A DNA stretch of 64,000 nucleotides from Dongia rigui (GTDB taxonomy: Bacteria > Pseudomonadota > Alphaproteobacteria > Dongiales > Dongiaceae), in the NCBI RefSeq assembly GCF_034044635.1, contig NZ_JAXCLX010000002.1, forward strand, positions 744,001-808,000, written 5' to 3'. This document shows, piece by piece, positions 1 to 64,000 of this stretch. How positions within the stretch are numbered: position 1 is the first letter of the stretch; each line of letters begins with the position of its first letter. The notes beneath the pieces are model-generated. The model did not search any database and was not told where the DNA came from. It was given only the letters and a program-made list of their open reading frames with translations. The position numbers and the translations under genes were made by a program.

Positions 1-531
1 GCCGGGGGCGAAGACAACACGGCCTATGACGAGGTGCGTTACGAGGGCTATGGCCCGGGTGGCGTCGCGGTCATTGTCGAGGCCCTGACCGACAATCGCA
101 ACCGAACGGCCACTGAAGTGCGCACCGCCTTTGCCAAGGCTGGCGGAAACCTGGGCGAAACGAATTCGGTCAGTTTCATGTTCGAGCGCAAGGGCGTCAT
201 CCGCTATCCGGCGAAGGCGGGGAGTGCCGATGCCGTGTTCGAGGTGGCGCTTGAGGCCGGTGCCGACAACGTGGAATCCGACGCCGAGGCGCATGAGATC
301 ACCTGTGCGCCGGAGGATTTCGCGGCGGTCCGCGACGGCCTGGAAGCCAAGTTCAAGGAAGCCAAGGAAGCCCGCCTGCAATGGCGCCCGGTGACCACGG
401 CGCCGGTCGATGCCGAGACGGCCGAGGCGCTGTTCAAGCTGATCGACACGCTGGAAGACAATGACGACGTCCAGACTGTCAGCGCCAATTTCGAAGTGTC
501 GGAAGAGACGCTCGCCAAGCTGACGGCATAG
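1..531 (+). CDS. yebC: YebC/PmpR-family transcriptional regulator, 5' truncated
   Basis: The open frame runs in from the window edge, so only the last 176 residues of a roughly 245-residue protein are seen. The visible part opens inside the family's most conserved block ([20 protein letters not shown], then NRTA and GGNLGE). It continues through the acidic middle and C-terminal domains to a TAG stop. YebC proteins are cytoplasmic DNA-binding or ribosome-associated regulators; some members relieve ribosome stalling at proline stretches. A GTG at 34 is only an internal codon. Location directly before ruvC is the usual proteobacterial arrangement. The family assignment is firm; the regulatory target cannot be read from the sequence. 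Confidence 0.95.
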
Positions 532-546
532 AGCTTAAGGAACGGC

Positions 547-1062
547 ATGCGAATTCTCGGACTGGATCCCGGTCTGCAGCATACCGGCTGGGGCGTCATC
601 GACGCCGTCGGCTCGCGTATCTCCTATGTCGGTGCCGGCGTGGTGAATTCGGATGCCAAGCTCGATTTGGCGCAGCGCCTCGTTCAGATCCATGACGGGT
701 TGCGCGACGTGATCGACCGCCATCAACCAGACGAGGCGGCGGTGGAAGAAACTTTCGTCAACAAGAACCCGAGCTCGACGCTGAAACTCGGCCTGGCGCG
801 CGGCGTCTCACTGCTGGTGCCGGCGCTCTACAAGCTGCATGTCGCCGAATATCCCACCAACCTCGTGAAGAAGTCGGTGGTAGGGGCGGGGCACGCGGAC
901 AAGGAACAGGTCAAGATGATGGTGGGCGTGCTGCTGCCGGCGGCGCGCGACCAGAAGAGCTCTGATGCCGCCGATGCCTTGGCCGTCGCCATCTGCCATG
1001 CCCATCACATGGGGACGCTGGGGAAATGGGGTGCCAAGGACTTTCGTGAGGTTGCCCGTTGA
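547..1062 (+). CDS. ruvC: Crossover junction endodeoxyribonuclease RuvC
   Basis: RuvC is the Holliday-junction resolvase that nicks four-way junctions held by RuvAB. The 171-residue product has the normal family length. The acidic metal-binding residues are in place: D7 in LDPGLQ, E67/E68 in VEETFVNKN, and D140 and D143 in SDAADALAVAICH. An AAGGA Shine-Dalgarno lies 5 bases before the ATG. The stop codon overlaps the TTG start of ruvA, so the two are probably translationally coupled. This is the first gene of a ruvCAB unit 15 bases behind yebC. Confidence 0.97.
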   Translation: MRILGLDPGLQHTGWGVIDAVGSRISYVGAGVVNSDAKLDLAQRLVQIHDGLRDVIDRHQPDEAAVEETFVNKNPSSTLKLGLARGVSLLVPALYKLHVAEYPTNLVKKSVVGAGHADKEQVKMMVGVLLPAARDQKSSDAADALAVAICHAHHMGTLGKWGAKDFREVAR

Positions 1063-1679
1063 TCGGCAAGCTCACAGGTGTCGTGGACAGTGTCGCCAGC
1101 GATGCCGCGATCATCGACGTCAATGGCGTCGGTTATATCGTGCATGCCAGCAGCAAGACGCTGGGGCGGCTTGGGTCACGCGGCACGGCGGCAAGCCTCC
1201 TCATCGATACCCATGTGCGCGAGGATGCCATCTCGCTCTATGGTTTTGCCGAAACGGTCGAGCGCGACTGGTTCCGGGCGCTGCTCAACATTCAAGGCGT
1301 GGGTGCTAAAGTCGCCCTGAGTATTCTTTCTGTAATGGCGCCGGATGAACTGGCGCGTGCCATCGCCGCACAGGACAAGGCGGCGGTTGCACGCGCCAAT
1401 GGTGTCGGACCAAAGCTCGCCCAGCGTGTCGTTTCCGAAATGAAGGATAAGGCCGGTGGCATTGGCCTCGGCGCTGCGCTGGTGGGTGGCGATGTGGCAG
1501 TCGCGGCTGCAGTCGAAACCGCTGACGGGCCGCTGAACGACGCGGTCTCGGCGCTGGTCAATCTCGGCTATCGCCGCACGGAGGCCTACAGCGCCGTCGC
1601 CAAGGTGATGCAGAAGCAGGGCGCCAATGTCGGTCTCAATGAACTGATCGTGCATGGGCTCAAGGAACTCGCGCAATGA
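1059..1679 (+). CDS. ruvA: Holliday junction DNA helicase subunit RuvA
   Basis: RuvA is the tetrameric junction-binding subunit that recruits RuvB for branch migration. The 206-residue product begins [11 protein letters not shown], matching the canonical family N-terminus, so the TTG at 1059 is the start even though it is a rare codon. TTG shares bases with the ruvC stop (TTGA). Helix-hairpin-helix segments are visible ([14 protein letters not shown], and [19 protein letters not shown]). The C-terminal RuvB-contacting domain follows a variable alanine-rich linker. It overlaps ruvB by 4 bases. Confidence 0.97.
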
Positions 1680-2746
1680 GCTCACCCATTCAAAATGCGG
1701 GTGAAACGCGCATGATCACGCCGGAGCGCGCCGAGGAAGACAACAGCGAGCAAAGTCTGCGGCCGCTGGCCCTGGGCGAGTTCATCGGGCAGCAGAAGCT
1801 GCGTGAAAACCTTGCCATCTTCATCGAAGCGGCAAAGGCGCGCGGCGAGGCGCTGGACCATGCGTTGTTCTACGGTCCGCCCGGCCTCGGCAAGACGACC
1901 CTTTCGCAGATCGTGGCGCGCGAACTCGGCGTGGGTTTTCGCGCAACCTCCGGCCCGGTGATCGCCAGGGCAGGGGATCTGGCGGCCCTCCTGACCAATT
2001 TGCAACCGCGCGACGTTCTGTTCATCGACGAGATTCATCGCCTGTCGCCAGCGGTCGAGGAGATCCTCTATCCGGCGATGGAGGACTTCCAGCTTGACCT
2101 CATCATCGGCGAAGGACCGGCGGCGCGCTCGGTGCGGATCGATTTGCCGAAGTTTACGCTGGTCGGTGCGACCACGCGCCTTGGCATGATCACGACGCCT
2201 TTGCGCGAGCGTTTTGGCATTCCCCTGCGGCTCAATTTCTATACCCATCCGGAATTGGAGTTGATCGTTCGTCGTGGCGCGCGTGTGCTGGGCCTCGATC
2301 TTGCCGATACGGGTGCCGCTGAAATCGCCCGCCGTGCGCGCGGAACACCGCGCGTTGCCGGCCGCCTGCTGCGCCGCGTGCGCGACTTTGCAATTGTCGC
2401 CAAGGTGAGCCGCGTCGAGGCTCACCACGCCGACGCGGCATTGACACGGCTCGAGGTCGATCAACTGGGCCTTGATGCGATGGACCGGCGCTATCTCACC
2501 TGCATCGCCGAGAATTATGACGGCGGTCCGGTAGGCGTCGAGACGATGGCGGCGGCACTTTCCGAACAGCGCGATACGATCGAAGATGCGATCGAACCCT
2601 ATCTCATCCAGCAAGGCCTGCTGCAGCGGACACCGCGCGGTCGCATGCTGACCCTGAACGGCTACAAGCATCTGGGCCTCACGCCCTCCAGCCATGCCGC
2701 ACAGGCCGATCTCCTCGGACCGGCGATCGGGGAGGATGAGCTGTGA
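1676..2746 (+). CDS. ruvB: Holliday junction DNA helicase RuvB
   Basis: RuvB is the hexameric AAA+ motor for branch migration. In the 356 residues one sees Walker A GPPGLGKT (about 67-74), Walker B FIDEIH (about 117-121), the sensor GATTR with the LRERFG arginine region, and the C-terminal winged helix with RTPRGR. The ATG overlaps the ruvA stop (ATGA). An ATG at 1712 would give a protein starting [10 protein letters not shown], which resembles many family N-termini, so the first dozen residues are uncertain. It is the last gene of the ruvCAB unit; a palindromic repeat follows. Confidence 0.96.
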
Positions 2747-2763
2747 TGCCTACACCCGTCGCT

Positions 2764-2891
2764 CACCCCCTCTCCCCGACCCTCCCCCACGTAGGGGGGA
2801 GGGGGTGCGGTCGAGTTCGCCGTGCCGTTCGCGTTCAGCCTGGCTCTGATTCCCTCCCCCCCACGTGGGGGAGGGTTAGGGAGAGGGGGAG
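2764..2891. repeat. Inverted pair of 40-bp C/G-rich palindromic repeats (REP/BIME-like)
   Basis: Two copies of one 40-base element face each other: 2764-2803 and 2852-2891. The second, read on the minus strand, matches the first at nearly every position, and each has its own CCCCCACGT/ACGTGGGGG palindrome. A transcript could fold the two arms into one long stem with a loop of about 48 bases. The right arm ends in GAGAGGGGGA, which is also the Shine-Dalgarno of ybgC. Elements of this look are scattered between genes in many Proteobacteria. Confidence 0.8.
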
Positions 2892-2897
2892 CCAGCG

Positions 2898-3332
2898 ATG
2901 ACTCTCACCGCACTCAACACCGCTGCCGCGGCACACCATTTTCCGATCCGCGTTTATTACGAGGACACGGATGCGGGCGGCATTGTCTACTATGCCAATT
3001 ATCTGAAGTTCGCCGAGCGGGCGCGGACCGAGATGCTGCGCGAGGCCGGCTTTCACCATACCGCGATGATGCAGGGCGACGGGCTGATGCTGGCTGTGCG
3101 CCGCGTCAATGCCGAGTATCTGCGGCCAGCGAAGCTTGATGACGCCCTGGAAGTCGCCACCAGCGTCATCGGCCTTGGTGCCGCCACAATCGAGCTTGAT
3201 CAATCTATCCGACGCGGCGGGCAGGAGCTCTGCCGCGTCGTTGTGACCATTGCCTGCGTCGGGCGCGACGGTCGTCCCGCACGCCTGCCGGCACCTTTAC
3301 GCGCGGCGCTTTCCGCGCATCTCCCATCTTGA
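2898..3332 (+). CDS. ybgC: Tol-Pal-associated acyl-CoA thioesterase YbgC
   Basis: This is a hotdog-fold thioesterase that opens Tol-Pal operons, probably acting on acyl-CoA or acyl-ACP at the inner face of the membrane. The 144 residues contain the family signature YYEDTDAGGIVYYANYLKFA; the second aspartate of EDTD (D25) is the expected catalytic residue. ERARTEMLREAG follows, as in other YbgC proteins. The Shine-Dalgarno is supplied by the right arm of the upstream repeat, 7 bases before the ATG. tolQ follows after 20 bases, so the gene heads the tol operon. Confidence 0.93.
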   Translation: MTLTALNTAAAAHHFPIRVYYEDTDAGGIVYYANYLKFAERARTEMLREAGFHHTAMMQGDGLMLAVRRVNAEYLRPAKLDDALEVATSVIGLGAATIELDQSIRRGGQELCRVVVTIACVGRDGRPARLPAPLRAALSAHLPS

Positions 3333-3352
3333 AGAAGAAGTGAAGAAGAACC

Positions 3353-4150
3353 ATGGATCCGCAACAGCCAGCACCATCTGCCACCCCCGTTGCCCCGGTT
3401 TCGGGCAATGTCATTGACGGGGTCAATGTCGCCGCCCAGAACGCGGTCGGCATGCCGAGCGCCGCAAGTCATGACCTGTCTGTCTGGACCCTGTTCCTGC
3501 AGGCCGACTGGATCGTCAAAGGCGTGATGCTGTTTCTGCTCGGCGCCTCGATCTGGAGCTGGGCGATCATTTTCGACAAGATCATCCGCCTGCGCCGCCT
3601 GCGGGAACAGGCCCGCCAGTTCGAAGAAGCGTTCTGGTCCGGCGGCTCGCTGGAAGAGCTTTACGACCGCATCTCGAACCGCCCGACCGACCCGATGTCG
3701 TCGATCTTCGTCGCCGCCATGCGCGAATGGCGCCGGTCGGCCGCGAAGGGGCTGCTGGCGTCGGAGCAGTTCCGCGAGAGCCTGCAGGACCGCATCGAGC
3801 GCGTCATGAACATCACGCTCGGCCGCGAGATGGATCAGATCGAGCGCTACATGGGGTATCTGGCCTCGGTCGGTTCGGCAGCCCCATTCATTGGCCTCTT
3901 CGGCACGGTCTGGGGCATCATGAATTCGTTCGCCGCCATCGCCGGTTCGAAGAACACGACGCTGGCGGTGGTCGCCCCGGGTATCGCCGAAGCACTCTTT
4001 GCGACGGCGCTTGGCCTCGTTGCCGCCATTCCTGCGGTCCTTGCCTATAACAAGCTTTCGAGCGACATCAACCGTTACGGCAACCGGCTGGAGGCTTTTG
4101 CCGGCGAGTTCGGTGCCATCCTCTCGCGTCAGCTCGAGGAGAAGCACTAA
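3353..4150 (+). CDS. tolQ: Tol-Pal system proton-channel subunit TolQ
   Basis: TolQ is an inner-membrane protein of the ExbB/MotA class that, with TolR, uses the proton gradient to drive TolA during cell division. Three membrane spans are visible at about residues 54-75, 168-190 and 210-232, with the large cytoplasmic loop between the first two. The last two contain the conserved GLFGTVWGIMNSF and APGIAEALFATALGL motifs. At 265 residues it is longer than E. coli TolQ (230), because of a Pro/Ala-rich N-terminal extension of some 35 residues. The stop overlaps the tolR start by one base (TAATG). Confidence 0.96.
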   Translation: MDPQQPAPSATPVAPVSGNVIDGVNVAAQNAVGMPSAASHDLSVWTLFLQADWIVKGVMLFLLGASIWSWAIIFDKIIRLRRLREQARQFEEAFWSGGSLEELYDRISNRPTDPMSSIFVAAMREWRRSAAKGLLASEQFRESLQDRIERVMNITLGREMDQIERYMGYLASVGSAAPFIGLFGTVWGIMNSFAAIAGSKNTTLAVVAPGIAEALFATALGLVAAIPAVLAYNKLSSDINRYGNRLEAFAGEFGAILSRQLEEKH

Positions 4151-4620
4151 TGGCCGTCAAGCTCGGCGCCGGCGGCCACCCGTCGCGCGGGCATTCGCGG
4201 CGGCGCAAGTTCTCGCCGATGGCCGATATCAACGTGACGCCGATGGTCGACGTCATGCTGGTGCTGCTCATCATCTTCATGGTGACGGCACCGCTGCTGA
4301 CCGTCGGCGTCGAGGTCGAACTCCCCAAGACCAGCGCCGAGGCGATGTCGAACCCAGACGAGCCACTGGTTGTAACCGTCCGCTCCGACAATGCCGTGTT
4401 CCTGCAAGAGACGCAGATCTCCATCGAGGAGGTGGGGCCGCGCCTCAAGGCCATCACCATGAACAAGCCGGACACGATCATTTACGTTCGTGGCGACGCG
4501 ACGGCGAACTGGGACGGCATTGCCCAAGTTTTGGCGGAATTGCAGGCTAATGGTTTCAACAAGGTCGGTATCGTGACCGATACCAAGGCCAGTGGTGAGC
4601 CGGCAAAGAAGTCGAACTGA
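4150..4620 (+). CDS. tolR: Tol-Pal system protein TolR
   Basis: TolR is the ExbD-family partner of TolQ: one membrane span near the N-terminus and a periplasmic domain. The 156-residue protein has the signature ADINVTPMVDVMLVLLIIFM, whose aspartate (D34) is the expected proton-carrying residue. The N-terminus is basic (GHSRRRKFSPM), as expected for a cytoplasmic stub. The ATG overlaps the tolQ stop, suggesting coupled translation and fixed stoichiometry. Confidence 0.96.
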   Translation: MAVKLGAGGHPSRGHSRRRKFSPMADINVTPMVDVMLVLLIIFMVTAPLLTVGVEVELPKTSAEAMSNPDEPLVVTVRSDNAVFLQETQISIEEVGPRLKAITMNKPDTIIYVRGDATANWDGIAQVLAELQANGFNKVGIVTDTKASGEPAKKSN

Positions 4621-4624
4621 CGCT

Positions 4625-5536
4625 ATGAATTTCGTGATGGAAAAGCTGGGATTCGATGCGGAACTCAATCGGGGCTTCGTTGCTTCGGTCTTGTTCCATG
4701 TCGGCCTCTTCCTGGTGGCGTGGTTCGGCCTGCCGCATCTGTTTGAAGACGATCTGATCTACGAACAGGACGGCATCAAAGGCGCGATCATCTCGGAACT
4801 CACCAAGGCACCGAGAGTCGACAAGGTTTCCGACAAGGTGCCGGACAAGCCCAAGAAGCAGAAGGTCGAGCAGCCCAAGAAGGATGCGAAGCCCGCGCCT
4901 GTCAAAGAAAACCCAAAACCTGCTGCGGCACCTCCGCCGCCACAGGTCGAGGAACAGGCGGTCGTCATTCCGGACCAGACCAAGACCGAGCCGGACAAGA
5001 AGGTCGAAAAGAAGCCGGACCAAAAACCCAAGAACCAGAATAAGAATAAGCCGGACGATACCAACAAGAAGAAGCAGAAGCAGCAGGACGAGGACTTTGC
5101 CAAAGTTCTCGCTGGAATTGCTCCGGACCAAGCTGCGGATGCTCCGCCAGAAGAGCCGACGCAAAAGGCGGCGGCTGCCCCGACCGAGGAAACGGAAGGC
5201 CAACGCACGGCGCTTGAAGGCGATGTGGCCGTGAGTGCTACGGATGCCGAGAGCATTAGCCAGCAAATCGGCCGCAACTGGCGGGTCGATGTGGGGGCAC
5301 TCCCCGACCCGTCGCAGTACATGGCTTTTCTGCGGGTGACGTTCGACAGTGCCGGGAATGTGCTGACTGTGGAGTTCCTGGAGCAGAACAGGATGGGTGA
5401 TTCCCGCTATCGCATGGTTGCAGAATCCTGCCGCCGGGCGTTCTTCATCACCAAGCAGATCAAGGCGCCGTCTGGCAAGCCGCTGCCGCCCTCCATTCGA
5501 TTCGGTTGCGATCCGCAATACGCCAATGGTGCTTAA
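4625..5536 (+). CDS. tolA: Tol-Pal system protein TolA
   Basis: TolA bridges the inner membrane (TolQR) to periplasmic TolB. The 303 residues show an N-terminal membrane span (about 16-38), a long Lys/Pro/Glu/Gln-rich stalk (about 70-200) and a compact C-terminal domain with SYRMVAESCRRAFF-like helices and two cysteines, ending RFGCDPQYANGA. I chose the ATG at 4625, five bases after the tolR stop, because the product then begins MNFVMEKLGF just before the span. A longer frame from 4592 would overlap tolR. Low-complexity stalks vary freely between species. Confidence 0.9.
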   Translation: MNFVMEKLGFDAELNRGFVASVLFHVGLFLVAWFGLPHLFEDDLIYEQDGIKGAIISELTKAPRVDKVSDKVPDKPKKQKVEQPKKDAKPAPVKENPKPAAAPPPPQVEEQAVVIPDQTKTEPDKKVEKKPDQKPKNQNKNKPDDTNKKKQKQQDEDFAKVLAGIAPDQAADAPPEEPTQKAAAAPTEETEGQRTALEGDVAVSATDAESISQQIGRNWRVDVGALPDPSQYMAFLRVTFDSAGNVLTVEFLEQNRMGDSRYRMVAESCRRAFFITKQIKAPSGKPLPPSIRFGCDPQYANGA

Positions 5537-5686
5537 ACTGTTCAGTGATGAACCAATGGTCTCGTCGCGCGTTTGTAAGATGTCAAATGTAGTGAATTAG
5601 AGTAGAAGTTAAGAATTAGCGATCAACAGTGGCGCTGTCATTTTGGGCAGGCGCTGGCAGAGATACGAAGACAAGAGGCATAAGCG

Positions 5687-7015
5687 ATGATGCAGAGTTT
5701 GAAGTATTTTGTCCGCGCCGCAGCGGTTAGCTTGGCGCTGGTCGCGGTTCCCTTGGCAGCGTCAGCCGAGCCGACGATCATCATTAAGCCAGGCGCTAAG
5801 CCCGAGCCGATGCCGATCGCCATCCCGGATTTCTTCGGTGGTACCGCAAACGACGGCCAAATGGCGCGCGATCTTGCCGCCGTGATTTCGGCCGACCTTG
5901 AGCGCTCGGGCCTTTTTGCGCCGATCGACAAGAAGGCCTTCATCCAGGATAGCGCATCGCTTCAGCAAGGAACGCCGCGTTTCCAGGATTGGAAGCTGAT
6001 TAATGCTCAGGCGCTCATTTCCGGGAATGTGACGTCGCAGGCAAATGGCCAGGTCAGCGTGCAGTTCCGCCTCTGGGACGTCTATGGCGAACAGCAGATG
6101 ACTGGCTTCCAGTATAATGCCGCCAACAATAACTGGCGCCGTGTGGCCCATAAAATTGCTGACGAGGTATATAAACGGGTCACGGGCGAGGAGGGTTACT
6201 TCGATACCCGCATCGTCTACATCTCGGAGACTGGGCCCAAGCAGAAGCGTATCAAGCGCCTTGCCATCATGGATCAGGACGGCGAGAACCATAAGAACCT
6301 CACCGATGGCGGCACGCTGGTGCTCACGCCGCGCTTCTCGCCGGCGGCACAGGACATCACCTACATGTCCTATTATGGCAACAAGCCGCGCGTTTACCTG
6401 TTCAACATCGACAGCGGCCAGCAGGAAGTTCTGGGCGATTTCCCGGGCATGACGTTCGCGCCGCGCTTCTCGCCGGATGGTTCCAAAGTCATCATGAGCA
6501 TGGCGCAGAACGGCAACACGGATGTTTATGTGATGGATATCCGGACGCGTCGCCAGCAGCGCCTGACCAACACGCCGGGTATCGATACCGGTGCCAGCTA
6601 TGCGCCGGACGGAAAGCAGATCACTTTTGAAAGCGATCGCGGCGGCAGCCAGCAGATCTATGTCATGGGTGCGGATGGCGGCGGGGCGCGCCGCATCAGC
6701 AAGGGGCCGGGGCGTTATGGCACCCCGGTTTGGTCGCCCCGCGGTGATCTCATCGCCTTCACCCGCCAGTACCAGGGCAGCTTCTATATTGGTGTGATGC
6801 GCCCGGACGGATCGGGTGAACGGATGCTGTCGCAAGGCTGGCTGATCGAAGGCCCGACCTGGGCGCCCAACGGTCGTGTTCTGGCCTATTTCAAACAGGA
6901 GCCGTCGGGGAAAACCCAACTGCATTCTATCGATCTGACCGGGTTCAATGAGCGCGTTATGAAAACGCCACTGGACGGGTCAGATCCGGCATGGTCGCCC
7001 TTGCTGCAGGACTAA
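5687..7015 (+). CDS. tolB: Tol-Pal periplasmic propeller protein TolB
   Basis: TolB is a periplasmic protein that binds Pal through its six-bladed propeller and TolA through its extreme mature N-terminus. A signal peptide is clear ([14 protein letters not shown], cleavage before EPTIIIKPG). The mature start [15 protein letters not shown] lines up with the E. coli TolA-binding strand EVRIVIDSGVDS. An alpha/beta N-domain follows, then WD40-like PD40 blades ([40 protein letters not shown]). It is 442 residues long. A second ATG at 5690 is equally possible. The 150-base gap before it may hold a separate promoter. Confidence 0.95.
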
Positions 7016-7047
7016 CTATCGCGATGCTGCTGGGGGAGCGGCGCATA

Positions 7048-8343
7048 GTGGTCGGGCAAACTGGTAGGAGCGCTGCAGTAGCGCTCCTACTTGTCTTGGC
7101 GTTCCCCTTGTTCGCCAAAGCGGATGGGCTTGAGACGCAGTCCATCGCTATCCCAGACTTTCACGGCGAGTCATCGCGGGAACAGTCGCTAGCCGAGGAT
7201 GTCACAAACATCATCCGCAATGATCTGGCAGGCAGCGGGATTTTCACGCAGCCGGATCGATCTGTTTTCCCGCAAGACCCCGAGGAATTGCAGGAGATGC
7301 CGCGTCTGGCGAACTGGCGGAAGATTGGCGCAAAGACGCTGGTCACCGGCAATGTGGACGCGCTCGGGGACGGCGTTGTCGTCCTGCAGTTCCGATTGTG
7401 GGGGTTGGATCCCGAGGTCCAGATAGCCGGTTTCGAGTACCGGGCCTATGCCACCAACATGCGACGTGTCGCCCATAAGATTGCCGACGAGATCTACGAG
7501 CGGCTGACTGGCGAAAGTGGCTATTTCGATACGCGCATTGCCTACGTCGCGGAATCTGGACCGAAGAGCAAGCGCATCAAGAAGATCGCTATCATGGATC
7601 AGGACGGCGCCAATGCTGTCGACCTAACGGACGGCAGTGACCTGGTTCTCACGCCGCGCTTTTCACCGTCAGGGCAGGATCTGCTCTACATGTCCTATTA
7701 CGGGGACAAGCCAAGGGTCTACCTCTTCAACATTGCCACCGGTGAACAGGAGTGGCTGCGCGAATTTCGCAGCATGACCTTCGCGCCGCGCTTTTCGCCT
7801 GATGGGGACCGCATCATTCTCAGCATGGCGGAATCCGGCAACTCGGACATCTACGTCATCGATATCCGCACGCACCGCGTCAAGCGCCTGACCGAGACGG
7901 CCGGGATCGATACGGCACCGAGCTATTCCCCAGATGGTAGCCAGATTGCCTTCGAAAGCGACCGAGACGGCAGTCAGCAGATCTATGCGATGTGGTCTGA
8001 CGGATCAGAGCCAGTACGTATCAGCAAAGGTCCGGGCCGCTACGGGACCCCCGTCTGGTCGCCAAATGGCGACCTCATCGCCTTCACCCGCCAGTACCAG
8101 GGCAGCTTCTATATTGGTGTGATGCGGCCGGACGGGTCGGGGGAGCGGATGCTGTCCCAGGGCTGGCTGATCGAAGGCCCGAGCTGGGCCCCCAATGGCC
8201 GCGTTTTGGTCTATTTCAAGCAGGAGCCGTCGGGCAAAACTGAACTGCATTCTATCGATCTGACCGGCAACAATGAGCGTGTCATGAAAACGCCACTGGA
8301 CGGGTCGGATCCGGCATGGTCGCCCTTGCTTGGGAATCAATAA
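7048..8343 (+). CDS. Second TolB-like periplasmic propeller protein (tandem paralogue)
   Basis: This is a complete second TolB directly behind the first. It has a signal peptide ([17 protein letters not shown]), the N-domain ([36 protein letters not shown]) and the same PD40 blades. Two features set it apart. The mature protein starts [13 protein letters not shown] and lacks the strand that carries the TolA-binding box. The last 100 or so residues are almost identical to TolB, whereas the N-domain is clearly diverged. GTG 7048 is chosen because GGGGGAG sits 9 bases upstream and gives a compact signal peptide; ATG 7024 or ATG 6991 (overlapping tolB) are alternatives. The function is inferred: a Pal-binding TolB variant. 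Confidence 0.88.
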
Positions 8344-8497
8344 TGATCTATGTTCCGCCCCGATTCTAGGATCAACTAGACCCTGGAATACCTTGATTCA
8401 GCGCGGAATTTAATGCGCGGGCAGATCGGCGATCCACAATCGGGGGGTGGTCGGGGGATTTGCTCGGGCGAAGAACGGACAAAAGAGGAAACTAAAA

Positions 8498-9004
8498 ATG
8501 CGTCTTTCGATCTTGTCGGCCCTGGCTGCGGCCGCTCTCCTGGCAGCCTGTTCGTCGGACGTTCCGGTGAACGACGCTGGCGGCGCCGGTTCGGGTAACA
8601 CGGCCTCGACGGCTGACAGCTCCGGCGTTGCCGGTGCGGCAGTCCCGGGTTCGCCGGAGGACTTCAACCAGAATGTCGGTAACACCGTCTATTTCGACCT
8701 CGACAGCTACAGCCTGAGCTCGGACGCTCAGAGCCAGCTGCAGCGTCAGGCCGCTTGGCTGACCCAGTACCCGCAGCGTACGCTGACCGTCGAAGGTCAT
8801 GCTGACGAGCGCGGCACGCGTGAGTACAACCTCGCCCTCGGCGAGCGTCGTGCGAACTCGGTCGCCAACTACCTGGTCGCCCTCGGCGTCGACAAGGCCC
8901 GCTTGAGCACCATCTCTTACGGCAAGGAGCGTCCGCTCTGCACCGAGAGCGATGAGTCCTGCTGGTCGCAGAACCGTCGTGGCGTCAGCGCCATCAACCA
9001 GTAA
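8498..9004 (+). CDS. pal: Peptidoglycan-associated lipoprotein Pal (copy 1)
   Basis: Pal anchors the outer membrane to peptidoglycan and is the partner of TolB. The 168-residue product has a lipoprotein signal (ILSALAAAALLAAC, lipid on C18), a short Ser/Gly/Ala linker and an OmpA-C domain from about residue 60. The diaminopimelate-binding block GHADERGTREYNLALGERRA is intact. A cysteine pair (PLCTESDESCW) near the C-terminus could form a disulfide. AGAGGA sits 8 bases before the chosen ATG; an upstream in-frame extension has no signal-peptide logic. A terminator hairpin follows 33 bases after the stop. Confidence 0.95.
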   Translation: MRLSILSALAAAALLAACSSDVPVNDAGGAGSGNTASTADSSGVAGAAVPGSPEDFNQNVGNTVYFDLDSYSLSSDAQSQLQRQAAWLTQYPQRTLTVEGHADERGTREYNLALGERRANSVANYLVALGVDKARLSTISYGKERPLCTESDESCWSQNRRGVSAINQ

Positions 9005-9037
9005 TCTCGCTGGTTTCAGCAGATAACTGGCGTCATC

Positions 9038-9072
9038 AACGCCGGCCTGGAGAAATCCGGGCCGGCGTTTTT
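9038..9072 (+). terminator. Rho-independent terminator after pal
   Basis: A 10-bp stem (9038-9047 with 9060-9069, AACGCCGGCC/GGCCGGCGTT) and a 12-base loop are followed by a run of five T. It lies between pal and pal2, so pal2 should be transcribed by read-through or from its own promoter. Confidence 0.8.
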
Positions 9073-9181
9073 GTTTGCGCGCAGATTCCCCGTCTTCGCG
9101 CCATTTCCGCCGCAATCCCGCCCTCTTTGGCGTCGAGTTTGTCCGGGTTGGGAACTTTCAACCTCAAGAGGGGACAACTCG

Positions 9182-9703
9182 ATGCAACTTACCAAAGACC
9201 GCAGCCGGCAACTGGCGGCGGTGATGTTTGCAGCACTCATGCTGCAGGCCTGCGATACGACGAACGACACGCAGACGGCTGCCAAGGTCGACAAGCCGGC
9301 CACGGGGATTGGCGATCCCAACAGCCCGATTGTCGATGGCCAACTGACAGCCGAGCAGGAATGGGAGACGAAGGTCGGCAACACGGTTGAGTTCGCAACG
9401 GATGCCTATGACCTCTCCCCGAAAGCGCAGACGACACTCCAGCGCCAGGCGCAATGGTTGCTGCAATACCCGGCCCGCACGGCCGTGGTCGAGGGCCATG
9501 CCGACGAGCGGGGCACTCGGGAATACAATCTCGCACTGGGCGAGCGGCGGGCGCAGTCAGCACAAGCCTATCTGATCGCCCTCGGCGTCGATGCCAGCCG
9601 CCTGCAGACCACGTCTTTCGGCAAGGAACAGCCGCTCTGTGCCGAGGCCAGCGATGATTGCTGGCAGCGGAACCGCCGCGCCGTGACAGCGTTGAATCCC
9701 TGA
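9182..9703 (+). CDS. Second Pal-like OmpA-domain lipoprotein (tandem paralogue)
   Basis: This second Pal has 173 residues. It has a lipoprotein signal (QLAAVMFAALMLQAC, lipid on C24), a linker different from that of Pal, and the same OmpA-C fold. The peptidoglycan-binding block GHADERGTREYNLALGERRA is identical to that of Pal, and the PLC...CW cysteine pair is kept. Elsewhere the two differ at many positions (VEFATDAYDLSPKAQ against VYFDLDSYSLSSDAQ). AGAGGGGA lies about 7 bases before the ATG. It sits behind a terminator, so its expression may be lower than, or separate from, pal. The role is inferred from the fold and context. Confidence 0.9.
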   Translation: MQLTKDRSRQLAAVMFAALMLQACDTTNDTQTAAKVDKPATGIGDPNSPIVDGQLTAEQEWETKVGNTVEFATDAYDLSPKAQTTLQRQAQWLLQYPARTAVVEGHADERGTREYNLALGERRAQSAQAYLIALGVDASRLQTTSFGKEQPLCAEASDDCWQRNRRAVTALNP

Positions 9704-9914
9704 TTTCAGGCGGCTTTGTGCCGGAAGTGGCCTGGGTGGGCGGTCAGCAAAACCTTGCCCAGGCTTGCTTTTCACCGAGTCCCTTTGGCATTGTCAGCTC
9801 GCAATTTTGTGACCGCGAGGGGTCCGGCTGCGCCATAATTCCGCCCGGTTCAGTAGTGACCCTGGCGGCTTGAAACGGCGAGGCCTGGGATCTTCCGGCA
9901 GACGAGCGATAAGG

Positions 9915-10895
9915 ATGAGCCGCGTGACTTTTGCACATGGGATGAAGATGGCCGCCCAGGCCGGCGTTCTGGCGGGCCTGCTGATGCTGGCGCCCCTCGG
10001 CGGCGCCAAGGCGGACGAGATCGACGATCTTCGTGCCGAGGTGCAGCAGCTGAAGCAGCAGATGCTTTATCTTGAGAATCAGATGCCCAAGGGCGGCGGC
10101 GCGGTCGCCGGCGGCGGCACTGTCGCCGCGCAAAACGAGGTTCGCTTCCAGCAATATGACCAGCAGATGAGCCAGCTAACCGGCCAGATCGAGCAGCTGG
10201 AGCTGAAGCTCAATGACCTTGCCGACAAGTTCGACCGTATGCAGAAGGATACCGAGTTCCGCCTGGGTGAGCTCGAACGGGGCGGTGCCGGTGGCGCGGC
10301 TGCGACGGCCCCCGTCGCGGATGCAGGTGCCACCGCCGCAACCGGCACGGGCGCCGCGGCGACCGATCCGGGGGCACCGCCGCAACCGGCCCAGCCCGGT
10401 GTCATGGGCACGCTGTCCAACGACCAGATGCAGAACCTGCCCCAGGCGCCAGCGGGTGCCGCCGATCAGGCGGCCTCAGCCGCCGGCGGTTCGGTGGTGT
10501 TGCCCGGCGACACGCCGCAGGAACAGTATGATTATGCGACCGGTCTGGTGCAGCGCGGCGCCTATGCCGAGGCCGAACTGGCTTTGAAGGCCTTCGTCTC
10601 GGAGCACCCGAAGGATCCGCTGGCTGGCAATGCGCAATACTGGCTGGGCGAGACGTATTACGTCCGCAGCGATTTCAAGAATGCCTCGGTGGCCTTTGCG
10701 GAAGGGTATCAGAAATATCCCAAGAGCCAGAAGTCCTCGGACAACCTGCTGAAGCTCGGCATGTCGCTGGGCCAGATCGGGCGCAATAACGACGCCTGCA
10801 CGGCCTTCCGCCAGCTCGACAAGCAGTTCCCGGATGCCTCGCAGGCGATCAAGGACCGGGCCGCGCGTGCCAAGCAGCGCTACAAGTGCAGCTGA
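9915..10895 (+). CDS. cpoB: Cell division coordinator CpoB (YbgF), TPR protein
   Basis: CpoB is a periplasmic protein that links Tol-Pal energy state to peptidoglycan synthesis at the septum. The product (326 residues) has a signal peptide (AAQAGVLAGLLMLAPLGGAKA), a coiled-coil segment (EIDDLRAEVQQLKQQMLYLE and a second one around QMSQLTGQIEQLELKLNDL), an Ala/Pro/Gly-rich linker, then TPR repeats over the last 120 residues (YDYATGLVQRGAYAEAELAL, NAQYWLGETYYVRSDFKNA). ATG 9915 is preferred. ATG 9939 or TTG 9870 are alternatives; no Shine-Dalgarno is decisive. It closes the Tol-Pal cluster. Confidence 0.92.
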   Translation: MSRVTFAHGMKMAAQAGVLAGLLMLAPLGGAKADEIDDLRAEVQQLKQQMLYLENQMPKGGGAVAGGGTVAAQNEVRFQQYDQQMSQLTGQIEQLELKLNDLADKFDRMQKDTEFRLGELERGGAGGAAATAPVADAGATAATGTGAAATDPGAPPQPAQPGVMGTLSNDQMQNLPQAPAGAADQAASAAGGSVVLPGDTPQEQYDYATGLVQRGAYAEAELALKAFVSEHPKDPLAGNAQYWLGETYYVRSDFKNASVAFAEGYQKYPKSQKSSDNLLKLGMSLGQIGRNNDACTAFRQLDKQFPDASQAIKDRAARAKQRYKCS

Positions 10896-12210
10896 AGGCC
10901 CAGCGCTTGGGGATAGCTCGCTAGCATCGCTGGGTGACGAGGCCTTTGCCGCCTTGATGGCGGCCTGTGGGCCGTTCGAGCCTTTCCCGCATGTGGCCGT
11001 CGCGGTGTCCGGCGGGGCCGACAGCTTGGCGCTGCTGTTGCTGATGCATCGCTGGACGCGCGCGTTGGGCGGCAAGGTCCGTGCACTGACAGTCGACCAC
11101 GGGCTGCGGGCGGAATCCGCTGCTGAGGCGCAACAAGTTGCCCTCTGGGCAACCGCAGCCGGCATCGATCATCATATTCTGCGGTGGCTGGGAGAAAAGT
11201 CTGGCGCTGGTTTGCAGGCCGCGGCGCGCCAGGCCCGCTATGACCTGATGACGGCGTGGTGCCGGGACGCCGGCGTGCTGCATCTGGCGACGGCACACAG
11301 CCTCGATGATCAGCGCGAAACCGTCGCCATGCGTCAGGCCAGGGGCGGGCCATCACAAATGGGCCTCGCCGGCATGAGCCTGATTTCAACCCGCAGCGGC
11401 GTGCGATTGCTGCGGCCGCTATTGCCCGTTCCGGGGGCTTTGCTGCGGCATCATCTGACAGTGCTGGGCCAAGCGTGGATCGAGGACCCCAGCAACCGGC
11501 TGACACGCTTCGAGCGCATTCGCTGGCGCGAGGGCCGTGAAGGTGCTTTGCCGCAAACGGCAGACATCCGGCATTGGGGCGAACAGCGCGTGGCCGACGA
11601 ACGGGCGATCGCCGACCTCTTTATTCGCTCGGTCGATATTCATGCGGCGGGCCATGTTTGTGTCGACCTCGATCCGTGGAAGGCCGTCCCTGACCGATGG
11701 CGCATTCCCGCCCTGGGGCAGTTGATTCGCCTGGTTGCCGGGGCGGATTACCAGCCCGCCCATGGCGCCCTTGCGCGGGTGGCCGCCGGCTGGCTTGAGG
11801 CCCCGCGCGTCACCAGCCTGGGCGGCGCCCTGATCGGCCATTGGCGCGGGCGCGGCCTGATCTGCCGCGAGGCGGCCGGCGTAAGAGAGAAACTGACGAC
11901 AAGCGGCTTGTGGGATGGGCGATTTGCCGTCGATCTGGCGCCAAACATGACGGTCGGCGCCTTGGGTGAACCGGGCGTGGCAGAAATTGGGCAAAGCGGT
12001 CATTCCCAGCACTGGAATAGGGATATTCCGCCATTGGCCAGGGCCGCGCTGCCAGCGGTGCGGGATGCGACAGGTCGTCTCATGCTGGTGCCGTATCTGG
12101 GTTTCGACCCATATGGGCGAGGAAGCGACACCCATTTCCGCTTTTTGCCCCATAATTCAGCAACATCAAGCGGCTTTACAGTTGCGTATGGGTGGCAGCA
12201 CACTATTTAA
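10867..12210 (+). CDS. tilS: tRNA(Ile)-lysidine synthase TilS
   Basis: TilS attaches lysine to C34 of tRNA-Ile2 (CAU), changing it to read AUA; it is an essential cytoplasmic enzyme. The PP-loop ATP-pyrophosphatase motif VAVSGGADSLALLLL lies near residues 45-60. TVDHGLR, ATAHSLDDQRETV and the RLLRPLLPVPGALLRHHL stretch follow in the family order. The start is uncertain: GTG 10867 (overlapping cpoB by 29 bases) and ATG 10834 are possible. ATG 10957 would remove LGDEAFAALM, which resembles relatives, so I prefer an upstream start. The C-terminal part is poorly conserved. Confidence 0.9.
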   Translation: MPSSATSAAEGPALGDSSLASLGDEAFAALMAACGPFEPFPHVAVAVSGGADSLALLLLMHRWTRALGGKVRALTVDHGLRAESAAEAQQVALWATAAGIDHHILRWLGEKSGAGLQAAARQARYDLMTAWCRDAGVLHLATAHSLDDQRETVAMRQARGGPSQMGLAGMSLISTRSGVRLLRPLLPVPGALLRHHLTVLGQAWIEDPSNRLTRFERIRWREGREGALPQTADIRHWGEQRVADERAIADLFIRSVDIHAAGHVCVDLDPWKAVPDRWRIPALGQLIRLVAGADYQPAHGALARVAAGWLEAPRVTSLGGALIGHWRGRGLICREAAGVREKLTTSGLWDGRFAVDLAPNMTVGALGEPGVAEIGQSGHSQHWNRDIPPLARAALPAVRDATGRLMLVPYLGFDPYGRGSDTHFRFLPHNSATSSGFTVAYGWQHTI

Positions 12211-12313
12211 CTAGAACACAAGTGTCGGGTTACCAGCCGCGGGCAGCGTCCTGATCTCAGGCAGCCACTCCGGTCCCCAAGCCGACCTTAAGACCTTATG
12301 AGGGATGAAGATT

Positions 12314-14236
<1,923 letters not shown>

Positions 14237-14271
14237 GGCCGGATTGCGTTCATGACATGATGGTGTTCCGG

Positions 14272-14294
14272 AGCCCCGCCTGATCGGCGGGGCT
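14272..14294 (+). terminator. GC-rich hairpin after ftsH, possible weak terminator
   Basis: A 9-bp perfect stem AGCCCCGCC/GGCGGGGCT has a 5-base loop. No T run follows, so it may only slow or process transcripts between ftsH and folP. Confidence 0.4.
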
Positions 14295-14315
14295 TCTGGT
14301 ATCTGGGGAGTTGCC

Positions 14316-15350
14316 ATGGTGGGGCGTTATCTCATTCCGACGGGCCTGCTGCAGGGGGCTGCGGCCAAGCGAGCTGTTGCAACCGGCATGGCATCGCCGC
14401 TGGCGGGCGGGCCGGTTGCTTTTGGCAGCGCCGAACTGGCTGAGCGCGCCGCAGATGGTGCCGGCCAAAGGCGCCCCGTCCTTACCAAGGACGTGCCGGC
14501 TGACTTGCTGGCCCCGTTTCTCCCTGCGCCAAAACCTTGGGCGGGTTTCGACCTGTCGCGCGCGTTGGTGATGGGTATCGTTAACGTCACACCGGATAGC
14601 TTCTCGGATGGTGGCGATTATGCCGATGCTGCCGCGGCGATCGCGCGTGGCGTGTCGCTCGCCGAGGCTGGTGCGGACATTCTCGATATCGGCGGTGAAT
14701 CGACCCGGCCAGGCTCGGCGCCCGTCAGCGATAGCGAGGAAATCCGCCGCGTGGTGCCCGTGATCAAGGCGCTTGCCGAGCGGGGCCTTTGCGTTTCGGT
14801 CGATACGCGGCACGCAGCGGTGATGACAGCGGCGGTCGAAGCAGGCGCGCGCATCATCAACGATGTGACGGCCCTGACGGGCGATCCGGCAAGCGAACAG
14901 GTGGCGGCCGCCTCGGGTGCCGCTATTATCCTGATGCACATGCTGGGCGACCCGCAGACCATGCAGGCCAACCCGGTCTATGCCGACGCAACACTGGACC
15001 TTCTCGACTATTTCGCGGCGCGCCTGACACGGCTGGAAGCCCTGGGCGTCGAGCGCGGGCGGATCTCGCTCGATCCCGGCATCGGCTTTGGCAAGAAGGA
15101 TCCGCATAATCTGCTGATCCTCAACGAGCTGGCGGCCTTTCATACCTTCGGCTGCCCGATCACGCTGGGCGTCTCGCGCAAGAGCTTTATCGGCCGGCTA
15201 TCGCGCGGCGAGGCCCCCAAGGATCGCCTGGCCGGATCGGTGGCGATCGCGGCCTGGGGGTTGGCGCAGGGCGTCCAGATCGTCCGGGTGCATGATGTCG
15301 CGGAGACTTTCCAGATGCGCGCCATGGTCGAAGCCCTGCGGCGGGCTTAA
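14316..15350 (+). CDS. folP: Dihydropteroate synthase FolP, with N-terminal extension
   Basis: FolP condenses 4-aminobenzoate with dihydropterin pyrophosphate in folate synthesis and is the sulfonamide target. The TIM-barrel signatures are clear: MGIVNVTPDSFSDGG, DILDIGGESTRPGS, INDVTAL, LDPGIGFGKK, GVSRKSFIG. The barrel begins only near residue 84; the preceding stretch (MVGRYLIPTGLLQGAAAKRA...) makes the protein 344 residues against about 280 for E. coli. GGGAG 5 bases before the ATG supports this long start, so the extension looks genuine. The extension's role is unknown. Confidence 0.95.
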   Translation: MVGRYLIPTGLLQGAAAKRAVATGMASPLAGGPVAFGSAELAERAADGAGQRRPVLTKDVPADLLAPFLPAPKPWAGFDLSRALVMGIVNVTPDSFSDGGDYADAAAAIARGVSLAEAGADILDIGGESTRPGSAPVSDSEEIRRVVPVIKALAERGLCVSVDTRHAAVMTAAVEAGARIINDVTALTGDPASEQVAAASGAAIILMHMLGDPQTMQANPVYADATLDLLDYFAARLTRLEALGVERGRISLDPGIGFGKKDPHNLLILNELAAFHTFGCPITLGVSRKSFIGRLSRGEAPKDRLAGSVAIAAWGLAQGVQIVRVHDVAETFQMRAMVEALRRA

Positions 15351-15423
15351 CGCGCGCGTTTGCGCTCAAGCGTGGAGGGGGTAAAATGCCGGAATCGCTC
15401 GCGATGTTACGATTGGATCACAA

Positions 15424-16785
15424 ATGACCCGCAAAATGTTCGGCACCGATGGGGTGCGTGGTTTGGCCAATGCCGAGCCGATCACCGCCATGACGGCCCT
15501 GCGCCTGGCGCTGGCGGCCGGGTCGCATTTCACGCGCGGCGCGCATCGGCACCGGGTCATCATCGGTAAGGACACGCGGCTGTCCGGCTACATGCTGGAA
15601 ACCGCCTTGACCTCGGGCTTTCTCTCCATGGGCATGGATGTGATGCTGCTGGGGCCGCTGCCTACCCCCGCCGTGGCGATGCTGACCCGCTCAATGCGGG
15701 CCGATCTCGGCGTCATGATCTCTGCATCGCATAATCCTTATGAAGACAACGGCATCAAATTGTTTGGGCCGGATGGCTTCAAGCTGTCCGACGATATCGA
15801 AGCCGAGATCGAAAGCGGGCTGCAGGGGACCGGTTTTGCGCCAGCCCAAGGCCTCGCACCGTCGGCACAGCTCGGGCGCGCCAAGCGTATCGACGATGCG
15901 CCCGGCCGCTATATCGAGTTTGTGAAGTCGAGCTTCCCGAAGGGCCTCAGCCTGGAAGGCCTGCGCGTGGTGGTCGATTGCGCCAATGGTGCGGCCTATA
16001 AGGTGGCACCGACCGTGCTGTGGGAACTCGGGGCTGACGTCGTTGCGATCGCCAATGAACCCAACGGCACCAACATCAACGACAATTGCGGCGCCGTGCA
16101 CACGCAGCGCCTGTGCGACCAGGTCAAAGCCAGCGGCGCCCATCTCGGTATTGCCCTCGACGGCGATGCGGACCGAGTGATCGTGGTCGATGAAACAGGC
16201 ACGGTCATCGATGGTGACCAGTTGATGGCGCTGATCGCAGAGAGTTGGCAGAGCGCCGGCAGGCTTGGCGGCGGCGGCATTGCCGCAACGGTCATGTCGA
16301 ACCTGGGCCTGGAGCGGCACCTGCAGAATCTCGGCCTGAAACTGCACCGCACGGCAGTCGGTGACCGCTACGTCGTTGAGGCAATGCGGCGCCTCAACAT
16401 CAATATCGGCGGCGAGCAATCGGGCCATATCATCCTCAGCGATTTTGCGACCACAGGTGATGGCCTTATCGCGGCCTTGCAGATCCTGGCGGTCCTCATC
16501 CGCGCCGATCGGCCGGCGAGCGAGGCAGGCAGGCCGTTCACGCCGCTACCGCAGCTATTGAAGAACGTCCGCTACCAGCCGGGACAGACGCCGCCACTGG
16601 AGCAAGTCAAGGTGAAGGATGCCATCGCCGCCGGCGAAGCGGCGCTCAATGGCAGCGGGCGCTTGCTGATCCGCAAGTCCGGCACCGAGCCGCTCATCCG
16701 CGTAATGGCCGAGGGCGAAGACAAGGCACTGATTGCGCGCGTGGTCGACGACATCGTCGGTGCCGTCGAAGCGGCCGCACGTTAG
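15424..16785 (+). CDS. glmM: Phosphoglucosamine mutase GlmM
   Basis: GlmM converts glucosamine-6-phosphate to glucosamine-1-phosphate for UDP-GlcNAc, hence peptidoglycan and lipid A. The 453 residues contain FGTDGVRG at the N-terminus, the active phosphoserine loop [15 protein letters not shown] (S102), the metal-binding DGDADR motif, the substrate loop GGEQSGH and the C-terminal phosphate-binding [12 protein letters not shown]. folP-glmM order is common beside ftsH in Proteobacteria. Confidence 0.96.
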
Positions 16786-16815
16786 ATACCCAGATATAGA
16801 AGGATAGGGAAAAGC

Positions 16816-17205
16816 ATGTCGAACCGTCTGCTCCACACCATGATTCGCGTCATGGACCTCGACAAGTCGATCGATTTCTATACGCGCCATCTTGGCATGA
16901 AGCTGCTGCGCCGCAAGGATTACCCGTCGGGCGAATTCACGCTGGCCTTCGTCGGCTATGGCGATGAAGATGATAACAGTGTCATCGAGCTCACGCACAA
17001 CTGGGGCCGCAAGGAGCCTTATGAGATCGGCACCGCGTTCGGCCATCTCGCCGTCGGTGTCGAGGACATCTACGGGACCTGCGATAAGCTGGCCAAGGAA
17101 GGCGTCAAAATTCCGCGCCCCGCTGGCCCGATGGCGCATGGCGGCTCGGTCATTGCCTTCGTCGAGGATCCGGACGGGTACAAGATCGAATTGGTCCAGA
17201 AGTAA
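16816..17205 (+). CDS. gloA: Lactoylglutathione lyase (glyoxalase I)
   Basis: GloA isomerises the methylglyoxal-glutathione hemithioacetal to S-lactoylglutathione. The 129-residue protein has the two-module vicinal-oxygen-chelate fold. The four metal ligands can be assigned by alignment to E. coli: H7 (LLHTMIRV), E58 (SVIELTHN), H77 (GHLAVGV) and E125 (YKIELVQK). AAGGATAGGG precedes the ATG. It stands alone between glmM and a terminator. The glutathione link fits the glutathione reductase 10 kb downstream, though not as an operon. Confidence 0.95.
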   Translation: MSNRLLHTMIRVMDLDKSIDFYTRHLGMKLLRRKDYPSGEFTLAFVGYGDEDDNSVIELTHNWGRKEPYEIGTAFGHLAVGVEDIYGTCDKLAKEGVKIPRPAGPMAHGGSVIAFVEDPDGYKIELVQK

Positions 17206-17230
17206 CGGCCCGTTAAGCATATTCAGACGG

Positions 17231-17259
17231 AAAGGCGGCCCATTGGCCGCTTTTCTTTT
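17231..17259 (+). terminator. Rho-independent terminator after gloA
   Basis: Stem 17231-17240 with 17245-17254 (AAAGGCGGCC/GGCCGCTTTT, one G-U pair) has a 4-base loop, followed by TTTTCTTTT. Confidence 0.8.
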
Positions 17260-17354
17260 CTCCGCCCGGCAGCCAGTTTGATCTAGGTCATCTGCGGCTA
17301 GGACAACCCCGGATAGCCTCATTCGCCACCGCACATGGCACGGAAACGAAGCTC

Positions 17355-18953
17355 ATGAAGATTTCAACCCGCTTGTTGCTGCACGGCCTGGCGAACATCG
17401 TCGTCGCCACCGGCCTCATGGCTGTGGTCGTGCTCTATGTCGTCTATCAGGGCAGCATGCGCCAATTGGCCGAGGTGAACGGCGCCGCGCGCCAGCATAT
17501 CGTCAATGTGTTGAGCGACACTACCATGCCGACCGATGCGGACCTCGCCAAGCTGGCGGGCGAGATCGGCGGCGATATATCGGTCTGGCGCGATGGCAAG
17601 TTCCTGGCGACGAGTGTCACCGAGCCCACGGTGCGCGCTGATCTGGAAGCCCTGCTGAACGCCACCGAGACTGCGGCAGAACTGGCGCGCAACCCGGCCT
17701 ATGAAGTCCCACCGACGCTCGATCTGCCGCTGTCGGACATTCACCTCACCTCAGTCTTTCGTAAAGGCAACGACATCGTCGCGCTGTCGCGGGATTCGGA
17801 CGTGTTCCTGGGTACCTTCATTGACCTTCTGGTCGCCTTCTCGATCCTGGGTGTTGGTGGTGCGATCCTGTCCGGCCTGGGGCTCTTCTGGTCGGTACGA
17901 CATTCGCTCCGGCCATTGCTGCTGTTGTCGGACAGCATGACGGCACTGGCCCAGGACCGCTTGCAGGTCGATGTCCCGGCTCGCGACCGCCATGACGAGG
18001 TGGGGCTTATGGCGCGTGCCGTCCAAGTGTTCAAGGAGATGGCCCTGAAGCGCCATCAGATGGAAGCGGAGCAGAACCAGCTGCGCGAACAAGCGAGCAG
18101 CGAGCGGCGCAATGCCATGCTGACCTTGGCCAGCCGGCTGGAAGGCGAAGTGCAACAGGCTGTCGGCGGCTTACGGTCTGCGGCCGGCCAGCTGGGTGAA
18201 ACGGCGGCAACGCTCGATCGATCCGCCCGGGTGGCAGCCAATCAGGCACAAGATGCCACCGAAGCGGTCGTCGAGGCAGAGGCCGGTGCGCAGCAGGTGG
18301 CAGCCTCGGCGGACGAACTCGCCAATGCCATCACGGCGATCACGGAAAATGTCGAGGGTGCCCGCAACCGCGTGCAGAAGACCGTCAGCGTGGCGGACCA
18401 CACCAACAACACCGTTTCGCAATTGCATGTCGCAGCCCAACAGATTGGCGAGATCGTCACGCTCATCAGCGAGATCGCCGGCAGCACCAACCTGTTGGCG
18501 CTCAATGCGACGATCGAGGCGGCGCGCGCCGGGGAAGCCGGCAAGGGTTTCTCGGTCGTGGCGTCCGAGGTCAAAAGCCTTGCCAATCAGACGGCGCGGG
18601 CGACGGAGGATATCACCCGCCAGATCGGCGATATCCGCCGCTCGGCTGAGGAATCGGCACAGGCCATCGGCGCCATCCAGGCAAGCATGCATGAGACGAG
18701 TGCGGCCACCAGCAGCATCACAGAGGCAGTCGAGCGCCAGGAAGCCTCGACCCAAAACATGGCCGGCAGCATCCGGCATATGGTCGACGGCACCAAGCGG
18801 GTCAGCGGCAGCATTACCGATGTTCGCGCCATTGTCGGCGAGACCAGCGGTGTTGCCCGCCAGATGCTCGACATGGCAGCCGACATGGAAAAGAAGGTCC
18901 AGGTGCTGGATGCCGCGGTACGCCAGGTCCTGACCGAGTTGCGCGCTGGGTAA
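17355..18953 (+). CDS. Methyl-accepting chemotaxis protein
   Basis: This is an inner-membrane chemoreceptor of 532 residues. A membrane span near the N-terminus ([20 protein letters not shown]) is followed by a small periplasmic sensor region of about 115 residues and a second span ([21 protein letters not shown]). A HAMP linker and a long helical signalling domain come next. The signalling hairpin tip reads [20 protein letters not shown] followed by [18 protein letters not shown], the kinase-contacting motif. No C-terminal CheR-docking pentapeptide is seen. No other che gene is in the window. The ligand is not predictable. Confidence 0.93.
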
Positions 18954-19028
18954 GCTGCAAGCGACCTCCGCCCACGGGTGGGACGCCGAGGTGCATCAAG
19001 TGTTGCCGCATTCTTTGGCGGCAAAAGA

Positions 19029-19058
19029 GAAGGGCGGCGCCTCGCGGCGCCGCCCTTC
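19029..19058 (-). terminator. Strong terminator between chemoreceptor and citrate synthase
   Basis: A perfect 13-bp stem (19029-19041 with 19046-19058) has a TCGC loop. On the minus strand it is followed by TCTCTTTTGC, so it should terminate gltA. It may also stop read-through from the plus strand. A smaller 7-bp stem (19003-19009 with 19018-19024) lies beside it. Confidence 0.75.
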
Positions 19059-19081
19059 GATTCTGCGGTATTCTTTCGCGC

Positions 19082-20500
19082 TTACTTGCGCTTGTTCATC
19101 GGCACATAGGGACGCTCGCCATAGCCGGTATAGAGCTGGCGCGGGCGGCCGATGCGCTGGGTGGGGTCTTCGATCATTTCCTTCCACTGTGCGACCCAGC
19201 CGACCGTGCGCGCTACGGCGAACAGCACCGTGAACATCGAGGTCGGGAAGCCGATCGCCTGCAGGATGATGCCCGAATAGAAATCGACGTTCGGATAGAG
19301 CTTGTGGGAAATGAAGTAATCGTCGCTGAGGGCGATCTTTTCCAGTTCCATGGCAAGCTGCAGCAACGGATCGTTGCGCTTGCCCAGCGCATCCAGCACT
19401 TCATGGCAGGACTTGCGCATCACCGAGGCGCGCGGGTCGTAGTTCTTGTAGACGCGGTGGCCGAAGCCCATCAGCCGGGTATTGTCCTGCTTGGACTTCA
19501 CCTTGCCGATATAGTCCTTGATGTTGTCCTTATGCCCGATCTCGGCCAGCATTTTAAGGACGGCTTCGTTGGCGCCGCCATGGGCCGGACCCCAGAGGCA
19601 GGCGATGCCGGCCGCAATGCAGGCAAACGGATTGGCGCCCGATGAACCGGCCATGCGGACGGTCGAGGTCGAGGCGTTCTGCTCGTGATCGGCATGAAGG
19701 ATGAAGATCTTGTCCATTGCCTTGGCGACGACCGGATCGATCTTGTACTCCTCGGCCGGTACCGCAAACGTCATGCGCAGGAAGTTTTCGGCGTAGGAGA
19801 GTTCGTTCTGGGGATAAACGAACGGCTGGCCGACTGAATATTTGTAGGCCATGGCGGCAATCGTCGGCACCTTGGCGATCAGGCGGTGCGAGGCGATCAT
19901 GCGCTGGCGCGGATCATGGATGTCGGTGCTGTCGTGATAGAAGGCGGAGAGGGCGCCGACCACGCCGACCATGACGGCCATCGGATGCGCGTCGCGGCGG
20001 AAGCCGGAGAAAAAGCGCGCGATCTGCTCGTGCAGCATGGTGTGATAGGTGATGTTCTTTTCGAACTCGGCCTTCTGCTTGGCGGTCGGCAATTCCCCTT
20101 CCAGCAGCAGGTAACAGACTTCCATGAAGTCGCTGTTTTCGGCGAGGTCCTCGATCTTGTAGCCGCGATGCGTCAGTACGCCGACATCGCCGTCGATATA
20201 GGTGATCGAAGACTGTGTCGAGCCGGTGGAACCATAGCCAGGATCATAGGTGAAGAGGCCATGCTCGCCGTAGAGCTTGCGGATGTCGACGACATCGGGG
20301 CCGACGGTGCCCTTGACGATCGGCAACTCGAAACTCTTGCCGTTGCGGCTGTCCTTCACCGCGACCGATGCATAGGCCTTGGGTGCGGCCGGCTTGATCC
20401 CGCTGTCGACCGTCTTTGATCGAGCCGCCGGCTTTGCCGACTTGGCGACTTTCTTGGCTTTCGCCGCAACGGTTTTCTTGGAGCTCGATTTGCCAGCCAT
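19082..20500 (-). CDS. gltA: Citrate synthase (type II), with basic N-terminal tail
   Basis: GltA condenses oxaloacetate and acetyl-CoA at the entry of the TCA cycle. The catalytic blocks are [24 protein letters not shown] and [29 protein letters not shown] is also intact, as in E. coli GltA. At 472 residues it is about 45 longer than E. coli. The extra part is an N-terminal tail rich in Lys and Ala ([20 protein letters not shown]), looking like a histone H1-type tail. The ATG follows AGGGAACGAAT, a reasonable ribosome site, so the tail seems to be translated. Confidence 0.96.
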
Positions 20501-20746
20501 ATTCGTTCCCTTCGTCCTATACAGGGGCCGCCCGGCGCGGAACGCGTCGGTGGAATGCCGCAGGTGTTGCTGCAGATGCTAATGCAGATAAGGTTAACGG
20601 ATGGTGACGCATCTGTCATCTGGTGTGAAATTGTTGGCCGTCTTTTTTGAAGCACCGGCTTCCCCTTGATCCGAATAGGAAAACCCGCACACCCCGGGGA
20701 GGGGGACGGGCTTTCCAACCCGGCCAAAAGTGACGAAACTGGGCTC

Positions 20747-21703
20747 ATGCTTCATGTCGAAAACCTGATCTTCGATTATCCCGGACACCGCGCCCTCAAC
20801 AATGTGTCGCTGGTCCTGGAGCGTGGGACGATCACGGCGCTGGTTGGCCCGAATGGCGCCGGCAAATCGACCTTGATGCGGCTCTGTGCCGCCCTGGACC
20901 AGCCCTTTTCCGGCACCGTCCGCCTGGACGATCTTGATGTGCATGCCAATCCGCGCGCGGCGCATCGGCGAATGGGCTTCCTGCCCGACTTTTTCGGCCT
21001 TTATGACGAACTGACGGTGCGGCAGGGCCTGATGTATCGCGCGGCCGCCCAAGGGGTGCCGCGGGCGCAGCGGCGCACGGTCGCAGAAGGCGCCGCCGAG
21101 CGGCTCGAGATCACCGACCGGCTGGGCCAGAAGGCCGGAACCCTGTCGCGAGGCCTGCGGCAACGCCTGGCCATCGCCCAGGCGGTCCTGCATGAGCCGA
21201 CCTTTCTGATGCTCGACGAACCGGCGTCCGGGCTCGATCCATCGGCGCGGATCGGTCTTTCCGGCGTCTTGCGCAATCTGGCGCGCGACGGCATGACCAT
21301 TCTGGTGTCGTCGCATATCCTGGCCGAGCTGGAAGACTATTCGACCCATATTCTGATGCTGCGCCAGGGCCAAGTGGTCGATCATGCGCCGCTGGCGGTG
21401 ATGGGCACGGTGACCGAGCGGCGGGTCGAGATCCGGCTGGATTTCGCCCGACCCGTTGCCGAACTGCGCAAGCGGCTCCTGGCGATCGGCGGCATCGAGG
21501 TCTTAAGCTGCGGTGTCGACGACGCGATCGTCATGTCCGATCCCGATCCGTCGACCCGGGCCACCATGCTGGCAGCGGTGCTGGCGGCGGGGTTGCCGCT
21601 GGCATCCTTCGCGCCGGAGCGGCGCAGCCTGCAGGATATCTATCTTGCGCGCATGAAGGCGGCGACGGAACGGCCGCCTCTGCGGTTGGTGGGGCCGCAA
21701 TGA
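20747..21703 (+). CDS. ABC transporter ATP-binding protein (ABC-2/CcmA-like)
   Basis: This cytoplasmic ATPase subunit has 318 residues. It has Walker A GPNGAGKST, a signature-like LSRGLRQRLAIA and Walker B FLMLDEPASGLD, then the H-loop SSHIL. The C-terminal 100 residues (RRVEIRLDFARPVAELRKRL) are an accessory domain as in multidrug or Gld-type exporters. I use ATG 20747 (MLHVENLIFDYPG); a longer frame starts at 20666. The stop overlaps the next gene (ATGA), so both form one transporter. The substrate is unknown. Confidence 0.88.
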   Translation: MLHVENLIFDYPGHRALNNVSLVLERGTITALVGPNGAGKSTLMRLCAALDQPFSGTVRLDDLDVHANPRAAHRRMGFLPDFFGLYDELTVRQGLMYRAAAQGVPRAQRRTVAEGAAERLEITDRLGQKAGTLSRGLRQRLAIAQAVLHEPTFLMLDEPASGLDPSARIGLSGVLRNLARDGMTILVSSHILAELEDYSTHILMLRQGQVVDHAPLAVMGTVTERRVEIRLDFARPVAELRKRLLAIGGIEVLSCGVDDAIVMSDPDPSTRATMLAAVLAAGLPLASFAPERRSLQDIYLARMKAATERPPLRLVGPQ

Positions 21704-23097
21704 GCCTCGATCTCAATCCGGAATTCCAGCGGAACCTGTGGCTGCATCTGGGCTGGCAGAGGATGATGGCGGCAGCGACCGTCGGGCTCACGGTTGCCTA
21801 TGCGGTCCTGCTGGTCAGCGACTTCGACAAGCTTTCCTATGCCGCCAATCTCATCCTGGTGATGGTCTTGGGCATGTGGGGACCGCGCCGTGCGGCGGAC
21901 ACGCTGGCCGAGGAGGTTGCTGGCGGCACCTGGGAATCACAACGCATGTCGGGTCTCTCGGCCTGGTCGATGGCCTGGGGCAAGTTGATCGGCGGTTGCA
22001 GCTTCGTTTGGTATTGCGGCCTGCTGGCGCTCGCGGTCTATGTCTTTGCCGGCTTCGAGCGCGGGTTCCCACCCGGGCGGGCCGGGAATTTCTGGCTCGG
22101 CATCTATCTGGTCCTCATTGGCGCGTGTCTGGCGCATGTCGTGGCTCTGGGCGTCGCCCTTATCCGCCTGCGCAAGACCGTGCAGTATCGCCGTCTGACG
22201 ATCACCCTGGCGCAGACCTGCGGCTTCGTCGTCTTTCTGGCCGTGAGCGGTATCGGGACCGCCCCGGTGCTCAACCAGCCGGATTTCGTGCCCGGCACAG
22301 CCTATGTCTTTGACAGCGCCTATTCCTGGCCGATGGTGCGGGCGGTACTGGGGTCGGTCTTCGTCGTCTGGGCACTTGTCGCCGTCTATCGGCTGATGCG
22401 GGCGGAACTCCAATACCGCGCCTGGCCGTGGTTCTGGGCCAGCTTCGTTGCCTTCTGTGCGGCATTGGCCGCCGGCATTGCGCCTTGGCCTGGCGGTGGG
22501 ATGGTCGGCGCGGCTTTGCCAATCTTCATTGTCATGATTGCCTTGACCTATCTTTCGGCCCTCGCTGACCGGCGCGACCCGATCCGCTACCGCTCCGGCC
22601 TGCTGGCATTGCGGCACGGCGATTTCAGCCGGGCGCTGGCCGAAATTCCCTGGTGGTCGATCGCGATGGCGGGCGCCACGATTGCCGCCCTTTTCGCGAT
22701 CTATACGCTGGTGACCCTCGGCAGCGATGGCTGGCCGAGCAGCCTGTCGGAGATCTTTCTGCGCCTGCGCCTCATTTCGCTCGATCATCTCGCCGAGACG
22801 CTGGTGCTGGTCCTGCTCTTCATGACGCGAGATCTGGCAATTCTTCTGTGGCTGAGCTTTGGCCCATGGCGGAGCCAGTCGGACGTTACTTGGCTGGTCT
22901 ATCTGGCACTGGTCTATTGGCCGGTCAGCATCATCATGATTTTCGCGGGTTACGGCGCCTATATCACCCTGGTTCTGCCCGTCGCCGGTGACGACATCGT
23001 CCTCAGCTTTGCGCCGATCCTTACTCAGTTGGTGGTTCTTGGTGTCATGCTGCATCGCCGCTGGCGTCAGGCGACGCGCAGCGGCGTCGCCGCATAG
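21700..23097 (+). CDS. Polytopic membrane protein, permease partner of the ABC ATPase
   Basis: The 465-residue protein is almost entirely hydrophobic, with around a dozen membrane spans. It has an early ABC-2-like cytoplasmic segment (EEVAGGTWESQRMSGLSAWSMAWGKLI) that resembles the coupling region of ABC-2 permeases (TREL/SPL-type). It overlaps the ATPase gene by 4 bases. One permease gene with twice the usual number of spans suggests it supplies both halves of the membrane pore. I do not recognise a named family beyond the ABC-2 type. Confidence 0.75.
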   Translation: MSLDLNPEFQRNLWLHLGWQRMMAAATVGLTVAYAVLLVSDFDKLSYAANLILVMVLGMWGPRRAADTLAEEVAGGTWESQRMSGLSAWSMAWGKLIGGCSFVWYCGLLALAVYVFAGFERGFPPGRAGNFWLGIYLVLIGACLAHVVALGVALIRLRKTVQYRRLTITLAQTCGFVVFLAVSGIGTAPVLNQPDFVPGTAYVFDSAYSWPMVRAVLGSVFVVWALVAVYRLMRAELQYRAWPWFWASFVAFCAALAAGIAPWPGGGMVGAALPIFIVMIALTYLSALADRRDPIRYRSGLLALRHGDFSRALAEIPWWSIAMAGATIAALFAIYTLVTLGSDGWPSSLSEIFLRLRLISLDHLAETLVLVLLFMTRDLAILLWLSFGPWRSQSDVTWLVYLALVYWPVSIIMIFAGYGAYITLVLPVAGDDIVLSFAPILTQLVVLGVMLHRRWRQATRSGVAA

Positions 23098-23198
23098 CGC
23101 TGCCTGGCTCCTGAAAGGGCCATAGACACTGCAGCTTTTACCCTGTCATACTGCCGTCAAATAAGAAGTCGTTAGCTTAGACGGGGTGAGGCTCAATC

Positions 23199-24062
23199 GT
23201 GTCACGGGCGTTGGCGCGTCCCTATCTGCTATTGTCTCCGGCAATCCTGTCGCTGTCGCTCTTGATGGTGGCGCCGATCCTCTTTGTCCTGGCCTATTCG
23301 TTCTGGCTGCGCTCGGCTGAGGGGCTCGATACACCGGCGTTCCAGTTCGGCAATTGGGCGAGTTTTCTTTCCGACAGTTTCTATTGGCTGGCGCTTTACA
23401 GCACCTTCAAAACCGCGCTGCTCACGACGGCGGTCTGCATCGTGCTGGGCTATCCGACCGCTTATTTTCTGGCCCGGGCCGAGATCAGGAACCGCGGCTT
23501 GCTGTTGTTCCTGATGTTCCTGCCGTTCTGGGTCTCCTACATCATCCGCACGATGTCCTGGATCAACGTGCTGGGGAAGAACGGCTTCGTGAATGCGGTC
23601 CTCGTCGGCATCGGCGTCACCGATGAACCGTTGAAGCTGCTCTACAATGATTTCTCGGTGATCATGGGCTTGGTCTATTTCCAGCTGCCCTATATGATCA
23701 TCAATGTCTATGTCAGCCTCGACGGCATCGACCGGAATCTGGAATCGGCTGCGCGCGTGCTGGGTTGCACGCCCTGGCAGAGCTTTCGCGAGGTGACCTT
23801 GCCCCTGTCGCTACCAGGGCTGGGTGCCGGGTCGCTGCTCTGTTTCGTGCTGGCGGCCGGTTCCTATGTGACACCGCGCCTGCTGGGTGGCACGGACACG
23901 TTGTTCTTTCCCGATCTCATCTACGAAGCCATCATCTCGCAGCTCGACTGGCCATTCGGGTCGGTCCTCTCCATCGTGATGCTCGTCGCGCTGGGCCTGG
24001 TGATCGCGGTCTATAACCGCTTCATGAGTCTCTCCGACGTCTATCGGAGTTTCGCGCGATGA
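23199..24062 (+). CDS. Polyamine-type ABC transporter permease (PotB-like)
   Basis: This inner-membrane permease of the spermidine/putrescine class has 287 residues and six spans. The EAA loop that docks the ATPase is ESAARVLGCTPWQSFREVTL PLSLPG. The start is GTG 23199, with GTGAGG 7 bases upstream. The last four bases overlap the next permease. With 24059, 24937 and 26172 it makes a full importer; gene order is permease, permease, binding protein, ATPase. The substrate class (polyamine or related amine) is inferred from family resemblance only. Confidence 0.9.
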   Translation: MSRALARPYLLLSPAILSLSLLMVAPILFVLAYSFWLRSAEGLDTPAFQFGNWASFLSDSFYWLALYSTFKTALLTTAVCIVLGYPTAYFLARAEIRNRGLLLFLMFLPFWVSYIIRTMSWINVLGKNGFVNAVLVGIGVTDEPLKLLYNDFSVIMGLVYFQLPYMIINVYVSLDGIDRNLESAARVLGCTPWQSFREVTLPLSLPGLGAGSLLCFVLAAGSYVTPRLLGGTDTLFFPDLIYEAIISQLDWPFGSVLSIVMLVALGLVIAVYNRFMSLSDVYRSFAR

Positions 24063-24877
24063 GCACGGCAGCGGCGCGGAAACCGGGAGAAGGGCGCTTG
24101 GGCTGGGCCTTGCTGCGGATCTGCTCGATCGCCGTCTATGTCTTCATGTTCGCGCCCATCGTGGTCGTGATCCTGCTCGCCTTCAATTCGTCGCGCAGCG
24201 GTGCCTTCCCGATGGAGGGCTTCAGTCTGCAATGGTTCGGCAAGCTGTTCGCCAACCAATCCATCGTCGATGCCTTCAAGACCTCGCTGATTCTGGCCGC
24301 CACGTCGGGGGCTCTTGCCACGATCATCGGCGTGATGGCGGCGCTGGCGCTGGTGCGCTACAGCTTCACGGGCAAGGAAGGTATCCAAACCTTCCTGTCG
24401 CTGCCGCTGCTGATGCCTGAAGTGGTGATGGGTGTCGCCCTGCTGATGTTCCTCAAATTCCTCAGCATGCCGCGCAGCTTTGCCGTGCTGCTGCTCGGCC
24501 ACACCGTGTTGTCGCTCCCCTATGTCGTGCTGGTGGTGCAGGCGCGCCTCGTTGGCCTGCGCGCCAGCTATGAGGAGGCCGCCTGGTCCCTTGGCGCCAA
24601 CCGGATCCAGACTTTCTTCGAGGTGACATTGCCGCTGATTTCACCGGCGATCGTCGGTGGGTTCTTGTTCGCGGCGACGTTGAGTTTCGACAACATCACG
24701 GCGACGCTCTTTTGGAAGAAGCCCGGCATCGAGACCGTGCCGACCAAGATCTTCGCCATGCTGCGCACCTCGATCAGCCCCGAGATCAATGCGCTGGGTG
24801 CCGTGATGATCGTGATTACGATCCTGCTGCCGCTCATCGGCGGCTACATGGTCAGGCGATTTGCCAAGGCCAGGTGA
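24059..24877 (+). CDS. Polyamine-type ABC transporter permease (PotC-like)
   Basis: This is the second permease half, 272 residues with six spans. The EAA loop reads YEEAAWSLGANRIQTFFEVTLPLISPAI, split here as YEEAAWSLGANRIQTFFE and VTLPLISPAI. FNSSRSGAFPMEGFSLQWF after the first span is characteristic of PotC-type subunits. The ATG overlaps the stop of the upstream permease (ATGA), which implies coupled translation and equal amounts of both halves. Confidence 0.9.
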   Translation: MSTAAARKPGEGRLGWALLRICSIAVYVFMFAPIVVVILLAFNSSRSGAFPMEGFSLQWFGKLFANQSIVDAFKTSLILAATSGALATIIGVMAALALVRYSFTGKEGIQTFLSLPLLMPEVVMGVALLMFLKFLSMPRSFAVLLLGHTVLSLPYVVLVVQARLVGLRASYEEAAWSLGANRIQTFFEVTLPLISPAIVGGFLFAATLSFDNITATLFWKKPGIETVPTKIFAMLRTSISPEINALGAVMIVITILLPLIGGYMVRRFAKAR

Positions 24878-24936
24878 AAGCGTTCGACTGGTTTGTTTTC
24901 TGCACCGTGTTTTGATTTCAACCGTGGGAGGAAGGC

Positions 24937-26094
24937 ATGAAGAAGTTGACGGATCCAAAGCGCTACGAGCGTCTGCTTGAAGCGGTTCACAGCGGCGATA
25001 TCGACCGGCGCTCGCTGCTGCGCATCATTGGTGCGACCGCGGCGGCGGTCGGCGTAACCGGTGGCCCGATGGGCTTCCTGCGCAAGAAGGCCATGGCCGA
25101 GGTCGATTCCATCCGCTTCGACGGATGGGGTGGTATCGTCTCTGAGGCGTTCCATAATTTTGCCTTCCCTCCGTTCACAGAGAAGACCGGCATCAAGGTT
25201 GTCGAAGGCGAATTCGGCGATACCGAAGAGTTCCTGTCCTTGGTCAAGGCGGCGCAGCCCGGCGACTACAACCTGTTCCTGGTCAGCGGCGTCTACGACT
25301 ATGCACGCTTCTGCAAGGCTGGCTTTGGCGACGTCATCAATGAGGCGAATATTCCGAATCTCGCTAATGTGCTGCCGGCGACCCTTGAGGCGTTCCGCGC
25401 CGAGACGGGCGGCAAACTCTCGGCCGTGCCTTTCGACTATGGCGTTACCGGGCTCGCCTATAACCGCAAGTACATCTCGGACGAGGAAGCGAAGGCACAG
25501 GGCGTTAAGCTGCAGTTCGACGAGAAGTACAAGGGTAAGATCGCCCTTTACGACAGCTTCCAGACGCGCATCTGGATGGCGAGCCTGCTGCTGGGTCAGG
25601 ACCCGCAGGGTGCCACGGACATCAACGCCATCTATGACTCGCTCCGCAAGCAGCGCGAGCTTGTCGTCAAGTATTGGAGCTCGGGCCAGGAATTCATCGA
25701 CCTCATGGCCAAGGAAGAGGTCATCATTTCTGACGGTTGGTCGGGACGCGTCGCGGCGTTGCAGCAGGACGGCCACGATATCGGCTTCCTCAACAATGTC
25801 GGCTTCGCCTGGCTGGAAGGACTCTATGTCCTTAAAGGCAGCCCGATGGAGGCAGCCGAGCAACTGCTCAACTTCTGCATCGAACCGAAGGTCGCGATCG
25901 CCATTGCCGAGGGCCAGAACTATCCCTCGTCGCTCGATCCGACCAAAGTGCCGATGACGGACAAGATCAAGAGCCTGCCGGCTTATGACGACACCGGCAA
26001 GTTCGAAGGTTATGTCTGGGAGAAGGCGCAATACTGGTACGACAACCAGGACGCCTACAAGAAGGAGTGGGACCGCATCTCCAAAGGTGCGTAA
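24937..26094 (+). CDS. Polyamine-type ABC transporter substrate-binding protein, Tat signal
   Basis: This periplasmic binding protein has 385 residues. The N-terminus has a long charged region followed by DRRSLLRIIGATAAAVGVTG, a twin-arginine (R24-R25) signal. Export by the Tat system (tatABC at 55-57 kb) is therefore likely. The mature part resembles PotD/PotF-type proteins (FDGWGGIVSEAFHNF, VPFDYGVTGLAYNRKYI, EEVIISDGWSGRVAALQQ). GGGAGGAAGG sits just before the ATG. A large hairpin follows the stop, as often seen after binding-protein genes. The ligand is not determined. Confidence 0.9.
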   Translation: MKKLTDPKRYERLLEAVHSGDIDRRSLLRIIGATAAAVGVTGGPMGFLRKKAMAEVDSIRFDGWGGIVSEAFHNFAFPPFTEKTGIKVVEGEFGDTEEFLSLVKAAQPGDYNLFLVSGVYDYARFCKAGFGDVINEANIPNLANVLPATLEAFRAETGGKLSAVPFDYGVTGLAYNRKYISDEEAKAQGVKLQFDEKYKGKIALYDSFQTRIWMASLLLGQDPQGATDINAIYDSLRKQRELVVKYWSSGQEFIDLMAKEEVIISDGWSGRVAALQQDGHDIGFLNNVGFAWLEGLYVLKGSPMEAAEQLLNFCIEPKVAIAIAEGQNYPSSLDPTKVPMTDKIKSLPAYDDTGKFEGYVWEKAQYWYDNQDAYKKEWDRISKGA

Positions 26095-26103
26095 GACCCA
26101 CGT

Positions 26104-26141
26104 GGCGCCCGGCCGTCCTGGGACGGCGTCGGCCGGGCGCC
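26104..26141 (+). other. Long GC hairpin between binding-protein and ATPase genes
   Basis: A 12-bp perfect stem (26104-26115 with 26130-26141) has an inner alternative stem (GCCGTCC/GGACGGC) in its loop. There is no T run. Such hairpins commonly stabilise the upstream binding-protein message and lower expression of the distal gene; here that role is inferred. Confidence 0.6.
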
Positions 26142-26171
26142 CAACTATCTTCATGACGGACAAGGCACATC

Positions 26172-27221
26172 ATGAGTTCGGTTGAACTGCGCAAGGTCGA
26201 GAAGCATTTTGCCGGCGGGGTGGTGGCAGTTGATGCCATCGATCTCGATGTGCCTGACGGCGCCTTCGTGACATTGCTGGGGCCATCTGGCTGCGGCAAG
26301 ACCACGACCTTGCGCATGGTGGCAGGTCTTGAGACGCCGACGGGCGGCGAGATCCGCATTAAGGGCCAGCGCGTCAATGAGACACCGATCCATCAGCGCA
26401 ATCTGGGCATGGTGTTCCAGAATTATGCATTGTTTCCCCACAAATCGATTTTCGACAATGTCGCCTTCGGCCTCAAATATCGCGGTGTGACTAAGGCCGA
26501 CATCGCGGAGCGGGTGACGCGGGCGCTCGACATCGTGCGCCTGCCGGGCGTCGAGGGGCGTTTCCCGACGCAGCTTTCCGGTGGCCAGCAGCAACGCATC
26601 GCCCTGGCGCGCGCCCTGGTGATCGAACCGGACGTGCTATTGCTCGACGAGCCGCTGTCGGCGCTCGATGCAAATCTCCGCGAGGAAATGCGCGGCGAGA
26701 TCAAGGCCATCCAGCAGCGCATCGGCGTCACGGCCATCTTCGTCACCCACGACCAGGGCGAGGCCCTGGCGATGTCCGATCTCGTGGTGGTGATGAACAA
26801 GGGCCGCATCGAGCAGCGCGGGGCACCGGCCGAGGTCTATGAGCATCCGCAGTCTGAATTTGTGGCGAACTTCCTGGGCAACGCCAATTTCCTGCCCGGT
26901 AAGGTGATCGCCGTGAACGGCAAGCGCATCAGCGTGGCGCTGGGCGACGGCGCCCGCATCGACGTGGCCGATGCCGCGCGTGCGCTACAAGCGGGTGAGG
27001 GGGTAAATGTCATTGTCCGCGCCGAGAAGATTGAACTCGGCAGAGGCGCTCTCACTGGCACCATCGCGGCGGTGGATTACCTTGGCTCTACCGCCCGTTA
27101 CGATGTGGTTCTGTCGGGTGGCCAGAAAGTGACCGCGCTGGCGACGATCCGTGATGGCGCCAGGCGTGTGGGGGAAGCGGTATCGCTTTCCATAGCCGCA
27201 GAGCACTGCCGAATCCTTTGA
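26172..27221 (+). CDS. Polyamine-type ABC transporter ATP-binding protein (PotA-like)
   Basis: The ATPase has 349 residues: Walker A GPSGCGKTT, Q-loop MVFQNYALFPH, signature [12 protein letters not shown], Walker B LLLDEPLSALD, and the H-loop FVTHDQGEAL. The C-terminal TOBE-type regulatory domain spans the last 110 residues (FLPGKVIAVNGKRISVALGD). The arrangement is that of PotA/FbpC-type ATPases. It is the last gene of the importer operon. Confidence 0.92.
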   Translation: MSSVELRKVEKHFAGGVVAVDAIDLDVPDGAFVTLLGPSGCGKTTTLRMVAGLETPTGGEIRIKGQRVNETPIHQRNLGMVFQNYALFPHKSIFDNVAFGLKYRGVTKADIAERVTRALDIVRLPGVEGRFPTQLSGGQQQRIALARALVIEPDVLLLDEPLSALDANLREEMRGEIKAIQQRIGVTAIFVTHDQGEALAMSDLVVVMNKGRIEQRGAPAEVYEHPQSEFVANFLGNANFLPGKVIAVNGKRISVALGDGARIDVADAARALQAGEGVNVIVRAEKIELGRGALTGTIAAVDYLGSTARYDVVLSGGQKVTALATIRDGARRVGEAVSLSIAAEHCRIL

Positions 27222-27356
27222 AGGCCAGGTAAGCCCCTGATGGCGTTGGGGTTATGCTTGAAGCGCGCCTGACATATCACCATTTCCTGGGTGATGGTTG
27301 ACCGTACCCCCGATCATGTGGTGCAAGTCGGCCAGCAAATGACGTCCGGAGCGGCC

Positions 27357-28709
27357 ATGTCCCAGTTCGACTACGATCTCTTTGTCATCGGCGGCGGTTC
27401 CGGTGGCGTGCGCGCCGCGCGCATTGCGGCTGGGCATGGCGCGAAGGTTGCGGTCGCGGAAGAGAGCCGGCTCGGCGGCACCTGTGTCATTCGCGGCTGT
27501 GTGCCAAAGAAGCTGCTCTCATATGCCGCCCATTTCCACGAGGATTTCGAGGACGCGCGCAATTATGGCTGGACTGTGGGCGAGGCGACCTTCGACTGGG
27601 CGACGCTGATTGCCAACAAGGACAAGGAAATCGACCGGCTGAACGGCATCTACAAGAAGCTGCTCTCAGGATCGAAGGTTGAGCTGCTGGAATCTCGCGC
27701 CGTCATCACCGACCCGCACACGCTCAATGTGGGCGGCAAGCGGGTGACGGCGAAGAACGTATTGATCGCGGTCGGTGGCTGGCCAGAGCGGCCGCGTATT
27801 CCCGGGATCGAGCATTCGATTACGTCGAATGAGGCCTTCCATCTCGCGCGTCTGCCCAAGGACGTCGTCATCGTCGGCGGCGGCTATATCGCCGTCGAGT
27901 TTGCTGGCATCTTCAACGGCCTCGGCACCAAGGTTACACAGCTTTATCGCGGCGCGCAGATCCTGCGCGGCTTCGACGACGATGTCCGGCATTTCCTGGC
28001 GGCTGAGATGGCCAAGAAGGGCATTGCGATCAAGACAGAGGCGGATGTCACGCGCATCGACAAGACGGGCGATCGCCTCAGCGTCACGCTGAAGAGCGGC
28101 GAAACGCTGTCCTGCGATGCGATCATGTACGCGACCGGCCGGCGCCCGAAGACCGATGGCATGGGGCTCGGGGAGGTTGGCGTCAAACTGAAGGAGAATG
28201 GTGCGATCGCCGTCGATGCCGCTTCGCAGACCACTGTGCCGAACATCCATGCTGTCGGCGATTGCACCGACCGAGTCAATTTGACGCCGGTGGCCATTCG
28301 CGAAGGGCATGCCTATGCGGATTCGATCTTCGGCAACAAGCCATGGCATGTCGACCACAAGACCATTGCCTCGGCTGTCTTCAGTCACCCGCCGGTCGGC
28401 GTCGTCGGCCTTTCCGAAGCAGACGCGCGGAAAGAGGGCCGGGAACTCGATATCTATAAAGCCGATTTCAAGCCGATGAAGCACACGATTTCGGGCCGCG
28501 ACGAACGGACACTGATGAAACTCGTGGTCGACCGCAAGACGCAGGTTGTCCTCGGCGCACATATGGTGGGCATCGATGCCCCGGAAATCGTCCAAGCCTT
28601 AGCGATCGCCGTGAAGATGGGCGCGACCAAGCAGCAATTCGATGCGGCCGTCGCCGTGCACCCGACCGCGGCGGAAGAGTTTGTCACCATGCGGACACCG
28701 GTCGGCTGA
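27357..28709 (+). CDS. gor: Glutathione-disulfide reductase
   Basis: This flavoenzyme reduces glutathione disulfide with NADPH in the cytoplasm. The 450 residues contain the FAD motif VIGGGSGGVRAA, the redox-active disulfide loop GGTCVIRGCVPKKLL, a central NAD(P)-binding motif VIVGGGYIAVEFAGIF, the second FAD block IHAVGDCT, and the C-terminal dimer motif AVAVHPTAAEEFV with the catalytic His. I use ATG 27357 (GGAG 5 bases upstream, product MSQFDYDLFVIGG); an in-frame extension begins at 27291. The length equals E. coli Gor. Confidence 0.95.
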   Translation: MSQFDYDLFVIGGGSGGVRAARIAAGHGAKVAVAEESRLGGTCVIRGCVPKKLLSYAAHFHEDFEDARNYGWTVGEATFDWATLIANKDKEIDRLNGIYKKLLSGSKVELLESRAVITDPHTLNVGGKRVTAKNVLIAVGGWPERPRIPGIEHSITSNEAFHLARLPKDVVIVGGGYIAVEFAGIFNGLGTKVTQLYRGAQILRGFDDDVRHFLAAEMAKKGIAIKTEADVTRIDKTGDRLSVTLKSGETLSCDAIMYATGRRPKTDGMGLGEVGVKLKENGAIAVDAASQTTVPNIHAVGDCTDRVNLTPVAIREGHAYADSIFGNKPWHVDHKTIASAVFSHPPVGVVGLSEADARKEGRELDIYKADFKPMKHTISGRDERTLMKLVVDRKTQVVLGAHMVGIDAPEIVQALAIAVKMGATKQQFDAAVAVHPTAAEEFVTMRTPVG

Positions 28710-28776
28710 GCATCGGGGATGGGAACTCGACCGGCCTCGCGACTGTTGTGCCGGGGCGCCGCGTATTGGAGAAAAA

Positions 28777-29229
28777 ATGATGCGAATTCAGATTGGTTTG
28801 GGGGTGGCAATCTTGCTGGCGGCGGTATGCCTTGCAACCGTCCCGGCACAGGCCCGCGACACCAAATATGAACTCAAGATCGCCGATGTCATGGCCGACC
28901 CGCGGTATGCGGAGAATGTGCCGTCGACTGTGAAGTTCTATTTCGCGAACCAGGCAGCGCCGGCGGGGCAGGACCTTGGCGAGTTCGTCACCAATCGGAA
29001 GACCAATTCCTTCGGCAAGCAGGATGAGGAAGCCTGCACTTGGGCCATGATCTCGGCCATGAAGGAACTGGGCGAACGCGCCCTGGCCGAGGGCGGCAAT
29101 GCCGTGGTCGGCATCGTGAGCTTCTACAAGAAGAAGGTGTTCGCCAGCGACACGCAGTTCGAATGCCATGCCGGCGCCATCGTCGCGGGCGTTGCGTTGA
29201 AGGGCAGCGTTGTGAAGGTCGCTCCGTAA
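28777..29229 (+). CDS. Small exported protein of a conserved uncharacterised family
   Basis: The 150-residue product has a clear signal peptide (LGVAILLAAVCLATVPAQA) and then a compact domain with the pattern FGKQDEEACTWAM, LAEGGNAVVGIVSFYKKK and TQFECHAGAIVAGVALKG. Similar short periplasmic proteins are found in many Proteobacteria and are often mislabelled as an excinuclease subunit; nothing here supports DNA repair. Two conserved cysteines (EAC, FEC) may pair. The gene lies between gor and aroG, with its own AT-rich downstream region. Function unknown. Confidence 0.8.
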   Translation: MMRIQIGLGVAILLAAVCLATVPAQARDTKYELKIADVMADPRYAENVPSTVKFYFANQAAPAGQDLGEFVTNRKTNSFGKQDEEACTWAMISAMKELGERALAEGGNAVVGIVSFYKKKVFASDTQFECHAGAIVAGVALKGSVVKVAP

Positions 29230-29280
29230 CTGAACTTATATCGTTTTCTGCCAATAGGTTATGCGCCAATTCAGCATTAT

Positions 29281-29309
29281 TTGCATGAACGCGCCATAAA
29301 TCCTATATA
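29281..29309 (+). promoter_or_regulatory. Sigma70-type promoter for the DAHP synthase gene
   Basis: TTGCAT (29281-29286) and TATATA (29304-29309) are separated by 17 bases, in an unusually AT-rich stretch 60-90 bases before the aroG ATG. Confidence 0.5.
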
Positions 29310-29368
29310 CAGTGCCCTGTTTTCCACAGTTGGCATGACTTACCAGCGCACCCGCGCAGAGGCAGAAG

Positions 29369-30748
29369 ATGAGCACGAAATGGTCGCCGGAGAGCTGGCG
29401 CGACAAGCCGATCTCCCAGGTCCCCACCTACCCGGACGCCGCCAAGCTGGCGTCGGTCGAGGAGCGCCTGCGCGCCTTTCCGCCGCTCGTCTTTGCCGGT
29501 GAAGCCCGCCGCCTGACCGAGGCCTTGGGCCAGGTCGCCGAAGGCAAGGCTTTCCTGTTGCAGGGCGGCGATTGCGCCGAGAGCTTTGCCGAGTTCTCGG
29601 CCAATAACATCCGCGACACCTTCCGGGTGCTGCTGCAGATGGCGGTGGTGCTGACCTACGGCGCCGCCATGCCGATCGTGAAAATCGGCCGCATGGCCGG
29701 CCAGTTCGGCAAGCCGCGGTCCTCGCCCACAGAAGTGATCGACGGTGTCGAGCTGCCGAGCTATCGCGGCGACAATGTGAACGGCATCGACTTCACACCA
29801 GCGGCGCGCATCCCCGATCCGGAACGCCTGGTGCAGGCCTATAACCAGTCGGCAGCGACACTCAATCTGCTGCGCGCCTTCGCGCAAGGCGGTTTTGCCG
29901 ACCTCCACAAGGTGCATCGCTGGAACCTCGATTTCGTGGCCGATAATCCGCTGGGTCATCGCTACAAGGAACTGGCCGATCGCCTTTCCGAAACGCTCGA
30001 TTTCATGGCCGCCTGCGGCCTGACGTCGGAGACCGTGCCGCAGATCCGCGAGACCGAGTTTTTCACCAGCCATGAAGCGCTGCTGCTCAATTTCGAGCAG
30101 ACCTTGACGCGTACCGACAGCCTTACCGGCAAATGGTATGGCTGCTCGGCCCACATGCTGTGGATCGGCGACCGCACGCGCCAGCCGGACGGTGCCCATG
30201 TCGAATACATGCGCGGTATCCAGAACCCGATCGGCCTGAAATGCGGCCCGACCATGGAGCCGGACGACCTGCTGCGGTTGATCGATATCCTCAATCCGCA
30301 GAACATCCCCGGCCGTCTGACGCTCATCGCCCGCATGGCGCATGACAAGGTCGAGCAGAAGCTTCCGCCGCTGGTCCGCGCCGTGAAGCGCCATGGCGGC
30401 AAGGTGGTCTGGTCCTGCGACCCGATGCATGGAAACACCATCAAATCGTCGACCGGCTACAAGACACGACCCTTCGACCGAATTCTGGGCGAAGTGCGCG
30501 GCTTCTTCGATGTGCACCGGGCCGAGGGAACTCATGCCGGCGGCGTGCATTTCGAGATGACCGGCCAGGACGTCACCGAGTGCATCGGTGGTGCGAAGGC
30601 TGTTACCGAAGAAGCACTGGCCGACCGTTACCACACCCATTGCGACCCGCGTCTCAACGCCACCCAGGCGTTGGAACTTGCCTTCCTCATTGCCGAGCAA
30701 TTGAAAGCGGAGCGCGCCGGTGGACAACGCATCGCCGAAGCCTCGTAA
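29369..30748 (+). CDS. Class II 3-deoxy-7-phosphoheptulonate synthase (DAHP synthase)
   Basis: This is the first enzyme of the shikimate pathway, joining phosphoenolpyruvate and erythrose-4-phosphate. The protein (459 residues) is of the plant/mycobacterial class II type, not the E. coli AroFGH type. Signatures are [69 protein letters not shown] and [18 protein letters not shown]. Metal ligands are expected in the Cys, His, Glu and Asp of these blocks. The last 29 bases overlap the next gene in another frame. Confidence 0.95.
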
Positions 30749-31895
30749 AGACAATCTGAAGGATGCCGGCCCGGTTTCGGGGCCGGCGTCCGATCAGGTT
30801 GCGGCTTGGTCCGACCAGTATTTCCTGAAGACCAAGGCGACCGTCGCCCATTTCGGCGACGTCAAGGTCACCTATGCGATCTTCATGCGTCGCCCCGTCA
30901 TCTCCGCGCCGCGTCTGGCGCTGGATTGGCTGCGCCGGGTCGCCGCCGAGCGCGATACCGAGTTCGAGATCGACCTGCAATACGACGAAGGCCGCTGGGT
31001 CGGCGCCGGTGAGCCGATCATGTATGTGAGCGGTTCCTTCGTTCACCTCGCCGACCTCGAGACATTGCTGCTGATGAAGCTGGGGCCAGCCTGTGTGGCT
31101 GCCTTCAACGCCTTTACCATGTGCGCCGATCTGCCGAGTGTCGCTTTCCTCGCCATGGATGCCCGACACTGCGCGGGTCTGGAGATGGCCGAAATGATGG
31201 CCTATGCCGCGTCCGTCGGTTCCGCCCGCGCGACGCGCAAGGTCAAGGCGACGGGCTTCATCGGTAACGCGACGCAAGCGACGGCCCATTATTTCGGCCG
31301 CGAAAAGGCGCTGGGCACCATGCCGCATGCGCTGATCGGTTATGCCGGTTCGACCCTGCGCGCGGCCGAAATGTTCCACGAGACGTTCCCCGACGAACCG
31401 ATGACGGTGCTGGTCGACTATTTCGGCCGCGAAGTGACGGACGCGTTGACCGTCGCCCGGCGCTTTGCCGGCATGGCATCTGAGGGCAAGCTCTCGGTCC
31501 GCATCGACACACCGGGCAGCCGTTTCATCGAAGGCCTCGATCCGCCGGCTTCCTATGCAGTGATGGATCGCCATGTGCCGAGGGTCATCCGCGGCTATCG
31601 CTCGGAAAGCGAACTTCGCCATCTGGTGGGTGCCGGCGTGTCGGCAGCGGCGATCTGGCACTTGCGCGACGCCCTCAACCGCGAAGGCTTCCACAAGGTG
31701 AAGATCGTGGCGTCGTCCGGCTTCGATCCGGCGAAATGCAAGGTGATGGCCGAGGCGCAGGCGCCGATCGATGTAGTGGGGACGGGCTCGTTCCTGCCGC
31801 AGCGCTGGACGGAAACCTATGCCACCGCCGACATCATCGAATATAACGGCGTCAAGCGCGTGAAGATCGGCCGCGAGTTCCTGTTCAGGAAATGA
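30720..31895 (+). CDS. pncB: Nicotinate phosphoribosyltransferase-family protein
   Basis: The 391-residue protein belongs to the type II phosphoribosyltransferase fold that makes nicotinate mononucleotide in NAD salvage. Recognisable parts are [21 protein letters not shown] near the start (split as [12 protein letters not shown] and DVKVTYAIF), the barrel segment [24 protein letters not shown] and the late phosphate-binding region [10 protein letters not shown]...[10 protein letters not shown]. It starts with GTG inside the end of aroG, so translation may be coupled. NAD synthetase lies 400 bases downstream, which supports a role in NAD metabolism. A quinolinate-type activity is not excluded. 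Confidence 0.85.
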
Positions 31896-32192
31896 TCACT
31901 TTACGGGCGGCGTGAACGGCACTTCGTTCCAGATGTAGCCGTTCTGATTGTTCTTCACGCCGAATTCCAGGATCCAAGTCTTGCCGGTCTTGGTGTCGAG
32001 CAGCATGTTCACCTTGCTGCTGCCATGGGTGAGGTCGCGTTGCGGTTGATCCAGCACCATCAGAAGATAGCGGTTGCCGGCAGGTTCGATGACCGGTGTC
32101 GGCGTCAATCCGTCGGGTAGGTTCTGAGCCAGGGCAGGGGTGCTGGCTGCGACCAGGAGCAGGGCGGCAAAGCTGATTATTCGGTTGCGCAT
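31896..32192 (-). CDS. Small exported hypothetical protein
   Basis: The 98-residue product starts MRNRIISFAALLLVAASTPA with cleavage likely after ALA. The mature part (about 75 residues) contains YLLMVLDQPQRDLTHGSS and LLDTKTGKTWIL, a beta-rich pattern without a recognised family. GAAGGA lies about 9 bases before the chosen ATG; an upstream in-frame ATG at 32222 gives no better signal peptide. Its stop is back to back with that of pncB, the two sharing the palindrome TGATCA. Confidence 0.7.
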   Translation of the reverse strand: MRNRIISFAALLLVAASTPALAQNLPDGLTPTPVIEPAGNRYLLMVLDQPQRDLTHGSSKVNMLLDTKTGKTWILEFGVKNNQNGYIWNEVPFTPPVK

Positions 32193-32308
32193 TTTTCCAA
32201 TCCTTCCAGTCCCCCGTATCACAGCCTAGCATAAGCAAAAAGCGGGCCGCATGTCGGCCTTGTGTGCAGCGCAATTGACATCATGTGGCTGCCGGTTAAG
32301 TTCCTAAC

Positions 32309-33967
32309 ATGACAGACAAAATCAAAATCGCCTTGGCGCAGATCAACCCCAAGCTCGGCGACGTTGCCGGCAATGTGGCGCGCATTTCCAAGGCGCGGGC
32401 GGAAGCAGCGGCCAAGGGTGCCGATCTGGTGCTGGCGCCAGAACTGGTCGTGTCGGGATATCCGCCGGAGGACCTGGTTCTGAAACCTGCCTTTCAGGAA
32501 GCCTGCCGCAGGGGTGTCGAGATGCTGGCGCAGGATACCGCGGACGGCGGCCCGGCGATCATCGTCGGCTCGCCCTGGGTCGAGGACGGGAAGCTACATA
32601 ACGGGACGTTTCTGCTGGGGCAGGGCAAGATCCTCGCCAAGCGATTCAAATACGACCTGCCGAATTACGGCGTCTTTGATGAGAAGCGGGTCTTCGTGCC
32701 GGGACCGCTGCCCGAGCCGGTTGCCTTCAACGGTATCAAGCTGGGTTTGCCGATATGCGAGGATTTGTGGTTTTCGACGACCGCAGAGCACCTCAAGAAG
32801 CAGGGCGCCGAATTGCTGCTGGTTCCCAATGGCAGTCCTTACGACCATGCCAAGCCCGAGCAGCGGCTCGAGATTGCCGGGGACCGGCAGGACGAGACTG
32901 ATCTGCCGATCGTCTATGTGAACCAAGTGGGTGGTCAGGACGAACTAGTCTTCGACGGCGATTCCTTTGTGCTCGACCGCGGCAAGGTGCTCAAGGCGCG
33001 CCTGCCGGCCTTCGTCGAGAAGGTGGCGATCACCGAATGGCAGCGCGGCAATGAGGGCTGGCTGTGCCTGCCGGCCGAGATCGCGCCACAGCCCGCGGCA
33101 CTGGAATCGATCTACCGGGCGATGGTTCTGGGCCTCAAGGACTATGTCCAGAAGAACGGCTTCCCGGGCGTCTTGCTGGGCCTTTCCGGGGGCATCGATT
33201 CCGCGATCTCCGCGGCGGTCGCTGTCGACGCCCTGGGGCCAGACAAAGTCCGGGCGGTCATGATGCCGTCGCCCTATACAAGCCAGGAGAGCCTCGACGA
33301 CGCGGCGGCCTGCGCCAAGCTGCTGGGCATCCAGTATGACATCGTCTCGATCGAGCCGGCGATGAAGGCCTTCGAGGCCATGCTGGGCGGCATCTTCGCC
33401 GGCAAAAAGGCCGACACGACCGAGGAGAACATCCAGAGCCGTTCGCGCGGCCTCACCTTGATGGCGATGTCGAACAAGATGGGGCACATGCTGCTGACCA
33501 CCGGCAATAAATCAGAAATGTCGGTGGGTTACGCCACACTCTATGGCGACATGTGCGGCGGCTATTCGGTCCTCAAGGACGTCTACAAGATGACCGTTTT
33601 TGCGCTGTGCCGCTGGCGGAATGCACATTTTCCGGCCGGTTTGGCGGGCCCCAGAGGGGCCGTTATGCCCGAGCGGGTTATTACCAAGCCGCCCTCGGCG
33701 GAATTGAAGCCCAACCAGACGGACCAGGACACTTTGCCGCCCTATGACGTCCTGGACGGGATCCTCACCTGTCTGGTCGAGGAAGAGATGGCCGTGGACC
33801 AGATCGTCGCCAAAGGTTATGACAAGGCCACGGTCCTCCGGGTCTGGCGCATGCTGGATCTGGCCGAATACAAACGCCGCCAGGCTCCCCCGGGGGTCAA
33901 AATCTCGCGGCGCGCCTTCGGCAAGGACCGGCGTTATCCGATCACCAATGGCTTCCGGCCCCAATAG
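32309..33967 (+). CDS. nadE: Glutamine-dependent NAD+ synthetase
   Basis: This enzyme amidates nicotinate adenine dinucleotide, with ammonia taken from glutamine. The two-domain protein has 552 residues. The N-terminal nitrilase-type glutaminase has the triad E45 (LAPELV), K114 (FKYDLPNYGVFDE) and C150 (LPICEDLW). The C-terminal synthetase has the PP-loop LGLSGGIDSAISAAVAVDALG (split: LGLSGGIDS, AISAAVAVDALG) and TTGNKSEMSVGYATLYGDM. A TTGACA box lies at 32275-32280 but no good -10 follows. Proximity to pncB suggests a loose NAD cluster. Confidence 0.96.
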   Translation: MTDKIKIALAQINPKLGDVAGNVARISKARAEAAAKGADLVLAPELVVSGYPPEDLVLKPAFQEACRRGVEMLAQDTADGGPAIIVGSPWVEDGKLHNGTFLLGQGKILAKRFKYDLPNYGVFDEKRVFVPGPLPEPVAFNGIKLGLPICEDLWFSTTAEHLKKQGAELLLVPNGSPYDHAKPEQRLEIAGDRQDETDLPIVYVNQVGGQDELVFDGDSFVLDRGKVLKARLPAFVEKVAITEWQRGNEGWLCLPAEIAPQPAALESIYRAMVLGLKDYVQKNGFPGVLLGLSGGIDSAISAAVAVDALGPDKVRAVMMPSPYTSQESLDDAAACAKLLGIQYDIVSIEPAMKAFEAMLGGIFAGKKADTTEENIQSRSRGLTLMAMSNKMGHMLLTTGNKSEMSVGYATLYGDMCGGYSVLKDVYKMTVFALCRWRNAHFPAGLAGPRGAVMPERVITKPPSAELKPNQTDQDTLPPYDVLDGILTCLVEEEMAVDQIVAKGYDKATVLRVWRMLDLAEYKRRQAPPGVKISRRAFGKDRRYPITNGFRPQ

Positions 33968-34014
33968 GGCCTAGGCCCGGCGATAGGTCAGATTGATGGA
34001 AATCGAGTGTTGTG

Positions 34015-35337
34015 ATGTCGGTTCGCGTTCGCTTCGCACCCAGCCCCACGGGCCGGTTGCATGTCGGCAATATCTATATTGCCCTGAATAACTGGCTGTT
34101 TGCGCGCCAGCGCAACGGCCATTTCCTGCTGCGTCTCGACGATACCGATACCGAACGCTCCACCCCCGAATTCGCCCAAGGCATCGAAACGGACCTCCGC
34201 TGGCTGGGGCTCACCTGGGACAGCTTTGCCCGCCAGGTCGATCGCATCGCCGACTATGATGCCGCCGCCGACAAGCTCAAGGCCAGCGGCCGGCTCTATC
34301 CCTGCTATGAGAGCGCCGAGGAATTGGCGCTGAAGCGGAAGATCCACCGCGTCTATGACCGGGCGGCACTGAAGCTCTCGGATGCGGATCGCGCCAGATT
34401 GGAAGCCGAGGGCAAGCGCCCGCACTGGCGCTTCAAGCTGGAGCACCGACGCGTCGAGTGGAACGACCTTGTGCGCGGGGCCGAGCATATCGATACCGCG
34501 AGCCAGTCCGATCCGGTGCTGATCCGTGAGAACGGCACCTATCTCTACACATTCACCTCGGTGGTGGACGACATTGCGCTCGGCATGACGCATATCATTC
34601 GCGGTGCCGATCACGTGACGAACACAGGTACGCAGACGCAGATATTCGAGGCGCTGGGTGCCAAGGCGCCAGAATTTGCGCATCTGCCTTTGCTGGTGGA
34701 TGCCGCGGGCGAGGGGCTGTCGAAGCGGCTGGGATCGCTCTCCATTTCTGATCTCCGGGATCAGGGTCTGGAGCCGATGTCGCTCAATACTTACCTCGCC
34801 CATATCGGCACCGGCGTGCCGCTGGTGGTGAAGCCGCATCTCGAGGATCTGGTGAAATCCCATGATCTCTCCAAGTTCGGCAAATCAAGCCCGCGTTTCG
34901 ATCCGGCCGAGCTGCTGCATTTAAACGCGCGCTTGCTGCATTTGCTGCCGTTTGAAGAAGCGAAAACGCATCTGGCCGGTGTCGGCTTGTCTGACGTCGA
35001 TGCGGCGCTGTGGGATGTTGCCCGCGCCAACGTTGAAAAGATCGAGGAGATCGGGGAATGGCAACGCATCTGCCGCGGGTCGATCGCACCCCACATCGCG
35101 GATTCAGCCTTCGCAGCACTTGCGGCCGATGTTCTGCCGCAGGCGCCCTTGGATGAGGGCAGCTGGAAAACCTGGACCGAAGCGGTGAAGGCAGCGACGG
35201 GCCGCAAGGGCAAGGATCTGTTCATGCCCCTGCGCCAGGCGCTGACGGGGCTGGATCATGGCCCCGAAATGCGTCTGCTGCTGCCGCTGATCGGTCGCGA
35301 CAAAACCCTGCGCCGCCTGCGTGGCGAAACGGCCTGA
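34015..35337 (+). CDS. gltX: Glutamyl-tRNA synthetase (short form, possibly the second GluRS)
   Basis: This class I aminoacyl-tRNA synthetase has 440 residues. The ATP-binding signature is PSPTGRLHVGN (HIGH equivalent HVGN) and the KMSKS equivalent is LSKRLGS. LLRLDDTDTERS follows the signature. Alphaproteobacteria often carry two GluRS genes, one of which charges tRNA-Gln for later amidation; this compact form could be either. ATG 34015 is chosen; a GTG at 34012 directly precedes it. No strong Shine-Dalgarno is seen. cysS follows after 23 bases. Confidence 0.93.
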   Translation: MSVRVRFAPSPTGRLHVGNIYIALNNWLFARQRNGHFLLRLDDTDTERSTPEFAQGIETDLRWLGLTWDSFARQVDRIADYDAAADKLKASGRLYPCYESAEELALKRKIHRVYDRAALKLSDADRARLEAEGKRPHWRFKLEHRRVEWNDLVRGAEHIDTASQSDPVLIRENGTYLYTFTSVVDDIALGMTHIIRGADHVTNTGTQTQIFEALGAKAPEFAHLPLLVDAAGEGLSKRLGSLSISDLRDQGLEPMSLNTYLAHIGTGVPLVVKPHLEDLVKSHDLSKFGKSSPRFDPAELLHLNARLLHLLPFEEAKTHLAGVGLSDVDAALWDVARANVEKIEEIGEWQRICRGSIAPHIADSAFAALAADVLPQAPLDEGSWKTWTEAVKAATGRKGKDLFMPLRQALTGLDHGPEMRLLLPLIGRDKTLRRLRGETA

Positions 35338-35360
35338 CGGCGCTTAACGGGAAGACTTCA

Positions 35361-36743
35361 ATGACGATTCATCTCTACAACACCCTGCAACGCGAAAAGC
35401 AGGTCTTTACGCCGATCGACCCCAACAACGTGCGCATGTATGTCTGCGGCCCGACGGTCTATGACTATGCCCATATCGGCAATGCGCGCCCGGTGGTGGC
35501 TTTCGATGTTCTTTATCGCTTGTTGAACCATGTTTATGGCGCGCTGCATGTCAATTATGTCCGCAACATCACGGACATCGACGACAAGATCATGGCCGCG
35601 TCGGCAGCAAGTGGCGAAAGCATTGAAAGCATCACCAAGCGGACGGCCGGTTGGTATCACGACGACATGGCTGCCCTCGGCGCGCTGGCGCCCAACCGCG
35701 AACCGCGGGCGACCGAATTCGTGCCGCAGATGGTCAAGCTGATCGAGCAATTGATCGCTAAAGGCCATGCCTATGTGGCGGAAGGCCACGTGCTCTTCAA
35801 CGTCCCATCCATGCCGGATTACGGCGGGCTCTCAGGTCGCAGCCTCGACGACATGATCGCCGGCGCGCGGGTTGAGGTGGCGCCCTACAAGAAACACCCG
35901 GCGGATTTCGTGCTGTGGAAACCGTCCGACGCCGGTCAACCCGGCTGGCCGAGCCCGTGGGGGCAGGGGCGGCCCGGCTGGCACATCGAATGCTCGGCCA
36001 TGTCGGGCGAATTGCTGGGCGAGGTGTTCGATATCCATGCCGGCGGCATCGACCTCATTTTCCCGCATCATGAGAATGAGATCGCGCAAAGCCGCTGCGC
36101 CCATGGCACGCCGGTGATGGCGAATTACTGGCTGCACAATGGCTTCGTCCAGGTGAACGGACAGAAGATGTCGAAATCGCTCGGCAACTTCTTCACGGTT
36201 CACGAACTTCTGGAAGAAGGGCAGCGCGGCGAGGCGATCCGCCTGGCGCTGCTCTCGGCGCATTACCGCCAGCCGATCGACATCACCCGTGACGGCATCA
36301 AGGAGGCCAAGGGCCAACTCGATCGCTTCTATGGCGCGCTTGCCAAGGTGAGTGATGTGGAGGCTGAGGCGAAGGCGCCGGAGAGCATTCTTGCCGCGCT
36401 GGCGGATGACCTCAATACGCCGCTGGCGGTGAGCGAGATGCATGAACTGGTAACCGAGCTTAACAAGGCAACGACACCCGCCAAGAAGACGGCCGCCAAA
36501 GCCGCCGTTCTGGGTGCCGCCCAGTTGCTGGGCCTTCTATGGCAGGACCCGATGGTCTGGCTGCAGCAGGATGATGGCGGGCAGGGCCGACCGGCGGCAG
36601 AGATCGAAGAGCTGATCGCCGCGCGTATTGCGGCGCGCAAGGCGAAGAACTTTGCCGAGGCGGACCGTATTCGCGACATGCTGACGTCGGAGGGAATTCT
36701 GCTTGAAGACGGTCCCTCCGGCACCACATGGAAGAGAAGCTGA
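35361..36743 (+). CDS. cysS: Cysteinyl-tRNA synthetase
   Basis: CysRS has 460 residues. It has the zinc-binding first block MYVCGPTVYDYAHIGNARP with the HIGH motif HIGN, the second zinc residues in HIECSAMS and HHENEIAQS, and KMSKSLGNFF. The C-terminal part ends AEADRIRDMLTSEGILLEDG PSGTTW, normal for the family. GGAAG lies 8 bases before the ATG. It is co-directional with gltX, a pairing of two synthetases. Confidence 0.96.
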   Translation: MTIHLYNTLQREKQVFTPIDPNNVRMYVCGPTVYDYAHIGNARPVVAFDVLYRLLNHVYGALHVNYVRNITDIDDKIMAASAASGESIESITKRTAGWYHDDMAALGALAPNREPRATEFVPQMVKLIEQLIAKGHAYVAEGHVLFNVPSMPDYGGLSGRSLDDMIAGARVEVAPYKKHPADFVLWKPSDAGQPGWPSPWGQGRPGWHIECSAMSGELLGEVFDIHAGGIDLIFPHHENEIAQSRCAHGTPVMANYWLHNGFVQVNGQKMSKSLGNFFTVHELLEEGQRGEAIRLALLSAHYRQPIDITRDGIKEAKGQLDRFYGALAKVSDVEAEAKAPESILAALADDLNTPLAVSEMHELVTELNKATTPAKKTAAKAAVLGAAQLLGLLWQDPMVWLQQDDGGQGRPAAEIEELIAARIAARKAKNFAEADRIRDMLTSEGILLEDGPSGTTWKRS

Positions 36744-36750
36744 CACGCTT

Positions 36751-36795
36751 AGGCGTAGTGGCGGAACTCAATCGTTAAGATTCGCCGCTACGCCT
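36751..36795 (+). terminator. Hairpin after cysS, probable terminator
   Basis: An imperfect stem of about 14 bp pairs 36751-36766 with 36781-36795 (AGGCGTAG/CTACGCCT at the base, one G-U pair and one bulge), loop 14 bases. Only a weak T-rich stretch (TTTGTGGTCCTT) follows. Confidence 0.5.
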
Positions 36796-36889
36796 TTGTG
36801 GTCCTTGCATAAGCACGTCCTCAAGCGGATGATGATTGCGGGGACGACGTATTGCCGGGCGTAAACACGGCATGACGGGCGAGGCTGCT

Positions 36890-37438
36890 ATGAAGTATCA
36901 GCGCCTGACGTCGACGCAGTTTCTGAACGTTTGCTCCATACGTTCCGCAGCGCTTTACCGCTATTGGGACGCAAAGAAACACGGCCGCAAGTTGCCGTGC
37001 CGCGCCGATATCGATCCTGCCGAAATGCGGCCATGGTTGTCAGGCCTGGTTCTGGTCGATGTCGGCCAGGACGGCCCGGGCAGCAGCGTCTACCGCGTCG
37101 TGGGCACAGCTGTTTGTGCCCATCGCGGTTTCGACCCGACCGGTCGACCGGTGCAAGAAGGCCTCTATGGCAACGTCCGTGATGAAGTGCTCGAGAACTA
37201 TCGGATTGCCATAGAAGAGCAATCGATTGTGTTCGACCATGATGCAACACCGTCCCGTTCAGGCTTGGCGCGGGAAATCGGGACGCTGTTCCTGCCGCTG
37301 TCGACGGATGGGAAAATCGTCGACAAGATCCTCATCTATCAGGACATCGAGCCTTATACCATGGCGGCGCTTAACGGCGCTCCGTCAGGGCCAGGCGTAT
37401 CGCCAAGCCTACAAAAACGAGCGCCGATAGCCGGTTGA
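36890..37438 (+). CDS. PAS_5-family PAS domain protein
   Basis: The 182-residue cytoplasmic protein has the alphaproteobacterial PAS_5 pattern: YRYWDAKKHGRKLPCRADID, MRPWLSGLVLVDV, YRVVGTAVCAHRGFDPTGRP, LFLPLSTDG and ILIYQDI. No output domain is attached, so it may sense a ligand for an unknown partner. GAGG 5 bases before ATG 36890 decides the start over longer in-frame options (36836, 36872). Its 3' end overlaps the convergent lysE by 68 bases. Function unknown. Confidence 0.8.
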   Translation: MKYQRLTSTQFLNVCSIRSAALYRYWDAKKHGRKLPCRADIDPAEMRPWLSGLVLVDVGQDGPGSSVYRVVGTAVCAHRGFDPTGRPVQEGLYGNVRDEVLENYRIAIEEQSIVFDHDATPSRSGLAREIGTLFLPLSTDGKIVDKILIYQDIEPYTMAALNGAPSGPGVSPSLQKRAPIAG

Positions 37439-38006
37439 GCCAGCGGCCGAGGCCGGCCGATCCGCGTATCAGGCCGGCCGCCGCGGCTGTTGATAGCGCC
37501 ACGATGCAGTTTACGGCCGTACCGCTGATGTTGAACAAGGTACCGAGGAAAAGGATCTGCAGCCAGACCGGCGCCGTTGCCGTCGGATCGACGAATTGCG
37601 GCAGGAACGCCAGAATGAACAGCGCCACTTTGGGATTGAGTACATTGGTCAGCACGCCCTCGGCGAAGATTCGCCAGAGCGGAATGGGCGGCAGGACCTG
37701 TGTCGCCGTGGCGCGCGCGGCTCCCGCCATCAGCGCCTTCCAGGCGAGATACAGCAAATAGGCAGCACCCGCGGCTTTGACCGTGACGAACGCGGCCTCG
37801 GAATGGGCGAGGATGGCCGAGACGCCGAATGCGGCGAGGGCCGTATGCACGACGCTGCCGCCAGCGATGCCGAAACTGGCCGCGACGCCGGCGGCTCGAC
37901 CCTGTGTCGCGGTGCGCGCGATGACATAAGTCATGTCCGCGCCGGGGGTGAGGTTGAGGGCGAGGGCGGCCAGGAAGAACGGCCAAAGGCTGGCGAGATC
38001 AGGCAT
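37371..38006 (-). CDS. LysE/RhtB-family amino-acid exporter
   Basis: The 211-residue inner-membrane protein has six predicted spans. The family motif LNLTPGADMTYVIARTATQG lies in the first loop, and NPKVALFILAFLPQFV in the middle. Substrates in this family are amino acids or related metabolites (lysine, threonine, homoserine); the one used here cannot be told. Transcription diverges from cimA and converges with the PAS gene, with which it shares 68 bases at the 3' end. Confidence 0.92.
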   Translation of the reverse strand: MPDLASLWPFFLAALALNLTPGADMTYVIARTATQGRAAGVAASFGIAGGSVVHTALAAFGVSAILAHSEAAFVTVKAAGAAYLLYLAWKALMAGAARATATQVLPPIPLWRIFAEGVLTNVLNPKVALFILAFLPQFVDPTATAPVWLQILFLGTLFNISGTAVNCIVALSTAAAAGLIRGSAGLGRWLNRLSALVFVGLAIRLALTERR

Positions 38007-38124
38007 TTGATCGTCTTTTCAAGAGGTTGGTAATTATCTGTCGGCTGGGCTGCTTGACGTGCAGAGTCCCATATGCTGAATACCCGGTCAATCGGGGCAA
38101 GCACTTGGAAAAGCCAGCAAAATC

Positions 38125-39717
38125 ATGGCCGACGACAAGCGGGTATATCTGTTCGACAGCACGTTGCGCGACGGCGCGCAAACGCAAGGCGTCGATTTCA
38201 GCGTCAACGACAAGCTGGCGATTGCGGAAGGGTTGGACCGCATCGGCCTGGATTATGTCGAGGGTGGCTGGCCGGGTGCCAACCCGACCGACGATGCGTT
38301 CTTTGGGGCGCCGCCAAGCCTCAAGCGCGCGAAGTTCGTGGCCTTCGGCATGACGCGCCGTCCAGGCCGCTCCGCTGCAAATGATCCGGGCCTCAACGCG
38401 CTGCTCAACGCCAAGACGCAAGCCGTGTGCATGGTGGGCAAGAGCTGGGACTTCCATGTCGACGTGGCGCTTGGCATCAGCCGGGCCGAGAATGTCGACA
38501 TGATTTCGGAGAGTGTCGAATACGCCAAGCAGCGCAGCGGCGAGGTGATGTTCGATGCCGAGCACTTCTTCGATGGCTACAAGGCAAACCCCAGCTACGC
38601 GTTGGAATGCGCAAGTGCCGCCTATAAGGCGGGCGCGCGCTGGGTCGTGCTGTGTGATACCAATGGCGGAACGCTGCCCCATGAGATCGAGCGCATTGTG
38701 GGTGAGGTGACGGCCAAGATCCCCGGCAACCATCTGGGCATCCACTGCCACAACGACACCGAGAACGCGGTCGCCAATTCGCTGGCGGCGATCCGGGCCG
38801 GTGTGCGGCAGGTGCAGGGTACGCTCAATGGCCTGGGCGAACGCTGCGGCAATGCCAATCTGGTGTCGCTGATCCCATCCTTGATGCTGAAGACCGATTT
38901 CAAAGTGGGCCTGAATGAGCAGGATCTGAAACAGCTCACCCATCTGTCGCGCCTGCTCGACGAGCGCCTCAACCGTGCCCCGACCCGCAGCGCTGCTTAT
39001 GTGGGCGAGAGCGCCTTTGCGCATAAGGGCGGATTGCATGTCTCGGCGGTCGAGAAGGATCCCAGGACCTACGAGCACATCGAGCCGTCACTGGTCGGCA
39101 ACCGCCGGCATATCGTGGTCTCGGACCAATCCGGCCGGGCCAATATCCTGGCGCGCTTCCGCGAGATCGGCCTCGATGTCGATGCCGATGACGGCAAGGT
39201 CGGCGCGCTGGTCGAGACGGTGAAGCTGCGCGAATACGAAGGCTATGCCTATGACGGCGCCGAAGCCTCGTTCGAATTGCTGGCGCGGCGGGCCCTGGGT
39301 TCGGTGCCGACCTTCTTCAAGCTGGCGCGCTTTCGGGTCATGGACGAACGCCGCTGGAACGTACGCGGCGATCTCATCACAGAGTCCGAGGCGACCGTGA
39401 CGCTTGAGATCGATGGCGAGCAGTTGATGACCGTGGCCAGCGGCAACGGCCCGGTAAACGCATTGGACGGCGCGTTGCGCAAGGCCTTGATGCCGGCCTA
39501 TCCGGCACTTGCCGACATGCGCCTCGTCGATTTCAAGGTGCGCATCCTGACGCCGCAAGCCGGCACCGAAGCCATCACCCGCGTCATGATCGAAAGCGCC
39601 GACGGCCATGGCGAACGCTGGAACACGGTTGGCGTTTCGCCCAACATCATCGATGCCTCGTTCGAAGCACTCAATGACGCCATCACCTGGAAGCTGCTGA
39701 AAGCCAGTGCAAGCTGA
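38125..39717 (+). CDS. cimA: (R)-citramalate synthase
   Basis: CimA condenses pyruvate with acetyl-CoA, the first step of the threonine-independent route to isoleucine. The 530 residues contain the catalytic start LFDSTLRDGAQTQGVDFS, the metal motif HCHNDTENAVANS (HxH) and GLGERCGNANL. The C-terminal regulatory (LeuA dimer) domain is present. The long form and DGAQ instead of DGEQ fit citramalate synthase rather than 2-isopropylmalate synthase, which remains the main alternative. trmJ follows within 4 bases. Confidence 0.92.
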   Translation: MADDKRVYLFDSTLRDGAQTQGVDFSVNDKLAIAEGLDRIGLDYVEGGWPGANPTDDAFFGAPPSLKRAKFVAFGMTRRPGRSAANDPGLNALLNAKTQAVCMVGKSWDFHVDVALGISRAENVDMISESVEYAKQRSGEVMFDAEHFFDGYKANPSYALECASAAYKAGARWVVLCDTNGGTLPHEIERIVGEVTAKIPGNHLGIHCHNDTENAVANSLAAIRAGVRQVQGTLNGLGERCGNANLVSLIPSLMLKTDFKVGLNEQDLKQLTHLSRLLDERLNRAPTRSAAYVGESAFAHKGGLHVSAVEKDPRTYEHIEPSLVGNRRHIVVSDQSGRANILARFREIGLDVDADDGKVGALVETVKLREYEGYAYDGAEASFELLARRALGSVPTFFKLARFRVMDERRWNVRGDLITESEATVTLEIDGEQLMTVASGNGPVNALDGALRKALMPAYPALADMRLVDFKVRILTPQAGTEAITRVMIESADGHGERWNTVGVSPNIIDASFEALNDAITWKLLKASAS

Positions 39718-39721
39718 CGCG

Positions 39722-40462
39722 ATGAGCATGGACCGCCCGACGATCATCCTGGTCTCGGCCCAGATGGGCGAGAATATCGGCACCGCGGCGCGTGCCATGC
39801 TCAATTGCGGCCTGACCGATCTGCGCCTGGTGGGGCCCCGCGATGGCTGGCCCAATGTGAAAGCCGAACGCGCGGCGGTCGGTGCCTTCGAAATGATGCA
39901 GCCTGTGCGCGTATTCGACACCACCGAGCAGGCTTGTGCGGACCTCACCTATGTCTACGCCACATCTGCGCGCGACAGAAAGATGGTGAAGCCCGTCGTG
40001 ACGGCGCGCTTCGCGGCCGGTGAGGCGCGCGCGAAGATCGCGGCGGGCGGCAAGGTCGGCTTCATGTTCGGGGCCGAGCGGATGGGTTTGCTCAATGATG
40101 ATGTCGCGCTGGCCGACGCGCTGCTGACCGTGCCGCTTAATCCCGAGTTCACCAGCCTCAACCTCGCCCAGGCCGTGTTGCTGGTGGGGTATGAGTGGTA
40201 TCAGTCGGGTGACGCGACGCCGCCATCGCAGATGGATATGAACGGCACTGAGCTGGCGACCAAGGATCAGGTCTATGCCTTCTTTGCGCATTTCGAACGC
40301 GAGCTCGATGCCTGCGGGTTCCTCCGTAACGAGGCCGCGCGCCCAAACATGGTGCGCAATCTCCGCAATATGTGGTCGCGTGCGCAACTGACCGAGCAGG
40401 AAGTTCGAACGCTGCATGGTGTCGTCAAAGAGTTGACAACCCTGCGCGTCCCTCGAAAATAG
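39722..40462 (+). CDS. trmJ: SPOUT-family RNA methyltransferase (TrmJ-like)
   Basis: This predicted tRNA 2'-O-methyltransferase (position 32) has 246 residues. The SPOUT knot is visible as IILVSAQMGENIGTAARAML at the start, then VGFMFGAERMGLLNDD and LNPEFTSLNLAQAVLLVGYE, where S-adenosylmethionine binds. A C-terminal helical extension as in TrmJ follows. ATG 39722, 4 bases after the cimA stop, suggests co-transcription with cimA. RNA target inferred from the family. Confidence 0.9.
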   Translation: MSMDRPTIILVSAQMGENIGTAARAMLNCGLTDLRLVGPRDGWPNVKAERAAVGAFEMMQPVRVFDTTEQACADLTYVYATSARDRKMVKPVVTARFAAGEARAKIAAGGKVGFMFGAERMGLLNDDVALADALLTVPLNPEFTSLNLAQAVLLVGYEWYQSGDATPPSQMDMNGTELATKDQVYAFFAHFERELDACGFLRNEAARPNMVRNLRNMWSRAQLTEQEVRTLHGVVKELTTLRVPRK

Positions 40463-40509
40463 CGACCACAGACTTCCTCCCAATTTCGCAAAAGCGAAGG
40501 CGGAACAGC

Positions 40510-40779
40510 GTGGCAAAGATCTCTTTTACCGCGCATCTGCGCAAAGTTGCCCCGGCCGGCGCCACGCACGTTGCGGCGGCGACGCTGGGCTGTGCCTTGT
40601 CGGAGATATTCGCCCAGGCGCCCAAACTGCGCGGTTATGTGGTCGACGAGCAGGACAGGCTGCGCCGCCATGTCGTCATCTTCGTGAACGGATCGCGACT
40701 TGCGCCAAGCGGCTGGGCTGAATGCGCGCTTCAACCCGATGACGAAGTCTATGTCATGCAGGCTCTTTCCGGCGGCTGA
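40510..40779 (+). CDS. MoaD/ThiS-like ubiquitin-fold protein with C-terminal Gly-Gly
   Basis: The 89-residue product has the beta-grasp pattern of small sulfur carriers (VAKISFTAHLRKVAP, HVVIFVNGSRLAPSGWAECALQPDDEVYVMQALSGG, split here as HVVIFVNGSRL and DDEVYVMQALSGG). It ends exactly in Gly-Gly, the residues that are adenylated and thiocarboxylated in MoaD and ThiS. The start GTG 40510 is supported by GAAGG about 9 bases upstream. No E1-like activating enzyme, thiG or moaE is nearby. The next gene, 12 bases on, encodes an Asp-box propeller. Role unknown. Confidence 0.82.
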   Translation: MAKISFTAHLRKVAPAGATHVAAATLGCALSEIFAQAPKLRGYVVDEQDRLRRHVVIFVNGSRLAPSGWAECALQPDDEVYVMQALSGG

Positions 40780-40791
40780 TAGGGGAAGTCC

Positions 40792-41868
40792 ATGGGACGA
40801 AAGCTGGCGATCGCCTCGCGCAAGGGCCTGATCTTCTACACCGCCGACGGCGAGGATTGGCGCTATGAAGGCGTTCGTTTCCGCGGCACGCCGATCAGCA
40901 TGGTCATGCAGGACCCGCGCGACGGCAGCATCTATGCAGCGCTCGATTACGGGCATTTCGGTCCGAAGCTGCAGCGCTCCGACGATCAAGGGATCACCTG
41001 GACGGAAGTTGCCACACCCGCTTTTCCCAAGGCCGATGCGACGGACGCGGCAGGGGCGTTGGCCGTGCTCAACATCTGGGCGCTGGAACCGGCCGGCAGC
41101 GACATGCCGGGGACGATCTTCGCCGGCACGGTCCCGGCTGGCATCTTCCGCTCCGACGACAAGGGGATGAGCTGGGTATTGAACAAACCTTTCATGGCTC
41201 TGCCGCAGCGTTCCGAATGGGGCGGTGCCGGCAACGACACGCCGGCGCTCAGTTCAATCGCCATTCATCCCGGCGACAGCCGCCGCATGGCAGTCTCGAT
41301 TTCGGCCGGCGGCGTCTGGCAGACGGCGGACGGCGGCAAGTCATGGCGAAACACGTCGAAAGGGCTGTGGGCCGCCTATATGCCCCCGGACCAGCGGGAG
41401 AATCCGAACGTGCAGGACGTGCACCAGATGCGTCGCTCGCCATCGGCGCCGGATCGGCTCTACATCCAGCATCACAACGCCGTCTTCACGTCGGAGGACG
41501 GTGGGGAGACGTGGCGCGAGATTTCCAAGGCGTTCGGCTTTGCGGTCGCGGTTCATCCCACCGACCCGCTGACGGCCTGGTTCGTGCCGGGCGAAAAGGA
41601 CGAGTATCGTCTGCCGGAGGACGAGACGTTGTGTGTCGCCAAGACGAGCGATGGCGGCAAGACGTTTCGCCGTCTGACCAAGGGGCTGCCGCCAAAGCCG
41701 GCCTTCGACCTGGTTTTACGCCATGCCCTGGACGTGGACCGCAGCGGCCATCGGCTCGCTTTCGCCTCGACTACCGGCAATCTGTGGATAAGTTCGGACG
41801 CGGGGGAGGGCTGGCGGCTCCTCTCCGGCAACTTGCCGCCAGTCTATTGCGTGCGGCTTTTTGAATAA
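40792..41868 (+). CDS. Asp-box (BNR) beta-propeller protein, cytoplasmic
   Basis: The 358-residue protein has no signal peptide and carries at least six Asp boxes of the S-x-D-x-G-x-x-W type: RSDDQGITW, RSDDKGMSW, QTADGGKSW, TSEDGGETW, KTSDGGKTF and SSDAGEGW. They mark a sialidase/VPS10-like propeller. The sialidase RIP motif and arginine triad are not evident, so I do not call it a sialidase. It starts 12 bases behind the MoaD/ThiS-like gene, so the two probably act together. Function unknown. Confidence 0.85.
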   Translation: MGRKLAIASRKGLIFYTADGEDWRYEGVRFRGTPISMVMQDPRDGSIYAALDYGHFGPKLQRSDDQGITWTEVATPAFPKADATDAAGALAVLNIWALEPAGSDMPGTIFAGTVPAGIFRSDDKGMSWVLNKPFMALPQRSEWGGAGNDTPALSSIAIHPGDSRRMAVSISAGGVWQTADGGKSWRNTSKGLWAAYMPPDQRENPNVQDVHQMRRSPSAPDRLYIQHHNAVFTSEDGGETWREISKAFGFAVAVHPTDPLTAWFVPGEKDEYRLPEDETLCVAKTSDGGKTFRRLTKGLPPKPAFDLVLRHALDVDRSGHRLAFASTTGNLWISSDAGEGWRLLSGNLPPVYCVRLFE

Positions 41869-41918
41869 TTTGTGATATATCAATGTGTTGGGCGGGGTGG
41901 CACTAGGCCAATCCCTGC

Positions 41919-41946
41919 TTGACCCAGCGGATTTAACGGCTATATT
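41919..41946 (+). promoter_or_regulatory. Sigma70-type promoter for rpsD
   Basis: TTGACC (41919-41924) and TATATT (41941-41946) lie 16 bases apart, about 110 bases before the rpsD ATG. The leader between them and the gene is long enough for S4 autoregulation, though no known S4 site is recognised. Confidence 0.6.
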
Positions 41947-42055
41947 CCGCCCGCTCCCGCGCCGGACTGCCTAAAGGCATGCCCAGCCGCCGGTTTTTCA
42001 CCGGGTCGGACAGCCGGGACATCAACAACGTCGTGATAAAACGAGAAGGTAAGTT

Positions 42056-42670
42056 ATGTCGAAGCGTATTGAAGCCAAGCACAAAATCGACCGCCGTTTG
42101 GGCGTGAACCTCTGGGGTCGCCCGAAGAGCCCGGTCAATGACCGCGAGTACGGCCCGGGCCAGCACGGCCAGCGCCGCAAGAAGCCGACCGATTACGGCA
42201 TCCAGTTGATGGCGAAGCAGCGCCTGAAGGGCTATTACGGCTCGATCGGCGAGCGCCAGTTCCGCAAGCTCTATCAGGAAGCCGTGCGCCGTCGTGGCGA
42301 CACTTCCGAGAACTTGATCGGCCTCCTGGAGCGCCGTCTCGAGACGGTCGTCTATCGCGCCAAGTTCGTCCCGACCGTTTTCGCCGCCCGCCAGTTCGTC
42401 AACCACGGCCATGTCCTGGTGAACGGCAAGCGCGTCAACATCGGCTCCTACAAGCTTTCCGACGGCGACGTGGTTGAAGTCCGTGAGCGCGCCAAGCAGC
42501 TGACCCTGGTGGTCGGTGCGGCGCAGTCGCAAGAGCGCGACACGCCGGATTACCTCGAAGTCGACCACAAGAAGATGACCGCCAAGTTCGTGCGCGTCCC
42601 GGCCCTCGGCGACGTGCCGTACCCGGTCAGCATGGAACCGCATCTGGTCGTCGAATACTACTCGCGCTAA
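42056..42670 (+). CDS. rpsD: 30S ribosomal protein S4
   Basis: S4 nucleates assembly of the small subunit on 16S rRNA. The 204-residue product has the typical [20 protein letters not shown] start, KYGPGQHGQ-like [31 protein letters not shown] and the S4 RNA-binding domain [19 protein letters not shown]. It lacks the N-terminal zinc-binding cysteines, so it is the zinc-free form. AGAAGG precedes the ATG. It stands alone with its own promoter and terminator, as often in Alphaproteobacteria. Confidence 0.97.
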
Positions 42671-42696
42671 TCCACGCGCGAACGACACGGAATAAG

Positions 42697-42725
42697 AAAG
42701 GGCCGGTCTTTGGACCGGCCCTTTT
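42697..42725 (+). terminator. Rho-independent terminator after rpsD
   Basis: A perfect 12-bp stem (42697-42708 with 42713-42724, AAAGGGCCGGTC and its complement) with loop TTTG ends in TTTT. Confidence 0.9.
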
Positions 42726-42754
42726 CGTTTGCAGCTCCATTCTGCTGACAGTGG

Positions 42755-42820
42755 ATGGCCGGGTCTACGCCCGGCCATAGCGCCTTTAGATATTCGTCAT
42801 CCCCGGGCAGACCCGGGGAT
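42755..42820. repeat. Two adjacent short palindromes (alphaproteobacterial REP-like elements)
   Basis: First palindrome: ATGGCCGGG (42755-42763) with CCCGGCCAT (42770-42778). Second: ATCCCCGGG (42799-42807) with CCCGGGGAT (42812-42820), flanked by CGTC and CCA. Both types are familiar intergenic repeats in Alphaproteobacteria. They lie between the convergent rpsD and metC. Confidence 0.75.
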
Positions 42821-42840
42821 CCACTCTATCCACCGCTTAG

Positions 42841-44007
42841 TTAGTTACCCCTGAGCCGATCAAGACCCCGCGCCAAGTCCTCGATAAGATCCTGCGGATC
42901 TTCAAGACCGGCGTGGATGCGTATGGTCGGGCCCGCCGTCCATTTGGTCGCGGTCCGCGCGGTCTTCAGAGATGACGGCACCATCAGGCTTTCATAGCCG
43001 CCCCAGGAGAAGCCGAGGCCGAACAATTCCATGCCATCGATCATGGCGTGAATGCGCTCATCGGTGGCTGGCTTCAGCACCACGCCGAAAAGCCCGCTGG
43101 AGCCCAGAAAATCGCGCTTCCACAGCTTGTGCTGGGGATGGTCGGTGAGGGCGGGGTGCAACACGCGCTCGACTTCGGGGCGACCCTGCAGCCACTTCGC
43201 CAAAGTGAGCGCGCTCTCCTGATGCTGTGCCAATCGGGCCGAGAGCGTGCGCAGGCCACGCAGGGCCAGATAACAATCGTCGCCGCCCACAGCGAAGCCC
43301 ATGCCATGCACCTGGGTTTTCACGCGGCTATAGAATTCTTCGCGCATGGTGATCATGCCCATCATGACGTCCGAATGGCCGACCATGTATTTGGTCGCGG
43401 CATGGATGACGATGTCGACACCGTGGCGGAAGGGCTTGAAGTAGAGCGGGCTTGCCCAGGTGTTGTCCATGACAACGACACAGCCCTTGGCATGGGCCGC
43501 GGCGGCGATGGCCGGGACATCCTGGATCTCGAAGGTGTGGGAGCCGGGGCTCTCCAGATATACGACTTTAGTATTGGGTTGGATGAGGTCGGCGATGCCA
43601 GCGCCGATCGTCGGGTCGTAATAGGTCGTTTCAATCCCAAACCGCTTCAACTGCGTATCACAAAGAAAACGCGACGGTTCGTAGACGCTGTCGACCATCA
43701 GCACATGATCGCCCTGGCTCAAGAAGGTGAAAAGCGCACCTGTGATGGCGCCGAGGCCAGACGGGATTGCGACGGCTTTGTCGGCCTCTTCCAAGGCCGC
43801 GACGGCCTCCTCGAGGGCGAAGGTTGTCGGTGTGCCATAGCGGCCATAATAGACGTTGTTGAACTTGTCCCGGCCGCGGGCATGCATGTCGGCAACGCTG
43901 TCAAAGAGGACAGTCGAGGCATGATAGACCGGGGGGTTAACGATCCCCTTATTGGCCCGCGGGTTGTTGCCTGCATGTGTAATTAACGTTCTGTCGCGCC
44001 GTTTCAT
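42841..44007 (-). CDS. metC: Cystathionine beta-lyase (MetC-type PLP enzyme)
   Basis: This PLP enzyme of trans-sulfuration cleaves cystathionine to homocysteine. The 388 residues start MKRRDRTLITHAG, with NPPVYHASTVLF, YGRYGTPT, the PLP lysine in HAATKYMVGHSDVMMG, and the C-terminal SWGGYESL and IRIHAGLEDPQDLI. The pattern YGRYGTPT and SWGGYESL favours beta-lyase over gamma-synthase. AAGGTGGA lies 7 bases before the chosen ATG; a GTG at 44046 would add 13 residues. Confidence 0.93.
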   Translation of the reverse strand: MKRRDRTLITHAGNNPRANKGIVNPPVYHASTVLFDSVADMHARGRDKFNNVYYGRYGTPTTFALEEAVAALEEADKAVAIPSGLGAITGALFTFLSQGDHVLMVDSVYEPSRFLCDTQLKRFGIETTYYDPTIGAGIADLIQPNTKVVYLESPGSHTFEIQDVPAIAAAAHAKGCVVVMDNTWASPLYFKPFRHGVDIVIHAATKYMVGHSDVMMGMITMREEFYSRVKTQVHGMGFAVGGDDCYLALRGLRTLSARLAQHQESALTLAKWLQGRPEVERVLHPALTDHPQHKLWKRDFLGSSGLFGVVLKPATDERIHAMIDGMELFGLGFSWGGYESLMVPSSLKTARTATKWTAGPTIRIHAGLEDPQDLIEDLARGLDRLRGN

Positions 44008-44231
44008 AGCCCGTTCCACCTTGTTTAGAAGCCTTTCCTTTATCACCGGGCGGGGGCGGTTCCTAGTCAGGTGGAGCTGGGGGCAGCCATAAGGTAAGGA
44101 AGCTTGTGAGGGGATTTTTTCCGTGTTACAGAAAATTTAAGCCGGTTTCGCCTCTGGGAACTGCACCCGAAAACGGGGCAATGGTGGGATTGGTGACAAA
44201 GGAAGAAATACTCCAGGGAAGGACTGCAAAA

Positions 44232-45269
44232 ATGAACCACATGAAATATGCCGTCGCGACTGTCGCTCTGCTGGCTGGGATGGCCACGGCGGCGCAGGCC
44301 GGTACGCTCGATGACGTCAAAGCGCGCGGCAAGCTGCTGTGCGGCGTGACCACGGGCCTCGCCGGTTTCGGCGCGCCGAACGACAAGGGCGAATGGGCCG
44401 GCCTCGATATCGACCTCTGCAAGGGCGTTGCCGCCGCCGTGTTCGGCGATGCGAGCAAGGTCGAGTACAAGCCGCTGTCGGCCGAACAGCGCTTCACCGC
44501 GCTGCAATCGGGCGAAGTGGACATGCTCGCGCGTAACTCCACCTGGACCCTGTCGCGCGACAGCCAGCTGGCGCTCGATTTCGTCACCGTCAACTACTAT
44601 GACGGCCAGGGCTTCATGGTGCACAAGGATCTCGGCGTGAAGAGCGCCTTGGAGCTGAAGGGCGCCACCGTCTGCGTGCAGGAAGGCACGACGACGGAAA
44701 AGAACATGGGCGATTTCGATAAGGCCAACGGACTTGGCTTCCAGCCCGTGAAGTTCAAGGAAAACGACCAGGCTCGTTCCGCCTATGACGAAGGCCGTTG
44801 CGATGCCTACACCACCGATGCTTCGGGCCTGGCCGGTGAGCGCACCGCGCTCAAAGATCCGGCCAACAACATCATCCTGCCGGAGATCATCTCCAAGGAG
44901 CCGCTGGGTCCCGTCGTTCGCCATGGCGACAACAACTGGGGCGACATCGTCCGCTGGACCCATTTCGCGACGCTCGTCGCCGAAGAAAAGGGCATCACCC
45001 AGGGCAATGTCGACGAAGTGAAGAAGGCAAACGGCACCGACAACGCCAATGCCGACGCCGAAGTACAGCGTCTGCTCGGCGTCTCCGACAAGATGGGCGA
45101 GGGCCTCGGCCTCTCGAACGACTGGGCCTACAACATTATCAAGGCCGTCGGCAATTACGGCGAGATCTTTGACCGCAACATCGGCCCGAAGACTCCGATC
45201 GGGCTTGAGCGTGGCCTCAATGCCCTGTGGAACAAGGGCGGCCTGCAGTACGCGGCACCCGTTCGCTAA
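44232..45269 (+). CDS. aapJ: General L-amino-acid ABC transporter, periplasmic binding protein AapJ
   Basis: AapJ binds a broad range of L-amino acids in the periplasm. The 345 residues start with a signal peptide (MKYAVATVALLAGMATAAQA, then GTLDDVKARGKLLCGV). GFGAPNDKGEWAGLDIDLCK and LSRDSQLALDFV are family marks, and DEGRCDAYTTDASGLAGER follows. AAGGA 9 bases before ATG 44232 decides the start; a longer frame begins at 44106. It heads aapJQMP. A hairpin after the stop probably makes its message more abundant than that of the permeases. Confidence 0.95.
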   Translation: MNHMKYAVATVALLAGMATAAQAGTLDDVKARGKLLCGVTTGLAGFGAPNDKGEWAGLDIDLCKGVAAAVFGDASKVEYKPLSAEQRFTALQSGEVDMLARNSTWTLSRDSQLALDFVTVNYYDGQGFMVHKDLGVKSALELKGATVCVQEGTTTEKNMGDFDKANGLGFQPVKFKENDQARSAYDEGRCDAYTTDASGLAGERTALKDPANNIILPEIISKEPLGPVVRHGDNNWGDIVRWTHFATLVAEEKGITQGNVDEVKKANGTDNANADAEVQRLLGVSDKMGEGLGLSNDWAYNIIKAVGNYGEIFDRNIGPKTPIGLERGLNALWNKGGLQYAAPVR

Positions 45270-45288
45270 ACCACACGATCGCTGATAC

Positions 45289-45316
45289 CTACGCCCGGCC
45301 CAAAAGCCGGGCGTAG
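45289..45316 (+). other. Hairpin between aapJ and aapQ
   Basis: A perfect 11-bp stem (45289-45299 with 45306-45316, CTACGCCCGGC and its complement) has a CCAAAA loop. A T run is absent (ATGTCTTATTT follows). It probably acts as a partial terminator or 3' stabiliser for the binding-protein message. Confidence 0.65.
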
Positions 45317-45355
45317 ATGTCTTATTTGCACGCAACCCGTTGGGGAGGCGTTGAC

Positions 45356-46567
45356 ATGGCGTCAGCAAAAACAGCGGCTACCGCAGGTGTCGCTGCGAAT
45401 ACTCTTTCTCAAGGCAAACCGCCCTTCTGGCGCGACGAACGCGTGCGCGGGATCATCGCGCAGGTCGTCGTCGTGCTGTTGCTCGTCGCGATGTTCGCCT
45501 TCCTGATCTACAACTTCCTCGAGAAGCAGTCGAAAGCGTCCGGCCCTGCCATCAGCTTCGACTTCCTCACCAACATCGCCGGCTTCCAGCTCAGCTTTTC
45601 GATCATCAATGTGACGCTCGATTCCCAGATCGGCCACATGATCCTGGCCGGCATGATCAACACGTTGCTGGCGGCGGCCATAGCGGCGTTCTTTGCAACC
45701 ATCCTTGGTCTGGTCGTCGGCGTGGCGCGCCTGTCCAAGAACTGGCTCATCTCGCGAATTGCTGCCACCTATATCGAGATCATCCGCAACATCCCGTTGT
45801 TGTTGCAGCTCGTCTTCTGGTTCGGCGCGATGATCGCAATGCTGCCGCTGGTCAAGGAGAGCGTCACGCTGGGCGATGTGATCTTCCTGAACAAGAAAGG
45901 CCTTTTCCTGCCGAAGCCGATCTTTGAAGGCAGCATCATCATATTCCTCATCTCCATCGGGCTCGCGATCGGCATTGCCGGTGTCATTTCGCGCTGGGCG
46001 CACCGCCGGCAGATCGCGACCGGCCAACAGTTTCCGGTGATCTCGGTCAATACCGCGCTGATCGTCCTGCTGCCGCTCCTGACCTATGTGATCGTCGATC
46101 CGGTGCTGTGGGAGGTTCCGCAGAAGGGTGGCTTCAACTTCAAGGGCGGCCTTACCGTTCAGCCGGAAATGACGGCCTTGATCATCGGCCTCGCCATCAG
46201 CACCTCCGCCTATATCGCTGAAATCGTGCGTGCCGGTATCATCGCAGTGAGCCACGGTCAGACGGAGGCCGCGCTGGCCCTCGGCCTCAAGCAGAGCTGG
46301 ACGTTGCGTCTGGTGATCCTGCCGCAAGCGCTACGGGTCATTATTCCGCCGCTTATCAGCCAGTACCTCAATGTGGTCAAAAACTCGACCCTGGCAGGCT
46401 TCATCGGCTACGCCGATCTCTTTGCCGTCATTGGCACGTCGCAAAACCAGACCGGCCGGGCCATTGAATGCATCATCATCCTGATGGGCTTCTATCTGGC
46501 GGTCAGCCTGATCATTTCGTCGATCATGAACGTCTATAACAAGCGCGCTGCGCTGGTTGAACGGTGA
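45356..46567 (+). CDS. aapQ: General L-amino-acid ABC transporter, permease AapQ
   Basis: This inner-membrane permease of the His/Glu/Gln class has 403 residues. It has an N-terminal span (VVVVLLLVAMFAFLIYNFL), the long periplasmic insertion typical of AapQ, and the EAA loop GQTEAALALGLKQSWTLRLV followed by ILPQALRVIIPPL. GGGGAGG lies 7 bases before ATG 45356, so the frame open from 45317 is too long. It pairs with AapM, 7 bases on. Confidence 0.94.
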   Translation: MASAKTAATAGVAANTLSQGKPPFWRDERVRGIIAQVVVVLLLVAMFAFLIYNFLEKQSKASGPAISFDFLTNIAGFQLSFSIINVTLDSQIGHMILAGMINTLLAAAIAAFFATILGLVVGVARLSKNWLISRIAATYIEIIRNIPLLLQLVFWFGAMIAMLPLVKESVTLGDVIFLNKKGLFLPKPIFEGSIIIFLISIGLAIGIAGVISRWAHRRQIATGQQFPVISVNTALIVLLPLLTYVIVDPVLWEVPQKGGFNFKGGLTVQPEMTALIIGLAISTSAYIAEIVRAGIIAVSHGQTEAALALGLKQSWTLRLVILPQALRVIIPPLISQYLNVVKNSTLAGFIGYADLFAVIGTSQNQTGRAIECIIILMGFYLAVSLIISSIMNVYNKRAALVER

Positions 46568-46574
46568 GGGCGCC

Positions 46575-47720
46575 ATGACCGACATGACAGATACCCCCGT
46601 CATTCCCGGCAACCGCCCGAGCCTGCCGCCACCGGTCACCGAGGCCGGTGTCATCGGCTGGCTGCGGCACAATCTGTTCGCCAGCTGGTTCGACGCGATC
46701 CTCACGGTCGCAGCCATCGCCCTGCTGCTCTATATCATTCCGCCGATGGTGAACTGGCTGTTCCTCAGCGCGGATTGGAGCTTCCTGCCGGCGGTACTCA
46801 CCGGCGAAAAGGCGCCGCAATTCTTGGACTGCACCTCCGGTGGTGCCTGCTGGATCTTTGTCAGAGCGCGCTTCGGCCAGTTCATCTTTGGCTTCTATCC
46901 AGACGCAGAACGTTGGCGCGTGATCCTCACCTTCATCATGCTGGTGGTGTCGGTCTATGGCCTGCTCGCCGACCGCGTGACGAACAAGAAGCCGTTCGCC
47001 TGGTTCTTCTTCGCGATCTTTCCGTTCCTCGCCTTTTTCCTGCTGCATGGCGGGCTGGGGCTGGAGACGGTCCCGACCTCGAAATGGGGCGGGCTGATGC
47101 TGACGTTGATCATCGCCGGCATTGGTATCCTCTTTTCGCTGCCGATCGGCATCCTGCTGGCGCTGGGGCGGCGCTCGCAATTGCCAGTCGTGCATTTGCT
47201 CTCCGTGATCTTCATCGAGTTCGCGCGCGGCGTGCCGCTGGTGACCATCCTGTTCATGTCGAACATCATGCTGCCGCTGTTCCTGCCGCCGAGCTTCGAG
47301 CCGGATATCCTGCTGCGCATCCTGGTCGGCGTCACATTGTTCGCGTCGGCCTATATGGCCGAGGTGATCCGCGGTGGTCTGCAGGCCTTGCCCAAGGGGC
47401 AGTATGAAGGTGCCATGGCGATGGGCCTCGGCTATTGGTCGATGATGCGCCTCATCATCATGCCGCAGGCCTTGCGCATCGCCATTCCCGGCATCGTCAA
47501 TAACTTCATCAGCCTGACCCAGGACACGACGCTGGTCGCCATCGTGGGTCTCTATGATTTCCTGGGCATCGTTCGGGCGGGCTCGCGCGACTCCAATTGG
47601 ATCGGGACGGAGATGGAAGGCTATGTCTTTTGTGCCTTCGTCTATTGGATCTTCTGCTTCTCCATGTCGCGTTATTCGATGCGGATCGAGCGCAAACTTC
47701 AAACCGGTCACCGGCGTTAA
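46575..47720 (+). CDS. aapM: General L-amino-acid ABC transporter, permease AapM
   Basis: This second permease has 381 residues. Features are the N-terminal cytoplasmic stretch, first span FDAILTVAAIALLLYIIPP, EFARGVPLVTILFMSNIMLP, the EAA loop GQYEGAMAMGLGYWSMMRLI, and a C-terminal SRYSMRIERKLQTGHRR like other AapM/BztC proteins. GAGGG is 4 bases before ATG 46575. Confidence 0.94.
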   Translation: MTDMTDTPVIPGNRPSLPPPVTEAGVIGWLRHNLFASWFDAILTVAAIALLLYIIPPMVNWLFLSADWSFLPAVLTGEKAPQFLDCTSGGACWIFVRARFGQFIFGFYPDAERWRVILTFIMLVVSVYGLLADRVTNKKPFAWFFFAIFPFLAFFLLHGGLGLETVPTSKWGGLMLTLIIAGIGILFSLPIGILLALGRRSQLPVVHLLSVIFIEFARGVPLVTILFMSNIMLPLFLPPSFEPDILLRILVGVTLFASAYMAEVIRGGLQALPKGQYEGAMAMGLGYWSMMRLIIMPQALRIAIPGIVNNFISLTQDTTLVAIVGLYDFLGIVRAGSRDSNWIGTEMEGYVFCAFVYWIFCFSMSRYSMRIERKLQTGHRR

Positions 47721-47738
47721 AGAACGAGGGTATTTGGC

Positions 47739-48521
47739 ATGAGCACTCAGGCACAGACAGCAGCCCATCAGATGGCCATCACCGACGAGGTGATGATCAG
47801 CCTTGCCGGCGTGAACAAATGGTATGGCCAGTTTCATGTCCTGAAGGACATCGACCTGACTGTCATGAAGGGCGAGCGCATCGTCATCTGCGGGCCGTCG
47901 GGATCTGGCAAGTCAACGCTCATTCGCTGCATCAACCGCCTCGAAGAACATCAGCGCGGGAAGATCGTCGTCGATGGTATTGAACTGACCCACGACTTGA
48001 AGAACATCGAGAAGGTGCGGCGCGAAGTCGGCATGGTGTTCCAGCACTTCAACCTGTTCCCGCATTTGACCGTGCTCGACAATCTGACGCTGGCGCCGAT
48101 CTGGGTGAAGAAGGTGCCGAAGAAGGAAGCGGAGGAGGTGGCGATGCACTACCTCAAGCGCGTCAAGATTCCGGAGCAGGCCGGCAAGTTCCCGGGCCAG
48201 CTGTCGGGCGGCCAGCAGCAGCGCGTCGCGATCGCCCGGTCGCTGTGCATGAGCCCCAAGGTCATGCTGTTCGACGAGCCGACCTCGGCGCTGGATCCGG
48301 AAATGATCAAGGAAGTGCTCGACGTGATGATCGAACTTGCGCGCTCGGGCATGACGATGATCTGCGTCACCCACGAGATGGGCTTCGCCCGTACGGTCGC
48401 CAACCGCGTCATCTTCATGGATAAGGGCGAGATCATCGAGCAGAACGAGCCGGAAGAATTCTTCAACCATCCGAAATCGGAACGGACGAAGCTTTTCCTA
48501 AGTCAGATCCTGCACCACTAA
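47739..48521 (+). CDS. aapP: General L-amino-acid ABC transporter, ATPase AapP
   Basis: The ATPase of the Aap importer has 260 residues: Walker [11 protein letters not shown]-loop [17 protein letters not shown], signature [15 protein letters not shown], Walker [13 protein letters not shown] and H-loop [23 protein letters not shown] is typical of GlnQ/AapP ATPases. Its stop shares bases with that of the convergent ThiE-like gene (CTAA), with no terminator in between. Confidence 0.95.
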
Positions 48522-49231
48522 GAGAGCAGCGCGGCGATCGCAGCAACGGCGTCGGGTGTCGCCCAGATCGATGGATCGGGTGCCAGGAAATCGGCGCCGG
48601 CCGCGACGAACGCCCGGGCGCTTTCCTGGCTGAACTTGCCGGCAACGACACTGGGGACCGTCATCATTTCGGTCCACCAGGCGATGAGGTCGAGATCGTC
48701 CGACGCGGTACCGGGCTGGAACTGAACGTAATCGGCACCGGCTTCACCGGCTTCCATCGCTGCGTGGCGTTCCAAGGGGCAGGCAACGCCGACGATGGCA
48801 TCACTGCCGACGGTGCGGCGCGCCTTGGTGAGGAGCATAGGGTCGGCGAGATGAACGCCATCGCCGCGTAGCTTCAGGGCCAGATCGGCATCATCGAACA
48901 GGACGGCGACGCCCTGATCCTGGGCCAGCGGCAGCAACGGCTTTGCAATCGTCGAAATGCGTGCTGCATCGTCCCCGGCGATCCGCAGGCAGGCGATATC
49001 GGCGGCGGCAATGGTTTTCTCAAGCAGATCGGCAAACGCGCTCACGGCAACGCCGCCCGAGACAAGCTCGGGCGGCGTCGTGAGATAGAGCCGGCAGGTT
49101 GGGGTATCGGCAGAGATCGCCTTATTCCTTGCCTTGATAGATCTTGATGATGGTGTCGAGCATCTGCAGCGCTTCTTCGCGCGGGCGCTGGAAGGTGTTG
49201 CGGCCAATGATCGAGCCGTTGCCACCGCCAT
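48518..49231 (-). CDS. Thiamine-phosphate-synthase-like protein, start uncertain
   Basis: A ThiE-fold TIM barrel starts at about 49096 ([11 protein letters not shown]), continues through [24 protein letters not shown], and ends near EAGADYVQF...[22 protein letters not shown]. Key ThiE residues are missing: CLRIAGDD replaces the QLREK motif, and [10 protein letters not shown] replaces the GxS motif. It may be a degenerate or re-purposed member. No ATG, GTG or TTG exists between the aldolase stop and the barrel; the nearest in-frame starts (TTG 49207, ATG 49231, ATG 49285) lie inside the aldolase gene. The 5' end is thus a guess. Confidence 0.7.
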
Positions 49232-50042
49232 CGCGGATGCCACGGATTTCGTTGTAAAGGCCGTCGAGCCCCTTCGAGGCGCCACCCGAGAAGACCACGA
49301 TGCGCTTGCCGTTGAAGCAGGCCTGGGTCACATGGCGGATACGGGCCGCCATCGTTTCGATGTCGATCTTCTCCTTCTCGTAGACCTTCTTGGCTTCTGC
49401 TTGATCGAGGAAGGCGGTCGGCGGCTTCACTTTGATGATGTGAGCGCCGAGAAGGGCGGCCATGTGTGCGGCGTAGGCGCAGATATCCATCGCGGTCTCG
49501 CCGTCCTTGCTGACGGTGTCGCCGCGCGGATAGGACCAGATCACAACCGCAAGGCCCGCCGCCTTGGCTTCTTCCGACATCTCGCGGATTTCTTCCATCA
49601 TGTCGAAAGCATGATCGGAGCCCGGATAGATGGTGAAGCCGATGGCCGAGCAGCCCAGGCGCAGCGCGTCATTGACCGTGCCGGTAATGGCCTGGTCCTT
49701 GAGCGTTGCCAGGCTGTTCGAGCTGTTGACCTTGAGGATGGTCGGGATCTGGCCGGCGAAGGTGTCGGCGCCGGCTTCGATCATGCCGAGGGGTGCCGCA
49801 TAGGCCGAGAGACCGGCTTCGATCGCCAGATCGAAATGGTAATGGGGGTCATAGGCGGCCGGGTTGGCGGCGAAGCTGCGGGCCGGGCCATGCTCGAAAC
49901 CCTGGTCGACCGGCAGAATGACCAGCCGGCCCGAGCCGCCGAGGCGACCGTTCATCAGGATTCGGGCCAGATTGGCCTTGGTACCCGGATTGTCGGATTC
50001 GTAATGAGAAAGGATTTTCTTTACTTTTTGCGTCGTTTTCAT
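49122..50042 (-). CDS. Class I fructose-bisphosphate aldolase (DhnA/FbaB type)
   Basis: This glycolytic/gluconeogenic aldolase uses a Schiff-base lysine. The 306 residues show ILPVDQGFEHGP, LKVNSSNSL, the lysine block GAHIIKVKPPTAF and [20 protein letters not shown] (split: [20 protein letters not shown]) for phosphate binding. It belongs to the archaeal-type class IA family, as E. coli FbaB. I take ATG 50042 (MKTTQKVKKIL) with GGGAG 8 bases before; a longer frame begins at 50123. The following ThiE-like gene overlaps or abuts it. Confidence 0.94.
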   Translation of the reverse strand: MKTTQKVKKILSHYESDNPGTKANLARILMNGRLGGSGRLVILPVDQGFEHGPARSFAANPAAYDPHYHFDLAIEAGLSAYAAPLGMIEAGADTFAGQIPTILKVNSSNSLATLKDQAITGTVNDALRLGCSAIGFTIYPGSDHAFDMMEEIREMSEEAKAAGLAVVIWSYPRGDTVSKDGETAMDICAYAAHMAALLGAHIIKVKPPTAFLDQAEAKKVYEKEKIDIETMAARIRHVTQACFNGKRIVVFSGGASKGLDGLYNEIRGIRDGGGNGSIIGRNTFQRPREEALQMLDTIIKIYQGKE

Positions 50043-50148
50043 GCGCTTAGCTCCCGGAAGGCGGGTCGCGGATGTTGCACCCGCGAAAATGAAGGTCGGG
50101 GCTGGTTCATAGCCAGAATCCACCGGCAGTTCAATCCGCCCACAGATT

Positions 50149-50160
50149 GTTAGCGCTTAC
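50149..50160 (-). promoter_or_regulatory. Possible LacI-family operator upstream of the aldolase gene
   Basis: GTTAGCGCTTAC is a 12-base palindrome with one mismatched pair around a central CG, the pattern of LacI-family repressor sites. It lies 107-118 bases before the aldolase ATG. No binding partner is in the window, so this is tentative. Confidence 0.3.
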
Positions 50161-50161
50161 G

Positions 50162-50497
50162 TCACGAAAAAGTCGGACGAGTTGCTAGAACGTGGCCGCC
50201 GCACCCCGTTGCGATCGCGGCCACTTTGGCCGTGACCACGGGATCGGCGCGCAAGGCGACATATCTCAGCCCCAGGCGCAAAGCCTCAGCGGCGAGATCG
50301 GCGCGGCCGCCGCAATCGAGCACCAGGCGCGGTTCCCGGTCCGGCGCCGCAGATCGCAGGGCCTGCTGCAGCATGCAGAACCACTGGACGCCATGGGTCT
50401 CGGCGGCGTTCTCAGGGGACCACAATTCGAGCTCTTCGGCAGGGTGCCTGGACAGCGCCGCTTGGGCTTCGGCCAAGGTTGCTGCCTGTTCGATCAC
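50162..50497 (-). CDS. Small hypothetical protein co-translated with the globin
   Basis: The 111-residue cytoplasmic protein starts with GTG, whose bases overlap the globin stop (GTGA), so translation is probably coupled. The first half is helical (AATLAEAQAALSRHPAEEL), and the second half is RLVLDCGGRADLAAEALRLG, LRYVALRADP, AKVAAIATGCGGHVLATRP, which looks like a small alpha/beta fold. I do not recognise the family. Placement suggests a role with the globin in nitric oxide or oxygen chemistry. Confidence 0.65.
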   Translation of the reverse strand: MIEQAATLAEAQAALSRHPAEELELWSPENAAETHGVQWFCMLQQALRSAAPDREPRLVLDCGGRADLAAEALRLGLRYVALRADPVVTAKVAAIATGCGGHVLATRPTFS

Positions 50498-50934
50498 GGC
50501 TGGACCAGGGGCGGCATGTTGGGGACCCAGACGGTGGGGTCCTTGGCGTGGAACGCGAAGGCCAGCTTGAAGCTCTCGGCGATCCGCTGCGCGCGCTCGA
50601 TGAACGCCTCCGCCAGCGGTGCTTCAAAAAGATCGTGGGCGGTCTTTGCGAACAGTTTCAGCCAGCGCGCAAAATGTTGCGGTTCGATTTCGGTGATCTT
50701 GATATGAGCGGGAATCGGCCGGCCCTTGTAGCGGCCCGAGGTCAGCATGACCGACGACCAGAAGCTGCACATGGTCTTGAGATGTGGGGCCCAGTCGTCA
50801 CCGATCACGCGGGTGAAAATGGGGCCGAGTTCGGCATCTCGCCGGATACGGGCGTAGAAGGTTGCGACCAGATCTTCGATCTGGCCTTCCGTGGGAATGG
50901 CAGGGTGGCCCGACGGGGCGGAGGTCGACATCAT
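50494..50934 (-). CDS. Group III truncated hemoglobin
   Basis: This single-domain heme protein has 146 residues. The family pattern is clear: LVATFYARIRRDAELGPIF, WAPHLKTMCSFWSSVML, YKGRPIPAHIKITEIEPQHF, RWLKLF. The proximal histidine should be the one in PQHF. Group III globins are linked to nitric oxide or microaerobic metabolism in Campylobacter and others. I take ATG 50934 (MMSTSAPSGHPA); ATG 50961 would lie inside the palindrome at 50946-50968. AGAG is the only weak ribosome site. Confidence 0.88.
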   Translation of the reverse strand: MMSTSAPSGHPAIPTEGQIEDLVATFYARIRRDAELGPIFTRVIGDDWAPHLKTMCSFWSSVMLTSGRYKGRPIPAHIKITEIEPQHFARWLKLFAKTAHDLFEAPLAEAFIERAQRIAESFKLAFAFHAKDPTVWVPNMPPLVQP

Positions 50935-50945
50935 GGGAGCTCTTA

Positions 50946-50968
50946 AATATGTATCTGACATACATAAA
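50946..50968 (-). promoter_or_regulatory. NsrR-like (Rrf2-family) palindrome before the globin gene
   Basis: TATGTAT (50948-50954) and ATACATA (50960-50966) form a perfect inverted repeat around CTGAC, in an AT-rich patch. Taken as an 11-1-11 site centred at 50957, it matches most of the NsrR consensus AANATGCATTT-N-AAATGCATNTT. It ends 12 bases before the chosen globin start, where it would block transcription. Confidence 0.55.
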
Positions 50969-51119
50969 TTGTGCAGGTGCGAGCGACAAGGGGAGGTAAC
51001 CCACCTGCGACAAGGCGCGCAAGGGCTTGCTCTCGATGAAGTGATCACCGGCCGGGGCGTTCCCGTGAGATATGGGAGGCGGGCGCCACCGGCGTTTTCG
51101 GCGCCGCTACGAGGGTCTC

Positions 51120-52106
51120 ATGCGGTACTTATTCCTGGCTTTGACGGCCCTGCTTTTCGGCTGCGCTTACCAAAGCGGCCCCCGCTACACGCCGGCTTAT
51201 GTGCCGGCCTACGGGACTGGCGCCGTCTATAGCAGCCCGTGGACCTCGCCCTACGGCTCTCCCTACGGCTACGGCAACGGCTATGCCGGTGCCGATCACT
51301 TTTCGCCCAAGAAGGGCCTGACCTGCGATCGTAAGCGGCACATCTGCTACGACCGGTACGGCGTGGACTACTATGCGACCAACGAGTATCTGGGGAAGAA
51401 ATCCGCCAAATATGGGATCAAGAAATACGGCGAGCAGGCCTTCATTTTCGCGCCACAGCAGGGGGTGCTGTGCGACCGCCGCAGCCAGTCCTGCTCGGAT
51501 GGCAACGGGCTCAACGCTGCGCTGACCCGCAAGTATTTCAGCAAGGGCGACACCCGACGTGTTGCCGGATGGACCGGCGCCGATTTGTTTAACCCGCGCC
51601 CTGGCGTTGCTTGCAACCGGACAGCGCAGATCTGCAGTGACCAAGGCGGACCGGATGTCGATCTGACACAGGTCTATTTTGGCCGCGCGGCGGCAGTCAA
51701 TCTCGCCAATCAGCAAAACCAGCCCATAAGCCCGGTACCTGCGATGCCAGAGGCAGGGCAGCCATCTTCGGCACCCGCCAGCGTGCCAACGGTACCGGAA
51801 CCCGAACCGCAGCCGGCAGCTCAGCCGGCCGATTTGCCGGCGGCAGGGGAACCTCCGGTGCCGGCCGTCACCGATCCCATCTCACCAACCGAACCGGCGG
51901 CAATGCCCCTGCCGGAGCCTTCGGCGGCATCTGAGCCGATGCCCTTGCCCATGCCTGCGATGCCAGAGGCCGCCCCGATGCCGGAACCGGTTTCGCAGCC
52001 AGAACCGGCCCCTTCCGCAGCACCCGTCGCCGATCCAGCGCCAACCCCAGCACCGGAAGCAGCGCCGGCTCCAGCTGCCTGCGTTGGAGAGACTTGTCCC
52101 CAATAA
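51120..52106 (+). CDS. Lipoprotein with three YcgJ/Fels1-like cysteine repeats
   Basis: The 328-residue protein has a lipoprotein signal (RYLFLALTALLFGC, C15), a Tyr/Gly/Pro-rich spacer (about 20-58), three repeats and a Pro/Ala-rich tail of 130 residues ending CVGETCPQ. Repeats: 61-97, 110-145 and 157-192, each F-x-P-x-x-G-x-x-C-[DN]-R-x(5)-C-x-D followed by a T-x-x-Y-[FL] helix. Cysteine pairs are C69/C76, C118/C125 and C165/C172. This is the pattern of E. coli YcgJ (Fels1 domain), there in single copy. GAGGG 4 bases before ATG 51120 fixes the start. Function unknown. Confidence 0.78.
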   Translation: MRYLFLALTALLFGCAYQSGPRYTPAYVPAYGTGAVYSSPWTSPYGSPYGYGNGYAGADHFSPKKGLTCDRKRHICYDRYGVDYYATNEYLGKKSAKYGIKKYGEQAFIFAPQQGVLCDRRSQSCSDGNGLNAALTRKYFSKGDTRRVAGWTGADLFNPRPGVACNRTAQICSDQGGPDVDLTQVYFGRAAAVNLANQQNQPISPVPAMPEAGQPSSAPASVPTVPEPEPQPAAQPADLPAAGEPPVPAVTDPISPTEPAAMPLPEPSAASEPMPLPMPAMPEAAPMPEPVSQPEPAPSAAPVADPAPTPAPEAAPAPAACVGETCPQ

Positions 52107-52146
52107 CTGTGAGGGGATATGTCGCAGGGAAAGTTAACGGCTTTCC

Positions 52147-52169
52147 TTGCTATTCAGAATAACTCGCAA
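52147..52169. promoter_or_regulatory. Possible metal-regulator (Fur-like) site before the iron-type transporter
   Basis: The core TATTCAGAATA is an 11-base perfect palindrome with an odd centre, flanked by TTGC and GCAA. Its match to the Fur consensus is only partial (about half of 19 positions). Confidence 0.25.
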
Positions 52170-52305
52170 TATCGTTTCCTCTCACCTTCACGGCGACGCC
52201 AGGATTGTCCGAAAGTCGGGCAGGGCGCCGCGCTGTCGCGAGAGTTTGTCCTTGGCTTCCATTGATACCGCAGCCGATGCGCCGGGACGTGCTTTCCCCA
52301 CGAAG

Positions 52306-53967
52306 ATGGGCCGGTCGCGCATTTGGAATCTCGCCGCCTGGACGATCGCCTTCGCTGTCGCCTTTCCAATCCTTGCCGTTTTTTCGAGCCTCTTTGCCGC
52401 CAAGGGTGATATCTGGCGGCATCTCGCCCAGACCGTGCTGTCGAGCTATGTCGCCAATTCGCTGTTGCTGGTGGCTGGTGTCGGCATCGGTGTGCTGTTA
52501 ATCGGTGTACCCGCAGCCTGGATGGTCACGCTTTGCCGGTTTCCCGGGCGCAAGATATTTGACTGGGCATTGCTGCTGCCGATGGCGATGCCGGCCTATG
52601 TGATCGCCTATACCTATACCGGCCTGCTGGATTATGCCGGACCGGCACAAACTGCCCTTCGAGACGTCCTCGGCATGGAAGGCGGGCTGCGATGGCTACC
52701 CGACATCCGGTCGCTGCCGGGTGCCGTCGTCATGCTGGTGCTGGTTCTTTATCCATATGTCTATCTGCTGGCGCGCGCGGCCTTCCTGGAGCAATCGGCC
52801 TGCGTGTTGGAAGTGAGCCGCACCTTGGGTTGTTCGCCCTGGCGCGGCTTTTTTCACGTGGCGCTGCCGTTGGCGCGGCCCGCCCTCGTCGCCGGCGTGG
52901 CTCTCGCGCTCATGGAGGCACTCAACGATTTCGGGACAGTGCAGTATTTCGGCGTCGATACGCTGGCCACCGGTATCTATCGGGTCTGGCGCGGGATGGG
53001 TGATGCCGTTGCGGGATCCCAACTTGCAGCCTTGTTGCTGGTGATCGTCTTCCTGTTGCTGGCCATCGAGCGGGGATCGCGCGGGAGCCGCAGTTTTGCG
53101 CATACGACGACACGCTATCGCCCACTGCCCCGCTATCGATTGAAGGGCCTGCGTGCCGCCGGCGCGATCGTCGGCTGCGCCTTGCCCGTCAGTTTCGGCT
53201 TTCTCCTGCCGGCATCGGTGCTGATCTATTGGGCGATCACCAATCTGGATGCCTGGGTGGGCGAGAAGTTCCTGGTCCTCATTCGCAACAGCTTCTTCAT
53301 GGCCGGCTTTGCGGCGGCACTGGCCGTTTGCCTTGCCTCGGTGCTGGCCTATGCCACGCGCCTGCATCCGACGCGGCCCACGCGATGGGCGGTAAGGGTT
53401 GCAAGCCTTGGCTATGCCATTCCGGGCCCGGTTCTGGCGATCGGCATCCTATTGCCTTTCGCGGCCATCGATCATGGCATCAACGCCTGGGCCAGGGCCA
53501 CTTTTGGCGTCACCTTCGGCTTGATCCTCAGCGGCACGTTGGTGGCGGTCACTTTTGCTTATCTGGTGCGATTCCTGACGGTCAGCCTGAACGTGGTCGA
53601 AACGAGCCTTGGCAAGGTGACGCGGTCCATGGATTTTGCCGCGCGCTCGCTGGGCCGTTCACCATTCGGCACATTGCGCGATGTGCATTTGCCCATCATG
53701 CGCGGCAGCCTGCTCACCGCCGGCATCGTGGTCTTTGTCGACGTGCTGAAGGAGCTGCCCGCCACCTTGGTATTGCGGCCCTTCAATTTCGATACGCTGG
53801 CCACCATGACCTATAACCTTGCCAGCGACGAGCGCCTCGCCGAAGCAGCTGGTCCCGCTCTCGCCATCGTCGCGGTTGGCATCCTTCCTGTCTATCTGAT
53901 GGCACGTGCCAGTGCCAAGGCGCGTCCGGGGCAGACCGCACCGGCGATCGAGACATTCACCTCATGA
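52306..53967 (+). CDS. Ferric-iron-type ABC transporter permease (FbpB-like)
   Basis: This permease has 553 residues with about twelve spans in two fused halves, as in FbpB/SfuB. There are two EAA loops: CVLEVSRTLGCSPWRGFFHV and VVETSLGKVTRSMDFAARSL followed by GRSPFGTLRDVHLPIMRGSL. It likely brings ferric iron across the inner membrane. Thiamine transport (ThiP) is an alternative in this superfamily. ATG 52306 is used; the frame is open from 52147. The stop overlaps the ATPase gene. No binding-protein gene is nearby. Confidence 0.86.
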   Translation: MGRSRIWNLAAWTIAFAVAFPILAVFSSLFAAKGDIWRHLAQTVLSSYVANSLLLVAGVGIGVLLIGVPAAWMVTLCRFPGRKIFDWALLLPMAMPAYVIAYTYTGLLDYAGPAQTALRDVLGMEGGLRWLPDIRSLPGAVVMLVLVLYPYVYLLARAAFLEQSACVLEVSRTLGCSPWRGFFHVALPLARPALVAGVALALMEALNDFGTVQYFGVDTLATGIYRVWRGMGDAVAGSQLAALLLVIVFLLLAIERGSRGSRSFAHTTTRYRPLPRYRLKGLRAAGAIVGCALPVSFGFLLPASVLIYWAITNLDAWVGEKFLVLIRNSFFMAGFAAALAVCLASVLAYATRLHPTRPTRWAVRVASLGYAIPGPVLAIGILLPFAAIDHGINAWARATFGVTFGLILSGTLVAVTFAYLVRFLTVSLNVVETSLGKVTRSMDFAARSLGRSPFGTLRDVHLPIMRGSLLTAGIVVFVDVLKELPATLVLRPFNFDTLATMTYNLASDERLAEAAGPALAIVAVGILPVYLMARASAKARPGQTAPAIETFTS

Positions 53968-55079
53968 CAATTTCATCTGCCAGCGCACTCGAACTCCATG
54001 ACGTCAGCCACGCTTATGAAAAGCTGTTGGCGGTCGATCACGTGTCGCTTCACGTCAATGAAGGGGAAGTCATCTGTTTGCTGGGGCCGTCGGGTTGCGG
54101 CAAGTCGACCATGCTGCGGCTTGCGGCGGGACTGGAGGCATTGCAGCAGGGTCGCGTGGTGATGCAGGGACAGACCATCGCCGATGGCGCGGCGAGGCTC
54201 AGCGTGCCGCCGGAACGGCGCGGGGTCGGCCTGGTCTTCCAGGATTTTGCATTGTTTCCGCATCTCAGCGTGCGCCGGAACGTCGGATTCGGCCTAACTG
54301 AACTCGAACCCGCGCGGCGCGACCGGCGCATTGCCGAGGTGCTGGATCAGGTAGATATGGCCGATTACGCCACGGCCTTCCCGCACGCTTTGTCCGGCGG
54401 GCAGCAGCAGCGCATCGCGCTGGCGCGTGCCTTGGCGCCGCAGCCCGCCGTGCTGCTGCTCGATGAGCCGTTTTCAGGCCTGGACGCGCGTTTGCGCGAG
54501 CAGATCCGTGACGAAACGCTCCATGTGCTGAAACGTAGCCGGACCGCGACGCTGATGGTCACGCATGATCCGGAAGAAGCCATGTTCATGGCGGACCGAA
54601 TTTATCTGATGCAGTCGGGGCGCGTCGTCCAGAGCGGGTCGCCGGACGCGCTCTATCATCGCCCGGTCAGTCCTTTCGTCGCGCGTTTCTTCAGCAACAC
54701 GAACGAGCTTGTCGGCCGTGTCGATGGTGGGGCCGTCGCGACGCCTTTCGGTGCGCTGCCGGCACCAGGTATGGGCGAAGGGGCAGAGGTGCAGATCCTG
54801 ATACGGCCCGAGAGCCTGCAATGGGTGTCGGCCGGCAGCGGCGTCCTGCCGACGGCGAGCGGCCGGGTGTCGGAAGTGCGCTTCCTCGGCGGCAGCAAAC
54901 TATTGGTGGTTCACCTGGCGGGTGGGCCGGCCGAGGGAACGACTGTGCACGCCCGACACACAGGCCGAAATCTGCCCGAGCCGGGCAGCCAAATTCTCCT
55001 CCAGCTCGATCCGGCCGATGCCCTTATCTTTCCCGGGGGTTGGGACCGCGCTCGCAAAGACTTGGCTGCCGCCCGGTAA
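53964..55079 (+). CDS. Ferric-iron-type ABC transporter ATP-binding protein (FbpC-like)
   Basis: The ATPase has 371 residues: Walker A GPSGCGKST, Q-loop LVFQDFALFPHLSVRRN, signature [15 protein letters not shown], Walker B LLLDEPFSGLD, H-loop MVTHDPEEAMF. The C-terminal 130 residues (NELVGRVDGGAVATPFGALP, VQILIRPESLQW) form the regulatory FbpC-type domain. The ATG overlaps the permease stop (ATGA). The substrate call rests on family resemblance. Confidence 0.88.
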   Translation: MTISSASALELHDVSHAYEKLLAVDHVSLHVNEGEVICLLGPSGCGKSTMLRLAAGLEALQQGRVVMQGQTIADGAARLSVPPERRGVGLVFQDFALFPHLSVRRNVGFGLTELEPARRDRRIAEVLDQVDMADYATAFPHALSGGQQQRIALARALAPQPAVLLLDEPFSGLDARLREQIRDETLHVLKRSRTATLMVTHDPEEAMFMADRIYLMQSGRVVQSGSPDALYHRPVSPFVARFFSNTNELVGRVDGGAVATPFGALPAPGMGEGAEVQILIRPESLQWVSAGSGVLPTASGRVSEVRFLGGSKLLVVHLAGGPAEGTTVHARHTGRNLPEPGSQILLQLDPADALIFPGGWDRARKDLAAAR

Positions 55080-55226
55080 CGGCCCCCGAAATTGCGGCCT
55101 TGTCAGCGGGTTAGCGACACCTAAATGATAATGACTGGCTATTGTAGCGAAGCGGCGGATTTGCCATAGTCCGCCCGGGTCCGGCGCCCACCGCCGGAGG
55201 GATTAAGATTTTAAGGAGAGGCCCAG

Positions 55227-55442
55227 ATGGGTAGCTTCAGCATTTGGCATCTTCTGATCGTTTTGGTCGTCGTGCTCGTCCTGTTCGGTGGCGGCGGCAA
55301 ACTGTCGAAGATCATGGGCGACCTTGGCGCCGGTATTAAAGACTTCAAGAAGAACATCAAGGACGGCAGCAAGGACGACGCGAACATCAACGTCGCGAAG
55401 TCCGAAGAAAAGCCGCGCGAGACGATCGTCGACCGCAGCTGA
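55227..55442 (+). CDS. tatA: Sec-independent protein translocase subunit TatA
   Basis: TatA forms the pore or membrane-thinning patch of twin-arginine export. The 71-residue protein has one N-terminal span ([20 protein letters not shown]), then an amphipathic helix ([19 protein letters not shown]) and a charged tail. The FG motif after the span is present. AAGGAGAGG lies shortly before the ATG, a near-perfect ribosome site that fits the need for excess TatA. Confidence 0.95.
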
Positions 55443-55502
55443 GAGCCGGCCGTCCGGCTCCCGGGCGCGCGCAACGATCAAGGGTTAAAAGGGTAAGGCT
55501 GG

Positions 55503-55979
55503 ATGTTCGACATCGGCTGGAGCGAGATGTTGATCATCGGCGTGGTCGTCCTTGTGGTCTTGGGACCCAAGGAGCTGCCGCACGCCCTGAAGACCTTTTC
55601 GCATTGGATGCGCGCGGCTCGTAAGCTTGGTTCTGAGTTCCAGAGCGGCGTCAATGAAATCGTCCGCGAAGCGGAACTGGAAGATGCCAAGCGCGAACTG
55701 CAGAAAATCAGTTCGCATTCGATCAGTGACAAGATCGAGAAGGCCATCGACCCATCCGGCGATTTGAAAAAGGCGATCAACGAGCCGGTCGCCGAGACGA
55801 AAGCCGCCTTGTCCGAGCCGCAGGCTGAGGCTGAACCAGCCCCGCCGAACATCGCCGATATGACGGCCACCATGCCGTCCCTGGCCGTGACGCCTGAGGC
55901 AGCACCGGCTGTTGCCGCCAGTGAGACCAGCGCCGATCAGCCGGTGCAGAACACCACCGACAAGAGCCTGTCCGCATGA
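55503..55979 (+). CDS. tatB: Sec-independent protein translocase subunit TatB
   Basis: TatB, with TatC, is the receptor for twin-arginine signals. The 158-residue protein starts MFDIGWSEMLIIGVVVLVVL with GPKELPHALKT after the span, the LGPKELP pattern that separates TatB from TatA. An amphipathic helix follows, then an acidic Ala/Pro-rich tail. The stop overlaps the tatC start (ATGA). Confidence 0.95.
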   Translation: MFDIGWSEMLIIGVVVLVVLGPKELPHALKTFSHWMRAARKLGSEFQSGVNEIVREAELEDAKRELQKISSHSISDKIEKAIDPSGDLKKAINEPVAETKAALSEPQAEAEPAPPNIADMTATMPSLAVTPEAAPAVAASETSADQPVQNTTDKSLSA

Positions 55980-56782
55980 GTGGCGCCGAAGAAGATAAGA
56001 AGATGCCCTTGTTGGAGCATCTGGTGGAACTGCGCACGCGCCTGCTTTATGCGGCACTCGGCTTTTTCCTGGCCTTCATCGTCTGCTTCTATTTCGCGCA
56101 GCATATTCTCGAATTCCTGCAGCGGCCGCTCGCCCTGTTGCTGCCGGCCGGCCGGCCGATGATCTTCACGGATCTCACCGAGCCGTTCTTCACGCAGCTC
56201 AAGGTCGCGGCCTTTGGGGCGCTATGCGTGTCCTTTCCCATCATCGCGGCGCAGATCTGGGCCTTTATTGCGCCCGGCCTCTATAAGCATGAGAAAAGCG
56301 CGTTCTTGCCGTTCCTGATCGCCACGCCGATCATGTTCGCGGTCGGCATGGCGTTCGTCTATTACGTCCTCATGCCGATGGCGTGGAAGTTCTTCTTGGG
56401 GTTTGAGACCGCTGGCGGCGAGGGGAAGTTGGCGATCGAGCTCCTGCCCAAGATCGGCGAGTACATCAATCTGATCATGAAGCTGATCTTCGCTTTCGGT
56501 TTCTGCTTCGAATTGCCCGTGCTTTTGACCCTGCTTGCCAAGGTGGGCATCGTCGGTTCGCAGGGTTTGCGGGAAAAACGCCGCTACGCCATCGTCGCGA
56601 TCGTCGTGGTGGCCGCTGTCGTAACCCCGCCCGACGCCCTCAGCATGATGTCGCTCGCCGTGCCGATGCTGCTGCTCTACGAAGTCTCCATCTTCATGGC
56701 CAAGTTGGTCGAAAAGAAGCGCGCCGAGGCTGAAGCCAAGGGTGAGGAAGACCAGCCCGGAACGGACGTCAAACCGGCCTAA
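55976..56782 (+). CDS. tatC: Sec-independent protein translocase subunit TatC
   Basis: TatC is the six-span core of the Tat receptor. The 268-residue protein has MPLLEHLVELRTRLLYAALG at the N-terminus (the signal-binding ELR region), then KVAAFGALCVSFPIIAAQIW, FAPGLYKHEK-like FIAPGLYKHEKSAFLPF, and FGFCFELPVLL. A charged C-terminal tail extends past the last span. Within this window the binding protein at 24937 is a likely Tat client. Confidence 0.96.
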   Translation: MSGAEEDKKMPLLEHLVELRTRLLYAALGFFLAFIVCFYFAQHILEFLQRPLALLLPAGRPMIFTDLTEPFFTQLKVAAFGALCVSFPIIAAQIWAFIAPGLYKHEKSAFLPFLIATPIMFAVGMAFVYYVLMPMAWKFFLGFETAGGEGKLAIELLPKIGEYINLIMKLIFAFGFCFELPVLLTLLAKVGIVGSQGLREKRRYAIVAIVVVAAVVTPPDALSMMSLAVPMLLLYEVSIFMAKLVEKKRAEAEAKGEEDQPGTDVKPA

Positions 56783-56855
56783 GCGTGTCTTTGACCGGCC
56801 GCGGGTTCCGTCCTATAAGTTGAGCCGAATCGAGGATCTGGAGCTCGACGGCTAA

Positions 56856-58133
56856 ATGTTTGACCCAAAATGGATTCGTGACAATCCTGACGCCTTTGAT
56901 GCGGGGCGGGCGCGGCGCGGCCTGCCAGCTTTGGCGGCGACGGTAATCGACCTCGACGGCAAGCGCCGGTCGACGCAGACTGCCTGGCAGGAAATGCAGG
57001 CCAAGCGCAACGAGCTTTCCAAGCAGGTCGGCCAGATCAAGTCGAAGGGCGGTGACGCCTCGGCCGTGATGGCCGAAGTGGCCAGCCTCAAGGACCGCAT
57101 GGCCGAAGCTGAGGTCGAGGAGCAGAAGGCGGCCGCCGAACTGGATGCTCTGTTGGCGCAGCAGCCTAATCTCCCGGTCGCCGACGTGCCCGATGGTGCC
57201 GATGAAACCGCGAACCGGATCGAGCGCGAAGTCGGCCAACGCCGCAACTTTGCCTTTGCACCGAAGCAGCATTTCGAGCTCGGCGAAGCATTGGGCCTTA
57301 TGGATTTTGCTGCGGCGGCCAAGATCTCCGGCGCGCGTTTCGTGGTGTTGAAGGGCGCCTTGGCCCGGCTCGAACGTGCCCTTGGGCAGTTCATGCTGGA
57401 CCTGCACACGGCCGAGCATGGCTATACGGAAGTCAACCCACCGTTCCTGGTAAAGGACGTCTCGCTCTATGGCACCGGCAATCTGCCGAAGTTCGCCGAA
57501 GATCTGTTCAAGACGGAGCAGGGGCATTATCTCATTCCGACATCCGAGGTGCCGCTCACCAATCTGGCGGCCGATGAAATCGTGGACGAGACCAAGCTGC
57601 CGTTCCGCTATACCGCGTTGACGGCCTGCTTCCGGTCGGAAGCGGGTGCTGCCGGCCGTGATACCCGCGGCATGATCCGCCAGCATCAGTTCTGGAAGGT
57701 CGAGATGGTGTCGATTGCGCATCCGGATGAATCGGATGCCGAACACCAGCGCATGACCAAATGCGCCGAGAACGTGCTTGCGAAGCTCGGCCTGCCGTAT
57801 CGGGTCATGACGCTCTCGACCGGCGATATGGGTTTCTCCTCGCAGAAGACGTTCGACATCGAGGTCTGGCTGCCGGGCCAGGGAATGTACCGCGAAATTT
57901 CAAGCTGCTCGAACTGCGGCGAGTTCCAGGCGCGGCGCATGAAGGCGCGCTGCCGCAAGCCGGGCGAGAAGGGGACGCGCTTCGTGCACACGCTGAATGG
58001 TTCGGGCGTCGCGGTCGGTCGTGCCCTTATCGCCGTGCTGGAAAATTATCAGCAGGAAGACGGCTCGATCGTCGTGCCGGATGCTCTGCGTCCCTACATG
58101 AACGGTCTCGAGGTCATTCGCCCCCATGCTTAA
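56856..58133 (+). CDS. serS: Seryl-tRNA synthetase
   Basis: SerRS has 425 residues. An N-terminal coiled coil (about 30-100, [20 protein letters not shown]) grips the tRNA. The class II core has motif 2 [29 protein letters not shown], then [19 protein letters not shown] and motif 3 [19 protein letters not shown]. Its last bases overlap surE by 8. tat-serS-surE-pcm-nlpD is a common alphaproteobacterial order. Confidence 0.96.
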
Positions 58134-58965
58134 GACGCCTTTCAACCTGAAGAAGGCCCGCATCCTTGTTACCAATGATGATGGAATCCACGCGCCGGGC
58201 CTCAAGGTCCTTGAAAAGATCGCCAAGAGCCTGTCATCCGATGTCTGGGTTGTGGCGCCTGAAAGCGAGCACAGTGGTGCCTCGCATTCCCTGACCCTGC
58301 GACGCCCGTTGCAGATCAGCAAAGTGGCGACGCGCAAGTTCGCCGTTTCCGGCACGCCCAGCGATTGCACCTTGATCGCTGTCAATCACCTGATGAAGGA
58401 TCGCCGGCCGGATATCGTCCTGTCCGGTGTCAATCGTGGCGCCAATCTGGGCGAGGATGTCCTTTATTCAGGCACCGTCGCGGCGGCGATGGAAGGGGCC
58501 ATGCTGGGCATCCCTGCGATCGCGTTCAGCCAAGTGCGCGTGCGTGCCAAGGACAAGCTGCATTGGGAGACTGCCGCTGCCTTCGGACCGGAGGTCGTGC
58601 GCAAGCTGGTAACCATTGCTTGGCCCAAGGGCGTGTTGATGAGTGTCAATTTCCCGCCCGTCCCGCCCAAGGAAGTGACTGGCATCGAGGTTGGCCGCCA
58701 GGGCCGGCGCATGTCGCATGTCGAGGTTGTCCATGCGCGCGACCCGTTCGAGCGGGAAGTGACCTGGATCGGCGATTTCCCGACCGACGAACCGGAGCAT
58801 CCCGAAACCGACCTTGGCATCATCATGACCAAGGCCGTGTCGGTGACGCCGCTCCATTTCGATTTGACGCATGCGGCGATGCTGCGGCGGATGGAAGGTT
58901 TGTTCCCCCAGCCGAAGACGGTGGCCAAGAGGAAGACAGGCAAGGTGGACGGCCTGCCTCGATGA
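58126..58965 (+). CDS. surE: 5'-nucleotidase SurE
   Basis: SurE is a metal-dependent phosphatase acting on nucleoside monophosphates and a stationary-phase survival factor. The 279 residues contain [14 protein letters not shown] (metal DD and substrate site), [46 protein letters not shown] and NFP. The start lies within the end of serS; the stop overlaps pcm (ATGA), pointing to coupled translation. Confidence 0.95.
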
Positions 58966-59639
58966 GCCTGCATGCGCGCAAGATTCGCATGATCATGGGG
59001 TTGCGGCGTGCCGGCTTGACCGACACGGACGTCCTCAATGCGATCGAGCGCATTCCGCGCGAGCTCTTCGTGCTGGATAGCTTCCACGACCAGGCCTATG
59101 AAGACCAGGCACTGCCGATCAGCCATGGCCAGACGATCAGCCAGCCGCAGATCGTCGCCATGATGACCGAAGCCCTGGAGGTCAAGAAGACGCACAAGGT
59201 GCTGGAGATCGGCACCGGTTCCGGCTATCAGGCCGCTGTGTTGTCGCGACTGTGCCGCCGGCTCTATACGATCGAGCGTTATAAGTCGTTGCTCGCCGAA
59301 GCGGAGCAGCGCTTCCATCATTTGCGCCTGCATAACATCACCAGCCGCTGCAGCGATGGTTCGCGCGGTTGGCGCGAACAGGCGCCGTTCGATCGCATCA
59401 TTGTAACGGCCGCCGCCGCCGAAGTGCCGCAAACGCTGGTGGATCAGCTGGCCGTCGGCGGCATCATGGTCATTCCCGTCGGGCCGGAACGGGGTGACCA
59501 GGTACTGGTCAAGTTGACCAAGCAGGAGGATGGCTCGGTCTCGCCGAAAATCATCACGGACGTGCGCTTCGTGCCATTGGTCGAAGGCGCCTTGCCGGAA
59601 GGCGAGGGCAGGCCCACGCCGCGACGAATGGAGAATTGA
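58962..59639 (+). CDS. pcm: Protein-L-isoaspartate O-methyltransferase
   Basis: Pcm repairs isoaspartyl damage with S-adenosylmethionine. The 225-residue product has LPISHGQTISQPQIVAMMTE, the SAM motif VLEIGTGSGYQAAVLS, YTIERYKSL, and FDRIIVTAAAAEVPQTLVDQ, all as in the family. ATG 58962 overlaps the surE stop (ATGA); the frame is open upstream to 58365 but only as a shadow of surE. Confidence 0.95.
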   Translation: MSLHARKIRMIMGLRRAGLTDTDVLNAIERIPRELFVLDSFHDQAYEDQALPISHGQTISQPQIVAMMTEALEVKKTHKVLEIGTGSGYQAAVLSRLCRRLYTIERYKSLLAEAEQRFHHLRLHNITSRCSDGSRGWREQAPFDRIIVTAAAAEVPQTLVDQLAVGGIMVIPVGPERGDQVLVKLTKQEDGSVSPKIITDVRFVPLVEGALPEGEGRPTPRRMEN

Positions 59640-59641
59640 GA

Positions 59642-60883
59642 ATGCGGCGGTGGCTCGGCGTCCTGGCGCTCACGGCGTTTCTTGCGGGTTGCGGCAACAT
59701 GATCGCGCCCAGCATGAACGCGACCTATTCGTCGGCACCCAAGAATCCCAACATGGGACAGATCGTCAATGGCAGCTATGTCGTGGCGCCGGGCGACACG
59801 CTGGCCATCATCTCGAACCGCACCAACACGCCGATCCGGGCCCTCATCGACAATAACGGCCTGCAGCCGCCCTATAACCTGCGGCCCGGCCAGGAACTCC
59901 GCATCTCCCAGCGCCAGACTTACGTGGTCAAGGCCGGGGACACGCTGAGTGCCCTCGCCAGGCGCTTCCGCGTTCAGCAGAGTGCCGTGGTCGAGCTCAA
60001 TGAATTGAAGCCACCATATGCCCTGCGCGTCGGTCAGACACTGACGCTACCGAGTGCTGTGGAGGCGACCCAAAGCGCTGCCGTGCCGCTGCCAAGCTCG
60101 ACGCCCCCGACGCCGCCCGCACCCGAGGTCGATGTGGTACCGTCGGCAGCCACTGCCGGAAGTGTTTCCGCGACCGCTTTGCCGCCACCGCCCGGGGCGA
60201 CGACGGCGCCAAAGCCCCTTGCCCCGGCGCCGACCATGCCGGCCACTTCGTCCTCATCGACTGCCAAGGTCCAGCCATTGCCGCCGCCGGTGACCGTGCC
60301 GTCGGCAACGACACCGAAGTCGGTGCCAACGACATCGAAAGCGCCGGCTGCCGAGCCCGATTTGACCGCTGCCGAAGAGGCGGTCGAAGGCGCCTATGAA
60401 CAGCAGCAGGGGGCCAAGACTACACCTGCGCCAGCACCGGCACCGGCTGCGTCGAAAGCGGCACCGGTTCAGCAGGCGGCCGTTGTCTCTGCGCCGAGCA
60501 GTTCGGGCTTTGTCTGGCCGGCACAGGGCAAGGTGATCTCGAAGTTCGGCACGACCTCGGACGGGTTGCGCAATGACGGCATCAATATTTCAGCGCCGGT
60601 CGGGGCACCTGTCATGGCAGCGGCCGATGGGACCGTCGCCTATGCTGGCAATCAGCTGCGCGGTTTCGGCAACTTGGTTCTCATTCGCCATGCCAATGGC
60701 CTGATCACGGCCTATGCGCACAACCAGTCGCTGCTGGTGCAGAAGGGCGACAAGGTCAAGCGTGGCGCGGTCATTGCCCGGGTCGGGCAGACTGGCAATG
60801 TGGCCAAGCCCCAGCTTCATTTCGAGATCCGCAAGGGCGAGGAGCCGGTCGACCCGATGAAGTATCTGGACGGCGGTGCCTAA
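59642..60883 (+). CDS. nlpD: NlpD-like LysM/LytM lipoprotein, catalytically degenerate
   Basis: The 413-residue lipoprotein (VLALTAFLAGC, C17) has two LysM peptidoglycan-binding modules (VVAPGDTLAIISNRTNTP; VVKAGDTLSALARRFRV), a long Pro/Ala/Ser-rich linker and a C-terminal M23/LytM domain. Zinc residues are lost: NDGINIS replaces HxGxD, and PQLHFEIR replaces HLHFE. That fits NlpD/EnvC proteins, which activate division amidases rather than cut peptidoglycan. ATG 59642 follows the pcm stop by 2 bases. Its stop overlaps the convergent DUF815 gene. Confidence 0.92.
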   Translation: MRRWLGVLALTAFLAGCGNMIAPSMNATYSSAPKNPNMGQIVNGSYVVAPGDTLAIISNRTNTPIRALIDNNGLQPPYNLRPGQELRISQRQTYVVKAGDTLSALARRFRVQQSAVVELNELKPPYALRVGQTLTLPSAVEATQSAAVPLPSSTPPTPPAPEVDVVPSAATAGSVSATALPPPPGATTAPKPLAPAPTMPATSSSSTAKVQPLPPPVTVPSATTPKSVPTTSKAPAAEPDLTAAEEAVEGAYEQQQGAKTTPAPAPAPAASKAAPVQQAAVVSAPSSSGFVWPAQGKVISKFGTTSDGLRNDGINISAPVGAPVMAAADGTVAYAGNQLRGFGNLVLIRHANGLITAYAHNQSLLVQKGDKVKRGAVIARVGQTGNVAKPQLHFEIRKGEEPVDPMKYLDGGA

Positions 60884-61737
60884 AGCACAATCTTCTTGCC
60901 GAGGCGGCCCGCCAAATCCTGGATGAACTGCCAGGCGACACGGCCGGAACGCGATCCGCGGGTCACCGACCATTCGATGGCCTGGGCGTGCACCTCATCG
61001 CGCGGCAGGTCGAGGCCGAAGCTGGCGCAATAGCCATCGATGATGGCAAAGAAGGTTTCCTGGTCGCAATTGTGGAAACCGAGCCACAAGCCGAAGCGAT
61101 CGGAGAGCGACACCTTCTCCTCGACTGCTTCCGAGGGATTGATGGCCGTCGAGCGCTCGTTCTCGATCATGTCGCGCGGCATCAGGTGCCGGCGGTTCGA
61201 TGTGGCATAAAAGAGCACATTGCCCGGCCGGCCTTCTAGCCCGCCCTCCAGCACCGCTTTCAGCGATTTATAGCTGGCATCATTGGCATCGAAGGACAGG
61301 TCGTCGCAGAAGATCACACTGCGGTGCTTCGTATCGCGCAGCAATTGCAGCAGGCGTGGCAAGGTGACGAGGTCTTCGCGGTGGATTTCGATCAGCTTCA
61401 GCGGCGTCTTGAGGTCGAGGTTGATGGCGGCGTGAACCGCCTTGACCAGCGAGCTCTTGCCGGTGCCACGGGCACCCCACAGCAGGGCATTGTTGGCGGG
61501 CAGGCCGGCCGCAAAGCGACGGGTATTGTCGAGGAGGATATCCTTGTTGCGATCGATGCCCTGCAGCAAGTTGATATGAACGCGCGATACGCTGGGCACC
61601 GGCTCAAGCCAGCTCGTCTCGGCTTGCCAGACAAAGGCGTCGGCAGCCGAAAGGTCGACGGCCCTGGCGGCCTGTGGCGCGAGGCGCTCCAGGCTGTCGG
61701 CGATGCGCTGCAGCAGGGGAAGGATATCGTTGCTCAT
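60880..61737 (-). CDS. DUF815-family P-loop ATPase
   Basis: The 285-residue AAA-type ATPase has an N-terminal helical part, Walker A GARGTGKSSLVKA, Walker B IFCDDLSFD, and a sensor-like FYATSNRRHLMPRD, then a C-terminal helical lid (SDRFGLWLGFHNCDQETFF). The DDLSF and TSNRRHL motifs are typical of DUF815. Convergent placement against nlpD is common in Alphaproteobacteria. Its role is unknown; a chaperone-like job in envelope or cell-cycle processes is only guessed. Confidence 0.88.
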   Translation of the reverse strand: MSNDILPLLQRIADSLERLAPQAARAVDLSAADAFVWQAETSWLEPVPSVSRVHINLLQGIDRNKDILLDNTRRFAAGLPANNALLWGARGTGKSSLVKAVHAAINLDLKTPLKLIEIHREDLVTLPRLLQLLRDTKHRSVIFCDDLSFDANDASYKSLKAVLEGGLEGRPGNVLFYATSNRRHLMPRDMIENERSTAINPSEAVEEKVSLSDRFGLWLGFHNCDQETFFAIIDGYCASFGLDLPRDEVHAQAIEWSVTRGSRSGRVAWQFIQDLAGRLGKKIVL

Positions 61738-61795
61738 CTGCTTCCGGTTCCTTGACGGGATCGGCGGATGTCATAGCGGCTTTGGGCGTTTGAAT

Positions 61796-62395
61796 CTAGG
61801 CCGCCCCGGAATCTATAGCTTGGGCGCGCTGGAATGCCGGCCTCGCCGCCGCCCGGGACAGATAGGCCAAAAACGCAGGCTTTTCGGGCACGATGTTCAT
61901 GATCTTCATGCCGTAATAGAGGCTGGTCACCATCAATATGTCGGCGGCGCTGAAGCGCGCGCCCAACAGCCAGTTTTGTTCCGAGACGGCATTTTCAATG
62001 GCGCAGATGCAACGGTCGAAGCTGCCCCAGCCGGCCTGCATTTCCGGCACCTCCAGGTTCATGGCGGCCTGGAAGAATGCCGGCTCCATGTTGCCGGTGG
62101 CGAAGTACATCCACTGCTGATAGGGGCCGCGCAAAGGGTCGTCGAGGCGGGGCGCCAGGCCCGCGCCGATGAACTTGTCGGCAAGGTAGGCGCAGATGGC
62201 GCCGGATTCCGCCACGTGAACACCGTCGTCTTCCAGTGCCGGCACCTTTCTGAGGGGGCTGATCGCGTCGAAGCCCGGGCGCTTCTGCTCGCCCTGTCGA
62301 ATATCGACCAGCACACGGTCGTAGGGGCAGCCGATCTCCTCCAGCAGCCAGAGCACGCGGATCGAACGGGTATGTGGCGACCAATAGAGCTTCAT
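61796..62395 (-). CDS. Glutathione S-transferase family protein
   Basis: The 199-residue cytoplasmic protein has the thioredoxin-like N-domain (MKLYWSPHTRSIRVLWLLEE, the S in SPHTRS being the likely glutathione contact, then KVPALEDDGVHVAESGAICA), followed by the all-helical C-domain (FSAADILMVTSLYYG). ATG 62395 starts exactly at the family N-terminus; a frame open to 62452 is too long. The substrate is unknown. Confidence 0.9.
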   Translation of the reverse strand: MKLYWSPHTRSIRVLWLLEEIGCPYDRVLVDIRQGEQKRPGFDAISPLRKVPALEDDGVHVAESGAICAYLADKFIGAGLAPRLDDPLRGPYQQWMYFATGNMEPAFFQAAMNLEVPEMQAGWGSFDRCICAIENAVSEQNWLLGARFSAADILMVTSLYYGMKIMNIVPEKPAFLAYLSRAAARPAFQRAQAIDSGAA

Positions 62396-62467
62396 GCGCT
62401 TGTTCCCCCAGAACGCTGCCAATACCAGATCATCCGGGAGCCACTCTTGCAAGATGCCGGCGATGAT

Positions 62468-63364
62468 TCACGGCTGCGCCAAGGAATCCCAGAAGGCGGA
62501 GATTATCCCAGCAACGCACCCGCCATTGTCCTCGGTAAGGACATGACCGGTCTGCGACAATTCGATGAAGCATGCGTCCTGCCGCAACTCGGTGATGGCT
62601 GCTGCCTGCGTGAAGGCGATAACGGGATCTTCGCGGCCATGCACCATCAGCAGCGGGACCGTGGTGCCGCCAAGGAGATGTCGGCGATCGCCTGTCGCGC
62701 GCATGGCGAGCGCTTGCCGCCAGATCCCGGCGGTATGGTGCCCGCGCGACAGTGCGGCGAGGGTCGCCTGATATCGGGTCGATCGATCGCCTATGAGGCT
62801 CGGACCGGCAAAGACTTCCTCAGCCGCGAGGAAGAAGTCGACAAGGCTTTCTTGATCGGCAACCTGGACGATCGAACGTCGCATCATGCGATCGGCCTCT
62901 GCTGTGCTGTTCAGCCAGTCTTGGCCCGCGCTGGTCATCAGGCCGGAGACGCTCGATACGCGGTCTGGATGCTGGGCGCCGAGGATCTGGGCGATCATGC
63001 CGCCCATTGAGAACCCTGCCAGATGGGCTGTGGGAATCTCCAGCGCGTCAAGCAATCGAATGGTGTCTGCCGCCATATCGAAAAGCGTGTAAGGGGGGTG
63101 GCCGGACGGCTGGTTCCAGCCGGGGAACGCCTCCTCCCGCAATTCTGGATCGTGTTGCGGGCCAAACAGTTGCGATAGCCCGGCATCGCGGTTGTCGAAG
63201 AGGATCAACGGTCTCGTGCTGGCAAGTGATGACAGCAGGGACGCCGGCCAATCCGTCGCCTGCATGCCGAGACCCTGGATGAGCAGGGCAGGCGGCGCGT
63301 CGGAGTTGGGCGAGGGGACGGTGTCGTACCACAGGGTGACACCGTCCAAATCGAGATGAGGCAA
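62468..63364 (-). CDS. Alpha/beta-hydrolase fold protein
   Basis: The 298-residue hydrolase has the oxyanion region LLIQGLGMQATDWP, FDNRDAGLS, the nucleophile elbow AGFSMGGMIAQ (serine), an acid in HGREDPVI and the histidine in ELSQTGHVLTED. This is the pattern of epoxide-hydrolase/esterase-like enzymes. No ATG suits the N-terminus. TTG 63364 places the protein just behind the binding-protein stop; a frame open to 63451 would overlap that gene by 73 bases. The substrate is unknown. Confidence 0.85.
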   Translation of the reverse strand: MPHLDLDGVTLWYDTVPSPNSDAPPALLIQGLGMQATDWPASLLSSLASTRPLILFDNRDAGLSQLFGPQHDPELREEAFPGWNQPSGHPPYTLFDMAADTIRLLDALEIPTAHLAGFSMGGMIAQILGAQHPDRVSSVSGLMTSAGQDWLNSTAEADRMMRRSIVQVADQESLVDFFLAAEEVFAGPSLIGDRSTRYQATLAALSRGHHTAGIWRQALAMRATGDRRHLLGGTTVPLLMVHGREDPVIAFTQAAAITELRQDACFIELSQTGHVLTEDNGGCVAGIISAFWDSLAQP

Positions 63365-63378
63365 ATGAGGTATGCGTC

Positions 63379-64000
63379 TTAGAGGCCGAGTGATTTCTTG
63401 ACGGCAACCGCTCCATCGCTCCCGTCCTGAGCGGCCACGCCTGCCAGCCATTTGTCGAGATATTCGGGATGCGCCTTCAAGGCTTTGGCGGCCGCCTCGG
63501 TGGCGCTCATGCCGTCATGAATGAGGTAGCCCATGCCCTCGTTTTCCAGCGGAACATCGAAGGTGATGTTCTTGAGCAACGCCGCCACATTGGGGCATTC
63601 ATCGAGATAGCCCTTGCGCACCTGGGTGTGGACGGTGGCGGCGCCAAGGTCAGGCCCGTAATAGGCGTCGCCACCGGTCAGGTAGGCGATCGGAAAATCA
63701 TTGTTCATCGGGTGTGGCGCCCAACCTTGGAAGACAATCCAATCCTTGTGGCGCACGGCCTTGTCGACCTGGGTGAGCATGCCCTGTTCACTTGACTCAA
63801 CGACTTCCCAGTCTTCGAGTTTGAACTTGGCATCCTTGGTGATGTCGAACATCAACTGATTGGAGCCTGGTTCGATGCCGTACATCTTCTTGTCGAATTT
63901 GTCGGCATGGGCTGCGAGATCGGCGATGTCGTGAACGCCGGCATCATAGACATATTGCGGGACAGCGAAGGTGTATTTGGCGCCTTCCAAATTCTGATGC
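63379..64000 (-). CDS. Choline/glycine-betaine ABC transporter binding protein, 5' end outside window
   Basis: The last 207 codons are visible. The frame runs off the window edge (HQNLEGAKYTFAVPQYV at the edge), so start and signal peptide are not seen. Marks of the OpuAC/ProX/ChoX family are GIEPGSNQLMFD, VVESSEQGML, WIVFQGWAPHPMN, YLTGGDAYYGPDLGAATVHT and GMSATEAAAKALKAHPEYLDKWL (split: GMSATEAAAKAL, HPEYLDKWL). Tryptophans in WVVFQGWAPH-type segments usually bind quaternary amines. Whether choline or betaine is bound cannot be decided. Confidence 0.9.
   Translation of the reverse strand, partial: HQNLEGAKYTFAVPQYVYDAGVHDIADLAAHADKFDKKMYGIEPGSNQLMFDITKDAKFKLEDWEVVESSEQGMLTQVDKAVRHKDWIVFQGWAPHPMNNDFPIAYLTGGDAYYGPDLGAATVHTQVRKGYLDECPNVAALLKNITFDVPLENEGMGYLIHDGMSATEAAAKALKAHPEYLDKWLAGVAAQDGSDGAVAVKKSLGL

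Follow-up and report, generated by a model that had tools for sequence, protein, structure and literature searches.

A second TolB without the TolA-binding strand in the tol-pal operon of Dongia rigui

In Escherichia coli, the site that TolB offers to TolA consists of its first 12 mature residues, which are disordered (PMC7066135). A TolB without residues 22-33 no longer binds TolA, Pal does not accumulate at the septum, and the cells show a tol phenotype (PMC7066135). In the TolA complex from Pseudomonas aeruginosa, hydrophobic residues at mature positions 4-6 of TolB are prominent (PMC7066135), and in Pal-bound TolB the two domains enclose the N-terminal tail (PMC7391070). The mobilisation-and-capture model gives TolB two tasks, freeing Pal from the wall and offering TolA a handle for force-driven release (PMC7066135). 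On the Pal side, an E. coli double alanine mutant of H246 and T292 cannot bind Pal, and alanine mutants of the interdomain residues H146, D150, and T165 are tol (PMC7066135). Our search of the accessible literature, which includes PMC7066135, PMC7391070, PMC2821528, PMC8751993, and PMC12204202 and leaves most subscription journals beyond reach, returned no paper on a second or TolA-free TolB.

The window analyzed here, a stretch of 64,000 nucleotides from Dongia rigui (contig NZ_JAXCLX010000002.1, positions 744,001 to 808,000), carries the operon tolQ-tolR-tolA-tolB-tolB2-pal-pal2-cpoB on its forward strand (Table 1). The tolQ gene is one of five MotA/ExbB-type matches in the source genome, and tolA is named from its position and its similarity to the same gene in relatives. 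The canonical TolB is 95% identical to that of a sister genome, G001. TolB2 clears the curated cut-offs of TIGR02800 (343.15 bits), TolB_N (76.3 versus 22.4 bits), and PD40 (100 versus 20.9 bits). It shares with E. coli TolB and the TIGR02800 family the N-domain and propeller, the signal peptide, and the place in the tol-pal operon, and differs from them in lacking the TolA-binding strand and in accompanying a normal copy from which it has diverged.

Table 1. Positions of the features discussed, in window coordinates except for the last three rows, which use locus coordinates.
Feature	Position	Strand	Basis or remark
tolQ	3353-4150	+	
tolR	4150-4620	+	
tolA	4625-5536	+	TIGR02794 24 bits, under cut-off 59.45; no Pfam match
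tolB, canonical copy	5687-7015	+	TIGR02800 459.5 bits, cut-off 343.15
TolA-binding segment of TolB, 16 mature residues	5768-5815	+	phmmer alignment to E. coli TolB N-terminus
tolB2, second TolB, GTG start	7048-8343	+	TIGR02800 423.5 bits; AF2 model
TolB2 signal peptide (predicted)	7048-7122	+	AKA/D cleavage site assigned by eye; lipobox Cys absent
Mature TolB2 N-terminus, DGLETQS, without the strand seen in TolB	7123-7143	+	
IAIPDF of TolB2	7144-7161	+	
TolB2 N-domain, its most diverged part	7144-7533	+	64/130 aligned residues identical to TolB
Junction inside tolB2	8065-8076	+	codon comparison with TolB
tolB2-pal spacer	8344-8497	+	97% identical to G001 tolB-pal spacer
pal	8498-9004	+	TIGR02802 145.8 bits, cut-off 125.35
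Terminator-like stem-loop 3' of pal	9038-9069	+	
pal2	9182-9703	+	TIGR02802 127.2 bits, cut-off 125.35
g459 lipoprotein TolB2 (predicted)	L119 6423-7772	-	
g459 lipoprotein TolB2 (predicted)	L130 4481-5896	+	stop-to-stop range
g459 lipoprotein TolB2 (predicted)	L131 4628-6079	+	stop-to-stop range

In TolB, a signal peptide ending in AASA is followed by 16 residues, the counterpart of the TolA-binding segment of E. coli, and then by IAIPDF. In TolB2 the signal peptide ends in LFAKA and DGLETQS alone separates it from the same IAIPDF, so that mature positions 4-6 are E, T, and Q. The initial annotation had read this arrangement as loss of the TolA-binding strand from TolB2, with the N-terminus of TolB lining up with the E. 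coli strand, and it was right on both points and in its coordinates: phmmer aligns the N-terminus of TolB with that of E. coli TolB, the E. coli matches to TolB2 begin well inside the N-domain, and TIGR02800 aligns from profile position 7 onward in TolB and from position 21 in TolB2. In the AF2 model of mature TolB, residues 1-10 form a free tail (mean pLDDT 37); in that of TolB2 the first strand, residues 6-9, lies almost at the start of the protein. Because the E. coli deletion abolishes TolA binding, loss of TolA coupling in TolB2 is a sound inference, and we infer that TolB2 does not bind TolA. A close described counterpart is the laboratory allele tolB-delta22-33 of E. coli, in which the first mature residues are likewise gone and the domains kept (PMC7066135). 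That allele was the sole TolB of its cell and caused a tol defect, whereas TolB2 has diverged and stands beside a complete TolB. TolB2 therefore resembles a naturally occurring version of that deletion, with the difference that it accompanies an intact protein.

Signal peptidase sites follow the -3/-1 rule, by which we judged the signal peptides by eye. Three in-frame starts precede the hydrophobic core of the TolB2 signal peptide (ATG 6991, ATG 7024, and GTG 7048), all giving the same mature end; TTG 7096 and TTG 7108 fall within the signal peptide, and no candidate start adds residues between it and IAIPDF. We thus found among the in-frame starts no plausible start or cleavage site that would restore the strand. 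The ATG at 6991 overlaps the 3' end of tolB and places 10 residues before the hydrophobic stretch (window 6991-7123). These residues superficially resemble the strand and would suit a TolB2 still coupled to TolA through another surface or through an unusual start and cleavage site. We regard such coupling as highly improbable: the 6991 start would require a non-canonical signal peptide and a second hydrophobic stretch left uncleaved, the best ribosome-binding site among the tolB2 starts, GGGGGAG, lies upstream of GTG 7048, and the TolA site of E. coli is made of N-terminal TolB residues (PMC7066135). A strand-like end produced by the 6991 start with early cleavage is accordingly unlikely, and the 10 residues are probably a chance look-alike of the TolA box.

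The evidence for export of TolB2 is its signal peptide, judged by eye, which resembles that of TolB. Their alignment beats 98.4% of 2000 shuffles, and that of TolB2 with the G001 signal peptide beats 99.2%; for G003, G002, G006, and G005, the fraction of shuffles doing as well is 0.84, 0.78, 0.11, and 0.06, respectively. The two signal peptides in the window look related, so TolB2 seems, by comparison with TolB, to have lost nine residues net immediately downstream of the cleavage site.

The remainder of the TolB fold appears to be kept, as the initial annotation had supposed for the propeller. The AF2 model of mature TolB2 has a mean pLDDT of 87.2 and superposes on the TolB of the TolB/Pal complex 2hqs with a TM score of 0.90, with free TolBs superposing equally well, and its first 19 PDB matches are all TolB chains (query TM 0.86-0.91). 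T292 is retained, as are the interdomain residues H146, D150, and T165, and TolB and TolB2 both have Met at the H246 position, as do G001 and L073; in this numbering H246 and T292 fit K-12 TolB only if shifted by one, and the interdomain residues fit unshifted. Adjoining that position, TolB2 carries R and S in place of P253 and G254, and the loop reads DFPGMTF in TolB and EFRSMTF in TolB2. P253 and G250 are invariant in 24 TolBs of the class, and since loop residues of this kind have changed, the Pal face of TolB2 may be altered. Among positions invariant in 11 TolBs, TolB2 retains the common residue at 33 of 48 N-domain positions, at 73 of 89 in the upstream propeller, and at 56 of 58 in the 3' part, whereas canonical TolBs in leave-one-out controls keep nearly all (lowest, 89 of 98).

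The divergence of TolB2 is far from even along its length. Upstream of about 8068 the codons of tolB and tolB2 are different almost throughout, and past it 18 codons in succession are identical; this sharp junction rules out uniform divergence. The last residues, LLGNQ, together with the spacer to pal match G001 tolB (97% over 171 positions, query 8330-8500), and the 3' end of TolB2 therefore seems to be the ancestral one. With the boundary set at TolB residue 343, nine codons ahead of the junction, dS of this 3' part is 0.31 to G001 tolB versus 0.52 to the TolB of the same genome. TolB2 is thus a chimera, in which ≈340 fast-evolving codons are joined near 8068 to a tolB 3' end and a tolB-pal spacer that both look ancestral. 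TolB and TolB2 share 49% of their residues in the N-domain, and 127 of 181 and 81 of 87 (93%) in the two propeller parts; the corresponding figures for TolB and G003 TolB are 108/130, 164/181, and 80/87. The divergence of the N-domain fits a release of the TolA-facing domain, and the loss of invariant residues is not significantly skewed there relative to the upstream propeller (Fisher p = 0.09).

A recent simple duplication is ruled out, as dS in the upstream part is 1.63 between TolB and TolB2 and only 0.72 between TolB and its G001 counterpart. In the tree the upstream part of TolB2 falls inside the genus clade (98/94, without G005), a placement made uncertain by a very long branch, 1.11 versus 0.062 for TolB; the tree has 28 rows, 11 of 26 class loci having been dropped by the motif filter, and G004, G007, and others are also absent from it. 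GC3 is 0.72 in the upstream part and 0.75 in TolB, and the best match outside the family sample reaches 57% versus 61% within the genus. Together with the tree, these values do not support a distant foreign origin. Among plasmid-borne relatives, 97 records matched, all below 60% identity, and none is a donor. The gene is either an old duplicate lost in the sisters, possibly with recombination through the shared 3' end, or an import from an unsampled relative within the clade.

The same data bear on whether TolB2 is a decaying duplicate, still unbroken but without function. A second full TolB occurs in 1 of the 17 family genomes sampled, that of the window, TolB2 evolves faster than TolB, and it has lost more invariant residues than any canonical TolB, all of which decay would produce. 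Its 431-codon frame has nevertheless stayed open over a synonymous distance exceeding that between species, its fold is predicted with high confidence, and its upstream dN/dS against eight TolBs is 0.20-0.35 rather than 1, a rough figure because dS is near saturation (0.07-0.22 for TolB against seven relatives). We therefore consider decay improbable. A somewhat better case can be made that TolB2 has left Tol-Pal, being exported and folded but binding another periplasmic partner instead of Pal, with the strand lost on leaving. The very long branch, the diverged N-domain, and the changes beside a position tied to Pal binding all accord with such a departure. Against it, tolB2 still lies between tolB and pal in the operon, its product keeps T292 and the interdomain residues, and the 3' part remains close to TolB, though recombination rather than selection may explain the last of these. 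On balance we think a new partner unlikely.

TolB2 has lost the strand while retaining an intact frame, a predicted TolB fold, its operon position, and a dN/dS well below 1. Since the signal peptide, the fold, and most of the propeller are kept, TolB2 is most likely a TolB uncoupled from TolA. Our confidence is evenly poised on the fuller proposal, that it is exported, binds Pal, and acts as a motor-independent Pal holder or mobilizer. As a tandem tolB paralog that retains the signal peptide, two-domain fold, and most of the propeller without the strand gripped by TolA, it would reach the periplasm and bind Pal, perhaps Pal2 too, keeping Pal off the peptidoglycan. Pal held in this way could not be stripped by TolQRA, and TolB2 would thereby adjust the amount of Pal available for redistribution by TolB and TolA. 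It might enlarge the pool of mobile Pal at all sites, or shield Pal that has just been made; if abundant, it would oppose septal capture. Equal production of TolB and of a Pal binder that cannot be stripped should be harmful, unless the latter binds weakly, is scarce, or is regulated. Counting against the proposal are the occurrence of the window's TolB2 in one genome only, the possibly altered Pal face, and the larger loss of invariant residues. If it is true, a natural protein with the Pal-freeing function but without the TolA handle would separate the two functions of TolB and make testable how much of the movement of Pal needs the motor.

The initial annotation had also suggested that TolB2 might serve Pal2, and this was not borne out. 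A second Pal occurs in six of the seven genus genomes, the window's and G001, G002, G003, G004, and G006, and a second TolB in one, so TolB2 is not needed for Pal2; in G002 and G004 tolB is split across contigs, and a collapsed second copy may have gone unseen there. Both paralogs branch after the split from G005, as expected of partners: Pal2 at 82/88 in a Pal tree of 17 rows, from which the motif used left out the second Pals of G003, G004, and G009, and TolB2 inside the 98/94 clade of the TolB tree. With a second TolB found in none of the five other genomes that have Pal2, we hold a dedicated partnership to be very doubtful. Two of nine Pal-profile matches in the source genome, pal and pal2, pass the cut-off. 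The pal2 gene, a duplicate of pal, evolves faster (79% versus 94% identity to G001). It may be transcribed separately from pal, given the terminator-like stem-loop between them, although such sites are weak evidence, with two found in 5500-9300 versus 3.4 expected by chance.

Across the family, the remaining extra TolB matches are weak or are fragments of a tolB interrupted at contig ends, as happens in G002, G004, G007, and G016. The pieces in G002 overlap by 141 identical bases, fitting one gene and arguing against a collapsed second copy there; G004, G007, and G016 might each hold a collapsed copy. Apart from the window's genome, the strand of TolB was seen in 15 family genomes, and in the one remaining, G016, the gene start lies beyond the contig end. 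At the level of the class, a TolB match was obtained in 358 of the 385 genomes sampled, five of which are listed with two: the window's, G129, in which the two are halves of one gene, and G071, G192, and G363, which belong to one family (f56). All six copies of the latter keep the strand, which rules out strand loss as a general habit of second TolBs. TolB was found in 394 of 397 genomes of the phylum sample, three of them with two copies (the window's, G461, and G745), at a threshold of 1e-50, too strict to detect strongly diverged copies. The second TolB of G461 lies in another locus and keeps the strand. Of the distinct TolB N-termini read at their loci, 51 of 54 have the strand right after the signal peptide, the three without it being second copies from genus g459; a narrower motif gives 49 of 52. 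Neither motif catches the window's TolB2, which was judged by hand.

Of 100 genomes scanned in g459, a genus distant from that of the window, 97 have TolB. Three species among them (G745, G791, and G848) carry a second TolB, which lies directly between tolB and pal and lacks the TolA strand. The TIGR02800 match starts at positions 6-9 in the 97 first copies and at 20, 23, and 22 in the second copies. The G745 copy starts MHPQRFETLKRTIYSLVIVALIAGCASN, matching the start of the neighboring pal (67 bases, 87% identical), and its N-terminus, LKRTIYSLVIVALIAGC, resembles the lipoprotein signal of Pal. All three second copies share this lipobox start, so that this TolB2 is predicted to be a lipid-anchored TolB without the TolA handle. 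The residues after the lipobox Cys indicate the destination membrane of a lipoprotein, and the Ala-Ser or Ala-Ala found here suggests the outer membrane. Over 390 residues the second copies are 95-98% identical to one another and 85% identical to the TolB of the same genome, and the latter closeness shows that they arose separately from the TolB2 of the window. Their mutual dN/dS values of 0.05, 0.14, and 0.20 place them under purifying selection.

The g459 proteins thus resemble the window's TolB2 in lying between tolB and pal, in lacking the strand, and in their conserved sequence, and differ from it in their separate origin and their predicted lipid anchor, the window's copy having no lipobox. 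We take them as an independent parallel that supports a TolA-uncoupled role for TolB2. The same N-terminal loss in the pal-adjacent copy of two lineages, in one of them with a lipid anchor instead, suggests selection over accident. Tentatively, and with somewhat less than even confidence, we propose that TolA-uncoupled TolB paralogs recur, with at least two origins between tolB and pal, one soluble and one a lipoprotein, as motor-independent holders that buffer or retain Pal against TolQRA.

Other TolB-like genes were seen in the samples. In the three f56 genomes (L106, L107, L108, L111, L112, and L113) the two TolBs lie on separate contigs, and several of their signal peptides carry an RR pair. 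Apart from its main cluster, G461 has a second tol-like cluster (L121, ≈6100-8500) comprising a pal-like gene, a tolB-like gene with a strand-like N-terminus, and another pal-like gene. Further weak TolB_N matches (E 4e-6 to 9e-4) occur in G009, G011, G013, and G015, in frames of ≈460-950 codons located apart from tolB.
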